Shown piece by piece: positions 1-64,000 of a stretch of 64,000 nt of DNA; position 1 is the stretch's first letter, and the number at the start of each line of letters is the position of its first letter. The translations under genes were made by a program, and so were the position numbers. A model generated the notes under the pieces. That model was not told where the DNA came from. It did not search any database and saw only the letters and a program-made list of their open reading frames with translations. Origin of the DNA: Azotobacter beijerinckii (GTDB taxonomy: Bacteria; Pseudomonadota; Gammaproteobacteria; Pseudomonadales; Pseudomonadaceae); contig NZ_FOFJ01000001.1 of NCBI RefSeq assembly GCF_900110885.1, forward strand, positions 1 to 64,000, read 5' to 3'.

Positions 1-113
1 CAAACAAACTCATGAATTCACGAGTGTTGCTTGTGTTGCCGATAATCTTGCGACCACCGGTCTTATCCCCACAAGCACCCACACGAATTGCTTGATTCAA
101 CTTGTTAAAGAGC
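1..113 (-). other. 16S rRNA operon leader (boxA region)
   Basis: Read on the minus strand this matches, from memory, the pseudomonad 16S rRNA leader. It contains the boxA antitermination element GCTCTTTAACAAG at 113-101, followed by the characteristic AATCAAGCAATTCGTGTGG stretch. boxA recruits the Nus antitermination complex. The 16S gene itself would start left of position 1 and is not in the window, so no rRNA gene is called. Promoters lie just upstream (to the right). Confidence 0.8.
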
Positions 114-150
114 GTTTCGCTTGAGCCTTTCGTCTCAACCGAGGCCGCGC

Positions 151-178
151 ATTCTACAGCAGCCTTCTAACCTGTCAA
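151..178 (-). promoter_or_regulatory. rRNA operon promoter, proximal
   Basis: On the minus strand a perfect -35 TTGACA (178-173) and a -10 TAGAAT (156-151) are separated by 16 bp. A GC-rich discriminator (GCGCGG) follows, as is usual for stringently controlled rRNA promoters. It lies about 40 bp upstream of boxA. Confidence 0.8.
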
Positions 179-293
179 GCACTTCGATGAAGTTTCTTTC
201 ACCGCCGCCGCCCGACTCTCCAACCCGCCAGACTCCGCAACCAACTCCTTGATTTACAAGGACTTCTGCAGACCTGCTCAGGAAGTGGGGCGC

Positions 294-321
294 ATTATAG
301 GGCGTTAACTTTTGACGTCAA
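294..321 (-). promoter_or_regulatory. rRNA operon promoter, distal
   Basis: On the minus strand -35 TTGACG (321-316) and -10 TATAAT (299-294) are 16 bp apart, with a GCGCCCC discriminator. It is in tandem with the proximal promoter about 140 bp downstream, the usual arrangement for rrn operons. It lies in the 3' flank of pssA, which is transcribed in the same direction. Confidence 0.7.
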
Positions 322-417
322 TAGGAAATTGAACTACTTCATCCAAATAAGGCTGAGTACATTAATGCCTCACAACTCAACACAAACGCGCCAACCTCGC
401 CTTCAGCTGAAAAGCGC

Positions 418-1233
418 TCAGCCAACTCGCTTTCGGCGCCACCATTGCAGCAGGTACTGCACAGGACCAGAAGCCGCATAGGCAAGAAAAATCAGCAGCA
501 GGACCCGCGGCGGATCACTGAAAACTACAGCGAAGACCAGCACTACCACCAGAATGGCGACAAAAGGCACTCGCCCCTTTAAGTCCAGATCCTTGAAGCT
601 GTGGTACTTGACGTTGCTGACCATCAACATGCCGGCCCCTGCCACCAGCAGGGCGACCAGGGAGGCAATGTTCGAGCCTTGGATGCCGAAATCACTGAAG
701 GCCCAGACGGTACCAGCAACCACCCCCGCTGCCGCCGGACTGGCCAGTCCAATGAAGAAGCGCTTGTCGGCCTTGCCGATCTGGGTATTGAAACGCGCCA
801 GACGCAAGGCCGCACCAGCCACATAGACGAACGCGACCATCCAGCCGACCTTTCCCATACTGCTCAACGCCCACTCGAAGGCAAGAATGGCCGGCGCCAA
901 GCCGAAAGCCACCATATCGGAAAGCGAGTCGTACTCAGCCCCGAACGCACTCTGCGTATTGGTCAGGCGGGCCACGCGACCGTCCAGACTGTCCAGCACC
1001 ATCGCGACGAAGACCGCAGCCGCCGCCACGTACAAGTTTCCATTGATCGCACTCACAATCGAATAGAAGCCGGCAAACAGGTTGGCCGTGGTGAACAGAT
1101 TAGGCAGCAGATAGATACCGCGGTGACGGACCTTGCGCCCCTCCGCATCCTGCCCCTCCTCGATGTGCTCGTCGACGGGCAATAGGCTTTCAGCTGCGGG
1201 CCCTTTGTTGGGCTCACCCGGGTGTTCGCTCAT
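418..1233 (-). CDS. pssA: CDP-diacylglycerol-serine O-phosphatidyltransferase
   Basis: Makes phosphatidylserine from CDP-diacylglycerol and L-serine, the first step toward phosphatidylethanolamine, in the inner membrane. The 271-aa protein carries the full CDP-alcohol phosphotransferase signature DG-x2-AR-x8-G-x3-D-x3-D at residues 84-106 and several hydrophobic segments. The start is MSEHPGE, two codons inside the longest frame, by alignment with pseudomonad PssA. It follows ilvC on the same strand, but an ilvC terminator lies between them, so it probably has its own transcription. Confidence 0.93.
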   Translation of the reverse strand: MSEHPGEPNKGPAAESLLPVDEHIEEGQDAEGRKVRHRGIYLLPNLFTTANLFAGFYSIVSAINGNLYVAAAAVFVAMVLDSLDGRVARLTNTQSAFGAEYDSLSDMVAFGLAPAILAFEWALSSMGKVGWMVAFVYVAGAALRLARFNTQIGKADKRFFIGLASPAAAGVVAGTVWAFSDFGIQGSNIASLVALLVAGAGMLMVSNVKYHSFKDLDLKGRVPFVAILVVVLVFAVVFSDPPRVLLLIFLAYAASGPVQYLLQWWRRKRVG

Positions 1234-1338
1234 GAACAATACCTTGCAGGTTCAGAAAGAATTCAACCGATGCCTGCAATGCGCATCTGCAGGCACTCCA
1301 TGCTGTCGGGCTTTATACCAGAAGCTCGATCCGCAACG

Positions 1339-1361
1339 AAAAAACGCGGCCGAAGCCGCGT
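1339..1361 (-). terminator. Rho-independent terminator after ilvC
   Basis: On the minus strand a 7-bp stem ACGCGGC/GCCGCGT with a TTCG tetraloop is followed directly by a run of Ts. It is 22 bp past the ilvC stop and upstream of pssA. Confidence 0.85.
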
Positions 1362-1383
1362 CTTTTCGTTTCGCCTTTCGACC

Positions 1384-2930
<1,547 letters not shown>

Positions 2931-2932
2931 GC

Positions 2933-4657
2933 TCAGGTCCGCTCCGTCTTGCTCAGCCACATGTCACGCATCGCGCCGTCCCTGATCTGCATCGGATAGA
3001 CGTGCTCGCTGGTATCCACCGCGATGTCCAGGAACACCAAGCGGTCCTTCATGGCGAAGGCCTCCTCCATCTTCGGCCTGAGGTCCTTCAGGTTGGTGAT
3101 GCGCATGCCGACATGACCATAGGCCTCGGCCAGCTTGACGAAGTCGGGCAGCGACTCCATGTAGGAATGGGAGTAGCGGCTGTTGTACTGCATGTCCTGC
3201 CACTGGCGGACCATGCCCAGCGCACCGTTGTTCAGGTTGACGATCTTCACCGGCAGGTCGTACTGCAGGCAGGTCGACATTTCCTGGATATTCATCTGGA
3301 TGCTGCCTTCGCCAGTCACGCAGGCCACATCGGACTCGGGAAAGTTCAGCTTGACGCCCATCGCGGCCGGAAAGCCGAAGCCCATGGTGCCGAGACCGCC
3401 GGAATTGATCCAGCGATTGGGCTTGGCAAACTTGTAGTACTGGGCTGCGAACATCTGATGCTGGCCCACGTCGGAAGCGATGTAGGCCTCCCCTCTGGTG
3501 ACCTCGCACAGGGTCTCGATGACGGTCTGCGGCTTGATGATGCTGCCGTCGCCCTTGTCATAAGGGAACAGGCCGCGCGCACCGCGCCACTCGTCGATCT
3601 GCTTCCACCAGCTGGCCACGACGTCCTTCTGCGGCATCACGCCGATCTCCTTGACGATGGAGAGCATCTCGGTGAGCACGCTGTCGACCGGACCGACGAT
3701 CGGAACGTCGGCCTTGATGGTCTTGGAAATCGACGCGGGATCGATGTCGACATGGATGACCTTGGCATTCGGGCAGAACTTGGCCGCCCCGTTGACCACC
3801 CGATCATCGAAACGCGCGCCGACGGCGAGAATCACGTCGGAATGATGCATTGCCAAGTTGGCGGCGTAGCTGCCGTGCATGCCCAACATACCGAGGAACT
3901 GCCGGTCGCTACCTGGATAGCCGCCCAGCCCCATCAGGGTATTGGTCACCGGCAGATTGAGCATCTGTGCCAGCTCGGTCAACTGAGCAGCCGCCCCACC
4001 CATGATCACGCCGCCACCGGAGTAGAGCACGGGACGCTTGGCTGCTAGGAGCATCTCGACCGCCTTGCGGATCTGCCCCGAATGACCGCGCAGGGCCGGG
4101 CTGTAGGAGCGCAGCTTGACCTTCTTCGGATAGACGTATTCGTATTTCTGGGTCGGATCGCCCATGTCCTTCGGAATGTCCACCACCACCGGACCTGGGC
4201 GACCGGACTCGGCGATGTAGAAAGCCTTCTTCAGCACCTCGGGGATTTCCGAGGGATGCTTGACGATGAAACTATGTTTCACGATCGGTCGGGAAACGCC
4301 GATCATGTCGGTTTCCTGGAAGGCGTCGCTGCCGACCATGGTGCTCGGCACCTGCCCGGAGATCACAACCATCGGGATGGAATCCATGTAGGCGGTGGCG
4401 ATACCGGTGACGGCATTGGTCGCGCCGGGACCCGAGGTCACCAACACCACACCGGCCTTGCCGGTGGCACGGGCATAACCGTCGGCCATGTGGGTAGCCG
4501 CCTGCTCATGGCGGACCAGGATATGGGTGACTTCCTTTTCCTTGAACAGGGCATCGTAGATGTGCAGAAGGGCACCGCCCGGATATCCGTAGATGTACTT
4601 AACGCCCTCGTCGCGCAAGAAGCGGACGACCATTTCAGCGCCGGATAAAAGCTCCAC
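2933..4657 (-). CDS. ilvI: Acetolactate synthase large (catalytic) subunit
   Basis: Thiamine-diphosphate enzyme that condenses pyruvate with pyruvate or 2-ketobutyrate, the committed step of valine, leucine and isoleucine synthesis. The N-terminal TPP domain includes the catalytic Glu in [16 protein letters not shown]. The FAD-binding domain is central, and the C-terminal TPP motif runs from GEGS to NLNNGALG. The GTG start at 4657 gives VELLSGAEM and 574 aa: an AGAGG sits 8 nt upstream of it, whereas the GTG three codons earlier lies inside that spacing. It is the first gene of ilvIHC. Confidence 0.95.
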
Positions 4658-5053
4658 GTTGTTCACCTCTAGAACGCCAGATTGCCGCCCTCGACCGAGC
4701 GGCCTGAATAGGTTACTGCCAAACAGGCATGAGCGACGGTTGTCGCCGCCTACGCAGCGCTGTCGAGCAAGTATCGGGAGGCCCCGGGGTGTTGCAGGAT
4801 TCTCCCACCCAGCGCGAGGTAACGCGTTGCGGGTGTATCAGGTCGGCGTGGGTGACGCCTCATGTCAGCTGAGTTGAAGCCCGCTTGCGGCGAACCCCCC
4901 TGCAGCGAACCTTGAATTGTTCGGATTCATTCAAGTCAAGTCAAGTGATGCATCGGGCTTTCGCCCATCCCGCCGCTGTGACGGGATGCCATGAGACGCA
5001 CGAACGTTCCGGTATAGTAGTCCCAAGCCTCTACAGAGACTCAAGGAACCCCC
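4658..5053. other. Divergent intergenic region, ilvI leader and DUF4124 promoter
   Basis: No gene is recognised here. On the minus strand a possible ilvI promoter is TTGACT (944-939 of the 4 kb block, i.e. 4944-4939) with AACAAT at 4921-4916, 17 bp apart, within an AAGTC direct repeat. This would leave a long (~250 nt) untranslated leader. A perfect 7-bp inverted repeat CATCCCG/CGGGATG spans 4966-4988. On the plus strand TATAGT at 5013-5018 is a candidate -10 for the DUF4124 gene, without a good -35. No branched-chain-rich leader peptide was found. Confidence 0.35.
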
Positions 5054-5485
5054 ATGCGACGCATGATCCTCACCAGCAGCCTGCTGCTCACCCTGGGCAC
5101 GACCGCCATGGCTGGCCAGGTTTACACCTGGGTGGACAAGCAAGGCGTGACCCACTTCAGCGAGCAACCCCCAAACGACCAGTCAAGCACCGCGCTCGGC
5201 ACCGCTACCCCCGCGCCTCGACTGCCCGCACCGGAAAAGCTGCCGCCTGCAAAGCCAAGCGACCCCGAACAAGAAGCCGTCGAGCGCAAGGTGAAGCGCG
5301 ACATCGCCATCCAGGAAACCAAGCGCAAGGAATACTGCGAGACCGTGCGCGCCAACCTGGCCCAACTGGAAAACAACCCCAGACTTCGCGCGCAGATCAA
5401 TGGCGAAATGCGCAGGCTGACCGAAGAAGAACGCCAGGCTCGCATCGCCGAAACCCAAAGAGCCATAGAGAGCAGCTGCCGCTGA
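5054..5485 (+). CDS. Periplasmic DUF4124 domain protein
   Basis: 143-aa secreted protein of unknown function. An N-terminal signal peptide (about residues 1-20, cleavage after TAMA) precedes a DUF4124 domain with the typical YTWVDKQGVTHFSEQPP motif (about 24-40). A Pro/Ala-rich linker follows, then a charged, probably helical C-terminal half. Two Cys (CETV and the C-terminal SSCR) could form a disulfide. The ribosome site AAGGA is 7 nt upstream. It is divergent from ilvIHC and convergent with the YqcC-mrcB group. Confidence 0.85.
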   Translation: MRRMILTSSLLLTLGTTAMAGQVYTWVDKQGVTHFSEQPPNDQSSTALGTATPAPRLPAPEKLPPAKPSDPEQEAVERKVKRDIAIQETKRKEYCETVRANLAQLENNPRLRAQINGEMRRLTEEERQARIAETQRAIESSCR

Positions 5486-5499
5486 CCCCTCGGCCGCGC

Positions 5500-5829
5500 T
5501 CAGCCCACCGCGGAAATCAGCCGGTCGAATTCGCCGAGCGACTCCAGCAGACGCCCCACCTCGGCAAACCGTTCGCGATAGACCACCTCGGCCATCGGCC
5601 GAATTCCCGAGGATGCGGGAAGATCGGCATCACTCTCGAGGATCAATTTCATCCGCGGCAGGAAGACCCACTGCAGCCACTCCTCGAAGGCCAGGACGCC
5701 GACACCGAATGGCTGCCCGCTGGACAGCGCCTCGTCGCTCGGCGGCACGCGCGCCCACAACCCCAGAACCCGCAGCTCCCGCTCGATCAACAAGAGTTGC
5801 TCGGCCAGCGCCGGGACGCGCGCATCCAT
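5500..5829 (-). CDS. YqcC family protein
   Basis: 109-aa cytoplasmic helical protein resembling the YqcC family (E. coli YqcC, next to truC). Function is unknown. The recognisable core is the central FEEWLQWVFLPRM-type segment (about residues 48-60). The start MDARVPALAEQLL overlaps the stop of the upstream lipoprotein gene by one base (ATGA), so the two are translationally coupled. A longer in-frame extension is rejected because it would lie inside the neighbouring gene. Confidence 0.75.
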   Translation of the reverse strand: MDARVPALAEQLLLIERELRVLGLWARVPPSDEALSSGQPFGVGVLAFEEWLQWVFLPRMKLILESDADLPASSGIRPMAEVVYRERFAEVGRLLESLGEFDRLISAVG

Positions 5830-6560
5830 CACAGATTGACCCGCGCCCGTTCGCGGGCCTGGGCCGCACCGGCCGCATCCCCCTGACGCTCGCGCGCCTG
5901 GGCGATCAGGTTCCACAGACTGCCCTGCAAGGCCGGGCGACCGCTGGCGTAGGTCAAGGCACGCCGCGCCAGTTGCTCGGCCTGGGCGGCATCGCCTTGG
6001 GCCAGGCGCACCTCGGCCAAGCGGTAGAGCACCTGCGGCTCGCGCGGAGCGATGCGCTGCGCTCGCTCCAGGCTGGAGGCGGCGCTTTCCAGATTGCCGC
6101 CGCCCTGTTCCCGCTGCGCAGTGGTCAGCAGCGCCAGAACCGGACCATCGAGCTGCTCGTCGGCGGCCAAGCTGCCCGAGGCGGCGGCGCTCCTGCTCGC
6201 AACGCCGCTCGGCACGCTGGGCACGGAGTAGCCCGTGCTGCCGCCAGATGTGGCGGCGATCGGCGGCGAAACGATCGGCGCCACGCTGCCCGCAGTGCCC
6301 GCCGACGGGTAAGCCCGGATCGGCGCCCCATTGGCGCTCCCGCCGGGCACCATCACCACCACCCCGGAATCCTGGGCGGAGGCCGGCGCCTGGGGGGCCA
6401 CCGCTACCGGGGGACGGGAAACCGCAGCACTGCCACGCCCCTCCTGCCGGTCATAAACCGAGCCGCTCGCATCGACCACCGGGATCGAGCCACGCTCGAC
6501 CGTCGCACAACCGCTCAGCAGCGCACTGGCCGCCACTGCACCCATCAACCACCTGTTCAC
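5829..6560 (-). CDS. TPR-repeat lipoprotein
   Basis: 243-aa predicted lipoprotein: signal peptide with lipobox LLSGC (Cys18), a long low-complexity Ser/Gly/Pro/Ala linker (about 25-130), then a C-terminal tetratricopeptide region (about 135-240) with repeats such as LESAASSLERAQRIAPREP. It lies between mrcB and the yqcC-like gene, 16 bp after the mrcB stop, which suggests an envelope or peptidoglycan-synthesis role, though that is inference. The GTG start has GAGGG 7 nt upstream. The equivalent P. aeruginosa gene sits at the same place. Confidence 0.8.
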   Translation of the reverse strand: MNRWLMGAVAASALLSGCATVERGSIPVVDASGSVYDRQEGRGSAAVSRPPVAVAPQAPASAQDSGVVVMVPGGSANGAPIRAYPSAGTAGSVAPIVSPPIAATSGGSTGYSVPSVPSGVASRSAAASGSLAADEQLDGPVLALLTTAQREQGGGNLESAASSLERAQRIAPREPQVLYRLAEVRLAQGDAAQAEQLARRALTYASGRPALQGSLWNLIAQARERQGDAAGAAQARERARVNL

Positions 6561-6576
6561 CTAGCGCCCTCTTTGC

Positions 6577-8922
6577 TCAATTCGACCAGTCGCGCACCCA
6601 ATCCATGACATCCTGAACGTTCTCGATCACATCCTGCACATTCCCGACAGGGGCCTGCTGAGGCAGGCCACAAGCGCCCCCCGGCGGCGGCTCGCTACCT
6701 CGAATATAGGGCATCTGCACCGCCGATGGACAACCCTGCTCGGAGCCCTGCCCGCTGCGCGCGTCCACCCAGGCCAGGGTGATGTTGTCCGGTACCGGCA
6801 TGTCCAGCGGCAGCGGATTGGCCTTGACCATGAAGTCGGTCCAGACCCGCAGGGCGCCGGTCGCACCGGTCAGAGGCGTCTTGCCGTTGTCGTCGCGCCC
6901 CAGCCAGACCACCGCCAGCAGATCCTGGCTGAAGCCGGCGAACCAGCTGTCGCGCGAATCGTTGGTGGTGCCGGTCTTGCCGGCCAGATTCAGCGAGCGC
7001 GGCAACTGGTTGTAGACCGAGCGAGCAGTTCCCTCGCGCATCACCCGCTGCATGGCATTCTGCAGCAGATAGATGGCCCCCGGATCGAAGCGCTGCTGGA
7101 TCTGGAACGGATAGCGCTTGAGCGGCTCGCCATTGGCAGCCAGGACGCTGCGAATGCCCCGCAGCGGCGTGTTGAAGCCACCGCTGGCGATGGTCAGGTA
7201 CATACTGGACACCTCCATCGGAGTCAGCGCCCCGGCCCCCAGCAACATCGACGGGTAGGCCGGCCACTCGCGGTCGACGCCCAGACGCGCCAGCGTCTTC
7301 AACACGTTCGGCACACCCAGCTCGAGACCGAGCTTGGCGGTCGACAGGTTGTAGGAGTTGACCAGCCCCTGATAGAGATAGATGTCGCCATGGGCCTGGT
7401 GGTCGTAGTTCTCCGGCCGCCAGACCTGACCATCTTGCCCCTTCACCGAGAAGGGCACATCCGCCAGCCAGCTGGTCAGGGTGTACTGACCGGGCCGCTC
7501 CAGCGCGGTGAGATAGATCGCCGGCTTGATCAGCGAACCGATCGGCCGCACCGCATCCAACGCCCGGTTGAAGCCCGCGAAGCGCGGCTGCCGGCTGCCG
7601 AGCAGGGCCAGCACCTCGCCGGTCTCCGGGTTGCTCACCACCATCGACGCCTCGACCGGATCGCCCCCCTTGCCGATGCGCTTGAAGGTGTCGTGCACCG
7701 CGGCCTCAGCCTTGTTCTGCAGAATCGGGTCGAAACTGGTGAAGATGCGCAGCCCTTCCTCGGTGAGGTCGGCCTCCTGGTAATCCTCGCGCAACTGGCG
7801 CTTGACCAGATCGAGGAACGCCGGATGGGAACTGTTGGCCAGGCTGCCGCGACTGGTAACGCCGAGCGGCTTCTGCTTGGCGGCGGCGGCCTGCTCGGCA
7901 TCGATCACCCCCTGCTCGGCCAGCAGGTCGAGCACCAGATTGCGCCGCGTCAGGGCCCGTTCGGGGTTGCGCCGCGGGTTGTAGTAGGTGGGCCCCTTGA
8001 CCATGCCTACCAGCAGGGCAACCTGATGCAGCTGGAGTTCAGCCAGCGGCTGGCCGAAGAAATACTGGCTGGCCAGGCCGAAGCCGTGTACCGCGCGATT
8101 GCCGTCCTGCCCCAGGAACACCTCGTTGAGATAAGCCTCGAGAATCTCGTCCTTGTCGTAGTGCAGCTCCAGCAGCACGGCCATCATGGCCTCGGTGGCC
8201 TTGCGCACCAGACTGCGCTCGTTGCTCAGATAGAAGTTCTTCACCAGCTGCTGAGTCAGCGTACTGCCGCCCTGGACCACCCCGCCCGCCGCGGCATTGA
8301 CCCACAGGGCGCGGGCGATGGATTTCGGCGACACCCCGAAATGGCTGAAGAACTCGCGGTCCTCCACCGCCACCAGGGTTTCCACCAGATAGGGCGGCAG
8401 CTCGTTGCGCTGGACCAGGATGCGATCCTCGTTGTGCGCCGGATACAGGCCGCCGATCAGCAGCGGCTCCATCCGCACGACGGCCAGATCGCCACCGTCG
8501 GCACCGCTCAGCCCGGCGACGTAGTCGCCGGAGAAACGCACGCGGATCGCCCGGGCCGGCTCATCGCCCTCGTAGAAACGGAAACCGCGGGTATGCAGCT
8601 CGACGGTATTGCCGGACACGGCAGCCGAGCCGGGCCCGGCGACGGCCTCGCGGCGGTAGCCCAGGGCATCCAGCTCGGTGAGGAAGTCCTGCTTCGACAA
8701 CTTGAGGCCGGAGAACAGCTCCAGCGGCCGGGCATAGACCTTGGCCGGGAGCGTCCAGCGCTTGCCGGAGAATTTCTCCTGCACCACGGCATCGAGATAG
8801 ACGGCAAAACCAGCCAGCACCACCAGACCGACCAGAGAGAGCTTGACGGTCCAACCTAGCCAGGAACGGAGTGCGCCGAAGCGGCGGGAAGAGCGCGATT
8901 GAGGGGAGCGGGTACGTGTCAT
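6577..8922 (-). CDS. mrcB: Penicillin-binding protein 1B (transglycosylase/transpeptidase)
   Basis: Class A PBP that polymerises lipid II and cross-links peptidoglycan in the periplasm, anchored by one N-terminal membrane helix (about residues 23-45). The 781-aa protein has a UB2H-like domain, the glycosyltransferase motif EDREFFSHFG and downstream GGSTLTQQ. The transpeptidase triad is SxxK in SLIKP, SYN in NSYNLS, and KTGTTN near the C-terminus. The start is MTRTRSPQ with a basic cytoplasmic tail. It heads the mrcB-lipoprotein-YqcC cluster and has a very close -10 element (see 8931-8936). Confidence 0.95.
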   Translation of the reverse strand: MTRTRSPQSRSSRRFGALRSWLGWTVKLSLVGLVVLAGFAVYLDAVVQEKFSGKRWTLPAKVYARPLELFSGLKLSKQDFLTELDALGYRREAVAGPGSAAVSGNTVELHTRGFRFYEGDEPARAIRVRFSGDYVAGLSGADGGDLAVVRMEPLLIGGLYPAHNEDRILVQRNELPPYLVETLVAVEDREFFSHFGVSPKSIARALWVNAAAGGVVQGGSTLTQQLVKNFYLSNERSLVRKATEAMMAVLLELHYDKDEILEAYLNEVFLGQDGNRAVHGFGLASQYFFGQPLAELQLHQVALLVGMVKGPTYYNPRRNPERALTRRNLVLDLLAEQGVIDAEQAAAAKQKPLGVTSRGSLANSSHPAFLDLVKRQLREDYQEADLTEEGLRIFTSFDPILQNKAEAAVHDTFKRIGKGGDPVEASMVVSNPETGEVLALLGSRQPRFAGFNRALDAVRPIGSLIKPAIYLTALERPGQYTLTSWLADVPFSVKGQDGQVWRPENYDHQAHGDIYLYQGLVNSYNLSTAKLGLELGVPNVLKTLARLGVDREWPAYPSMLLGAGALTPMEVSSMYLTIASGGFNTPLRGIRSVLAANGEPLKRYPFQIQQRFDPGAIYLLQNAMQRVMREGTARSVYNQLPRSLNLAGKTGTTNDSRDSWFAGFSQDLLAVVWLGRDDNGKTPLTGATGALRVWTDFMVKANPLPLDMPVPDNITLAWVDARSGQGSEQGCPSAVQMPYIRGSEPPPGGACGLPQQAPVGNVQDVIENVQDVMDWVRDWSN

Positions 8923-8930
8923 GGCGGCGC

Positions 8931-8936
8931 ATTATA
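8931..8936 (-). promoter_or_regulatory. Candidate -10 element abutting the mrcB start
   Basis: On the minus strand TATAAT lies only 8 nt before the mrcB ATG (TATAAT-GCGCCGCC-ATG). If used, transcription would start 1-3 nt from the ATG and give a leaderless mRNA. No convincing -35 is visible. The smpB start has almost the same arrangement. Confidence 0.4.
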
Positions 8937-9038
8937 CGCACTTTGCCCACCCTCGATAGCGCAGCCCAGCGGTTTGCAGGGGCGGCACCAGCGGCCATAA
9001 TGCGAGCCTTCGCCCAGACTTCCCAGCAAGGACTGACC

Positions 9039-10601
9039 GTGAGCCAAGCCCTGATCAACGCCCTGCAGAACCCCGCGCTCTACCCGCACGCGGTGACTGA
9101 GTTCAAGGTCATCGAGACCCACATTTCCTGGGTCCTGCTCACCGGCCCCTACGCCTACAAGTTCAAGAAGGCCGTCGACTTCGGCTTCCTCGACTTCACC
9201 GGACTGGCGGCGCGCAAGCACTTCTGCGAGGAGGAAGTGCGCCTGAACCAGCGCCTGACCCAGGACCTCTACCTGGACGTGTTGCCGATCACCGGCAGCG
9301 AGAGCGCGCCGCAGCTGGCCGGCGAAGGTCCGATCATCGAATACGCGGTGAAGATGCGCCAGTTCCCGCAGAGCCAGTTGCTCGGCGAGATCCAGATCCG
9401 CGGCGAGCTCGCCCCCGAACATATCGATGCCCTGGCCGAACGGATCGCCCGCTTCCACCTGCACGCGCCGAAGGTGCCGGCGGACCATCCGCTGGGCAGC
9501 GCGGAGGCGGTAATGAGCCCGGTGCGGCAGAACTTCGAGCAGATCCGCCCGCTGCTCGCCGAACCGGCCGACCTGCAGCAACTCGATACCCTCGAGGCCT
9601 GGGCGGAAACCAGCTTCGAACGTCTGCGGCCGCTGCTCGAACAACGCAAGGCGGACGGCTTCATCCGCGAATGCCATGGCGACCTGCATCTCGGCAACGC
9701 CACCCTGCTCGACGGCCAGGTCGTACTGTTCGACTGCATCGAGTTCAACGAGCCGTTCCGCCTGATCGACGTCATGTGCGATGCCGCCTTCCTCGCCATG
9801 GACCTGGAGGATCGTGGCCTCAAGGGACTTTCCCGACGCTTCGTCAGCGCCTGGCTGGAGCTGACCGGCGACTACGCCGCCCTGCCGCTGCTGAACTTCT
9901 ACAAGGCCTACCGCGCCATGGTGCGCGGCAAGGTCAACCTGTTCCGCCTGGCGCAGGAGGTGAGCGCCGAGCAGCGTGTCGCCATTCTCCAGCTGTACCG
10001 CAACTACGCCAGCCTGGCGGAGCGCTACAGCGCCATTCCCTCGTGCTTTCTGGCCATCACCCACGGGGTTTCCGCGGTCGGCAAGAGCCATGTCGCCCAG
10101 CGCCTGACCGAAGAATTCGGCGCCATCCGCCTGCGATCGGACGTCGAGCGCAAGCGCCTGTTCGGCGAGCAGCAGGCCCCCGAGCGGGACCGGCTGGCGA
10201 GCGGCATCTACAGTGCACAGGCCAGCGAGGCGACCTACGCGCACCTGCACCGACTGGCCGCCGGTGCCTTGCAGGCCGGCTTTCCGGTGGTGATCGACGC
10301 CACCTACCTGAAGCAGGCCCAGCGCACGGCCGCCTGGCAGGTCGCCGAGGAGCATGGCGTGCCCTTCCTGATCGTCGACTGCCAGGCGCCCGAAGCGTTG
10401 ATCGCCGAATGGCTCGCCGAACGCCAGGCCGAAGGAAAGGACCCCTCCGACGCCACGCTGGAGGTGGTCCGGGCGCAGCAGGCCAGTCGCGAGCCCTTGA
10501 CCGAGGCCGAACAGCAGCGCAGCCGGCGAGTCGACACCCACCTCGCCACCAGCCTCGACGAACTGGTCGCGCGCATGCGCAAGAGCCTCCCCGGCCTGTA
10601 A
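9039..10601 (+). CDS. Aminoglycoside phosphotransferase-like / P-loop kinase fusion protein
   Basis: 520-aa cytoplasmic two-domain protein of unknown substrate. Residues about 20-320 have the kinase-like fold of the APH family: HGDLHLGN with catalytic Asp215, and FDCIEFNEPF carrying the metal-binding Asp. Residues about 338-520 form an AAA/gluconokinase-like ATPase with Walker A GVSAVGKS (343-350) and then RSDVERKR. The GTG start (VSQALINAL) was chosen because AAGGA lies 7 nt upstream and homologues begin there. It stands alone, divergent from mrcB, and ends at a strong terminator. Confidence 0.85.
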   Translation: MSQALINALQNPALYPHAVTEFKVIETHISWVLLTGPYAYKFKKAVDFGFLDFTGLAARKHFCEEEVRLNQRLTQDLYLDVLPITGSESAPQLAGEGPIIEYAVKMRQFPQSQLLGEIQIRGELAPEHIDALAERIARFHLHAPKVPADHPLGSAEAVMSPVRQNFEQIRPLLAEPADLQQLDTLEAWAETSFERLRPLLEQRKADGFIRECHGDLHLGNATLLDGQVVLFDCIEFNEPFRLIDVMCDAAFLAMDLEDRGLKGLSRRFVSAWLELTGDYAALPLLNFYKAYRAMVRGKVNLFRLAQEVSAEQRVAILQLYRNYASLAERYSAIPSCFLAITHGVSAVGKSHVAQRLTEEFGAIRLRSDVERKRLFGEQQAPERDRLASGIYSAQASEATYAHLHRLAAGALQAGFPVVIDATYLKQAQRTAAWQVAEEHGVPFLIVDCQAPEALIAEWLAERQAEGKDPSDATLEVVRAQQASREPLTEAEQQRSRRVDTHLATSLDELVARMRKSLPGL

Positions 10602-10617
10602 GCCCCCTCCCCCACCG

Positions 10618-10646
10618 AAAGAAGGCGCCCACGGGGCGCCTTCTTT
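10618..10646 (+). terminator. Terminator after the kinase fusion gene
   Basis: A perfect 13-bp inverted repeat (AAAGAAGGCGCCC / GGGCGCCTTCTTT) with an ACG loop. The stem itself ends in Ts, as in a rho-independent terminator. It may also work leftward. Confidence 0.85.
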
Positions 10647-10694
10647 CTCTTGGCGCTCGAAGAAGCCAGCAAACAAAAAAGTCACAAACAGTGC

Positions 10695-10722
10695 TTGACC
10701 AATAAATGAGAAGCGTTATTTT
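10695..10722 (+). promoter_or_regulatory. Fur box and promoter of the PrrF-like sRNA
   Basis: ATAAATGAGAAGCGTTATT at 10702-10720 matches the 19-bp Fur consensus at about 13 positions, including the ATGAGAA core and TTAT. It overlaps a promoter with -35 TTGACC (10695-10700) and -10 TATTTT (10717-10722), 16 bp apart. Iron-bound Fur here would block the sRNA, so it should be made when iron is scarce. Confidence 0.75.
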
Positions 10723-10728
10723 TTGAAA

Positions 10729-10833
10729 ACTGATCGCGAGATCAGCGGTAAACTGACAGAGCGGCTACTCTTCAGGTTATCTCCTCATCAGGCTAATTAC
10801 GGTTTTCGACCCGGCTCTGCCGGGTCTTTTTTT
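10729..10833 (+). ncRNA. prrF: Iron-responsive sRNA of the PrrF/ArrF family
   Basis: A ~105-nt RNA recognised by its conserved core CTCCTCATCAGGCTAAT (about 10779-10797) and terminal stem GACCCGGC-TCT-GCCGGGTC followed by seven Ts. In P. aeruginosa PrrF1/2 (and ArrF in Azotobacter) repress iron-rich and iron-storage proteins during iron starvation through this core, with Hfq. The locus matches: P. aeruginosa prrF1-prrF2 lie next to phuW, as here. Only one copy is present. The last ~37 nt are antisense to the 3' end of phuW. The exact 5' end is inferred from the promoter. Confidence 0.85.
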
Positions 10834-11723
10834 GCCTGCGCGTCGGCGGCCCGCATCGCGGCACAGTAGTCGCGGGCCGGCGTTGCCGGGGTGTACCAGA
10901 CATAGTCGGCGGCCTCCGCCCCCACCGCCTCCCCGGCCTCGGCGAGCAGCAGCACGACGCTTCCGGCTGCCCCGCCGAGATCGGCCAGATGCAGGGGCAC
11001 GCCCAGGTCGCGCCGTACATGGTAGGCGCCGGCCAGCAGCAGGGTCGGCTGCGGCGCGGCCAGCAGGCGTTCGGCCATGCGCCGGTCGCGCTGCTGCTGA
11101 ACGGCGAGCATCGCCGGCCACTGGGACTCCGGCAGTTGACCGCAGTGGGAAGCGCCGATCTGCGCGAGCAGAACCTCGCGCACCCGCGCGCCGCTCGAGG
11201 CGGCGCCGGACAACGCCGGCCGCTCGGCATAGACGCGGCGGACCTCCAGCCTATCCAGATTGGCCGCCAGGAGCGGATAGGGCTGCGCCAGCGCGTGGCG
11301 CAGCAGCGGCTCGTACAGCGCCCAGTCCCACCCCTGGCGCCAGGCCAGGGCCACCGGCAGATCCGCTGGCACCTGGCCCGCGGCGAACGCGGCCTGGGTT
11401 GCCGCCACCCGGGCCTGCTGATCCGGCTCAAGCATCTCCAGCAGCAGACTGCCCTGCGCCCGCCGTCCGGCCAACGCCTCGAGCAGCCACAGCTCGAGGG
11501 CATGATGATCGGGGTTGTCGTGCTTCTCGCCGACCAGTAGCCGCGGCGCCGCCGCTAGCCGCTCGACCAGTTGTGCCGGCGTCAGGCTCGCGCCGCTGCG
11601 CAGGTCGCGGATGGTGCCGGGTTCGACACCCTGCCGTCCCCCGCTGGCCTGCCAGGCGGGCAACGGCGGCAGTGTCTGGCAGGCGGCCAGCAATACCAAG
11701 CAGACGAACAGCAATGAGCGCAT
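10797..11723 (-). CDS. phuW: ChaN-family haem-associated lipoprotein (PhuW-like)
   Basis: 308-aa predicted lipoprotein: signal peptide with lipobox LLAAC (Cys15) and a ChaN domain (about 45-280) including LLVGEKHDNPDHH, the conserved His-containing motif. ChaN-like proteins of other bacteria bind haem and are iron-regulated. PhuW closes the P. aeruginosa haem operon, and here too it follows the phuV ATPase by 11 bp. The start MRSLLF has an AGGAGG 6 nt upstream. Its 3' end overlaps the convergent PrrF-like sRNA. Confidence 0.85.
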   Translation of the reverse strand: MRSLLFVCLVLLAACQTLPPLPAWQASGGRQGVEPGTIRDLRSGASLTPAQLVERLAAAPRLLVGEKHDNPDHHALELWLLEALAGRRAQGSLLLEMLEPDQQARVAATQAAFAAGQVPADLPVALAWRQGWDWALYEPLLRHALAQPYPLLAANLDRLEVRRVYAERPALSGAASSGARVREVLLAQIGASHCGQLPESQWPAMLAVQQQRDRRMAERLLAAPQPTLLLAGAYHVRRDLGVPLHLADLGGAAGSVVLLLAEAGEAVGAEAADYVWYTPATPARDYCAAMRAADAQAKKDPAEPGRKP

Positions 11724-11734
11724 GAATATCCTCC

Positions 11735-12502
11735 TCAGCGCGCCACGATCAGCGGATGCCCCCGCTCCGGGTGGCGCTGTACCAGCACCTCGAGACCGAA
11801 AACCGCCTTCAGCGGCCCGGGAAGCAGGACCTCCTCGGGACTGCCGAGCGCCTGCACGCGACCGTCGGCCAGCAGCAGCAGGCGGTCGCAATAACGCGCC
11901 GCCAGGTTCAGGTCGTGGAGTATCGCCAGCACCGCCGTGCCGTGTCCGGCGAACGCCCGCACCGCCTGCAGGATACTGTGCTGGTGCAGGGGGTCGAGCA
12001 TCGAGGTCGGCTCGTCGAGCAATAGCACCTGCTGCGCCCCACCCGGCCAGAGCTGCGCCAGCACCCGCGCCAGATGGACCCGCTGGCGCTCGCCGCCGGA
12101 CAGGGTCAGGTAGCTGCGCCCCCTCAGGTGCGTGGCGTCCGCCGCCGCCAGTGCTCGGGCGACGATCTCGGCATCGCGCCGCCGGCCGCTGGCATGAGGC
12201 AGACGACCGAAGCCGACCACCTCCTCGACGCGAAAGGCGAACTCCAGCACCGGACTCTGCGGCAGCACCGCCAGCCGGCGCGCCCGTTCAGGCCCCCGCC
12301 AGTCGGCCAGCGGCCGGCCATCCAGGCGGACCTGGCCCTCCGCCGGGCGCAGCTCGCCGGACAGCGCCGCCAGCAGCGAGGACTTGCCCGCCCCGTTCGG
12401 CCCCAGCACGCCGAGCAGCTCGCCGGGCCGCAGCTCCAGGTCGATACCGCTCAACACCTGACGGCCGCCGCGCTGCACGGCCAGTTGCTCGGCCTGCAGC
12501 AT
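11735..12502 (-). CDS. phuV: Haemin ABC transporter ATP-binding protein
   Basis: 255-aa ABC ATPase of the HmuV/PhuV type that would energise haem import across the inner membrane with PhuU. Walker A is GPNGAGKS (34-41), signature LSGGERQ, and Walker B LLLDEPTS followed by a switch His in [23 protein letters not shown] is typical of HmuV. The start MLQAEQLAV overlaps the stop of the permease gene (ATGA), so the two are coupled. The periplasmic haem-binding protein that normally completes this transporter is not encoded nearby. Confidence 0.9.
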
Positions 12503-13545
12503 CAGAGCGGCTCCCGGCGCAGCAGCCAGAGGAAAAAGGGCGCACCGAGCAGCGCCGTGACGATACCGAGCGGCAGCTCGGCCGGGGCCAGCAGCAGGCG
12601 CGCCAGCAGATCGGCGAACAGCAGCAGGCTGGCGCCGGCGAGCATGGCAGCCGGCAGCAGCAGTCGATGATCCGGCCCGCAGAGCAGGCGCAGCAGATGC
12701 GGCACCAGCAGGCCGACGAAGCCGACCAGCCCTGCCGCGGCCACTGCCGCACCGACGCCCAACGCCGTGCAGAACACCAGCTCGCGTTTCAGCCGCTCCA
12801 CCTCGAAGCCCAGATGGCGTGCCTCCGATTCGCCCAGCAACAGGGCGTTCAGCGCCCCGGCACGACGCGGCAGCCAGAGCGCCACGCCAAGGGTCGCCAG
12901 CAGCAGCGGCCAGAGCCGGGCGTAGCTGGCGCCGCTCAGGCTGCCGAGGTTCCAGAAAGTCAGCCGGCGCAGCGCGGCATCGTCGGCCAGATAGCCGAAC
13001 AGGCCGATCGCCGCCCCCGCCAGAGCGCTGAGGGCAAGTCCGGCGAGCAGCATGGTGGCCACCCGGGTCTGGCCGTCGCGCCGCCCCAGCCGGTAGACCA
13101 GCGCGGTCACCGCCAGACCACCGGCGAAGGCGCTCGCCGACAGCAGAGTGGGCGACGCCTCGGGCGGCACTCCAGCGCCGAGCAGCGAACCGCCGACGAT
13201 CGCCAGCGCCGCGCCTAGCGCCGCACCGCTGGACACCCCGATCAGTCCGGGATCGGCGAGCGGGTTGCGGAACAGGGCCTGCATCGCCACCCCGCTCAGG
13301 GCCAGCACGCTGCCCACCGCCAGGCCGAGCAAGGCCCGCGGCAGACGGATCTGCCCGACGATCAGCTCGGCCTGCTCGAGCCCTGCCCCGGACAGCGGCA
13401 CGCCGGCCAGGCGCAGCAGGGCCAGCAGGGAGTCGACCAAGGGCAGCCGCAGCGGCCCCAGCGCCAGCGACAGCCAGAAGGCGAGCAGCAGCAACAGGCT
13501 CAGGGCGATCAGCAGGACACGGGGGCGGCGGACGAAGGCGCTCAT
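12502..13545 (-). CDS. phuU: Haemin ABC transporter permease (FecCD family)
   Basis: 347-aa inner-membrane permease with about ten hydrophobic segments and the FecCD/BtuC signature [28 protein letters not shown] (given here as a region, about residues 95-125). It pairs with PhuV to carry haem; the ATPase type makes haem the more likely substrate than cobalamin or a siderophore. Start MSAFVRRPR, with a GATCCC-poor but usable site. It is the first gene of a phuU-phuV-phuW group and is divergent from the Rieske gene, in the place where phuT, phuS and phuR would be expected. Confidence 0.85.
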
Positions 13546-13663
13546 GAAGGGATCTGGCGGCAACGGTGGCGGCAAGGATAAGAGGCGGCCCGGCCAATCG
13601 CCAGCGCACGGCTTCCGCCGCCGCCTGCCGGCGTGGATAATCCCGGGCTTTTCGGGAGGCGCC

Positions 13664-13981
13664 ATGCAGTTTCTCTGTAGCGGGAACGACCTCGGCGAAG
13701 GACAAAGCCGCGGCTTCCGGCTGGAAGGGCGGAAACTCCTCGCGGTCCGCCGGGACGGTCGGGTCTTCGTCTACCTCAACCGCTGCCCGCACCGCGGCAT
13801 TCCGCTGGAGTGGCAGGCCGACCAGTTCCTCGACCCCAGCGGCAGCCTGATCCAGTGCGCCACCCACGGCGCGCTGTTTCTCATTGACGACGGCGAATGC
13901 GTGGCCGGCCCCTGTGCCGGGCAGCACCTGCCGCGCATCGACTGCCGCGAGGACGCCGCCGGCATCTGGGTGCGGCTGTAA
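13664..13981 (+). CDS. Rieske [2Fe-2S] ferredoxin-like protein
   Basis: 105-aa single-domain Rieske protein with both cluster motifs: CPHRG (about residues 42-46) and CATHGALF (about 66-73), which supply two Cys and two His. It is the size of stand-alone Rieske ferredoxins that pass electrons to oxygenases or serve in redox sensing, but no oxygenase is adjacent, so the partner is unknown. GGGAGG lies 7 nt before ATG. It is divergent from phuU and convergent with sfsA. Confidence 0.9.
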
Positions 13982-13999
13982 CCCACCCCCCTGCCGGGC

Positions 14000-14707
14000 C
14001 TACAGGCACACCTCCAGCCGGCGCGTCAGGCGGATCGCCGCGGGCGACAGCTCGGCGCCGTAGGCGAGCACCTCGACGCCCGCCGCCACCGCCTCGCGCA
14101 GCGCCTGCGCATAGCCCGGATCGATCTCCGCCGCCGGGCGCACCGCCGCAACGCCGGACAGGTTCACGCAGTACAGCTGCACCGCGCGCACGCCCTGCCG
14201 CGCCAGGGCCGCCAGTTCGCGCAGGTGCTTGGCGCCGCGCTCGGTGCGCGCATCGGGGAAGACCGCGACCGAGCTGTCGGCGAACCCCAGGGTGACGCTC
14301 TTCACCTCGACGAAGGCCGTCCCGCCCGGATAGTCCAGGCAGAAATCCACCCGGCTGTTCTCCGTGCCGTAGCGCACCTCCCGGCGCAGCCCGGTGAAAC
14401 CGGCCAGCTCGACGATCAGCCCGGCGCGCAACGCCTCCTCCACCAGAGGATTGGCCCGCGCGGTGTTCACGCAGGCCAACCGCCCCTGCGGCGTTTCGCT
14501 CAGCTCCCAGGTGCCGGGCAGCTTGCGCCGGGGGTCGTTCGAGCGGCTGAACCAGATGCGCCCGCCCGCCTTCATGCAGTTGAGCATGGAGCCGGTGTTC
14601 GGACAGTGGATGCACAGCAGCTCGCCGGCCGGCGTCTCGATGTCGGCGAGAAAGCGCTTGTAACGGCGCAGCAGGCGCCCCTCCTCCAGCCGCGGGTCAA
14701 ACTGCAT
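14000..14707 (-). CDS. sfsA: DNA/RNA nuclease SfsA
   Basis: 235-aa SfsA family protein, first described in E. coli as a sugar fermentation stimulation factor and containing a nuclease-like fold. Family features are CPNTGSML near residue 36, the restriction-like VDFCLDYP and VEVKS segments around 120-140, and [13 protein letters not shown] after them. The start [10 protein letters not shown] overlaps the 3' end of the upstream aminotransferase gene by 11 bp, pointing to coupled expression. Its cellular role in pseudomonads is unclear. Confidence 0.92.
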
Positions 14708-15872
14708 CGGGCCGCCAGCTCCTCAGACCCCGGGCGATGCGCTCGACCGCCTGCGCTAGGCGCGGCAGGCTCTGGGTATAGGCGAAGCGCACATGGCGAC
14801 CGGCCAGATGGCGACCGAAATCGATCCCCGGGGTGATCGCGACGAATTCGCTCTCCAGGAAGTGCCGACAGAAAGCGAAGGAGTCATCGCCGAAGGCGCC
14901 GATGTCGGCATACAGATAGAAGGCGCCCTCGGGCTCCACGGCAATCCTGAACCCTAACTCGCGCAACGCCGGCAGCAGGTAGTCGCGGCGCCGGGCGAAC
15001 TCCGCGCGACGCTCCTCGAGGATCGCCAGGGTCTCGTCCGAAAAGCAGGCCAGCGCGGCATACTGGGCCACCGTCGACGCACTGATGTAGAGGTTCTGCG
15101 CCAGCTTCTCCAGTTCGGGCACTGCCTCATCCGGCGCGACCAGCCAGCCGAGCCGCCAGCCGGTCATGCCGAAATACTTGGAAAAACTGTTGAGCACGAA
15201 GGCGTCGTCGTCCACCTCCAGCACACTGGAGGCGTCCATGCCGTAGGTCAGCCCGTGGTAGATCTCGTCGACCACCAGATGGCCGCCGCGCGCGCGCAGG
15301 GCAGCCGCCAGCGCTGCCAGCTCGTCGCGCCGCAGCAGCGTCCCGGTGGGATTGGCCGGCGAAGCGACCAGGGCGCCGACGCTTTCGGCCATCCAGTGCT
15401 GCGCCACTAGCTCCGGGGTCAGGTGATAGCGTTGCTCCGGACCCACCGGTACCAGCTGCGCGCCGCCCTCGACCAGGCGCAGGAAATGGCGGTTGCAGGG
15501 ATAGCCGGGGTCGGCCAGCAGCCAGTGCCGGCCCGGATCGACCAGCAGGCTCGCGGCCAGCAGCAGGGCGCCGGAGCCGCCGGGCGTGATCAGAATGCGC
15601 TCGGGGTCTATAGTCAAACGGTAACGTCGTGCATAGAAATGGGCGATGGCTTCGCGAAGCTGCGGCAGGCCGCGCGCGGCGGTGTAACGGGTATGTCCGG
15701 CTGCCAGTGCCGCCTGCCCTGCGACGACGATGGGCGTCGCCGTGGTGAAGTCCGGCTCGCCGATCTCCAGATGGATCACGTCGTGGCCCAGGGCCTGGAG
15801 CTGGTTGGCACGGGCCAGCAGGGCCATGACGTGAAAGGGTTCGATGGCACGGCTGCGCGCACTGTAGGACAT
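14697..15872 (-). CDS. PLP-dependent aminotransferase, class I/II
   Basis: 391-aa fold-type I aminotransferase. The PLP lysine is in [15 protein letters not shown] (about residues 236-250), and upstream are SPANPTG and VVDEIYHGL with the cofactor Asn and Asp/Tyr. Substrate is not predictable from sequence; close relatives are annotated as aspartate/tyrosine/aromatic or alanine aminotransferases. The start [13 protein letters not shown] was chosen by family N-termini. The same gene lies upstream of dksA in P. aeruginosa. Here it is divergent from dksA and overlaps sfsA. Confidence 0.88.
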
Positions 15873-16070
15873 GGCCACGGGCCTTCCTTCGAGACGGGGC
15901 GGAGGGCGGATTCTACCCCCACCGGACCGCTCTGGCAGCAGCCTTGGCAACGGAGAGTGGCGCAGCCCCATAGCTTCTGGTAAGTTCGGCCGCTTGCAGT
16001 CGCAGGGCCGACGGCGTCGGCAGGGAACAGTGCCTGCGTGTATGGATTAGAGAGAGCGAGGCGGTCATCC

Positions 16071-16511
16071 ATGCCCACCAAAGCAAAGCAGAACAACCAA
16101 CTGGTTCGCGGTTTCGAGCCCTACCCGGAAACTCCGGGCGAGGAATACATGAGCGACAACATGCGCGCTCACTTCGTCAATATCCTCAATAAATGGAAGC
16201 AGGAGTTGATGGAGGAGGTCGACCGTACCGTGCACCACATGCAGGACGAGGCCGCCAACTTCCCCGATCCCGCCGATCGGGCCAGCCAGGAAGAGGAGTT
16301 CAGTCTGGAACTGCGCGCCCGCGACCGCGAGCGCAAACTGATCAAGAAGATCGACGAAACCCTGCAACTGATTGAAGACAACGAGTACGGCTGGTGCGAC
16401 TCCTGCGGTGTGGAGATCGGCATCCGCCGCCTCGAAGCCCGCCCCACCGCCACCCTGTGCATCGACTGCAAGACCCTTGCGGAGATCAAGGAAAAGCAGA
16501 TCGGCGGCTGA
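16071..16511 (+). CDS. dksA: RNA polymerase-binding transcription factor DksA
   Basis: Binds the secondary channel of RNA polymerase and, with ppGpp, turns down rRNA promoters and activates amino-acid biosynthesis genes. The 146-aa protein has a coiled coil (about 30-108) with tip residues in DPADRA (Asp69, Ala71) and a C-terminal zinc finger using Cys109, Cys112, Cys130 and Cys133. Start MPTKAKQ by alignment; an in-frame upstream ATG lacks a ribosome site. The window also holds rRNA promoters, its classic targets. Confidence 0.97.
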   Translation: MPTKAKQNNQLVRGFEPYPETPGEEYMSDNMRAHFVNILNKWKQELMEEVDRTVHHMQDEAANFPDPADRASQEEEFSLELRARDRERKLIKKIDETLQLIEDNEYGWCDSCGVEIGIRRLEARPTATLCIDCKTLAEIKEKQIGG

Positions 16512-16520
16512 TCCGGTGTC

Positions 16521-16540
16521 CGGGGCGCCACGGCGCCCCG
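16521..16540. terminator. GC-rich hairpin between dksA and gluQ
   Basis: A perfect 9-bp inverted repeat CGGGGCGCC/GGCGCCCCG 9 bp after the dksA stop. No T run follows, so it is a possible attenuator or 3'-end stabiliser rather than a clear intrinsic terminator. Confidence 0.4.
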
Positions 16541-16602
16541 CGTCGCATCTGCAGCCCGGCCGGCTTCCGCCGCCCCGATCGGCAGCTCCTGCCGAGCGCC
16601 GC

Positions 16603-17499
16603 ATGACCGCCTCATCTCCCTCCCCCTACGTCGGCCGCTTCGCGCCCACCCCCAGCGGCTACCTGCACTTTGGCTCGCTGATCGCCGCTCTGGCGTCCTA
16701 TCTGGATGCACGCAATGCCGGCGGCCGCTGGTTGCTGCGCATGGAGGATCTCGACCCGCCCCGCGAGGTGCCGGGCGCCCAAGCCGCTATTCTCAAGACC
16801 CTGGAAGACTACGGTTTCGCCTGGGACGGGCCTGTCGTGCGGCAGAGCGAGCGTCTCGCACGTTACGGCGAGGTGGTCGAGCGCCTGCTCGAACAGGGCC
16901 TGGCCTATGCCTGCACCTGTTCGCGCAGGCAGCTGGAGGGATTCTCCGGGATCTACCCGGGCTTCTGCCGGGAGGCCGGGCAGGAGCCCCGCGACGCCGC
17001 CATCCGCCTGCGCGTGCCGGAGCGCGAATACGCCTTCGTCGACCGGGTGCAGGGCGCCTTCACCCAGCACCTCGGCCGCGAGGTCGGCGACTTCGTGATC
17101 CGCCGCCGCGACGGCCTCTACGCCTATCAGTTGGCGGTGGTCCTCGACGATGCCTGGCAGGGGGTAACCGACGTGGTGCGCGGTGCCGACCTGCTCGATT
17201 CGACGCCACGCCAGCTCTACCTGCAGAAACTGCTCGGCCTGCCCCGCCCGCACTACCTGCACGTACCGCTGATCGTCCAGACGGACGGCCACAAGCTGGG
17301 CAAGTCCTACCGCTCGCCCCCGCTGCCCGCCGAACGGGCCGGACCGCTGCTGCTGCGCGCCCTGCGCGCCCTCGGCCAGCACCCGCCGGCCGAGCTGGGC
17401 AAAGCCCGCCCGCGGGAACTGCTCGACTGGGGCATCGCCCACTGGGACGCCGGGCGCATCCCGCACTGCCGAACCCTGGCCGAGGCGGCACTGGACTGA
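16603..17499 (+). CDS. gluQ: Glutamyl-Q tRNA(Asp) synthetase
   Basis: Glutamylates the queuosine base at the wobble position of tRNA-Asp. It is a truncated paralogue of glutamyl-tRNA synthetase with only the catalytic core, as its 298-aa length shows. The HIGH-equivalent is PTPSGYLHFGS (about 16-26) and the KMSKS-equivalent is HKLGKS (about 229-234). A zinc site may be formed by CTCSRRQL and YPGFC. Start MTASSPSPYVGRF. The dksA-gluQ order is widely conserved in gammaproteobacteria. Confidence 0.94.
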   Translation: MTASSPSPYVGRFAPTPSGYLHFGSLIAALASYLDARNAGGRWLLRMEDLDPPREVPGAQAAILKTLEDYGFAWDGPVVRQSERLARYGEVVERLLEQGLAYACTCSRRQLEGFSGIYPGFCREAGQEPRDAAIRLRVPEREYAFVDRVQGAFTQHLGREVGDFVIRRRDGLYAYQLAVVLDDAWQGVTDVVRGADLLDSTPRQLYLQKLLGLPRPHYLHVPLIVQTDGHKLGKSYRSPPLPAERAGPLLLRALRALGQHPPAELGKARPRELLDWGIAHWDAGRIPHCRTLAEAALD

Positions 17500-17588
17500 G
17501 CAACCGGCAAAAGCACGCCGCCACGTTTGCGCCGGACCGTACATCCATTACCATCCGCAGCACTCACGTCCCATCAAAGGGAAACGCC

Positions 17589-17765
17589 ATGTACATCTAT
17601 CGGCTGGTCCTGCTGCTGGTGGTGGGAATCTACCTGTTCTCCCCCGCCATCATGGACTGGTGGATCGACCCCGACGGCGCCTGGTACCGCCCGTACCTGC
17701 TGTGGCTGATCCTCATCGTGGTGACCTTCATCCTCCAGAGCCAGCCCGACGCCGATGAGCTTTAG
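17589..17765 (+). CDS. cbrX: Small membrane protein CbrX
   Basis: 58-aa protein, almost entirely two hydrophobic helices (about residues 4-20 and 37-51) with an acidic loop between. Its stop lies inside the start of cbrA (11-bp overlap), so cbrA translation is probably coupled to it. A small ORF at this place in other pseudomonads has been called CbrX. It may assist the membrane sensor CbrA, but function is unproven. AAGGGAAA lies 6 nt before the ATG. Confidence 0.8.
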   Translation: MYIYRLVLLLVVGIYLFSPAIMDWWIDPDGAWYRPYLLWLILIVVTFILQSQPDADEL

Positions 17766-20700
17766 CCTGAGTGAACTGTTGCTGATCAGCGCCGCCTACC
17801 TGCTGGCTCTGTTCGGCGTCGCCTGGCTCAGCGAGCAGGGCCTGATCCCACAACGGGTGGTCCGCCATCCGCTGGTCTACACCCTGTCCCTTGGCGTGTA
17901 CGCCAGCGCCTGGGCCTTCTACGGCGCAGTCGGCATGGCCTACCAGTACGGCTACGGCTTCCTCGCCTGCTACCTGGGAGTCTCCGGCGCCTTCATGCTG
18001 GCGCCGGTGCTGCTCTATCCGATCCTGCGCCTGACCCGTACCTACCAGCTGTCGTCCCTGGCCGACTTGTTCGCCTTCCGCTTCCGCAGCACCTGGGCCG
18101 GCGCACTGACCACCCTGTTCATGCTGGTCGCGGTGCTGCCGCTGCTGGCCCTGCAGATCCAGGCGGTCACCGACTCGGTGGGCATCCTCACCCAGGAGCC
18201 CGTGAAGGAGCGCGTGGCGCTGAGCTTCTGCGCCCTGATCATCCTCTTCACCATCCTCTTCGGCTCGCGGCACGTCGCCACCCGCGAGAAGCACCAGGGC
18301 CTGGTCTGTGCCATCGCCTTCGAGTCGCTGGTCAAGTTGACGACCCTTAGCGGCATCGGGATCTACACCCTGTACCGCGTCTTCGACGGCCCCCAGGGCC
18401 TGGAAGACTGGCTGCTGCAGCAGCGGGAAGTGCTGGGTACGCTGCATACCCCGCTGCAGGAAGGCCCCTGGCGCACCCTGCTGCTGCTGTTCTTCGCCTC
18501 GGCCATCGTCATGCCGCACATGTATCACATGGCCTTCACCGAGAACCTCAACCCCCGCAACCTGGCCAGCGCCAGCTGGGGCCTGCCGCTGTTCCTCCTG
18601 CTGATGAGCCTGGCGGTCCCGCTGATTCTCTGGGCCGGCATGCGCCTCGAGGTCGCCGCCGGCCCGGAATACTTCACCCTCGGCGTGGGCCTGGCACTGG
18701 AAAACGAGCCCCTCACCCTGCTGGCCTATATCGGCGGCCTGTCCGCCTCCAGCGGGCTGATCATCGTCCTGACCCTGGCCCTGTCGGGGATGACCCTCAA
18801 CCACCTGGTGCTGCCGCTGTACCAGCCGCCGGCCGAGGGCAATATCTACAACTGGCTGAAGTGGACGCGCCGCGCCCTGATCTTCGCCATCATCGCCGCC
18901 GGCTACGCCTTCTACCGCCTGCTCGACGCCCGCCAGAACCTCTCCAACCTCGGCGTCACCGCCTTCGTCGCCACCCTGCAGTTCCTCCCCGGCGTGCTCT
19001 CGCTCCTCTACTGGCAAACCGCCAACCGTCGCGGCTTCATCGCTGGCTTGCTGGTCGGCATGACGGTCTGGCTGCTCGGCATGATGCTGCCCATGCTGGG
19101 CAACCTACAGGGCGTGCACCTGCCGCTGCTGAATTTCGTCTACGTGCTGGACGACACCGGCTGGCACCTGGCGGCAATCGCCTCGCTGGCCTCCAACGTG
19201 CTGGTGTTCTCCCTGGTGTCGATATTCACCGAACCGAGCGTCGAGGAGCGCAGCGCCGGCGAGGCCTGCGCCGTGGACAACGTGCGCCGGCCGCAGCGCC
19301 GCGAACTGCTGGCCACCTCCGCCCAGGCGTTCGCCGACCAACTGGCCCGCCCGCTCGGCGCGAAGATCGCCCAGCGCGAGGTCAAGCAGGCCCTGCGCGA
19401 CCTGCATCTGCCGTTCGACGAGAGCCGCCCCTTCGCCCTGCGCCGCCTGCGCGACCGCATCGAGGCCAACCTGTCCGGCCTGATGGGGCCGAGCGTGGCA
19501 CAGGACATCGTCGAGACCTTCCTGCCCTACAAGACCGCCAGCGAAGACTACGTCACCGAGGACATCCACTTCATCGAAAGCCGCCTGGAGGACTACCGCT
19601 CGCGCCTGACCGGCCTGGCCGCCGAACTCGACGCGCTGCGCCGCTACCACCGACAGACCCTGCAGGAGCTGCCGATGGGCGTCTGCTCGCTGTCCAAGGA
19701 CCGGGAAATCCTCATGTGGAACCGGGCCATGGAGGAACTCACCGGGATTTCCGCCGAGCGCGTGATAGGGTCCTGCCTGGCGACCCTCGATGCCCCCTGG
19801 AAAGGCCTATTGGAAGGCTTCATCCAGCGCGCCGACGAGCATCTGCACAAGCAGCGGCTGTCGCTGGACGGCCAGGTGCGCTGGCTCAACCTGCACAAGG
19901 CGGCAATCGACGAGCCCCTGGCGCCGGGCAGCAGCGGCCTGGTCCTGCTGGTCGAGGACCTCACCGAAACCCAGCTCCTGGAAAACAAGCTGGTGCATTC
20001 CGAACGCCTGGCCAGCATCGGCCGCCTGGCCGCCGGCGTGGCCCACGAAATCGGCAACCCGATCACCGGTATCGCCTGTCTGGCGCAGAACCTGCGCGAG
20101 GAGCGCGAGGGCGACACCGAAGTGGGCGAGATCAGCAGCCAGATCGTCGACCAGACCAAACGGGTGACACGCATCGTCCGCTCGCTGATGAGCTTCGCCC
20201 ATGCCGGCAGCCACAAGCAGGCCAGCGAGGAAGTATGCCTGGCCGACATCGCCCGCGAAGCCATCGCCCTGCTGTCGCTCAACCGCGAGAGCATCGAGGT
20301 GCAGTTCCTCAACTTGAGCGACTCCACCCACTGCGTGGTCGGCGACCCGCAGCGGCTGGTCCAGGTGCTGGTCAACCTGCTCAGCAACGCCCGCGACGCC
20401 TCCCCGTCCGGCGGTACCATCCGCGTGCGCAGCGAGGCCACGGAACACAGCGTCGACCTGATCGTCGAGGACGAGGGCAGCGGCATTCCCAAAGCCATCG
20501 TCGGCCGCCTGTTCGAGCCCTTCTTCACCACCAAGGACCCTGGCAAAGGGACCGGCCTTGGCCTTGCACTGGTCTATTCGATCGTGGAAGAGCATTATGG
20601 CCGAATCACCATCGACAGCCCGGCCGACCCCGAGCGGCAACGCGGGACCCGCATCCGGGTCACCCTGCCACGGCATGTCGATACGCCGCCGGCGCCGTGA
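17755..20700 (+). CDS. cbrA: Sensor histidine kinase CbrA with transporter-like N-terminus
   Basis: Membrane sensor of the CbrA/CbrB system that adjusts carbon and nitrogen source use. The 981-aa protein has a 12-13-helix sodium/solute symporter (SLC5-like) domain (about 1-490), a linker, a PAS domain (about 620-740), a HisKA domain with phospho-acceptor His764 in [11 protein letters not shown], and a HATPase domain with [10 protein letters not shown] and [14 protein letters not shown]. The SLC5 domain may sense or transport a substrate (histidine in P. putida). Start MSFSLSELL overlaps cbrX, and cbrB follows after 22 bp. Confidence 0.96.
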
Positions 20701-20722
20701 GACCGTCGAGAGAACCCGCCCG

Positions 20723-22129
<1,407 letters not shown>

Positions 22130-22139
22130 TCCCTGCCCA

Positions 22140-22211
22140 GGTAACAGCCTGCCGAAGGCCGGCTGTTACCTTCGACCAAAGTGGTAACAGAAACCGGGTC
22201 GACAGGTAACC
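22140..22211 (+). promoter_or_regulatory. Putative CbrB upstream activating sites
   Basis: Repeated half-sites GGTAACAG (22140-22147), CTGTTACC (22163-22170), GGTAACAG (22183-22190) and GGTAACC (22205-22211), 75-150 bp upstream of a sigma-54 promoter. The first two form a hairpin-capable palindrome that may also end cbrB transcription. The TGTTAC/GTAACA form agrees with what I recall for CbrB targets in P. putida. Confidence 0.7.
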
Positions 22212-22285
22212 AAAGGTCGACTATCCGCTCCCAGCCCTTCAGCACAAAACAATTAAGTACATGTTTAATAAGGATTTTTAAAAAC

Positions 22286-22300
22286 TGGCACGGGATCTGC
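22286..22300 (+). promoter_or_regulatory. Sigma-54 promoter of crcZ
   Basis: TGGCAC-GGGAT-CTGC keeps the invariant GG (-24) and GC (-12) with correct 10-bp spacing. Transcription would start near 22312. CbrB is a sigma-54 activator, which fits. Confidence 0.85.
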
Positions 22301-22311
22301 CTTATTACTGA

Positions 22312-22682
22312 CACAACAACAATAACAAGACGCAGCACTCAGAATAAGAACGATTGACACGACTCTAGCCTTACAAAAACAACGACGCGGAGACGGGGCC
22401 AACCGATTTTTTTGGAGTAGATACTTTGCCCACCGGGCACAGCCCGCAGCCAGACCGAGAACAACAAAACTGCCCCCAGGCAGCACCCGAACTGGTGGGT
22501 CGGCACGACCCAGGCAACATCAGCGACCAAAGAAATCCGTTTGCTATTGGCTCCCCATTGGGGGCCATCCCGGAGCCCACGGGCCAACCGGGACGGGCAT
22601 ACGACAAGAACAACACGCCCGGAAACAGAACAAGAACAAAGAACGCACTTCGATTGGAAAGGGAGCCTCGGCTCCCTTTCTG
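22312..22682 (+). ncRNA. crcZ: CrcZ regulatory RNA (Hfq/Crc antagonist)
   Basis: A ~370-nt RNA between cbrB and pcnB, the conserved place of CrcZ. It carries at least five A-rich CA motifs of the AAnAAnAA type (about 22313-22330, 22341-22350, 22372-22384, 22458-22470, 22603-22616, 22622-22644). These bind Hfq/Crc and so lift catabolite repression of target mRNAs. No protein-coding frame makes sense here. The 3' end is a perfect 11-bp hairpin at 22657-22680. Ends are inferred from the promoter and hairpin; the P. aeruginosa form is ~400 nt. Confidence 0.88.
22657..22680 (+). terminator. CrcZ 3' terminator hairpin
   Basis: Perfect 11-bp inverted repeat GAAAGGGAGCC/GGCTCCCTTTC with a TC loop. 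The stem ends in TTTC but no longer T run follows, so termination may be partial and pcnB could be read through. Confidence 0.7.
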
Positions 22683-22793
22683 CGTTCGGCGGCTACTCCG
22701 GCTTCGTACATCCTTCGGCGCCGGTGCTAGAATCCGCAGCCATTCCGCGGTCAAGCTCATTCTGGCCGACCACTCCGTCAAGCAGTGACCCCG

Positions 22794-24182
22794 ATGCTGA
22801 AGAAGCTGTTCAAGTCTTTCCGCCTATCCCTGAACCGCAGCCATCCGCGCAGCACTCCCGAAGTACTCGGCGGCCAGCAGCACCCGCTGCGTCGCAGCGA
22901 CATCAGCCGCCATGCCGTCAACGTGGTGGAGCGCCTGCAGAATGCCGGCTACCAGGCCTATGTCGTCGGCGGCTGCGTGCGGGATCTGCTGCTCGACATC
23001 GAGCCGAAGGACTTCGACGTGGCCACCAGCGCCACCCCCGAACAGGTCCGGGCGGAGTTCCGCAATGCGCGGGTGATCGGCCGCCGCTTCAAGCTGGTCC
23101 ACGTGCATTTCGGCCGGGAAATCATCGAGGTCGCCACCTTTCGCGCCCACCACCCGGAAGACGACGAGGACGACGAGGACAGTCACCTGGCGGCGCGCCA
23201 CGAAAGCGGCCGAATCCTGCGCGACAACGTCTACGGCAGCCTGGAGGAGGATGCCCAGCGCCGCGACTTCACCATCAACGCGCTGTATTTCGACGTCACC
23301 CGCGAGCGCATCCTCGATTACGCCCACGGCGTGCACGACATCCGCAACCACCTGATCCGCCTGATCGGCGATCCCGAGCAGCGCTACCTGGAAGACCCGG
23401 TGCGCATGCTGCGCGCCGTACGCTTCGCCGCCAAGCTCGACTTCGACATCGAAAAGCACAGCGCCGCGCCGATCTCCCGGCTGGCGCCGCTGCTGCGCGA
23501 CATTCCCGCGCCCCGCCTGTTCGAGGAGGTGCTCAAGCTGTTCCTGTCCGGCTACGCCGAGGACACCTTCGAGCTACTGCTCGAACACGACCTGTTCGCC
23601 CCGCTGTTTCCCGCCAGCGCGGCAGCCCTGGAGCGCAACCCAGGCTATGTCGGCCGGTTGATTCGCCAGGCGCTGGCCAACACCGACGAACGCATCGCGC
23701 AGGGCAAGACGGTGACGCCCGCCTTCCTGTTCGCCGCCCTGCTCTGGCCGGCCCTGCCGGCAAGGGTCCTGGCACTGCAGGAGCGCGGCATGCCGCCGAT
23801 CCCGGCGATGCAGGAAGCCGCCCATCTGGTGATCACCGAGCAATGCCGGCGCACCGCCATTCCCAAGCGCTTCACCCTGCCCGCCCGGGAAATCTGGGAC
23901 CTGCAGGAGCGCCTGCCGCGCCGCCAAGGCAAGCGTGCCGACCTGCTGCTCGAACACCCGCGCTTTCGCGCCGGCTACGACTTCCTCCTGCTGCGCGAGG
24001 AAGCCGGCGAGCAGACCGGCGGGCTGGGCGACTGGTGGACCGACTACCAGGAGGCCAGCGACAGCGAAAGGCGCAGCATGATCCGCGCCCTCGCCGGCAA
24101 GGACGACACCGTCGGCGCGCCGCGCAAGCGGCGCCGCAGCGGCGGGCGGCGGCAGCGTGGCTCGGGTGCGAACGGAGACTGA
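22794..24182 (+). CDS. pcnB: Poly(A) polymerase I
   Basis: Adds 3' poly(A) tails that mark RNAs for decay. The 462-aa protein has the class II nucleotidyltransferase core: GGCVRDLLL (about 60-68) and KDFDVATSA with catalytic Asp residues, then the flexible-loop motif RRDFTINAL, and a very basic C-terminal tail rich in Arg. An acidic insertion with many Asp/Glu (around 125) is in the nucleotide-binding head. ATG (MLKKLFKSF) is preferred over a GTG three codons earlier by homology; no strong ribosome site is seen. folK follows after 2 bp. Confidence 0.93.
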   Translation: MLKKLFKSFRLSLNRSHPRSTPEVLGGQQHPLRRSDISRHAVNVVERLQNAGYQAYVVGGCVRDLLLDIEPKDFDVATSATPEQVRAEFRNARVIGRRFKLVHVHFGREIIEVATFRAHHPEDDEDDEDSHLAARHESGRILRDNVYGSLEEDAQRRDFTINALYFDVTRERILDYAHGVHDIRNHLIRLIGDPEQRYLEDPVRMLRAVRFAAKLDFDIEKHSAAPISRLAPLLRDIPAPRLFEEVLKLFLSGYAEDTFELLLEHDLFAPLFPASAAALERNPGYVGRLIRQALANTDERIAQGKTVTPAFLFAALLWPALPARVLALQERGMPPIPAMQEAAHLVITEQCRRTAIPKRFTLPAREIWDLQERLPRRQGKRADLLLEHPRFRAGYDFLLLREEAGEQTGGLGDWWTDYQEASDSERRSMIRALAGKDDTVGAPRKRRRSGGRRQRGSGANGD

Positions 24183-24184
24183 GC

Positions 24185-24697
24185 ATGGAGCGCGTCTATA
24201 TCGGCCTGGGCAGCAATCTGGCCGGCCCCACCGAGCAGTTGCACGCCGCCCTCACCGCCCTGCAGGAACTGCCGCGCACGCGCCTGGTGACGGTGTCCTC
24301 CTTCTATGACAGCGAGCCCCTGGGGCCGGCCGACCAGCCGCACTACGTGAATGCCGTCGCTGCGCTGGACTGCGCGCTGGAGCCCCTCGAACTACTCGAC
24401 GCCCTCCAGACGATCGAGCGGGAACAGGGCCGGGTGCGCAAGGCGGAGCGCTGGGGACCGCGCACCCTCGACCTGGACATCCTACTGTTCGGCAACCGCC
24501 AGCTGCACGGAGAGCGCCTGACCGTCCCCCACTACCACCTCCATGCGCGCCCCTTCGTGCTCTATCCGCTGGCCGAGATCGCCCCCGGGCTGCGCCTGCC
24601 GGATGGCCGCTCGCTCGACGAACTGCTCGCGGCCTGCCCACTGCAGGGGCTGCACCGCCGTGCCGCCCCGGAGCCAGGCGGCCAAAGCACCAATTGA
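24185..24697 (+). CDS. folK: 6-hydroxymethyl-7,8-dihydropterin pyrophosphokinase
   Basis: Activates the pterin precursor with ATP for folate synthesis, just before the FolP step (folP lies at 44.8 kb). The 170-aa protein has the family signature [15 protein letters not shown] (about 89-103) and N-terminal YIGLGSNL. Start [10 protein letters not shown] is 2 bp after the pcnB stop, implying coupling. It is part of the pcnB-folK-panB-panC run. Confidence 0.95.
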
Positions 24698-24779
24698 CTT
24701 GAAGCCCCCCCATCTGGACTATAGGCCTCCCATTGCTCCGCACCGGTGCCCGCCGATGCCGACCAGGACGAAACCGAAC

Positions 24780-25580
24780 ATGCCCGATGTAACCCTGACC
24801 ACCCTGCAAGGCCTCAAGCAGCGCGGCGAAAAGATCGCCATGCTGACCTGCTATGACGCCACCTTCGCCCAGACCGCCTGCCAGGCCGGCGTCGAGGTGC
24901 TGCTGGTCGGCGACTCCCTCGGCATGGTCCTGCAAGGTCATGACAGCACCCTGCCGACCAGCGTGGCCGACATGGCCTACCACACCGCCTGCGTCAAGCG
25001 CGGCAACCGTGGCGCCCTGGTGGTCACCGATCTGCCGTTCATGGCCTACGCGACCCTCGAGCAGGCGCTGGAGAGCAGTGCCGCGCAGATGCGCGCCGGC
25101 GCCCACATGGTCAAGCTGGAAGGCGGCGCCTGGCTGGGCGAAACCGTGACGCGCCTGGCCGAGAACGGCATCCCCACATGCGTGCATCTGGGCCTGACCC
25201 CGCAATCGGTGAACCTGTTCGGCGGCTACAAGGTGCAGGGTCGCGACGAGGGCCGGGCGCGCCAGCTGCGCGCCGACGCCGAGGCCCTGGAGCGGGCCGG
25301 CGCGGCCATGTTACTGCTGGAATGCGTGCCCAGCCCGCTGGCGGAGCAGATCACCCAGGCGGCCGGAGTCCCGGTCATCGGCATCGGTGCCGGTGCCGCC
25401 ACCGACGGCCAAGTGCTGGTCATGCACGACCTGCTCGGCCTGTCCCTGAGCGGCCGCACACCGAAGTTCGTGAAAAACTTCATGGCCGGCCAAGAGAGCA
25501 TCCAGGCGGCCTTTGCCGCCTACGTCAGGGCGGTCAAGCAAGGCGAATTCCCCGCAGCCGAACACGGATTTTCCGCATGA
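24780..25580 (+). CDS. panB: 3-methyl-2-oxobutanoate hydroxymethyltransferase
   Basis: First step of pantothenate synthesis: adds a hydroxymethyl group from methylene-tetrahydrofolate to 2-ketoisovalerate. The 266-aa TIM-barrel protein shows the metal/substrate motif [13 protein letters not shown] (about 41-53) and KLEGG (about 111-115). Start MPDVTLTTL has AGGA 11 nt upstream. It overlaps panC by 4 bp (ATGA). Substrate comes from the ilv pathway at the left of the window. Confidence 0.96.
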
Positions 25581-26434
25581 TCACCCTCAAGACCGTCCGC
25601 GAACTGCGCGCCGCCATCGCCCACGCCCGCAGCGAAGGCAAGCGCATCGCCCTGGTGCCGACCATGGGCAACCTGCATGCCGGCCATATCGCCCTGGTGG
25701 AAAAAGCTCGCCAGCGTGCCGACTTCGTGGTCGCCAGCATCTTCGTCAACCCCCTGCAGTTCGGCCCCGCCGAGGATCTGGACAAGTATCCGCGCACCCT
25801 CGCCGCCGACCAGGAAAAGCTGCTCGAAGGCGGTTGCAACCTGCTGTTCGCCCCCGGCGTCGAGGAGATGTACCCGGACGGCATGCAGGGACAGACGCGC
25901 ATCGCCGTCCCCGGCGTCTCCGAGGGACTCTGCGGCGCGACGCGCCCCGGCCACTTCGAGGGCGTCGCCACCGTGGTGACCAAACTGTTCAACATCGCCC
26001 AGCCGGACATCGCCCTGTTCGGCGAGAAGGACTTCCAGCAGCTGGCGGTGATCCGCACCCTGGTGCACGATCTCAACATGCCGATCCAGATCTTCGGCGA
26101 ACCCACCGTGCGCGCCGCCGACGGCTTGGCGCTGTCCTCGCGCAACGGCTACTTGAACGACGAACAGCGGGGCGTGGCGCCGGCGCTGTACCGCATCCTG
26201 TGCGACACCCGTACCGCCCTCCTGGCCGGCGAGCGGGACTTCGCCGAGCTCTGCGCCAGGGGACGGGAAGCGCTGCAGCAAGCCGGCTTCCGCCCGGATT
26301 ACCTGGAAATCCGCGAAGCCACCAGCCTGCGCCCGGCGAACGCCGAGGACTGCCGCCTGGTGGTGCTCGGTGCCGCCTACCTGGGCAATACCCGCCTGAT
26401 CGACAACCTGAGTGTCGACATCGCCGGCGACTGA
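25577..26434 (+). CDS. panC: Pantothenate synthetase
   Basis: Joins pantoate and beta-alanine with ATP. The 285-aa protein of the nucleotidyltransferase superfamily has the HIGH-like MGNLHAGH (about 31-38), [15 protein letters not shown] and the SSRNGYL loop. The ATG overlaps the panB stop (ATGA), so translation is coupled. PanD, which makes the beta-alanine, is encoded 91 bp downstream. Confidence 0.96.
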
Positions 26435-26525
26435 ACGACTAAGGTCTGACGGGCCGTTTTCTTGATCACCCTATGCGGTTGAGGCAAACTCGGCCGCCGC
26501 TTGTGGAACCTGAAGAGGAATCGCC

Positions 26526-26906
26526 ATGCATGCCATCATGCTCAAGGCCAAATTGCACCGTGCCGAGGTGACCCACTCGGTACTCGATTATGAAGGCTCC
26601 TGCGCCATCGACGGGGAATGGCTGGATCTGGCAGGCATCCGCGAGTACGAACAGATCCAGATCTACAACGTCGACAACGGCGAGCGCTTCACCACCTATG
26701 CGATCCGCGCCGAAGACGGCTCGAAGATGATCTCGGTAAACGGTGCAGCCGCGCACAAAGCTCAGAAGGGCGACCGCGTTATCATCTGCGCCTATGCCCA
26801 CTACGGCGAGACGGAGCTGGCCAGCCACAAGCCGCGCATGCTCTACATGGCGCCCGGCAACGTGCTCAGCCATACCAGCAACGCGATCCCGGTCCAAGTC
26901 GCCTGA
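26526..26906 (+). CDS. panD: Aspartate 1-decarboxylase
   Basis: Makes beta-alanine from aspartate for pantothenate, using a pyruvoyl group formed by self-cleavage. The 126-aa proenzyme keeps the cleavage site YEGSC, with Gly24-Ser25 giving the beta and alpha chains. GAGG lies 9 nt before the ATG. The gap after panC suggests it could have its own promoter. A strong terminator follows. Confidence 0.96.
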
Positions 26907-26968
26907 ATCGCCCCGTGCCAGCTCCCGGACCTCCCCCTTTGGCAACGTCCGCCGCAAGCGTCTCCCCG

Positions 26969-26995
26969 AAAAGCCCGGCATGCTCCGGGCTTTTT
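26969..26995 (+). terminator. Terminator between panD and pgi
   Basis: Stem AAAAGCCCGG/CCGGGCTTTT around CATGCT, ending in five Ts; 35 bp upstream of pgi. Confidence 0.88.
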
Positions 26996-27029
26996 GCTAT
27001 CCGAACAGATTCAAAGGAAGCAGAATCCC

Positions 27030-28694
27030 ATGTCGCACTACCAGCAACCTCTCGATATGACGACCCAGGCCTCGTGGGAGGCGCTGCGCCAGCATCGCCA
27101 CGCCATGCAGTCCTTCAGCATGCGCGAGGCCTTCCAGAGCGACCCACAGCGCTTCAAGCAGTTTTCCCTGAGCAGCAGCGGCCTGTTTCTCGACTACTCG
27201 AAGAACCTGCTGACCCACGAAACCCGCGACCTGCTGGTGCGCCTGGCGCGGGAAGCCGGGCTGGAAAGGGCCATCCACGCGCTCTTCGAGGGCGAGGCGG
27301 TGAACGCCTCCGAGGGCCGTCCGGCACTGCACACCGCGCTGCGCCGCCCGGTCGGCGACCGCCTGCTGGTCGACGGCGTGAACCTGATTCCCCAGGTGCA
27401 CCGGGTACTCAACCAGATGACCGAGCTGGTCGGGCGCATCCACGACGGGCTGTGGCGCGGCTACTCGGAAAAGCCCATCACCGACGTGGTGAACATCGGC
27501 ATCGGCGGCTCCTTCCTCGGCCCCCAGCTGGTGTCCGAAGCCCTGCTGCCGTTCGCCCAGCGCGGCGTGCGCTGCCACTACCTGGCGAACATCGACGGCA
27601 GCGAGTTCCACGAGCTGTCCAGCCGCCTGCGCGCCGAAACCACCCTGTTCATCGTCTCCAGCAAATCCTTCGGCACCCTGGAAACCCTGAAGAACGCCCA
27701 GGCCGCGCGCACCTGGTACCTGGCCCAGGGCGGCACGGAAAGCGAGCTGCACCGCCACTTCATCGCCGTCTCCAGCAACGTCGCGGCGGCGGTGGCCTTT
27801 GGCATCCGCGAGGAGAATATCTTCCCGATGTGGGACTGGGTCGGCGGACGCTATTCCCTGTGGTCGGCGATCGGCCTGCCAATCGCCCTAGCCATTGGCA
27901 TGGCCAACTTCAAGGACCTGCTCTCCGGCGCCTACAGCATGGATCAGCACTTCCAGAACGCCCCCTTCGAAAGCAACATGCCAGTGCTGCTCGCTCTACT
28001 CGGCGTCTGGTACGGCAACTTCTGGGGTGCGCAGAGCCACGCCATCCTGCCCTACGACCACTACCTGCGGAACATCACCCAGCACCTGCAGCAGCTGGAT
28101 ATGGAATCCAACGGCAAGAGCGTGCGTCAGGACGGCCGTCCGGTATCCTGCGACACCGGCCCGGTGATCTGGGGCGGCGTCGGCTGCAACGGTCAGCACG
28201 CCTACCACCAACTGCTGCACCAGGGCACCCTGCTGATTCCGGCGGACTTCATCGTGCCGGTGGTCAGCCACAACCCGGTCGCCGACCACCACCAGTGGCT
28301 GTACGCCAACTGCCTGTCGCAGAGCCAGGCGCTGATGTGCGGCAAGACCCGCGCGGAGGCCGAGGCCGAGCTGCACGCCAAGGGCCTGCCGGACGCGGAA
28401 GTGAAGCGCCTGGCGCCGCACAAGGTGATCCCCGGCAACCGGCCGAGCAACACCCTGGTGATGGAGCGCGTCAGCCCGCGGCGCCTCGGTGCGCTGGTCG
28501 CGCTCTACGAGCACAAGGTCTTCGTGCAGAGCGTCGTCTGGGGCATCAACGCCTTCGACCAGTGGGGCGTCGAACTCGGCAAGGAGCTCGGCAAAACCGT
28601 CTACCAGCGCCTGACCGGCTGCGACGAGGCGCCGGCCGAGGATGCCTCGACCCAGGGCCTGATCGACTACTTCCGCGGCCGTCACCGCGGCTGA
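27030..28694 (+). CDS. pgi: Glucose-6-phosphate isomerase
   Basis: Interconverts glucose-6-phosphate and fructose-6-phosphate. In pseudomonads, which run the Entner-Doudoroff route, it mainly serves gluconeogenesis and the cycle. The 554-aa protein has both PGI signatures: [14 protein letters not shown] (about 271-284) and the C-terminal [14 protein letters not shown]; the general base Glu is in NAPFESN. Start MSHYQQPLD has AAGGAAG 8 nt upstream. It lies alone between terminators or hairpins. Confidence 0.96.
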
Positions 28695-28702
28695 GCCAGG
28701 CC

Positions 28703-28728
28703 GGCGCAGGCCCTGCCCGGCCTGCGCC
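28703..28728. terminator. GC-rich hairpin after pgi
   Basis: Perfect 10-bp stem GGCGCAGGCC/GGCCTGCGCC with loop CTGCCC, 8 bp after the pgi stop. No T run follows, so intrinsic termination is uncertain. Confidence 0.45.
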
Positions 28729-28804
28729 CCCCTCTTCCCACCCTCCTGGCAGACTTGAACCCGGCGACCTGTCGGTCCACGCTTACGAACACCCGCGGAC
28801 AGAC

Positions 28805-28815
28805 AACAACAAGGA
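28805..28815 (+). promoter_or_regulatory. Candidate Hfq/Crc CA motif on the acs ribosome site
   Basis: AACAACAA (28805-28812) fits the AAnAAnAA catabolite-activity motif and overlaps the AAGGA ribosome site (28811-28815) of acs. Hfq/Crc bound here would block translation, and CrcZ would relieve it. Confidence 0.6.
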
Positions 28816-28821
28816 ACCGCC

Positions 28822-30759
<1,938 letters not shown>

Positions 30760-30883
30760 GGCAGGCGGCGCAGGCAGGGCGCAGGCGGCTGCCCGGCCTG
30801 CAGCGCGGCCGGGTCGGCTTCGGGGAACATCCCTCCCGTGCCATACTCCAAGCCATGTATTGCCGAAAAAAAGATGTTCCCCC

Positions 30884-33817
30884 ATGCCCAAAGGACTGAA
30901 ACCCGCCCTCGCCACCTTGGCAATCGCACCTGCCCTCTACAGCCTGCTTGGCTTCCTTGTTCTCCCCGGCGTCGCCCTGCAGGCGATCAACCGGCAACTG
31001 CCCCGCTTCGTCACCCAACCGGCCAGGCTCGAACGTCTGGAGTTCAATCCCTTTACCCTGGAACTGACCCTGCACCGGCTGCGCCTCGGCGAGGCGGGCA
31101 GCGAGCAGCTAGCTTTCGAACGCCTGTACGGCAAGCTGCACTGGGACAGCCTGTGGCGCAATCACCTGCACCTTGCCGAGGTGCGTCTGGAACGCCCGCA
31201 GGTGGCCGTGCTGTTCGACCAGCAGGGCGGGCTCAACCTCGCCCGTCTGTTCAAGCTCCCGGCGTCCGCCCCTGCGAGGAAGGAAGGGCCTGCCGGAGCC
31301 CCCTTTCCGCTACACCTCGACCGCTTCCTGCTGAGCGGCGGCCAGGTGCATTTCCAGGACCGGCGGCCGAGCGAGCCGGTCGAGGTTCGCTACGACGCCC
31401 TTAACCTCGACGTGCATCATCTCGGCACCCTGTCGAACGACACCGCCGAGCTGAGCCTGCAGGCCAGCGGCAAGCAGGTCGGACGGATCGCCTGGAGCGG
31501 ACAACTCAGTCTGGTGCCGCTGCGCTCCAGCGGCAAGCTGGGCATCGACCAGACCGGCCTGCGCCCCTGGTGGCCCTACGTGCGGGATGCTGCGCCCCTG
31601 GTGCTGGAAGACGGTACGCTCAGCCTGAGCAGCGACTACCGGCTGGAGCTGACGGACAGCCTCCGGCTGCAACTGCAGAACGCCGCCCTCAAGCTCGCTC
31701 CATTCGCCCTCGCGGCACCGGACGGACGGCCCCTGGCGCGCCTGCAGAGCCTGGAACTCGGCCAGGCTTCGCTGGACCTGGCCAAACGCCAGGTCTCGAT
31801 CGGCCAGCTGCAGGGCCAGGGACTGGAAACCTGGGCGGCCCGCGAGGCCGACGGCACGCTGGACTGGCAGAAACTCTTCGCCCCCCGCAGCGCCGGACAA
31901 CCGCCGGGCGGCCGTGCCGGCGATGCGCAGGCCCAAAAGCCCGATAAACCCGACAAAGCATCCGGCAAGTCCTGGCAGATCCTGCTGGCGGATGCCTGGC
32001 TGCGCGGCAGCCGGCTGCATCTGGTCGACCGAGTGCCGACGCAGAACGTGGAGTTGCAGATCGGCCCGCTGGACCTGGCCCTGCGCGACTTCGACAGCCT
32101 CGGCCAGACCCCCTTCCACCTCGAACTGAACAGCGGCATCGGCCGGCAAGGACGGCTCGAAGCCGCCGGCCAGGTGCGCCTGAGCCCGCTTGCCGCACAA
32201 CTGCAGATCGACAGCCGCGACCTGGACCTGCGCCCGGCGCAGGCCTACATCGCCCCCTTCATCCGCCTGGAACTACGCAGCGGGCAACTCGACAGCAGCC
32301 TGAAGATCGACCTGAAGGACGGCGAACGGCTGGCCCTGCAGGCCGACGGCCGCGCCGCCGTCAAACAGCTGCACACCCTCGATACCCTGAAGAACCGCGA
32401 CTTCGTCAAGTGGCGACAGCTGACCCTCGAGAACCTCAGCTACCGTCATGGCGAACGGCTTGACATCGAGCGTATCGTGCTCGAACAGCCCTATGCCCGC
32501 TTCATCGTCAACGAGAACCTGAGCACCAACGTCAGCGAACTGCTGATCGCCCAAAAGCAAAACCCGCCAGCACAGGCGCCGCACAGCCGCGCGACGAAGC
32601 AACCGCCCGCACAGCCGCTGGGCATCCAGGTCGGCGCGGTGGAGATCAAAGACGGTTCGGCCAACTTCGCCGACTTCAGCCTGAAGCCCAACTTCGCTAC
32701 CACCATCCAGCAGCTCAACGGGCGCATCGGCAGCCTGGACAACCGCCAGCCGAAGCCGGCCACGGTGGACGTCAAGGGCCGGGTGGACCGCTACGCACCG
32801 GTCAGCATCAAGGGCAGCCTGAACCCCTTCGATCCGCTCGAAAGCCTGGATATCGCGACCCGCTTCCAGCACGTCGAGCTGACCACCCTCACCCCCTACT
32901 CCGGCAAGTTCGCCGGCTACCGCATCCGCAAGGGACGGCTCAACCTAGACCTGCACTACCGCATCGAGAAGGGTCAGCTGAATGCCGAGAACAGCCTGGT
33001 TCTGGAGCAGCTGCAACTGGGCGAGCGCGTCGACAGTCCGGACGCGGTGGACCTGCCGATCCGCCTGGCAGTGGCCCTACTGAAGGACAGCCAGGGGCGG
33101 ATTGCCATCGACCTGCCGGTCAAAGGCAACCTGAACAACCCAGAATTCAGGGTCATGCCCATCGTCTGGCAGACCCTGCGCAACCTGGTGATGCGCACGG
33201 CACAGGCGCCGTTCAAGTTCATTGCCGGGCTGCTCGACAGCGGCGAGGCCGATCTCAGCCAGGTCGAGTTCAGTCCGGGTAGCAGCGCACTGGATACCAC
33301 CGCACAGCGCAACCTGGATATCCTCGGCAAGGCCCTGAAGGAACGGCCGCAGTTGCGCCTGGAAGTCGAAGGCATGAGCGCCCAAGCCAGCGACGGCCCC
33401 CTGCTGGCTGAGCAGCGCCTGGAGCGCGAATACCGGAACGGCTACTACCGCCTCCTGCAAGAGCGGGGCGAGCGCGTGCCGGCCAGCGCCGAGGGACTGA
33501 AGGTTCCCGAGGAAGAGAAAGGGCCGCTGCTGGAAGGCATCTACCGCAGCCGCCTGAAGCATCAGCCGCCGGCGGAATGGAGTGGGTTGGACCAGGCGCT
33601 TCGCGCCGCCAGGCTGCGCGAAGCCGTGCTGGCTTCCTGGGATGACAGCATGCTGCTGCTCCGCCAACTGGCCCAAGCGCGCGCCGCCAGCATCAAGGCC
33701 TACCTGGTCGAGCGGGGCGGCCTGGACGACCAGCGCATCTACCAGATGGATGTCAGCGTCAGCGAGGCGCCGGCCGGCGCGCGCGTCGGCGTCCCGCTGC
33801 AACTGGCCAGCGAATAG
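30884..33817 (+). CDS. DUF748 / AsmA-like envelope protein
   Basis: 977-aa protein of the DUF748 family, related to AsmA-like proteins thought to bridge the envelope; exact role unknown. One N-terminal membrane helix (about 8-28) is followed by a large, mostly beta, periplasmic region with repeated LxLxx-type strands, a Lys/Asp/Pro-rich insertion (about 345-365), and a C-terminal part with VEFSPGSSALDTTAQRNL resembling OmpA-like domains. The start MPKGLKPAL is chosen over a TTG eight codons upstream; neither has a strong ribosome site. It ends at a bidirectional terminator. Confidence 0.82.
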   Translation: MPKGLKPALATLAIAPALYSLLGFLVLPGVALQAINRQLPRFVTQPARLERLEFNPFTLELTLHRLRLGEAGSEQLAFERLYGKLHWDSLWRNHLHLAEVRLERPQVAVLFDQQGGLNLARLFKLPASAPARKEGPAGAPFPLHLDRFLLSGGQVHFQDRRPSEPVEVRYDALNLDVHHLGTLSNDTAELSLQASGKQVGRIAWSGQLSLVPLRSSGKLGIDQTGLRPWWPYVRDAAPLVLEDGTLSLSSDYRLELTDSLRLQLQNAALKLAPFALAAPDGRPLARLQSLELGQASLDLAKRQVSIGQLQGQGLETWAAREADGTLDWQKLFAPRSAGQPPGGRAGDAQAQKPDKPDKASGKSWQILLADAWLRGSRLHLVDRVPTQNVELQIGPLDLALRDFDSLGQTPFHLELNSGIGRQGRLEAAGQVRLSPLAAQLQIDSRDLDLRPAQAYIAPFIRLELRSGQLDSSLKIDLKDGERLALQADGRAAVKQLHTLDTLKNRDFVKWRQLTLENLSYRHGERLDIERIVLEQPYARFIVNENLSTNVSELLIAQKQNPPAQAPHSRATKQPPAQPLGIQVGAVEIKDGSANFADFSLKPNFATTIQQLNGRIGSLDNRQPKPATVDVKGRVDRYAPVSIKGSLNPFDPLESLDIATRFQHVELTTLTPYSGKFAGYRIRKGRLNLDLHYRIEKGQLNAENSLVLEQLQLGERVDSPDAVDLPIRLAVALLKDSQGRIAIDLPVKGNLNNPEFRVMPIVWQTLRNLVMRTAQAPFKFIAGLLDSGEADLSQVEFSPGSSALDTTAQRNLDILGKALKERPQLRLEVEGMSAQASDGPLLAEQRLEREYRNGYYRLLQERGERVPASAEGLKVPEEEKGPLLEGIYRSRLKHQPPAEWSGLDQALRAARLREAVLASWDDSMLLLRQLAQARAASIKAYLVERGGLDDQRIYQMDVSVSEAPAGARVGVPLQLASE

Positions 33818-33888
33818 CCAAGCCGGTGAGCCTTCGGCGACGGGGGCTTCCATTATGAGCGGGACGGGCGATCCCGTGCCCAAACGAA

Positions 33889-33910
33889 AGAGGGCCCCGC
33901 AGGGCCCTCT
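33889..33910. terminator. Bidirectional terminator between the DUF748 gene and pnp
   Basis: Stem AGAGGGCCC/GGGCCCTCT with loop CGCA. It is followed by CCTTT on the plus strand and TTCGTTT on the minus strand, suiting the two converging genes. Confidence 0.8.
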
Positions 33911-33935
33911 CCTTTACCAGCCGGATATTTCGGCG

Positions 33936-36044
33936 TCAGACGCCGGAAGCCTCGGCGGCGGCGACGTCCTTGATCGACAGCTTGATGCGGCCGCGATTAT
34001 CCACGTCGAGCACCAGCACTTTCACTTCCTGGCCTTCCTTGAGCACATCGGTGACCTTCTCGATGCGCTGGTCGCTGATCTGCGAGATGTGCACCAGACC
34101 GTCCTTGCCCGGCAGGATGTTGACGAAGGCGCCGAAGTCGACGATGCGCTCGACCTTGCCGACGTAGATCTTGCCGATCTCGGCTTCCGCCGTGATGCCC
34201 AGCACGCGCTGCTTGGCGGCCTCGGCGGCCTCCTTGGTCTCGCCGAAGATCTTGATCGAGCCGTCGTCCTCGATATCGATCGAGGCCTTGGTCTCCTCGC
34301 AGATGGCGCGGATGGTGGCGCCGCCCTTGCCGATCACGTCGCGAATCTTGTCTTGGTCGATCTTCATCGCCAGCATGGTCGGGGCGTTGGCCGACAGTTC
34401 GCTGCGCGACTGGGCGATCACCTCGCTCATCTGGCCGAGGATGTTCAGGCGGGCTTCCAGCGCCTGGTTCAGGGCGATCTCCATGATCTCCTCGGTGATG
34501 CCCTGGATCTTGATGTCCATCTGCAGCGCAGTGACGCCCTTGGCGGTACCGGCCACCTTGAAGTCCATGTCGCCCAGGTGGTCCTCGTCGCCGAGGATGT
34601 CGGTCAGCACGGCGAACTTCTCGCCTTCCTTGACCAGACCCATGGCGATACCAGCCACCGGCGCCTTCATCGGCACGCCGGCATCCATCAGCGCCAGGGA
34701 GGCGCCGCAGACCGACGCCATGGAGCTGGAACCGTTGGACTCGGTGATTTCCGAGACCACGCGCACGGTGTAGGGAAACTCGTCGCCCTTCGGCAGCATG
34801 GCCTGCACGCCGCGGCGGGCCAGACGACCGTGGCCGATCTCGCGACGGCCGGCACTGCCCATACGGCCGCACTCGCCCACCGAGAACGGCGGGAAGTTGT
34901 AGTGCAGCATGAAGCTGTCCTTGCGCTCGCCTTCCAAAGTGTCGAGCACCTGGGCATCGCGCGCGGTACCCAGGGTGGCCACCACCAGCGCCTGGGTCTC
35001 ACCACGGGTGAAGAGGGCCGAACCGTGGGTCTTCGGCAACACGCCGACCTCGATCTTCAGCGGGCGCACGGTGCGGTTGTCGCGACCGTCGATGCGCGGC
35101 TTGCCGTCGACGATGTTCTCGCGCACGGTGCGGTATTCGATCAGGCCGAAGGCATCCTTGACCTCGCCGACGGATGGCTGGCCTTCGGCTTCACCGGCCA
35201 GGCTAGCCACAGTCTGGGCGCGCAGCTCGTCGAGGCGGTTGTAGCGCTCCTGCTTGACGGTGATGGTATAGGCCTGCGAGATCGCCTCGCCGAACCCGGC
35301 GCGAATGGCCTCGAGCAACGCGCTCGGCTCGGTCGGCGGCGCCCAGTTCCAAGCCGGATGGGCAGCCTCGGCGGCAAATTCCTTGATCGCCCGGATCACC
35401 GCCTGGAACTCCTCGTGGGCGTACAGCACGGCGCCCAGCATCTGATCCTCGGTCAGCTCCTCGGCTTCGGACTCGACCATCAGCACGGCGGATTCGGTAC
35501 CGGCCACCACCATGTCCAGGCGGGAGGCCTTGAGTTGCTCGTAGGTGGGGTTCAGCAGGTAGCCGGTCTCCTCGTGGTAGCCCACGCGGGCGGCGCCGAT
35601 CGGGCCGTTGAAGGGAATCCCGGAGACTGCCAGGGCAGCAGAGGTGCCGATCATCGAAGCGATGTCCGGATCAGTCTTCTTGCTGGTGGAAAGCACGGTG
35701 CAGATCACCTGCACCTCGTTCATGAAGCCTTCCGGAAACAGCGGGCGGATCGGCCGATCGATCAGGCGCGAGGTCAGGGTTTCCTTCTCGCTCGGACGGC
35801 CTTCGCGCTTGAAGAAGCCACCCGGAATGCGGCCGGCGGCATAGGTCTTCTCTTGATAGTGCACGGACAGCGGGAAGAAACCCTTGCCCGGATCGGCCTG
35901 CTTGGCGCCGACCACGGTGACCAGTACGGTCACGTCCTCGTCGACGGTGACCAATACGGCGCCGGAGGCCTGGCGGGCGATGCGGCCGGTTTCCAGGGTG
36001 ACGGTCGACTGGCCGAACTGGAATGTCTTGATAACCGGATTCAC
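33936..36044 (-). CDS. pnp: Polyribonucleotide nucleotidyltransferase (PNPase)
   Basis: 3'-5' phosphorolytic exoribonuclease and degradosome component. The 702-aa protein has two RNase PH domains (about 1-215 and 310-545) joined by a helical domain, a KH domain with GKGG (about 565), and an S1 domain with [18 protein letters not shown] (about 620-690). Start is GTG (MNPVIKTFQ), with AAGGA 8 nt upstream. It follows rpsO on the same strand, the classic order, with a palindromic repeat in the gap. Confidence 0.96.
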
Positions 36045-36125
36045 GGTATTTTCCTTCTCTTTGTTGCTCGGGGGAAATCCTCAGGAAGGCGGGAGTCGGA
36101 CCCGGAGGGCTTCCTGAAAAGGGGG

Positions 36126-36189
36126 AAGCTGAAAGCAAAAGGCTGGAAGCAAGCACGATGTCTCACTTCCAGCCTCCCGCTTCCAGCTT
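36126..36189. repeat. Nested palindromic repeat, copy 1 (rpsO-pnp gap)
   Basis: Outer arms AAGCTGAAAGC (36126-36136) and GCTTCCAGCTT (36179-36189) enclose inner arms GGCTGGAAG (36141-36149) and CTTCCAGCC (36166-36174). A related element lies at 37894-37949. The transcript could fold into a long hairpin between rpsO and pnp, where E. coli has an RNase III site and terminator. Confidence 0.7.
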
Positions 36190-36199
36190 GGCGCGCGCC

Positions 36200-36469
36200 T
36201 TAGCGACGCAGCCCCAGGCGACCGATCAGGGCGCTGTAACGAGTGGTGTCCTTACCCTTCAGGTAGTCCAGCAGCTTGCGGCGCTGGTTGACCATGCGGA
36301 TCAGGCCACGACGGGAGTGGTGGTCCTTGCCGTTGGCCTTGAAGTGATCCTGCAGCTTGTTGATGTTGAAGGTCAGCAGGGCAACCTGCACTTCCGGGGA
36401 ACCGGTATCGCCTTCAGCTTGCTTGTACTCGTTGACGATCTGGGCTTTTTCTTCGACGCTCAGTGCCAT
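36200..36469 (-). CDS. rpsO: 30S ribosomal protein S15
   Basis: Primary 16S rRNA-binding protein of the small-subunit platform. The 89-aa all-helical protein has the S15 signature (about 39-69) including [26 protein letters not shown] lies 7 nt before the ATG. It lies between truB and pnp on the minus strand, as in most gammaproteobacteria. The leader is about 90 nt long. Confidence 0.97.
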
Positions 36470-36559
36470 GATGGGCTCCTAGAGTGAACAGGCCGGGACA
36501 TCTCCCGTGTTGAGTAGAAAAGGAATGACCGTGCCTGCCGACAGCCACCCTCGCATCGG

Positions 36560-37477
36560 TCATTCCGACCGAATCAGTCGACGCGGCGCGATGCGCCCGT
36601 CGTCGCTCACTTCACCGATACCGATGAAGCGGCCCGTGTGATCCTGCACCCGTACCATGCCGAACCTCGGCGCTTCGGGTGCACGCACCGGCTGCCCGTG
36701 CAGCCAGTAGTAGCTGCTGTGTTCAGAGAGCTGCAGCACGGGCCAGTGCTCCAGGCCGCTGTCCGACGGCAGCAAGAAGCGGTCCAGCGCCGCATTGCCA
36801 CCTTCGGCGTGGGCCTGCTCCAGGGCTTCGAGGCTAACCGTCTGGGCCAAGCCGAAGGGACCGGCCTGGGTCCGGCGCAACTCCGCGACATGCGCCCCGA
36901 CCCCGAGCCGCTGGCCAATGTCCTCGACCAGGGAACGAATATAGGTGCCCTTGCTACAGGCCACCGCCAGCCGTGCGAACGGCGGCTCGAAAGCCAACAA
37001 ATCCAGGCGCGCAATAGTAACAGAACGCGCCTCGCGCTCCACTACCTCACCGGCCCTGGCCAGCTTGTAGAGGGGCTGCCCGTCGCGCTTGAGTGCCGAG
37101 TACATGGGCGGAACCTGGCTGATCTCACCACGGAAGTCGGCCAGCACCGCCTCTAGCACATCGCGCTCCAACCGCACATCGCGCCGTTCGAGCACCTCGC
37201 CCTCGGCATCCCCGGTGGTGGTAGTCACCCCGAGATGCATCAGGGTTTCGTAGCCCTTGTCGGCCTCCAGCAGGTATTGGGAAAACTTGGTCGCCTCGCC
37301 GAAGCACAGCGGCAACACGCCGGTGGCCAGCGGATCAAGACTACCGGTATGCCCAGCCTTCTCCGCATTCAGCAGCCAACGAACCTTCTGCAACGCGGCG
37401 TTGGAGGTCAGTTCGCGAGGTTTGTCGAGTATCAGGATGCCGTCGACCTTGCGGCGGATACGTTTGACCTGAGCCAC
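36560..37477 (-). CDS. truB: tRNA pseudouridine(55) synthase
   Basis: Makes pseudouridine 55 in the T-loop of tRNAs. The 305-aa protein has catalytic Asp48 in GSLDPLATG and a C-terminal PUA-like domain. The start codon is GTG (VAQVKRIRR), 3 bp after the rbfA stop with GGAG 6 nt upstream, so it is coupled to rbfA. The order is infB-rbfA-truB-rpsO. Confidence 0.95.
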
Positions 37478-37480
37478 GCC

Positions 37481-37870
37481 TCACTCCTCATCCTTGCCGG
37501 GATGCAGACGGTCTTCGGCCACCGCACGCTCGATCAGCGCGGACAGCTCGACACCCCGACGAATGCTCACGTCGTAGGTGAAATGCAACTGCGGCACAGT
37601 GCGCAGCTTCATCGACCTGCCCAGCTGCATGCGCAGGAAGCCGGCCGCCTCATTAAGGATCTCAAGGTTCCGCTTGATTTCCTCGGCGCTGTCTTCCTTG
37701 CCCATGACGGTGATGAACACCTTGGCATGAGACAGATCGCGAGCGACCTCGACAGCGGTAATGGTGACCATGCCGAGGCGCGGGTCCTTGATCTCGCGCT
37801 GGATCAGCAGGGACAGCTCGCGCTGCATCTGATCGCCAATGCGCTGGGTGCGACTATAATCTTTGGCCAT
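37481..37870 (-). CDS. rbfA: Ribosome-binding factor A
   Basis: 30S maturation and cold-shock factor that acts on the 5' end of 16S rRNA. The 129-aa KH-like protein includes the conserved [16 protein letters not shown] (about 27-42). Start [12 protein letters not shown]. It is separated from infB by 95 bp holding a palindromic repeat, and truB follows after 3 bp. Confidence 0.95.
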
Positions 37871-37893
37871 ATTTCGCTTCTCTCATAAGCCAA

Positions 37894-37949
37894 AAGCTGG
37901 AAGCCGAAAACCGGAAGCCTTCTGGCCTCCAGCTTCATGCTTCCAGCTT
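37894..37949. repeat. Nested palindromic repeat, copy 2 (infB-rbfA gap)
   Basis: Arms AAGCTGGAAGC (37894-37904) and GCTTCCAGCTT (37939-37949) with CCGGAAGCC (37911-37919) and GGCCTCCAG (37924-37932) inside. Same arm sequence as the element at 36126-36189, pointing to a dispersed REP-type family. Confidence 0.7.
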
Positions 37950-37965
37950 CGTGCTTGTGCGCGCG

Positions 37966-40467
37966 TCAGAGCGAGCGCGCCACCTGGACCTTCTCGAACA
38001 CTTCGATCTTGTCGCCGACTCTGACGTCGTTGTAGCTCTTCACGCCGATACCGCACTCCATGCCGGCCCGCACTTCGGACACATCGTCCTTGAAGCGGCG
38101 CAGAGACTCCAGTTCGCCCTCGAAGATCACCACGTCGTCGCGCAGTACGCGGATCGGGCGGTTGCGATGGACATTGCCCTCGACCACCATGCAGCCAGCG
38201 ATAGCGCCAAACTTCGGCGAACGGAACACGTCGCGCACCTCGGCGATGCCCAGGATGTTTTCCCTCACCTCACTGCCCAGCATGCCAGACAGCGCCTTCT
38301 TGACGTCCTCAATGATGTCGTAGATGACGTTGTAGTAGCGCAGGTCCAGACCTTCCTGCTCGACGATCTTGCGCGCACCGGCGTCGGCACGCACGTTGAA
38401 GCCGAACAGCACGGCATTGGAAGCCAATGCCAAGTTGGCATCGCTCTCGGTGATGCCACCGACACCACCGCCGACTACGCGCACCTGCACTTCTTCGTTG
38501 CCCAGGTCGCCCAAGGCGCCCTGCAGGGCCTCCAGCGAGCCGCGCACGTCGGTCTTGAGAACGACGTTGAGAGTCTTCTTCTCGTCCTGACCCATGGTTT
38601 CGAAGATATTTTCCAGCTTGCCGGCATGCGCGCGGGCCAGCTTGACCTCGCGGAACTTGCCTTGGCGGAACAGGGCGACTTCGCGCACCTTCTTCTCGTC
38701 GGCGATCACCGTCAGCTCGTCGCCGGCGTCTGGCGTACCATCCAGGCCGAGGATCTCGACCGGAATCGACGGACCGGCCTCCTTGATCGACTGACCGTTC
38801 TCGTCGAGCATGGCTCGCACGCGGCCATAGTTGACACCGACCAGCACCATGTCGCCCTGGCGCAGGGTACCGTCCTGCACCAGCACCGTGGCCACTGGGC
38901 CACGCCCCTTGTCCAGGCGCGACTCGATCACCACACCGCGCCCCGGAGCGCTCGGCGTAGCGGTCAGTTCGAGCACTTCGGCCTGCAGCAGCACCGCCTC
39001 CAGCAGCTCATCGATACCGGTACCGACCTTTGCCGAAACCGGGACGAACTGGGTGGTGCCCCCCCACTCTTCTGGGATCACGTCACGCGCGGCCAAGTCG
39101 TTCTTGATCCGGTCCAGGTCGGCTGCCGGCTTGTCGATCTTGTTGACCGCCACGACGATCGGCACGCCAGCTGCCTTGGCATGCTGGATGGCCTCCTCGG
39201 TCTGCGGCATCACACCGTCATCGGCCGCCACCACCAGGATGACGATGTCGGTGGCCTTGGCACCACGGGCACGCATTGCGGTAAACGCAGCATGGCCGGG
39301 GGTATCGAGGAAGGTAACCATGCCACGGTCGGTTTCCACGTGGTAGGCACCGATGTGCTGGGTGATGCCACCCGCCTCGCCGGTCGCCACCTTGGTACGA
39401 CGGATATAGTCGAGCAGCGAGGTCTTGCCATGGTCGACGTGCCCCATGACGGTGACCACCGGTGCGCGCGACTTGGTCTCACCCTCGAACTTGAGGGACT
39501 CGGCCAGTTGCTCCTCCAAGGCGTTCTCGCTGACCAGCTTGACCTTGTGGCCCATCTCTTCGGCCACCAGTTGCGCAGTTTCCCGATCGAGCACCTGGTT
39601 GATGGTCACCGGGGTGCCCATCTTGAACATGAACTTGACCACCTCGGCGCCCTTGACCGACATCTGCCCGGCCAGATCGGCCACGGTGATGGTCTCGCCA
39701 ATGGTCACTTCGCGCACGATCGGCCCGGTCGGGCTCTGGAAACCATGCTGGTTGCGCTTCTTCAGCTTGGACTTGCCACCGCGGCCACCGCGGCGACCGA
39801 AGCCTCCGCCCTCTTCATCGACATTACGCACTGCCGCACGGGCAACCGGCGCCTTTTCCTTGACCGAGGGACGATGCTGGGCATTCTTACGCTCGCGACG
39901 CTCATCGTCGACGTTACGCACCTTCTCCTTCTCCACGCGGCGCGGCTCTTCCCGCTTGCGCTCTTCGGCAGCAGCCGGCGCAGGCACGATTTCGGCCGCT
40001 ATGCTCCGCGCCGGCTCCGGCGCAGCCGCGACAGCGGCAGCCTGCTCGGCCTGGCGCTGCACTTCCTGCTCGGCGGCACGGCGCTTGGCCTCCTCCTCCA
40101 CCTTCTGGCGAGCAGCAGCCTCTTCGGCAGCACGCTGCTCCTCCAGCTCGCGCTGCTTGTCGGCCTCAAGCTCGTCCGGGCTACGCTTGACATAAGTCTT
40201 CTTCTTGCGCACCTCGACGCTGATGGTCTTGCTACCGGCAACTCTCAAGGTAGTCGTGGTCTTGCGTTGCAAGGTGATCTTTCGCGGTTCCTCTAGCTTC
40301 ACGCCGTGGCTGCTCTTGAGGTGAGCCAACAGGGCCTGCTTTTCATTATCGGTCACTACCTGCTCGGCGCTGGTATGCGACAGGCCTGCCTCACGCATCT
40401 GCTGCAGCAGGCGCTCGACCGGTGTATCGACCACCAGGGCCAGTTCTTTCACCGTGACTTGCGTCAT
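37966..40467 (-). CDS. infB: Translation initiation factor IF-2
   Basis: GTPase that places fMet-tRNA on the 30S subunit. The 833-aa protein has an N-terminal IF2N domain, a long charged Lys/Glu/Arg-rich coiled region (about 85-240), then the G domain with G1 GHVDHGKTS (about 342), DTPGHAAF and NKID, then domains II, III and the fMet-binding C-terminal domain. Start [11 protein letters not shown]. An initiator tRNA gene lies upstream in the same operon region. It is 27 bp after nusA. Confidence 0.97.
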
Positions 40468-40494
40468 GCATCTCTCTCCTCAGGCCGCTAATAC

Positions 40495-41976
40495 TTACTC
40501 GAACCAGTGGGCTCGGGCGGCCATGATCAGCTTGCCGGCACGCTCTTCATCCATGCCGTCGATGTCGAGCAGGTCGTCAATCGACTGCTCGGCCAGGTCT
40601 TCGCGGGTAATCACTCCGCGCATCGCCAGCTCAACCGCCAGCTCCTTGTCCATGCCCTCGAGCGAGAGCAGGTCGTCGGCCGGATGGGCTTCCGCCAGCT
40701 TTTCTTCAGTCGCAATAGCCTTGGTCAGCAGGCGATCCTTGGCGCGTGCGCGCAATTCGTTGACGATTCCCTCGTCGAAACCATCGATGGCGAGCATCTC
40801 CTCCATCGGTACATAAGCAATCTCTTCCAGACTGGTGAAACCTTCCTCCACCAGCACCTGAGCCAACTCTTCGTCAACCTCCAGCTCCTCGACAAAGGAG
40901 CGCAGGATGCCGCCGGTCTCAGCCCGCTGCTTGGCCTGGATGTCTGCTTCGGTCATCACATTCAGGGTCCAGCCGGTCAGTTGGCTAGCCAGTCGCACGT
41001 TCTGCCCGCCGCGACCGATAGCCTGTGCCAGGTTATCGTCGGCGACGGCAACATCCATCGCGTGGGCGTCCTCATCGACGATGATCGCTGCCACTTCGGC
41101 CGGAGCCATGGCATTGATCACGAATTGGGCCGGATTGTCGTCCCACAGCACGATATCGACACGCTCACCACCCAGCTCGCCGGAAACGGCCTGCACACGC
41201 GAACCGCGCATGCCGATGCACGCGCCTTGGGGATCAATACGCTTATCCTTGGAGCGCACGGCAATCTTGGCGCGCGACCCCGGATCGCGGGAGGCAGCCT
41301 TCACCTCGATCAGCCCTTCAGCGATCTCCGGCACCTCGATGCGAAACAGCTCAATCAGCATGCCCGGCGCGGTACGCGAAAGGATCAACTGAGGGCCGCG
41401 GTTTTCCGGGCGAATCTCCTTCAGCAGGGCACGCACCCGTCCACCGACGCGGAAGGTCTCCCGCGGAATGATGTCCTCTCGCGCCAGCAGCGCTTCGGCA
41501 TTGTTGCCGAGATCGACGATGACATTGTCGCGGGTCACTTTCTTCACGGTGCCGGAAATGATCTCGCCCACGCGCTCGCGATAAGCATCCACCACCTGGG
41601 CACGCTCGGCCTCCCGCACCTTTTGCACGATCACTTGCTTGGCGGTCTGCGCAGCGATACGACCGAACTCGATGGATTCGATCTTTTCCTCGAGCACATC
41701 GCCCACGCTGGCATCAGGGTTTCGCTCTTTAGCCTCGTCGAGCGTCAACTCGGCAGCAGGGTTTTCCAGCAGATCATCCCCGACGACGGTCCAGCGACGG
41801 AAGGTGTCATACGCACCGCTCTGGCGATTGATCTGCACGCGTAGGTCGACTTCGTCCTCGTAGCGCTTCTTGGTGGCAGTGGCCAGCGCCAGCTCCAAGG
41901 CTTCGAAAATCACACCAGCCGGAACGCCCTTTTCGTTGGACACCGACTCAACTACTAGCAGTACTTCTTTGCTCAT
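40495..41976 (-). CDS. nusA: Transcription termination/antitermination protein NusA
   Basis: Binds RNA polymerase and modulates pausing, termination and rRNA antitermination. The 493-aa protein has an N-terminal polymerase-binding domain, S1 (about 135-200), two KH domains (about 230-345), and two C-terminal acidic repeats (about 365-490, [12 protein letters not shown] and [12 protein letters not shown]). Start [12 protein letters not shown]. Part of rimP-nusA-infB. Its targets include the boxA leader at the left end of the window. Confidence 0.97.
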
Positions 41977-42023
41977 CGTACGCTCGCCTTTCGCAATCCA
42001 TTGGGATCCGCGGGATCCGCGTC

Positions 42024-42482
42024 TCAGTCAAAACGGGGGATGATATTGGCTTTATCGATCAGATCGATCGGCAACAGGTATTCGTGGTCGTCCGCCAGCA
42101 CCACCACATCCTGATCCTCGACGCCACGCAGAAGCCCTTGGAAGTTGCGCCGCCCCTCGAAAGGGGAACGCAGCCGAATTTTCACCTGTTCACCGGCATT
42201 GCGGGCGAACTGGTCAAGGGTGAAGAGTGGCCGATCCATGCCTGGAGAGGAAACCTCGAGGGTGTACTCGTTGCTGATCGGGTCCTCCACATCGAGCACA
42301 CCGCTGATCTGGCGGCTCACCTTTTCGCAATCGTCGATGAGGACGCCATTGGCATGATCGATATAGACCCGCAGCAGCGAGTGTCGCCCCTGCGACAGGA
42401 ACTCGATGCCCCAACATTCATAGCCGAGCGCCTCGACTACCGGGGCCAGCAAGGCCTGCAACTGTTCTAGCTTGCTCGACAC
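42024..42482 (-). CDS. rimP: Ribosome maturation factor RimP
   Basis: Needed for 30S assembly. The 152-aa two-domain protein shows [18 protein letters not shown] and the [11 protein letters not shown] motif (about 84-94). Start is GTG (VSSKLEQLQ) with GAGGGG 6 nt upstream, which decides the start. It is the first gene of rimP-nusA-infB-rbfA-truB-rpsO. A hairpin followed by Ts sits just upstream (42510-42533). Confidence 0.95.
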
Positions 42483-42509
42483 CTGAACCCCTCGCGCATG
42501 CTGTGCAAA

Positions 42510-42533
42510 TAAAAAATGGGCGAAACGCCCATT
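42510..42533 (-). terminator. Terminator or attenuator upstream of rimP
   Basis: On the minus strand stem AATGGGCG/CGCCCATT with loop TTT is followed by six Ts, 28 bp before the rimP GTG. Transcripts entering rimP must pass it, so it may be an attenuator of the nusA operon. Confidence 0.75.
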
Positions 42534-42587
42534 CCCTTAACTATTTTCGCCATGTGCGCCCGTTACCGGCGCTTGCCTCTACCTAGC

Positions 42588-42612
42588 AAAAAGCCCCTTG
42601 AGGAAGGGGCTT
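42588..42612 (-). terminator. Terminator after tRNA-fMet
   Basis: On the minus strand AAGCCCCTT/AAGGGGCTT with loop CCTC and then TTT, about 10 bp past the tRNA 3' end. Confidence 0.85.
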
Positions 42613-42622
42613 CTGCGACAAC

Positions 42623-42699
<77 letters not shown>

Positions 42700-42768
42700 T
42701 CAAAAGCTGGAGCGAGAGTATACGTCTGACCAAAACTTCTGGTCAACTAAACTTCCGCCGACAAGAAA

Positions 42769-42786
42769 GCCCGCTGATCAGCGGGC
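42769..42786 (-). terminator. Hairpin between tRNA-Leu and tRNA-fMet
   Basis: Perfect 18-bp palindrome GCCCGCTGATCAGCGGGC. On the minus strand TTTCTTGT follows, a plausible terminator for the secG-tRNA-Leu transcript. Confidence 0.7.
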
Positions 42787-42795
42787 CTCTTGATT

Positions 42796-42881
42796 TGGTA
42801 CCGAGGAGGGGACTCGAACCCCTACAGCCTATGGCCACTACCACCTCAAGGTAGCGTGTCTACCAATTCCACCACCTCGGC
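42796..42881 (-). tRNA. tRNA-Leu (anticodon GAG)
   Basis: 86 nt with a long variable arm, encoded CCA end, GCCGAGG acceptor strand and anticodon loop TTGAGGT. It begins 8 bp after the secG stop, so both are probably one transcript. Same order as in other pseudomonads. Confidence 0.96.
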
Positions 42882-42889
42882 AAAAACCT

Positions 42890-43279
42890 TTACTTTTGCT
42901 CGGAAGCTTGCGGCACGTCGACGCTATCATCGACAGGCTTTTGCTGCTCAAGCACCGGCACATCTTCAGCCGCCGGCTTTTTCTGCTGAATCTCCAGCAC
43001 TGCCGGATCCGGCAGGCCAGCCTGACTCAGCGCACCAGCCTTTTCCTTGGCCAAAAAGCCAAGCCCTAGACTGGTCACAAAAAAAGCGGCTGCTAGTATA
43101 GCAGTAACGCGACTCAAAAAGGTAGAGGAACCTTGACTACCAAAAACGGTAGCCGATGCACCAGAACCGAAAGAAGCGCCCGCTTCAGCCCCTTTGCCCT
43201 GCTGAACAAGAACTAGCGCGACCACACCCAGCGCTGCCAGCAAGTGAAAGACGACAACGATCGTTTCTGTTTCCAGCAT
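42890..43279 (-). CDS. secG: Protein translocase subunit SecG
   Basis: Small subunit of the SecYEG channel. The 129-aa protein has two membrane helices (about 5-23 and 53-73) with the conserved [18 protein letters not shown] loop between, and a Pro/Gln/Lys-rich tail longer than in E. coli. Start [11 protein letters not shown]. The remnant of tpiA ends 2 bp upstream, so secG now lies close behind glmM. How secG is transcribed after that deletion is not clear. Confidence 0.95.
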
Positions 43280-43281
43280 CT

Positions 43282-43381
43282 TCAGTTACCCGCAGCACGA
43301 CAAATCGCACCAAACTCATCCGCATTGAGGGAGGCCCTACCAAGCACCCCCCTCGATATCTGGTATACCAAACAACACAGC
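43282..43381 (-). pseudogene. tpiA: 3' remnant of triosephosphate isomerase gene
   Basis: Between glmM and secG, where pseudomonads carry tpiA, only its end survives. On the minus strand 43381-43346 encodes AVLFGIPDIEGG, matching the AALFGMPDIDGG end of TpiA. 43335-43282 encodes [17 protein letters not shown]-stop, the exact type of TpiA C-terminus. The 10 nt between them break the frame (four codons expected), and GTTAATGCA just upstream matches a little more in yet another frame. No start or catalytic region remains. Cell isomerase activity must come from another gene, if at all. Confidence 0.85.
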
Positions 43382-43470
43382 GTGCATTAACCAAAGCACG
43401 ATGCATGCATCACTTCATCGCTTAAAGTGGTGGCAGATACTATACAAGTCAGAACTAACTAGCAAGCGAA

Positions 43471-44826
43471 TCAAGCACATACATCCGCAACAATCCTTGC
43501 CAAGTGGTCCGCATGGATTCGCACCTGGCTTTCGTCGTCACCTTCAACCATCACCCGCACCAAGGGTTCGGTACCCGACTTGCGCAATAGCACCCGACCG
43601 CGCCCCGCCATCTGCTCGCTCACACGCTCACAAGCCTCCTGCACGGCAGGATGCCCAACAGGATCCTTATCGCCGGTATAGCGAACATTGACCAATACCT
43701 GCGGAAACTTACGCATCCCCTGGCGCGCCTCAGCGAGCCTCTGCCCACGATGCTTCAGAGCCATCAACACCTGCAGTGCCGCGATGATACCGTCTCCGGT
43801 CGTCGCATGATGGCAACAGACTATATGCCCGGAGCTTTCACCACCCAGTTGCCAATTGCGAGCCAGTAGCTCGGCCATAACATAGCGGTCACCGACTTTA
43901 GCCCGCACGAAGGGGACCCCCATGTCCTGCAGAGCCAACTCCAGCCCAAGGTTGCTCATCAAGGTACCGACAACTCCCCCACCCTGCAGCCTGCCATGCT
44001 CCTGCATGTCGCGCGCGATGAGAAAGAGCAGCTCATCACCATCGACCACCGCTCCAGTGTGATCGACCATCAGCACACGGTCGCCATCGCCGTCGAAGGC
44101 GATGCCGAGATCAGCCCGCTGCATGAGCACCTCGGCCTGCAACGCGACGATATCCGTCGAACCACAGCGGTCGTTGATGTTCAGGCCGTTGGGTTGCGCC
44201 GCCAGAACCGCTACCTCGGCACCCAACTCGCGGAACACGCTGGGCGCGACCTTATAGGTAGCGCCATGAGCACAGTCCACGACGACCTTGAGACCCGCAA
44301 AACTGGTGCCGGTCGGCACACTGCTCTTGCAGAATTCGATATAGCGCCCGGCTGCATCATTGATGCGTGAAACCTTGCCCAAGTGGGCTGAATCGACCAC
44401 CGACATCGGCGTATCGAGCAACTCCTCAATGATCAGTTCAAGCTCGTCCGGTAGCTTGGTTCCATGCCCGGAGAAGAACTTGATGCCGTTGTCGTAATGC
44501 GGGTTGTGCGAAGCACTGATGACGATGCCGGCCTCAGCATGGAAGGTACGTGTGAGATAGGCAATGGCCGGCGTCGGCATCGGCCCGAGCAAGAGCACGT
44601 CGGCACCAGCCGCAGAGAGCCCCGCTTCCAATACCGACTCGAACATGTAGCCGGATATGCGGGTATCCTTGCCGACTAGCACACGGCATACACCCTGGCG
44701 GCGAAAAGCCTTGCCAGCAGCCCAACCCAGCTTGAGCATGAAGTCCGGCGTGATGGGGTATTCGCCTACCCGCCCACGAATACCGTCGGTGCCGAAATAT
44801 TTTTTGCTCAACTCTTCCCCCCCCAT
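43471..44826 (-). CDS. glmM: Phosphoglucosamine mutase
   Basis: Converts glucosamine-6-phosphate to glucosamine-1-phosphate for peptidoglycan and LPS. The 451-aa alpha-phosphohexomutase has the phosphoserine loop [12 protein letters not shown] (about 103-114), metal loop DGDGDR (about 248-253) and GEESGH-type sugar loop GGESSGH. The ATG at 44826 gives a five-residue extension; a TTG at 44811 ([13 protein letters not shown]) matches homologous starts, with G-rich sequence just upstream, and may be the real start. It overlaps folP slightly if the ATG is used. Confidence 0.94.
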
Positions 44827-45671
44827 TCCGCCATCTCCACGGCATCGATCATTCGTACCACCTCGACCGTTTCCGCCACATCGTGCACACGCACGATACG
44901 TGCCCCCTTGGCCACAGCCAGTGCTGCCAGGGCCAGACTGCCATTCAGGCGCCGACTGACTTCGCGCCCCAGCACCTGACCGATCATACTCTTGCGGGAG
45001 ACCCCAACCAGTAGCGGACGACCGAGTTCGTGCAGCATTTCCATGTGCCGGAACAGCAATAGATTATGCTGCAGCGTCTTGGCAAACCCAAAACCCGGAT
45101 CCAGAAGCAGACGCTCGGCCGGAATCCCCGCCACAGCGCATGCGTGCATGCGCTCGGCCAGAAAACCGCGCACCTCGCCCAGCAGATCCCCATAATGGGG
45201 ATCCTGCTGCATGGTTCCCGGCTCTCCCCGCATATGCATCAGACAGACCGGCAAACGACTCTCCGCCGCCGCCGCCAGAGCGCCCTCCCGCCGCAACGAG
45301 CGGACGTCATTGATCAGGCCGGCGCCGAGACGAGCCGTCTCGCGCATCACCGCCGGGCTCGAGGTATCCACCGAGACGATCACATCCAGCTCGGCCGCAA
45401 TGGCTTCGACGACGGGCGCGACCCGCTCCAGTTCCTCGTCCTCCGACACCACGCGGGCACCGGGACGAGTCGACTCGCCCCCGACATCAATCAGCGTGGC
45501 TCCGGCCTCGACCATGCTTCGTGCATGGTTCAGAGCGGCTTCGACCTCACTGAAACGCCCCCCGTCGGAAAACGAGTCTGGCGTCACATTGAGAATCCCC
45601 ATCACATGGGAGCGTGAAAAATCAAGAGCCCGGTTGCCGCAAGCTAACCGAGTCAAGGACAACAAGGTCAT
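44808..45671 (-). CDS. folP: Dihydropteroate synthase
   Basis: Condenses pABA with the pterin pyrophosphate made by FolK; target of sulfonamides. The 287-aa TIM barrel shows [15 protein letters not shown] (about 24-38), [10 protein letters not shown] and [11 protein letters not shown]. Start [12 protein letters not shown] is chosen because the longer frame runs back into ftsH. It lies 13 bp after ftsH and runs into glmM; the ftsH-folP-glmM order is conserved in gammaproteobacteria. Confidence 0.95.
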
Positions 45672-45684
45672 TTTCGAGTCGTTC

Positions 45685-47604
45685 TTAATGTTCGCCGGCA
45701 GGCCCCCCGATCGGAGCCTCGGGACGATCGACTCCTTGGGATGCCGAGGTTCCAGATGTACCGGAGCCCCCCTGCCAGTCCTTCGGCTCGCGAACCGTAC
45801 GCCCTGACATGATGTCGTCGATCTGATCGGCATCGATGGTTTCATACTTCATCAGCACCTCCGCCATCATGTCCAGCTTGTCGCGGTTATCCTTCAACAA
45901 CTGCGTGGCCGCGCCATAGCAGTGGTCGATGATGCTGCGCACCTCCTGATCGATCAGCCTGGCAGTCTCTGCCGAAACGTTGGCGTGCTGGGCCGCTGCG
46001 CTACGACCGAGGAACACCTCTCCCTCCTCTTCCGCATACATCAGCGGCCCCAGCTTTTCCGAGAGTCCCCACTTGGTCACCATGTTCCGCGCGATCTGGG
46101 TGGCACGCATGATGTCGTTGGAGGCGCCCGTAGTGACGCCCTCGAAACCCAGGGTCATCTCTTCAGCAATACGCCCGCCGAACAACGAGCAGATCTGGCT
46201 GACCAGTGCCCGCTTGGACAGGCTGTAGCGGTCTTCCTCCGGCAGGAACATGGTCACGCCCAAGGCGCGTCCACGCGGAATGATCGATACCTTGTAGACC
46301 GGGTCATGCTCGGGCACCAGTCGGCCGACAATCGCGTGTCCGGCCTCATGGTATGCCGTGTTGAGCTTTTCCTTCTCGGACATGACCATGGTCTTGCGCT
46401 CGGCGCCCATCATGATCTTGTCCTTGGCCAGCTCGAACTCGCGCATCTCGACAACGCGCTTGTTGGCGCGCGCGGCGAACAGCGAGGCCTCGTTCACCAG
46501 GTTGGCCAGATCGGCACCGGAAAAGCCGGGAGTACCCCGGGCAATGACCGCCGGATTGACGTCCTCGCTCACCGGAACCTTGCGCATGTGTACCTTGAGG
46601 ATCTGCTCGCGGCCACGGATATCCGGCAGACCGACCACCACCTGCCGGTCGAAGCGCCCCGGACGCAGCAGTGCCGGATCAAGCACGTCGGGACGGTTGG
46701 TCGCGGCAATCACAATGATGCCATCGTTCATCTCGAAGCCGTCCATCTCCACCAGCAACTGGTTGAGGGTCTGCTCCCGCTCGTCGTGACCGCCACCGAG
46801 ACCGGCACCACGATGACGGCCGACGGCATCGATCTCGTCGATGAAAATGATGCAGGGGGCATGCTTCTTGGCCTGATCGAACATATCCCGAACACGCGAG
46901 GCGCCGACACCGACGAACATCTCGACGAAATCCGAACCGGAGATGGTAAAGAACGGAACCTTGGCTTCACCGGCGATCGCCTTGGCCAACAGCGTCTTGC
47001 CGGTACCGGGCGGGCCGACCATCAGCACACCGCGGGGAATACGTCCGCCAAGGCGCTGGAATTTACCCGGGTCGCGGAGGAACTCGACCAACTCGCTGAC
47101 CTCTTCCTTGGCCTCATCGCAGCCGGCAACATCGGCAAAGGTCGTCTTGACCTGATCCTCCGAGAGCAGGCGTGCCTTGCTCTTGCCAAAGCTCATCGGC
47201 CCGCCCTTGCCGCCGGCACCGCCCTGCATCTGGCGCATGAAGAACATGAACACGGCAATGATCACCAGGATCGGGAAGCTGGCCACCAGCAACTGCGACC
47301 AGATACTCTGCTGCTCGGGCTGCTTGCCCTCGATCTGGACATTGTTGTCGATCAGGTCGCCGATCAGACCGCCATCCTGAATCGCCGGACGGATCGTCTT
47401 GAAGCCGTCGCCGTCGGTCCGCTGGCCGGTAATGATATAGCCGTCCACGGTGACCCGCTCGACCTTGCCGTCCTTGACCTGCTGTATGAAGTCCGAATAA
47501 TTCAGCGTCTGCGGCTCGCTCGGATTGGTAAAGTTGTTCATCACGGTTACCAGAACGGCCGCGATGATCAACCACAGAATCAGGTTCTTTGCCATGTCGT
47601 TCAA
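45685..47604 (-). CDS. ftsH: ATP-dependent zinc metalloprotease FtsH
   Basis: Membrane AAA+ protease for misassembled membrane proteins and regulators such as LpxC and sigma-32. The 639-aa protein has two N-terminal membrane helices, Walker A GPPGTGKT (about 200), the SRH region, and zinc site HEAGH (419-423). The TTG at 47604 has AGAGGG 7 nt upstream and is taken as the start; the ATG three codons later (MAKNLILWL, 47595) is the start given for many homologues and is possible. Confidence 0.95.
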
Positions 47605-47752
47605 TTAATTACCCTCTGGGACGGAGCCAGTCCCTGCGTGACGGCTGGTACAGCTACCCGCCTAACTTAATACACAACCCCCGCCCCCCCGGCAGGCATC
47701 TCTGTAACCCTTTGTGTGCGCCCTTTGGGCACGTTTGCGATTCCCCAGCAGT

Positions 47753-48376
47753 CTAGGCTCCGCGAAAGCCGCGCGCGAGCAGATATTGCTCGCGGGAACG
47801 GTCGCGGGAAGAGAGGGGCTTGCGCATCTGTACCCGGTCGAAACCTTCGCGCACCTGCAGGAGATACTGGTCGAAACCTTCGCCCTGGAAGATCTTGATC
47901 AGGAAATCGCCTCCCGGCCGCAAGACTCGCCCCGCCAAGTCCAGTGCCAGCTCGCAGAGATACATGGCCCGCGGCTGGTCGGCCGCCTTGACTCCACTCA
48001 TATTGGGTGCCATGTCGGAAATCACAAGGTCGACCGGCTGCCCGCCGATCGCCTCAAGAATCTGGGCGAACACCGCATCGTCGGTGAAATCCCCCTGGAC
48101 AAAAGTCACGTCCGGAATGCTGTCCATCGGCAGGATATCCGAGGCGATCAGGCAACCGCGATCACCGATCAGCCGACTGGTCACCTGTGACCAGCCGCCG
48201 GGGGCGGCGCCCAAATCGACGACGGTCATACCCGGCCGCAGGATGCGATCCTTCTCCTGGATCTCCAGCAACTTGTAGCTGGCGCGCGAGCGATAACCGT
48301 CCTTTTGCGCCATTTTCACGTAGGGGTCATCGAAATGCTCTTTCAACCAACGATGACTAGTCTTGGATCGGGCCAC
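47753..48376 (-). CDS. rlmE: 23S rRNA (uridine-2'-O-)-methyltransferase
   Basis: Methylates U2552 of 23S rRNA in the A loop; heat-inducible in E. coli. The 207-aa Rossmann methyltransferase has the SAM motif [13 protein letters not shown] (about 55-67) and SDMAPNMSG. The second of two in-frame GTGs ([10 protein letters not shown]) is chosen because GAGG sits 5 nt before it and overlaps the first. ftsH follows 148 bp downstream. Divergent from yhbY. Confidence 0.94.
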
Positions 48377-48462
48377 AGGCACCTCGTGTTTGGCTGGGCG
48401 GCCCCGAGTCGCTCGGGTAGACTAGGCCGCTTTTCAACAAGATCGGACGCAGGGGTCAGATT

Positions 48463-48777
48463 ATGGCGCTCACTCAGGAGCAGAAGAAACATTTCAAATC
48501 CATCGGCCATCACCTGAAGCCTGTCTTGATCGTGGCTGAGAATGGCATAACCGAAGGCGTTCTAAGCGAACTGGAACGGGCCCTGAACGACCACGAACTG
48601 ATCAAGGTGAAGATCAACCTCGCCGAACGGGACGACCGCCAAGCGGTGATCGCCGAACTCTGCGAGACATCCGGAAGCGAACTGGCGCAAGTGATCGGCA
48701 AGGTTGCCCTGCTCTACCGCAAGAACCCCAAGCCGAACAAGAACCTCTCGAACATAAGCCGCTTTCTGCAGGCTTGA
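48463..48777 (+). CDS. yhbY: YhbY-family RNA-binding protein
   Basis: 104-aa CRM-domain protein associated with pre-50S ribosomal particles. Conserved features are LKPVLIVAENGITEGVL (about 18-34) and the GxxG-type loop region. Start MALTQEQKKHFKSIGHH. Divergent from rlmE with an 86-bp gap; convergent with greA. Confidence 0.92.
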   Translation: MALTQEQKKHFKSIGHHLKPVLIVAENGITEGVLSELERALNDHELIKVKINLAERDDRQAVIAELCETSGSELAQVIGKVALLYRKNPKPNKNLSNISRFLQA

Positions 48778-48904
48778 CGCAACTGGCGAGCCGCCACAGG
48801 CCCGCCAGAAGCCCGACCTAACGCGCCAAGCGCACTCTCCACCCTCGGAGAGTGGCGGCCAGGCCGCCACTCCAACACCGCCAGCCTGCCGCAACCGACC
48901 GCCA

Positions 48905-49377
48905 TCAGATATGGCGAACCTCGACGACCTCGTATTCGACGGTACCGCTCGGCGTCTTCACCACGACCACATCACCCTCCTCCTTGCCTACCAAGGCACG
49001 GGCGATGGGTGAGCTGACCGATAACTTGCCCTGCTTGATGTCAGCCTCGTCGTCGCCGACGATCTGGTAGACCACGGTTTCGTCGGTTTCGACGTTGGCA
49101 ATCTCCACAGTGACGCCGAAGATCACTTTCCCGGTATGGGGAATGGCCGTCACGTCGATGATCTGCGCATTCTGCAGACGACCCTCGATATCGCGGATCC
49201 GCGCCTCGACCATGCCCTGCTGCTCGCGGGCAGCATGGTATTCGGCGTTCTCCTTGAGATCACCCAGTTCGCGCGCCTCGGCGATCGCCTGAGTGATCTG
49301 CGGACGCAGTTCGGTCTTCAGATGTTTGAGCTCTTCCTCCAGGGCACGCGCGCCCTGGACAGTCATCGGAAATTTGG

Positions 49378-49381
<4 letters not shown>
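48905..49381 (-). CDS. greA: Transcription elongation factor GreA
   Basis: Rescues backtracked RNA polymerase by stimulating transcript cleavage. The 158-aa protein has an N-terminal coiled coil with tip residues in [14 protein letters not shown] (about 39-52) and a C-terminal FKBP-like domain. Start ATG overlaps the carB stop (ATGA), so it is translated with carAB, as the carA-carB-greA operon known in Pseudomonas. Confidence 0.96.
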
Positions 49382-52599
<3,218 letters not shown>

Positions 52600-52635
52600 G
52601 TTTACTCACTCGAATCCGTAGGTCATCGGCGGGGC

Positions 52636-53772
52636 TTAGCGGCGCTTGGCCATGGCTTCGATGAAGCGATCGAACAACGGAGCCACGTCGTGCGGGCCCG
52701 GGCTGGCTTCCGGATGGCCCTGGAAGCTGAAGGCGACCTTGTCGGTGCGCTCGATGCCCTGCAGCGTGCCGTCGAACAGTGACTTGTGGATCGGCCGCAG
52801 ATTGGCCGGCAGCGTGCTTTCGTCCACGGCGAAACCGTGGTTCTGGCTGGTGATCATCACTGCGCCAGTGTCGAGGTCCTGCACCGGGTGGTTGGCACCG
52901 TGGTGGCCGTGGCCCATCTTCACCGTCCTGGCACCGGAGGCCAGCGCCAGCAGCTGGTGACCGAGGCAGATGCCGAATACCGGGATGTCGGTCTCGAGGA
53001 TGTCCTTGATCGCCCGGATCGCGTAGTCGCATGGCTCGGGATCGCCGGGACCGTTGGAGAGGAACACCCCATCGGGATTCAGCGCCAGCACCTCGCTGGC
53101 CGGCGTCTGCGCCGGGACCACGGTCAGGCGGCAGCCACGCGCCACCAGCATGCGCAGGATGTTCAGCTTGACGCCGAAGTCGTAGGCCACCACGTGGTAG
53201 GTCAGTTTGCCGGCCGGAAGCTCCGGATGACTGTCGGTTTCCAGGTTCCACACGCTGGAGCGCCACTCGTAGCGCTCGGTGCAGCTGACCACCTTGGCCA
53301 GATCCATGCCCTTGAGACCGGGAAAGCTGCGTGCCAGCTCCAGTGCCTTTTCCTCGGTGGCATCGTCACCCACCAGGATGCAGCCGTTCTGCGAGCCCTT
53401 CTCGCGCAGGATGCGGGTCAGGCGGCGAGTATCGATGTCGGCGATGGCCACGCAGCCGTTTTCCTTGAGATAGTCCGGCAACGACTGCTTGTTGCGCCAG
53501 CTACTGGCCAGCAGCGGCAGGTCGCGGATGATCAGGCCGGCCGCCCATACACGAGAGGACTCGGCATCCTCCGGCGTGGTGCCGGTGTTGCCGATGTGCG
53601 GGTAGGTCAGGGTGACGATCTGCTGGGCATATGAAGGATCGGTGAGGATTTCCTGATAGCCGGTCATGGCGGTGTTGAACACCACCTCGCCGATGGTCAG
53701 ACCATCGGCGCCGATGGATTCGCCGCGAAAGATGCTGCCATCGGCAAGGGCGAGAATGGCTGGCTTAGTCAA
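52636..53772 (-). CDS. carA: Carbamoyl-phosphate synthase small subunit
   Basis: Glutamine amidotransferase subunit that feeds ammonia to CarB. The 378-aa protein has a CarA N-terminal domain and class I glutaminase domain with the nucleophile Cys in [12 protein letters not shown] (about 266-277) and the His/Glu of [11 protein letters not shown]. The start codon is TTG (TTG-ACT-AAG-CCA) with GGGAGG 6 nt upstream; P. aeruginosa carA is, as I recall, also started from an unusual codon. A terminator-like hairpin lies in its leader. Confidence 0.96.
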
Positions 53773-53822
53773 GAAGACCTCCCGTAAATCAAGCCTGAAA
53801 GGGCATACGCAGGTTGTAAAAA

Positions 53823-53854
53823 AGCGGAATGACGTGTAGACACATCATCCCGCT
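53823..53854 (-). terminator. Hairpin with T runs between dapB and carA
   Basis: Imperfect ~14-bp stem AGCGG-A-ATGA-C-GTG with its complement. On the minus strand a run of seven Ts follows, and on the plus strand TCTTTTT. It ends dapB transcription or acts as an attenuator 50 bp before carA. Confidence 0.75.
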
Positions 53855-53954
53855 CTTTTTCAAATTGTCTGCGTGCTTTTAGTAGACACATTGGATTCCT
53901 AGGGTACAGGAAAAGGCCTTCCCGGTCTAGTAACCTACTATCGCACTTGGTTTT

Positions 53955-54809
<855 letters not shown>

Positions 54810-55925
54810 TTAAAGATCGTCGAAGAAGCGCTTCATGCCCTCGAACCAGCCGCTGGCCTTGGGCGAGTGGCTGCTGTTGCCCTGCAGACTGCCGCGAAAC
54901 TCCTCGAGCAGCTCGCGCTGGCGCTTGCTCAGATTGACCGGAGTCTCCACCACCACCCGGCACATCAGGTCGCCCGCCGCACCGCCACGCACCGGTGCCA
55001 CGCCCTTGCCGCGCAGACGGAACAGCTTGCCGGTCTGGGAACCCTCCGGGATCTTCAGCTTGACCCGGCCATCCAGAGTCGGCACCTCCAGCTCGCCACC
55101 GAGCGCCGCATCGGCGAAACTGATCGGCACCTCGCAGTAGAGATGCTTGCCATCACGCTGGAAGATCGGGTGCTCGCGCACGCTGACCACCACATACAGA
55201 TCGCCGGGCGGCCCGCCCAGGGTACCCGCCTCGCCCTCGCCGGCCAGACGGATGCGGTCGCCGCTGTCGACCCCGGCCGGCACCTTCACCGACAGGGTCT
55301 TGTGCTCCTCGACGCGTCCCTGGCCGCGGCAGTCCGGGCAGGGATCTGCGATCATCTTGCCGCTACCGTGGCAACGCGGGCAGGTCTGCTGCACCGAGAA
55401 GAAGCCCTGTTGCATGCGCACCTGACCAATTCCGCCGCAGGTCGTGCAGGTGACCGGCGCGGTTCCCCTCTTCGCACCGCTGCCATCGCAGGTCTTGCAA
55501 TGCACCAGAGTCGGCACGCGAATGGTCACCGTCGTGCCGCGCACCGCCTCCTCCAGGTTGAGCTCCAGGGTGTAGCGCAGATCGCTGCCGCGCTGCGGCC
55601 CGCCACGACCACCGCCGCGTCCGCCACCGAAGAAATCGCTGAACACATCGCCGAAGATGTCGGAGAAATTGGCCCCGCCGGCACCGCCGCCCATGCTCTG
55701 GTCGACCCCGGCATGCCCGTACTGGTCGTAGGCCGTCCGCTTGCCGGAATCGGAGAGCACCTCGTAGGCCTCGTTGGCCTCCTTGAATTTCTCCTCGGCC
55801 GACTTGTCGTCGGGATTGCGGTCGGGGTGGTACTTCATAGCCAGACGGCGGTAGGCCTTCTTCAGCTCCGCCTCGTCAGCCCCCCGCTCGACCCCCAGCA
55901 CCTCGTAATAGTCACGCTTTGCCAT
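54810..55925 (-). CDS. dnaJ: Chaperone protein DnaJ
   Basis: Co-chaperone that delivers substrates to DnaK and stimulates its ATPase. The 371-aa protein has the J domain with HPD (about 33-35), a Gly/Phe-rich linker (about 70-110), and four zinc-finger motifs [24 protein letters not shown] and CPDCRGQG. Start [11 protein letters not shown] is three codons inside the longest frame, by homology. Two strong hairpins separate it from dnaK. Confidence 0.96.
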
Positions 55926-55968
55926 AAATCTCATGAACTCCGGATTCGTCTGCCCCAGACACGCCGAC

Positions 55969-55986
55969 GCGGGAGCAAGCTCCCGC
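55969..55986. repeat. REP-like palindrome in the dnaK-dnaJ gap
   Basis: Perfect 8-bp inverted repeat GCGGGAGC-AA-GCTCCCGC, similar to the short REP sequences scattered through pseudomonad genomes. It lies 11 bp from the next palindrome. Confidence 0.6.
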
Positions 55987-55997
55987 GCAGCGGTTCA

Positions 55998-56019
55998 GGC
56001 CCATCGCAAGCGATGGGCC
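55998..56019. repeat. Second palindrome in the dnaK-dnaJ gap
   Basis: Perfect 10-bp inverted repeat GGCCCATCGC-AA-GCGATGGGCC, 22 bp after the dnaK stop. No T run, so probably a message-stabilising or attenuating hairpin. Confidence 0.6.
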
Positions 56020-56041
56020 GGGACGGAAGCAAGCGTGATGC

Positions 56042-57964
56042 TTACTTGTTGTCCTTGCTGTCCTTGACCTCTTCGAACTCGGCATCCACCACGTCGTCCC
56101 CGGCCTTGGCCTTCTCGCCGCCCTGAGCAGCCTCGCCGGACTCCGCCTGCTCGGCATACATCTTCTGCGCCAACGGTGCGGTGGCCTGGGACAGGGCGTT
56201 CATCTGGGACTCGATCCGGGCCTTGTCGTCGCCCTTGAGTGCCGCTTCCAGGTCGACAACTGCCTTCTCGATGGCAACCTTCTCGTCCGCGCCGACCTTG
56301 TCACCAGCCTCGGAGATCATCTTGCGGGTAGCGTGCACCAGTTGGTCGCCCTGGTTGCGTACGGAGACCAGTTCCTCGAACTTGCGGTCCTCCTCGGCGT
56401 TGGCCTCGGCATCGCGCACCATCTGCTGGATCTCTTCCTCGGACAGGCCGGAGTTGGCCTTAATCACGATGGACTGGTGCTTGCCGGTGGCCTTGTCCTT
56501 GGCGGACACGTGCAGGATGCCGTTGGCGTCGATGTCGAAGGTGACCTCGATCTGCGGCACGCCGCGCGGTGCCGGCGGGATGTCGGCCAGGTCGAAGCGG
56601 CCCAGCGACTTGTTCTGCGCGGCCTGCTTGCGCTCGCCCTGCAGCACGTGGATGGTCACCGCACCCTGGTTGTCGTCAGCGGTGGAGAACACCTGGGACT
56701 TCTTGGTCGGGATGGTGGTGTTCTTCTCGATCAGCGCGGTCATCACCCCGCCCAGGGTTTCGATGCCCAGGGTCAGCGGGGAGACGTCGAGCAGCAGCAC
56801 GTCCTTGACGTCGCCGGCCAGCACGGCGCCCTGGATGGCGGCCCCCATGGCCACGGCTTCGTCCGGGTTGACGTCCTTGCGCGCTTCCTTGCCGAAGAAC
56901 TCGGCGACCTTCTGCTGCACCAGCGGCATGCGGGTCTGGCCGCCGACCAAGATCACGTCGTCGATCTTGCCGGCGTCGATGCCTGCATCCTTCAGCGCGA
57001 CGCGGCACGGCTCGATAGTGCGCGCAACCAGATCCTCGACCAGCGCTTCCAGCTTGGCACGGGAGATCTTCACGTTGAGGTGCTTCGGCCCGGTGGCGTC
57101 GGCGGTGATGTACGGCAGGTTGACATCGGTCTGCTGGCTGGAGGACAGCTCGATCTTGGCCTTCTCGGCAGCTTCCTTCAGGCGCTGCATGGCCAGCGGG
57201 TCGCCCTTGAGGTCGATGCCGCTTTCCTTCTTGAATTCGTCGACGAGGTAGTCGATCAGGCGGATGTCGAAGTCCTCGCCGCCGAGGAAGGTATCGCCGT
57301 TGGTGGCCAGCACCTCGAACTGGTGCTCGCCGTCGACTTCGGCGATCTCGATCACCGACACGTCGAAGGTACCGCCGCCCAGGTCGTAGACGATGATGGT
57401 GTGATCGCCCTTGGCCTTGTCCATGCCGTAGGCCAACGCCGCGGCGGTCGGCTCGTTGATGATCCGTTTGACGTCCAGGCCGGCGATGCGGCCGGCATCC
57501 TTGGTGGCCTGACGCTGGCTGTCGTTGAAGTAGGCCGGCACGGTGATCACCGCTTCGGTGACCGGCTCGCCGAGGTAGTCTTCGGCGGTCTTCTTCATCT
57601 TCTTCAGCACTTCGGCGCTGATCTGCGGCGGCGCCATCTTCTGGCCCTTCACTTCCACCCAGGCGTCGCCGTTGTCGGCCTTGGCGATCTTGTAGGGAAC
57701 CAGTTTGATATCTTTCTGCACCACGTCTTCTTCGAAGCGGCGACCGATCAGGCGCTTCACCGCGTAGAGGGTATTGTGCGGATTGGTCACTGCCTGGCGC
57801 TTGGCGCTCTGCCCGACCAGGATCTCGCCGTCGTTGCTGTAGGCGATGATCGACGGGGTGGTACGACCGCCCTCGGCGTTCTCGATGACCTTGGCCACGC
57901 CGTTTTCCAGCACGGACACGCAGGAGTTGGTGGTGCCCAGGTCGATACCGATGATTTTGCCCAT
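56042..57964 (-). CDS. dnaK: Chaperone protein DnaK (Hsp70)
   Basis: ATP-dependent chaperone. The 640-aa protein has the nucleotide-binding domain with [10 protein letters not shown] (about 6-15), [17 protein letters not shown] and [10 protein letters not shown], the substrate-binding domain after the [15 protein letters not shown] linker (about 385-400), and an acidic tail ending in EEVKD. Start [10 protein letters not shown] has GGAGAG 5-7 nt upstream, better than an in-frame GTG two codons earlier. Downstream of grpE. Confidence 0.97.
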
Positions 57965-58106
57965 ATTCACTCTCCGAAACTTTGATTCAGCAGGCTATCG
58001 AAAGCCCCTGTGCTAAGCGTTCCACTGGCCTGCCGCCGGACCCCGAAGACCCGGCGCGAAAGCCGATAAATGCATGCCCTTACAGATGGGGACGGGCCGT
58101 CCCATT

Positions 58107-58670
58107 TCAAGCCTGTGCGTCGCTCGCGGGCGCCGGCGTCTTGCTGACCACGACCATCGCCGGCCGCAACAGACGGCCGCTGAGCAGATAGCCCTTCTGG
58201 AACACCTTGAGCACGCTGCCCGGCTCGGCACTGGCGCTTTCCTCCATGGCTATCGCCTGGTGGTGCTCGGAATTGAAGGGCTCGCCGTGGGGATCGAGCT
58301 GCTCGAGCTGATAGCGCTTGAGCACGTCATGGAACATCTTCAGGGTCAGTTCCATGCCTTCGCGCATCGGCCGGATCGACTCGTCGGCCGGGTCGGACAG
58401 CTCGACACCGCGCTCGAGGCTGTCGACCACTCCCAGCAGATCCTGAGCAAAGCGCTCCAGGGCAAACTTGTGCGCCTTCTCTACATCCTGCTCGGCACGC
58501 CGACGCACGTTCTGCAGCTCCGCCACGGCGCGCAGGGACTGATCCTGGGCAGCAGCCAGCTGCTCTTCGAGCGCCTGCACGCGAGCGGCCAGGTCCTCGC
58601 CGGCGGCGGCGCCCTCGGCAGCCGGAGTCGCCTCGGGAGTCTGGTTATCCAGGTTCTGTTCGTCAGCCAT
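58107..58670 (-). CDS. grpE: Nucleotide exchange factor GrpE
   Basis: Releases ADP from DnaK. The 187-aa protein has a disordered acidic N-terminus, a long coiled coil (about 25-75) and a C-terminal beta domain with [14 protein letters not shown]. Start [10 protein letters not shown] has AAGGAGAG upstream. It is the first gene of the heat-shock cluster and is preceded by a sigma-32 promoter. The dnaK start lies 142 bp downstream. Confidence 0.95.
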
Positions 58671-58724
58671 GCATCTCTCCTTTCAAAAAGCGGCCACGGG
58701 AGCGGCCCGTGTTTCTGCCGCCCT

Positions 58725-58755
58725 ATATGGGGATGCAATCCGGCGCTTCAAGGGG
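58725..58755 (-). promoter_or_regulatory. Sigma-32 heat-shock promoter of grpE
   Basis: On the minus strand CCCCTTGAA (58755-58747) and CCCCATAT (58732-58725) with 14 bp between CTTGAA and the -10 box, a near-perfect RpoH promoter. Transcription would start near 58717, giving a ~47-nt leader with a CACGGG/CCCGTG hairpin. Confidence 0.9.
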
Positions 58756-58813
58756 AACCGCGCAGCCCGTCGGCATTTCGCACACCGGCGAGTTGTCGAA
58801 GCAAAACCGATTA

Positions 58814-58829
58814 CTGTATCAATACACAG
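58814..58829 (+). promoter_or_regulatory. LexA (SOS) box upstream of recN
   Basis: CTGTATCAATACACAG keeps the CTGT-N8-ACAG palindrome of gammaproteobacterial LexA boxes, 24 bp before the recN ATG. Confidence 0.88.
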
Positions 58830-58853
58830 ATACCGCATCCCGGGAGCCTCGCC

Positions 58854-60527
58854 ATGCTGGTGCACCTGTCGATCCACAACTACGCCATCGTCGAACACCT
58901 GGACCTCGAGCTGGATACGGGCATGACCGTCATCACCGGCGAAACCGGCGCCGGCAAGTCGATCATGCTCGACGCCCTCGGCCTGGCGCTCGGCGATCGG
59001 GCCGACAGCGGCGCCGTGCGACCGGGCACGGACAAGGCCGACATCCTCGCCAGCTTCGACCTGACGGCGATCCCCGAAGCGCGGGCCTGGCTCGCCGAGC
59101 GCGACCTGGAGCGCGAAGGCCCGTGCATCCTGCGCCGGGTGATCACCGCCGAAGGCCGCTCGCGCGCCTACATCAACGGCTCGCCCTGCCCGCAGGGCGA
59201 CCTCCGGGCGCTCGGCGAACTGCTGATCGACATCCACAACCAGCACGAGCACCAGTCCCTGCTGAAGAACGACACCCACCGGCGCCTGCTCGACGAATAT
59301 GCCGGTGCCAGCGAACTGGCTCGCCAGGTGCAGATGGCCGCTCAGCGCTGGCGGCAGACCCGCCAGGAGCTGGAAAGGCTGTCCAACGCCGGCGACGAAC
59401 AGCGCGCCCGCCAGCAACTGCTCAACTACCAGCTGGAAGAACTGGAAAAACTGGCCCTTGGCGACCGCGAACTGGAGGAACTGGAGCTGGAGCACAAGAC
59501 CCTGAGCAACGCCGAGCAGCTACTCGGCAACTGCCGCCAGGTCATCGACCTGTGTAGCGAGAGCGATGCCGGCAACGTGCTCTCCGCCCTGACCGCCAGC
59601 CTGCAGCGCCTGACCAGCCTGCAGGCGCAGCCCGGCCCGCTCGGCGAAGCGGTCAACCTGCTCGCCAGCGCACAGATCCAGGTCGAGGAAGCCGTCGGCG
59701 AACTGAACCGTTTTCTCGATCATTTCGATGTCGATCCGCAGCGCCAGCAGAGCATCGAGGAACGGCTCGACGCCATCTACGGCCTGGCGCGCAAGCACCG
59801 GATACCGCCGGGCGAACTGATCCCCTTGCAACAGCGACTGCGGAGCGAGCTGGCCGGACTGAACGCCGACGACGAAACCCTCGAGCGTCTCGACCGAGAG
59901 CTGGCGGCCTATGCTCGCCATTATCGGGAAAAGGCCGGGGAGCTCGGCGGACTCCGGCGGCAGGCCGGCGAACGCCTGGCCACGGCGGTGGAAGGGCAGA
60001 TGCAGCGCCTGGGCATGCCCGGCGGGCTCTTCGCCATCGAACTGCATCCGTCCACCTCGAGCGAGCCCCACCCCCAGGGGCTCGAGCAGGTCGAGTTCCT
60101 GGTCAGCGCCAACCCCGGCCAGCCCCTGAAACCCCTGCCCAGGGTGGCCTCGGGCGGCGAGCTGTCGCGCATCAGCCTGGCCATCCAGGTGATCACCGCA
60201 CAGACCTCGCGCACCCCGACCCTGGTCTTCGACGAGGTCGATGTCGGCATCGGCGGCCCGACCGCCGAAGTGGTCGGCCAACTCCTGCGCCAGCTCGGCC
60301 AGCAGGGCCAGGTCCTGACCGTCACCCACCTGCCCCAGGTCGCCACCCAGGGCCATCGCCACCTCTTCGTGCACAAGGCTCGCGGGATCGACGAAACCCG
60401 CACCGCGGTCGCCCGCCTGGAGGGCGACTCGCGCATCGCGGAAGTCGCCCGCATGCTCGGCGGACTCGAGCTGACCGAGGAATCCCTGGCCCACGCCCGG
60501 CGGATGATCGGCAGCGCCCAGACCTGA
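58854..60527 (+). CDS. recN: DNA repair protein RecN
   Basis: SMC-like ATPase that helps bring broken DNA ends together in recombinational repair. The 557-aa protein has an N-terminal Walker A GETGAGKS (29-36), coiled-coil arms (about 150-360), and the C-terminal ABC signature ASGGELSRISLA with Walker B VFDEVDVGIGG. Start MLVHLSIHNYAI with GGGAG 7 nt upstream. It is single, SOS-regulated by the LexA box, divergent from grpE and convergent with fur. Confidence 0.96.
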   Translation: MLVHLSIHNYAIVEHLDLELDTGMTVITGETGAGKSIMLDALGLALGDRADSGAVRPGTDKADILASFDLTAIPEARAWLAERDLEREGPCILRRVITAEGRSRAYINGSPCPQGDLRALGELLIDIHNQHEHQSLLKNDTHRRLLDEYAGASELARQVQMAAQRWRQTRQELERLSNAGDEQRARQQLLNYQLEELEKLALGDRELEELELEHKTLSNAEQLLGNCRQVIDLCSESDAGNVLSALTASLQRLTSLQAQPGPLGEAVNLLASAQIQVEEAVGELNRFLDHFDVDPQRQQSIEERLDAIYGLARKHRIPPGELIPLQQRLRSELAGLNADDETLERLDRELAAYARHYREKAGELGGLRRQAGERLATAVEGQMQRLGMPGGLFAIELHPSTSSEPHPQGLEQVEFLVSANPGQPLKPLPRVASGGELSRISLAIQVITAQTSRTPTLVFDEVDVGIGGPTAEVVGQLLRQLGQQGQVLTVTHLPQVATQGHRHLFVHKARGIDETRTAVARLEGDSRIAEVARMLGGLELTEESLAHARRMIGSAQT

Positions 60528-60545
60528 ACGGCATGGCTCCACAAG

Positions 60546-60577
60546 GCAAAAAGGCGACCCGCGGGTCGCCTTTTTGC
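60546..60577. terminator. Bidirectional terminator between recN and fur
   Basis: Perfect 15-bp stem GCAAAAAGGCGACCC with its complement around a GC loop. T runs exist on both strands, ending both converging genes. Confidence 0.92.
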
Positions 60578-60602
60578 TTGGTGGGCCGAAACGCCCCGAA
60601 AC

Positions 60603-61007
60603 TCAGGACTTCTTGCGCACGTAGAGCACCAGGTTGTGGTCGACCAGCTCGAAGCCGTGCCGCTTGACGATCTCCCGCTGCAGCTTCTCGATATCCGGAT
60701 CGTAGAACTCGATCACCTCGCCGGAGTCCACGCAGACCATGTGGTCGTGATGCCCGCTGTCGGCCAGCTCGAACACCGCATGTCCGCCATCGAAGTTGTG
60801 CCGCACCACCAGCCCGGCGGCCTCGAACTGGGTCAGCACCCGATAGACCGTTGCCAAGCCCACGTCTTCCCCGGCCTCCATCAAGGACTTGTAGACATCT
60901 TCCGCGCTCATGTGGCGATGCCCGGCAGAGTCGAGCATCTGCAGGATCTTGACGCGCGGCAGGGTAACTTTCAGACCGGCTTTACGCAGTTCGTTATTTT
61001 CAACCAT
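60603..61007 (-). CDS. fur: Ferric uptake regulator
   Basis: Iron-responsive repressor. The 134-aa protein has a winged helix (about 1-82) and a His-rich metal/dimerisation domain with [10 protein letters not shown] (about 84-93). It lacks the C-terminal Cys pair of the E. coli protein, as in other pseudomonads. Start [11 protein letters not shown] by homology. Divergent from bamE, a widely conserved pair. A likely target in the window is the Fur box at 10702. Confidence 0.96.
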
Positions 61008-61098
61008 GGTCGGCTTTCTTGCTGCTGCTTCGCAGCCTCCTTCAATGCAGGTATTATCAGGGATTAGTGCCCCGGCAGATAGCGGAACTCTCCCAGCG

Positions 61099-61581
61099 AT
61101 GCAAAACACCAAGCTCATGCTGACCAGTCTACCCCTCGTGGGCCTGCTCGCTCTTGCCGGCTGCACGATCCCCGGGGTGTACAAAATCGACATTCAGCAG
61201 GGCAATGTCGTGACGCAGGACATGATAGACCAGTTGCGCCCCGGAATGACCCGCCGTCAAGTCCGGTTTGTCATGGGCAGCCCGCTGATCACCGACACCT
61301 TCCATCCGGATCGCTGGGACTATCTCTACAGTATCAAACCCGGCGGCGGCGAGCGCCTGCAGGAGCGGGTCAGCCTGGTGTTCGACCGCAACGACCAGCT
61401 GGTCGGACTGTCCGGCGACTTCCTGCCCGGCGTCACGCGCGACGAAGCGATTCTGAGCCGCAGCGGTACACCCCCCAAGGAAGGCGAAAAGCCAGCCAAA
61501 CCGGGCTCGCTGCTCGACGAGATCCAGCGCGAAGTGGACCAGACGGAAAGCGCGCCCGTGCCGACACCGGAACCCCTCTAG
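61099..61581 (+). CDS. bamE: Outer membrane assembly lipoprotein BamE (OmlA)
   Basis: Lipoprotein of the BAM complex for outer-membrane proteins. The 160-aa protein has a signal peptide with lipobox LAGC (Cys22) and a SmpA/OmlA domain (about 35-105) including [19 protein letters not shown] Pro/Glu-rich tail (about 120-160) is longer than in E. coli. Start [10 protein letters not shown]. Divergent from fur, as known for P. aeruginosa omlA-fur. Confidence 0.94.
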
Positions 61582-61644
61582 CCCCGCGGCAAGCCTGCCA
61601 AGCCCGGAGCGATTCCAAGGCTCGACACACGAAGACGCCGCTCT

Positions 61645-61968
61645 TCACCGCGACAGGTCCTCGCCCCCCTTCGCTTTCGCGGCCCTGGCCGCCCGCTGCT
61701 TGCGAACCTCCTTGGGATCGGCGATCAGCGGACGATAGATCTCCACCCGCTCGCCCTCCTCCAGCATGCGCTCCTCCGGCCTGGCCACCGCCTTGCCGAA
61801 AACCCCCAGCGGCGCGCTCGCCAGATCCAGGCCCGGGAAATCCCTGTCGAGAGCGGAGCGCAATGCCGCCTCGCGCACCGTGGTACCGCGCGGCACGCTC
61901 AGCCCGACCAGCTTCTGCCGGTCCGCCAGCGCATAGACCACCTCCACGGCGATGCTTTGCTTATCCAT
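61645..61968 (-). CDS. rnfH: RnfH family ubiquitin-like protein
   Basis: 107-aa beta-grasp (ubiquitin-like) protein of unclear role; named for its position in some rnf operons. Features are IAVEVVYALADRQ (about 5-17) and GVFGKAV, RIYRPL-type EIYRPLIADPKEVRKQRAA, with a basic Lys/Arg tail. Start MDKQSIAV overlaps the 3' end of ratA by 8 bp, so it is coupled to it. This ratA-rnfH pair is conserved in gammaproteobacteria. Confidence 0.92.
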   Translation of the reverse strand: MDKQSIAVEVVYALADRQKLVGLSVPRGTTVREAALRSALDRDFPGLDLASAPLGVFGKAVARPEERMLEEGERVEIYRPLIADPKEVRKQRAARAAKAKGGEDLSR

Positions 61969-62395
61969 ACAGTTGCTTGGCTCGCTCGCAGAAGGCATCC
62001 ACCAGGGTATTGGCTGCCTGGTTGAACAGCGGCCCGAGAGTTGCCTTGATCAGCGGCCCGGAGTAGTCGAAGGTCAGATCGAGACTGATCTTGCAGGCCT
62101 TCTCGCCGAGCGCCTTGAACTCCCAGAGACCGTGCAGATGGGCGAAGGGTCCCTCTTCCAGGTTCATCTCGATGCTCTGCCCCGGCTGCAGGCTGTTGCG
62201 GGTGAGAAAGCGCTGACTCAATCCTCCCTTGGCCACTTCCAGCCTGGCACGCATCTGTGTCTCGCTGGTTTCCAGCACGTCGGCGGCGCTGCACCAGGGA
62301 AGGAAATCCGGATAGTGCGCCACGTCGTTGACCAGATCATAAAGAGCACGTGCCGGAAAGGGCAGCAGTGCCGAGCGGTGTATGCGAGTCGCCAT
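61961..62395 (-). CDS. ratA: Ribosome association toxin RatA family protein
   Basis: 144-aa START/polyketide-cyclase-like protein. In E. coli RatA was reported to bind 50S and block 70S formation; mitochondrial relatives (Coq10) bind quinone, so a lipid-binding role is possible. Motifs: YDLVNDVAHYPDFLPWC (about 19-35) and DYSGPLIKATLGPLF. Start MATRIHRSALL. First gene of ratA-rnfH, divergent from smpB. Confidence 0.92.
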   Translation of the reverse strand: MATRIHRSALLPFPARALYDLVNDVAHYPDFLPWCSAADVLETSETQMRARLEVAKGGLSQRFLTRNSLQPGQSIEMNLEEGPFAHLHGLWEFKALGEKACKISLDLTFDYSGPLIKATLGPLFNQAANTLVDAFCERAKQLYG

Positions 62396-62623
62396 TCAAT
62401 GAACTCTCGGTTACTTCGTCAATTCGCCAGCAAACGCGGCAGCACGCCCGGTGCCTGCAAGGCCGCCCGACAGACCGCGAAGGGAATGCCGAAGGCCAGG
62501 CAAGGACACCGTCGACGACGGCCATCGCGCCTTGCCTGCCTCTGCGTGCAGGAGCGATCGGGCATTCTCCGAAATTAGCCGCCCCCCCTCAAGCTCGGTG
62601 TCGCCAGCCCGCGCGCAACTGCC

Positions 62624-62629
62624 TATAAT
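62624..62629 (+). promoter_or_regulatory. Candidate -10 element abutting the smpB start
   Basis: TATAAT ends 9 nt before the smpB ATG (TATAAT-GCGCGGCCT-ATG). If it is the promoter the mRNA would have a 1-4-nt leader. No Shine-Dalgarno sequence and no clear -35 are present. Confidence 0.45.
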
Positions 62630-62638
62630 GCGCGGCCT

Positions 62639-63121
62639 ATGGCTAAGCAAAAGAAACACCCTCAGGGCAACATCGCGCAAAACAAGAAGGCGCTGCACGA
62701 CTACTTCATCGAACAGAAGTTCGAGGCCGGTCTGGCCTTGGCTGGCTGGGAGGTGAAGAGCCTGCGCGCCGGCAAGGCACAACTGGTCGACAGCTACGTA
62801 CTGCTGAAGGATGGCGAGGCCTGGCTGATGGGCAGCCACATCACGCCCCTGACGACGGCCAGTACCCATGTGATCGCCGACCCGACCCGCACCCGCAAGC
62901 TGCTGCTGCACAAGCGCGAGCTCGGCAAGCTGTTCGGTGCCGTCCAGCAGAAGGGCTACGCCTGCGTCGCCCTGTCGTTGTACTGGAAGAAGCACCTGAT
63001 CAAGTGCGAGGTCGCCCTGGCCAAGGGCAAGAAGGAATACGACAAGCGCGACACCGAGAAGGTCCGCGACTCCGACCGGGAAATCCAGCGCGCCATGCGC
63101 AACAAGGGCAAGGAAGACTAG
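62639..63121 (+). CDS. smpB: SsrA-binding protein SmpB
   Basis: Partner of tmRNA in rescue of stalled ribosomes. The 160-aa protein has the OB-fold core [20 protein letters not shown] (about 16-35) and [11 protein letters not shown], and a basic C-terminal tail ([10 protein letters not shown] and onward) that enters the decoding centre. Start [10 protein letters not shown] by homology; no ribosome site precedes it. The ssrA gene itself is not in the window. Confidence 0.96.
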
Positions 63122-63148
63122 CCCCAGGCGGCGCCCGCCGCCTGCCCC

Positions 63149-63925
63149 TCAGCTCTCGGCCAACCCCTGCCGCCGCCGCGCCCGCGCCTCGCGTCGCGCC
63201 TCCTGCTGCACCTCGGCCAGCACCTCCTGCACATAGAGGATGTGCCGACTGGAAATCGCCCGCGCCTCCTCGGCACGCCCCTCGATGATCGCTTCGTACA
63301 GCTCGCGATGCTGCTGCATCAGCATGTCGCGGGTCTCGCCGCGCTGCGCGTACATGCCGCCGATGTTGGTCACCACATTGCGCCTGAGCAGATCGAACAG
63401 CCCCTTGATGGTGTGCAGCAGCACAGCATTGTGACTGGCCTCGGCGATCGCCAGATGGAAGCACGCATCGGCCAATCCCTCCTCCGCACCGCCACCCGGC
63501 ACCGAGGCAGCGTAGCAGCGCTGCAGACGCTCGAAGGCCTCGCGCAGACGCTCGTGGTCCAGCGGCGTGGCGCGCTGCGCGGCGTAGAAGGCGCAGGCGC
63601 CCTCCAGGGTATGGCGAAACTCCAGCAGATCGCGCTGCGCCTCCCCATTGCTTTCCAGCAACTGCAGCAGCGGATCGCTGAAGGTCGAGCCCAGCGACTC
63701 GACCACATAGGTACCGCCCCCTTGGCGACTGATCAGCAGGCCGCGCGCCGCCAGCTTCTGGATCGCTTCGCGCAGCGAGGGACGCGACACCCCGAACTGC
63801 TCGGCCAGTGCCCGCTCCGGCGGCAGACGCTCGCCGGCCTTGAGCGAGCCCTCGAGGATCATCGCCTCGAGCCGCTCGACGATGTCATCCGACAGACGGC
63901 GCTGTCGAACCGGACCGAATCCCAT
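63149..63925 (-). CDS. lldR: GntR-family (FCD) regulator, LldR-like
   Basis: 258-aa transcription regulator: N-terminal winged helix (about 8-75) with VSRPSLREAIQKLAARGLL, and a C-terminal all-helical FCD ligand domain (about 90-225) with FHLAIAEASHNAVL, whose His residues usually bind metal. At this place in P. aeruginosa lies the regulator of the lactate genes lldP-lldD, so L-lactate control is likely; the lactate genes would lie beyond the right edge. Start MGFGPVRQRRLSDDI by homology. Confidence 0.85.
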   Translation of the reverse strand: MGFGPVRQRRLSDDIVERLEAMILEGSLKAGERLPPERALAEQFGVSRPSLREAIQKLAARGLLISRQGGGTYVVESLGSTFSDPLLQLLESNGEAQRDLLEFRHTLEGACAFYAAQRATPLDHERLREAFERLQRCYAASVPGGGAEEGLADACFHLAIAEASHNAVLLHTIKGLFDLLRRNVVTNIGGMYAQRGETRDMLMQQHRELYEAIIEGRAEEARAISSRHILYVQEVLAEVQQEARREARARRRQGLAES

Positions 63926-63975
63926 TGCTCTCCCCACTTGTTTGATCGGCCCACAGCCCAACTGCTGCAGCCCGT

Positions 63976-64000
63976 CCGCCTCTTCCGCCTCTTCCGCCTC
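63976..64000. repeat. Short tandem repeat at the right edge
   Basis: CGCCTCTTC occurs about two and a half times up to the window end (63976-64000). The tract may continue beyond the window, so its size is unknown. It lies in the gap upstream of the lldR-like gene. Confidence 0.5.

Follow-up and report, generated by a model that had tools for sequence, protein, structure and literature searches.

The locus described here lies in a 64,000-nt stretch of Azotobacter beijerinckii DNA, hereafter the window, and comprises a small RNA (sRNA) gene of the PrrF/ArrF family, a phuW-like gene converging on it, and haem-type ABC transporter genes (Table 1). Fur with iron represses ArrF-type sRNAs, iron shortage releases them, and their conserved core pairs with the mRNAs of iron proteins. 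An earlier reading of the letters alone, the sequence-only reading, had assigned the sRNA to this family, placed it beside phuW and named a covariance-model search as a check. That search accepts the gene: positions 10695-10834 of the plus strand match the Rfam model PrrF (RF00444) with 113.7 bits (gathering cut-off 90, E 2.6e-19) over all 150 model positions, the core TCTCCTCATCAGGCTAAT is exact, and the convergent minus-strand frame is indeed a 308-aa ChaN/PhuW ORF. The predicted RNA folds at -36.5 kcal/mol, which none of 200 shuffles equals. The proposed intrinsic terminator was also found, as a stem at 10808-10826 followed by T7, although shuffled sequences yield a mean of 0.5 terminators and this element alone is not significant. 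The gene at 10695-10833 is a member of RF00444 and orthologous to ArrF of A. vinelandii.

Table 1. Features of the sRNA locus and RsmZ-family genes of the plasmid-like contigs. Coordinates refer to the window unless a contig is named.
Feature	Coordinates	Strand	Basis
AAA/APH-type gene, upstream neighbour, start uncertain	8871..10601	+	domain match
14-bp palindromic hairpin	10617..10647	.	seen as repeat
Promoter-like site TTGACC-16-TATTTT	10695..10722	+	sole site in scan of 10550-10950; shuffles mean 0.0
Degenerate Fur box	10702..10720	+	12/19 to consensus; Azotobacter comparison
PrrF/ArrF sRNA, predicted transcript, ends inferred	10729..10833	+	RF00444, 113.7 bits; fold z -3.5
Family core TCTCCTCATCAGGCTAAT, presumed target-pairing region	10780..10797	+	letters verified, intact; exact match
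Overlap of sRNA 3' end and phuW 3' coding end, 37 nt	10797..10833	.	phuW stop codon at 10797-10799 (-)
phuW-like gene (ChaN, PF04187), 308 aa	10797..11723	-	PF04187, 145.2 bits
Intrinsic terminator, 8-bp stem + T7	10808..10833 (stem 10808-10826)	+	terminator scan
Haem-type ABC ATPase (phuV/hmuV)	11735..12502	-	NF010068, 344 bits (cut-off 261)
FecCD permease (phuU-like), start uncertain	12502..13665	-	PF01032, 286.4 bits
RsmZ-family sRNA with GacA box	L117 (contig of the window genome) 1243-1386	-	RF00166
RsmZ-family sRNA with GacA box	L118 12666-12809	+	RF00166

The chromosomal gene was found in all four Azotobacter genomes (species-level), and the search for PrrF gave a match in 293 of the 298 family genomes. 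For ArrF of A. vinelandii, a review gives Fur repression and an action on phbR, and cites work on sodB and feSII (PMC7204398). That gene shares with ours the locus beside phuW, the sequence class and the 37-nt overlap; apart from the species, no difference matters. The chromosomal gene itself is known biology, adding only a species to a known family. Other Rfam matches in the window are CrcZ at 22313-22714 (234 bits), P31 at 53772-53853 (96.2 bits) and an S15 leader at 36413-36530 (46.6 bits).

The Fur box had been described as good, which our scores do not bear out. We compared the best 19-mer with a 19-bp Fur consensus and counted matching letters. The window promoter reaches 12/19, which is weak by consensus and not distinctive, since a score of at least 12 occurs at 11 places in the 64-kb window and in 324 of 5,000 letter shuffles of the 50-nt promoter. 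No site in the whole 64-kb window lies within three mismatches of the palindromic Fur consensus. The three other Azotobacter chromosomes score 12, 12 and 13; scores are 14-15 for ten PrrF copies of three other genera and 17 for the plasmid copies, two in number, described below. The window box sits at the position typical of the family, and its letters are nearly unchanged across the four Azotobacter chromosomes. Fur control of the chromosomal gene is plausible, judging from this position and the A. vinelandii literature and not from the motif alone.

Like PrrF1, PrrF2 and PrrH of P. aeruginosa, the window gene belongs to RF00444, has the core, a terminator and, at the family position, a candidate Fur box, and lies beside phuW. 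P. aeruginosa has two tandem copies plus PrrH, whereas the window locus has one copy and its genome gives no HemS/PhuS match. This lone copy had been regarded as a departure from the P. aeruginosa pattern. We examined 80 named phuW loci (L007-L086; A. vinelandii CA is L005/L007 of the locus set) and counted a PrrF as linked if it lay no more than about 1.5 kb from the phuW stop. PrrF is linked to phuW in 47 of them, always convergently, and no PrrF was found in the examined stretch of the other 33, a few of these stretches being short (L013, L065, L071). One copy is the usual state (43 of the 47 linked loci), and two occur in P. aeruginosa PA7, P. schmalbachii and two P. citronellolis. Two publications likewise associate the tandem pair chiefly with P. 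aeruginosa and place the two genes at separate sites in most other pseudomonads (PMC2851614, PMC4211561). Larger arrays than the known pair also occur, with four PrrF copies in tandem at G157 C1:5196144-5196914 and three at G173 C12:531239-531832.

The statement that the window locus cannot produce a PrrH-type dicistronic RNA stands, as only one copy is there and the tandem pair is absent. A domain search for HemS/PhuS gave no match in the four Azotobacter genomes, the window genome included, and found the protein in two of five other family genomes tested. In P. aeruginosa, the prrF locus is reportedly regulated by PhuS (PMC7948967). The lack of a HemS/PhuS match in the four Azotobacter genomes is in keeping with the lack of a PrrH-type RNA at the window locus. 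Of note, the window genome has haem-type ABC genes beside the sRNA, yet no HemS/PhuS match genome-wide.

The overlap of about 37 nt with the end of phuW was read correctly. It is also found in A. chroococcum DSM 2286 and A. vinelandii CA, whose phuW genes are the closest relatives of the window gene (86% and 83%, respectively), and it is lacking at the 45 remaining phuW-linked loci, where the nearest PrrF copy lies 9 to 947 nt away. Among the loci examined, the overlap is therefore confined to Azotobacter. Apart from the palindromic hairpin at 10617-10647, a terminator scan of 10550-10950 found none for phuW, so that phuW transcription could run in antisense through the sRNA from end to end. 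At the RNA level, the overlap may thus be far larger than the coding overlap, possibly taking in the entire sRNA. The hairpin itself is probably a two-way terminator of the upstream gene and could possibly also stop read-through from phuW. Such an arrangement might work as an antisense device, in which phuW mRNA pairs with the sRNA and titrates it, or in which convergent transcription interferes. The convergent orientation in 47 of 47 linked loci and the scan result fit this idea, but the geometry ranges from a 37-nt overlap to a 947-nt gap and is not conserved. Moreover, the overlap accompanies a longer phuW frame in Azotobacter (308 codons, against 286-301 in 16 other loci measured) and may be incidental. 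We consider a functional device of this kind quite improbable.

A single copy holds at the phuW locus but not in the genome. The genome-wide RF00444 search, proposed along with the claim, ruled out a lone PrrF gene: the window genome has two PrrF matches, the window copy being the higher-scoring, and the second is a full-length match of 84.0 bits at G000:C153:10094-10234. A. chroococcum has a corresponding gene at G001:C64:5899-6039 (84.2 bits), and the same search gave no second PrrF match in the two other Azotobacter genomes. Both twins score below the RF00444 cut-off of 90, as do some PrrF copies of other genera, and both are full-length with E about 1e-14. We have high confidence in what the chromosomal gene is and in the presence and surroundings of this twin.

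The contigs that carry the twin measure 18,077 nt in the window genome and 13,569 nt in A. chroococcum. Their common sequence is chiefly a 4.4-kb block at 95.4% identity and a 2.4-kb block at 95.8%, and the twin adjoins traD-mobA within a block common to both. Both encode a MobA/MobL relaxase, TraD, a resolvase and a ParA-type ATPase, and the replication proteins found among the scanned ORFs differ, with RepA_C on the contig of the window genome and Rep3 on that of A. chroococcum. In these draft assemblies, neither contig has ends that overlap exactly over 16-300 nt. From their gene content, we infer that the contigs are plasmids. The contig of the window genome (L117) also carries a SmaI-type restriction enzyme beside an N6/N4 DNA methylase (6318-7988) and, at 15432-16577, a reverse transcriptase (PF00078) preceded by two unmatched ORFs, which together with the restriction genes possibly serves defence.

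The nearest relatives of the twin are the four Azotobacter chromosomal copies (80-81% identity; the next is at 73%), which points to an origin in Azotobacter or its ancestor. A BLAST search of PLSDB with the plasmid copy returned no homologue. The window copy gave eight 27-nt matches there, all over the terminator, and no match among phages (INPHARED). With a longer query, the same BLAST mode reached RsmZ relatives down to 77% identity; a close plasmid-borne PrrF would probably have surfaced in PLSDB, and a distant one would not. The literature, as covered by titles and the openings of abstracts with few subscription journals included, yielded no report of a plasmid-borne PrrF/ArrF or of a plasmid-borne Azotobacter RsmZ.

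The twin differs from A. vinelandii ArrF in its core and its Fur box. The Fur box scores 17/19 on both contigs, and none of 5,000 shuffles does as well for the L117 copy. The core, TCGACTTATCAGGCTCAT, retains 14 of the 18 letters of the family core and thus has four changes. In a tally of 145 hits from the loci examined, representing 107 distinct sequences and enriched for high-scoring loci, TCTCCTCATCAGGCTAAT (18 nt) is exact in 99 distinct sequences, 17/18 in four and 16/18 in two; 14/18 occurs in the two plasmid copies alone. The PrrF profile behind our locus comparisons was drawn from 36 loci including both plasmid copies (the seed from L091, an incomplete locus, was empty), and their matches to it arise partly by construction; their Rfam scores are independent of that. 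A search for the plasmid core with up to three mismatches found matches in three of 398 family genomes, against none for a reversed-pattern control. Two of these are the plasmid contigs. The third, in G031 (L186), lies inside a 564-aa ORF, presumably a SulP-type transporter judging from its translation, and has no PrrF match up to E 0.5; we took it as a chance occurrence. The same genome, which belongs to another genus, also has a PrrF pair at C1:2554470-2555933 (L134, L146) with the core TCGTCTCATCAGGCTAAT (16/18), below the Rfam cut-off.

The altered core suggests a twin that has been either retargeted or left to decay. An accidentally captured relic with little or no function, whose core has escaped selection, would account for the four changes and for a weaker fold (z -2.1, with 7 of 200 shuffles as good) that leaves the core paired in the lowest-energy structure. 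The interrupted T tail of the terminator, TTTTCTTTT, and the score below the RF00444 cut-off point the same way. Between the two contigs, the twin shows no difference in its 107-nt transcript region and one in the 141-nt unit, but 15% of the 141-nt windows in the common segment have at most one difference, so that this conservation is not exceptional; the divergence of the two plasmids gives no significant sign of selection on the sRNA. On the other hand, decay should have cost the promoter as well, yet the Fur box exceeds the 12/19 of the chromosomal copy, and 140 of 141 letters from the -35 to the terminator are kept between contigs of two species. The Fur box in particular argues against plain decay. 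A decaying relic is a serious candidate, if still a doubtful one.

Alternatively, the plasmid copy might do the ordinary work of ArrF, adding gene dose to iron sparing with its core changes tolerated. The twin keeps TATCAGGCT and the architecture, and its core gives stronger predicted duplexes with sodB (-19.9) and sdhC (-19.2) than the chromosomal core does (-14.6 and -13.8). However, 46 of 500 shuffled targets for sodB and 65 for sdhC do as well, as do 25 and 38 of 250 other gene starts, respectively, and neither comparison is significant. In addition, the core hardly varies in the remainder of the sample. We regard this explanation as unlikely.

These energies come from a computation that paired both cores with the leaders of sodB, sdhC and three aconitase-type genes and took 250 gene starts of the same genome as the background for ranking; plasmid ORF starts were put through the same prediction. 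For the chromosomal core, acnB forms ten continuous pairs (-18.6, rank 39/250). For sodB, a reported target, 134 of the 250 background starts are as good. Since the method fails to single out sodB for the chromosomal sRNA, it has no power to judge the plasmid core, and we dropped the pairing predictions as evidence for or against retargeting. We tentatively favour an iron-controlled twin with an altered set of targets, a reading to which we give somewhat less than an even chance.

The same contigs also have a second sRNA of a host family. On each lies an RsmZ-family gene (RF00166) of 65.6 bits, above the cut-off of 44; the two copies are identical over 144 nt, a level shared by 17% of the 144-nt windows in this segment, and contain six GGA motifs, three of them ANGGA. 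A GacA box with one mismatch to the consensus lies 62 nt upstream of the model start. The RNA is probably a sponge for RsmA. RsmZ1-7 of A. vinelandii are in print (PMC4824345, PMC7366521), and the first of these papers reports that RsmZ RNAs bind RsmA, a repressor of algD and phbR, and that RsmA binds phbR mRNA. Multiple RsmZ genes are a habit of the genus, with 10, 8, 15 and 9 matches in the four Azotobacter genomes, a few of them below the cut-off.

Plasmid-borne RsmZ extends beyond these two contigs. Relatives occur in eight PLSDB records at E 0.01 or better, all from Azotobacter. Four of these plasmids were examined, three complete and one over 50 kb of its 76 kb, and they contain five RsmZ genes above the cut-off, each with a one-mismatch GacA box at the same distance; PrrF is absent from the same four sequences (50 kb of 76 kb for the one). 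Among 28 copies compared, the plasmid RsmZ is nearest to L200 (83%). This copy lies on G002 contig C1, at positions that agree with those on a 40,877-bp plasmid of A. salinestris.

Comparable cases have been described elsewhere. Salmonella RfrB (RyhB-2) is likewise the duplicate of a Fur-controlled sRNA, carried by an island peculiar to its species (PMC4211561); that island is chromosomal and the RNA family unrelated, whereas the Azotobacter twin lies on a plasmid-like contig. RsmQ also acts on the Gac-Rsm circuit of the host from a plasmid (PMC9928087), but it is a plasmid-encoded Rsm protein, whereas the Azotobacter contigs offer a sponge-type RNA and a PrrF-type RNA. Plasmid pNDM-HK also encodes sRNAs, described as novel (PMC5880898). 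Finally, PAGI-97B-type islands of P. aeruginosa bring mobile DNA together with prrF (PMC8373256, PMC12607901). There prrF is a reported insertion site for islands (PMC8373256), while on the Azotobacter contigs the PrrF copy is the cargo. The PrrF core also occurs in four IMG/VR viral contigs (L154-L157), beside phage tail and baseplate genes and in each case near the contig end.

The new element in our analysis is a core-altered ArrF relative together with an RsmZ gene on plasmid-like contigs. Our proposed account is that a relaxase-bearing Azotobacter plasmid lineage captured a diverged second ArrF copy from promoter to terminator. The captured copy would have kept its architecture and a near-perfect Fur box while its core was rewritten, and it would most likely be controlled by iron and act on a changed set of targets; an RsmZ-type sRNA, behind a GacA box on the same contigs, would be a probable RsmA sponge. 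In A. vinelandii, phbR is reportedly a point of action of both RsmA, which binds its mRNA, and ArrF, so the two plasmid RNAs could jointly affect storage polymer and encystment. A broader proposal, which we advance as speculation and consider improbable as it stands, is that this Azotobacter plasmid group carries host regulatory RNAs as cargo: a GacA-read RsmZ sponge and, in one lineage, a Fur-read ArrF relative with a rewritten core. Such cargo could push the host to storage polymer and encystment under iron shortage and thereby aid persistence of the plasmid.

It is already known that plasmid proteins such as RsmQ enter host regulation and that plasmids encode sRNAs. The plasmid copy described here, with its better Fur box and altered core and beside a second RNA of host type, appears to be a global iron sRNA that has been transferred in nature to a plasmid with a relaxase, and it hints at a plasmid tapping the control circuits of its host. 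If this is true, two host sRNA families copied together with their Fur and GacA sites would represent a further route by which a plasmid steers its host.
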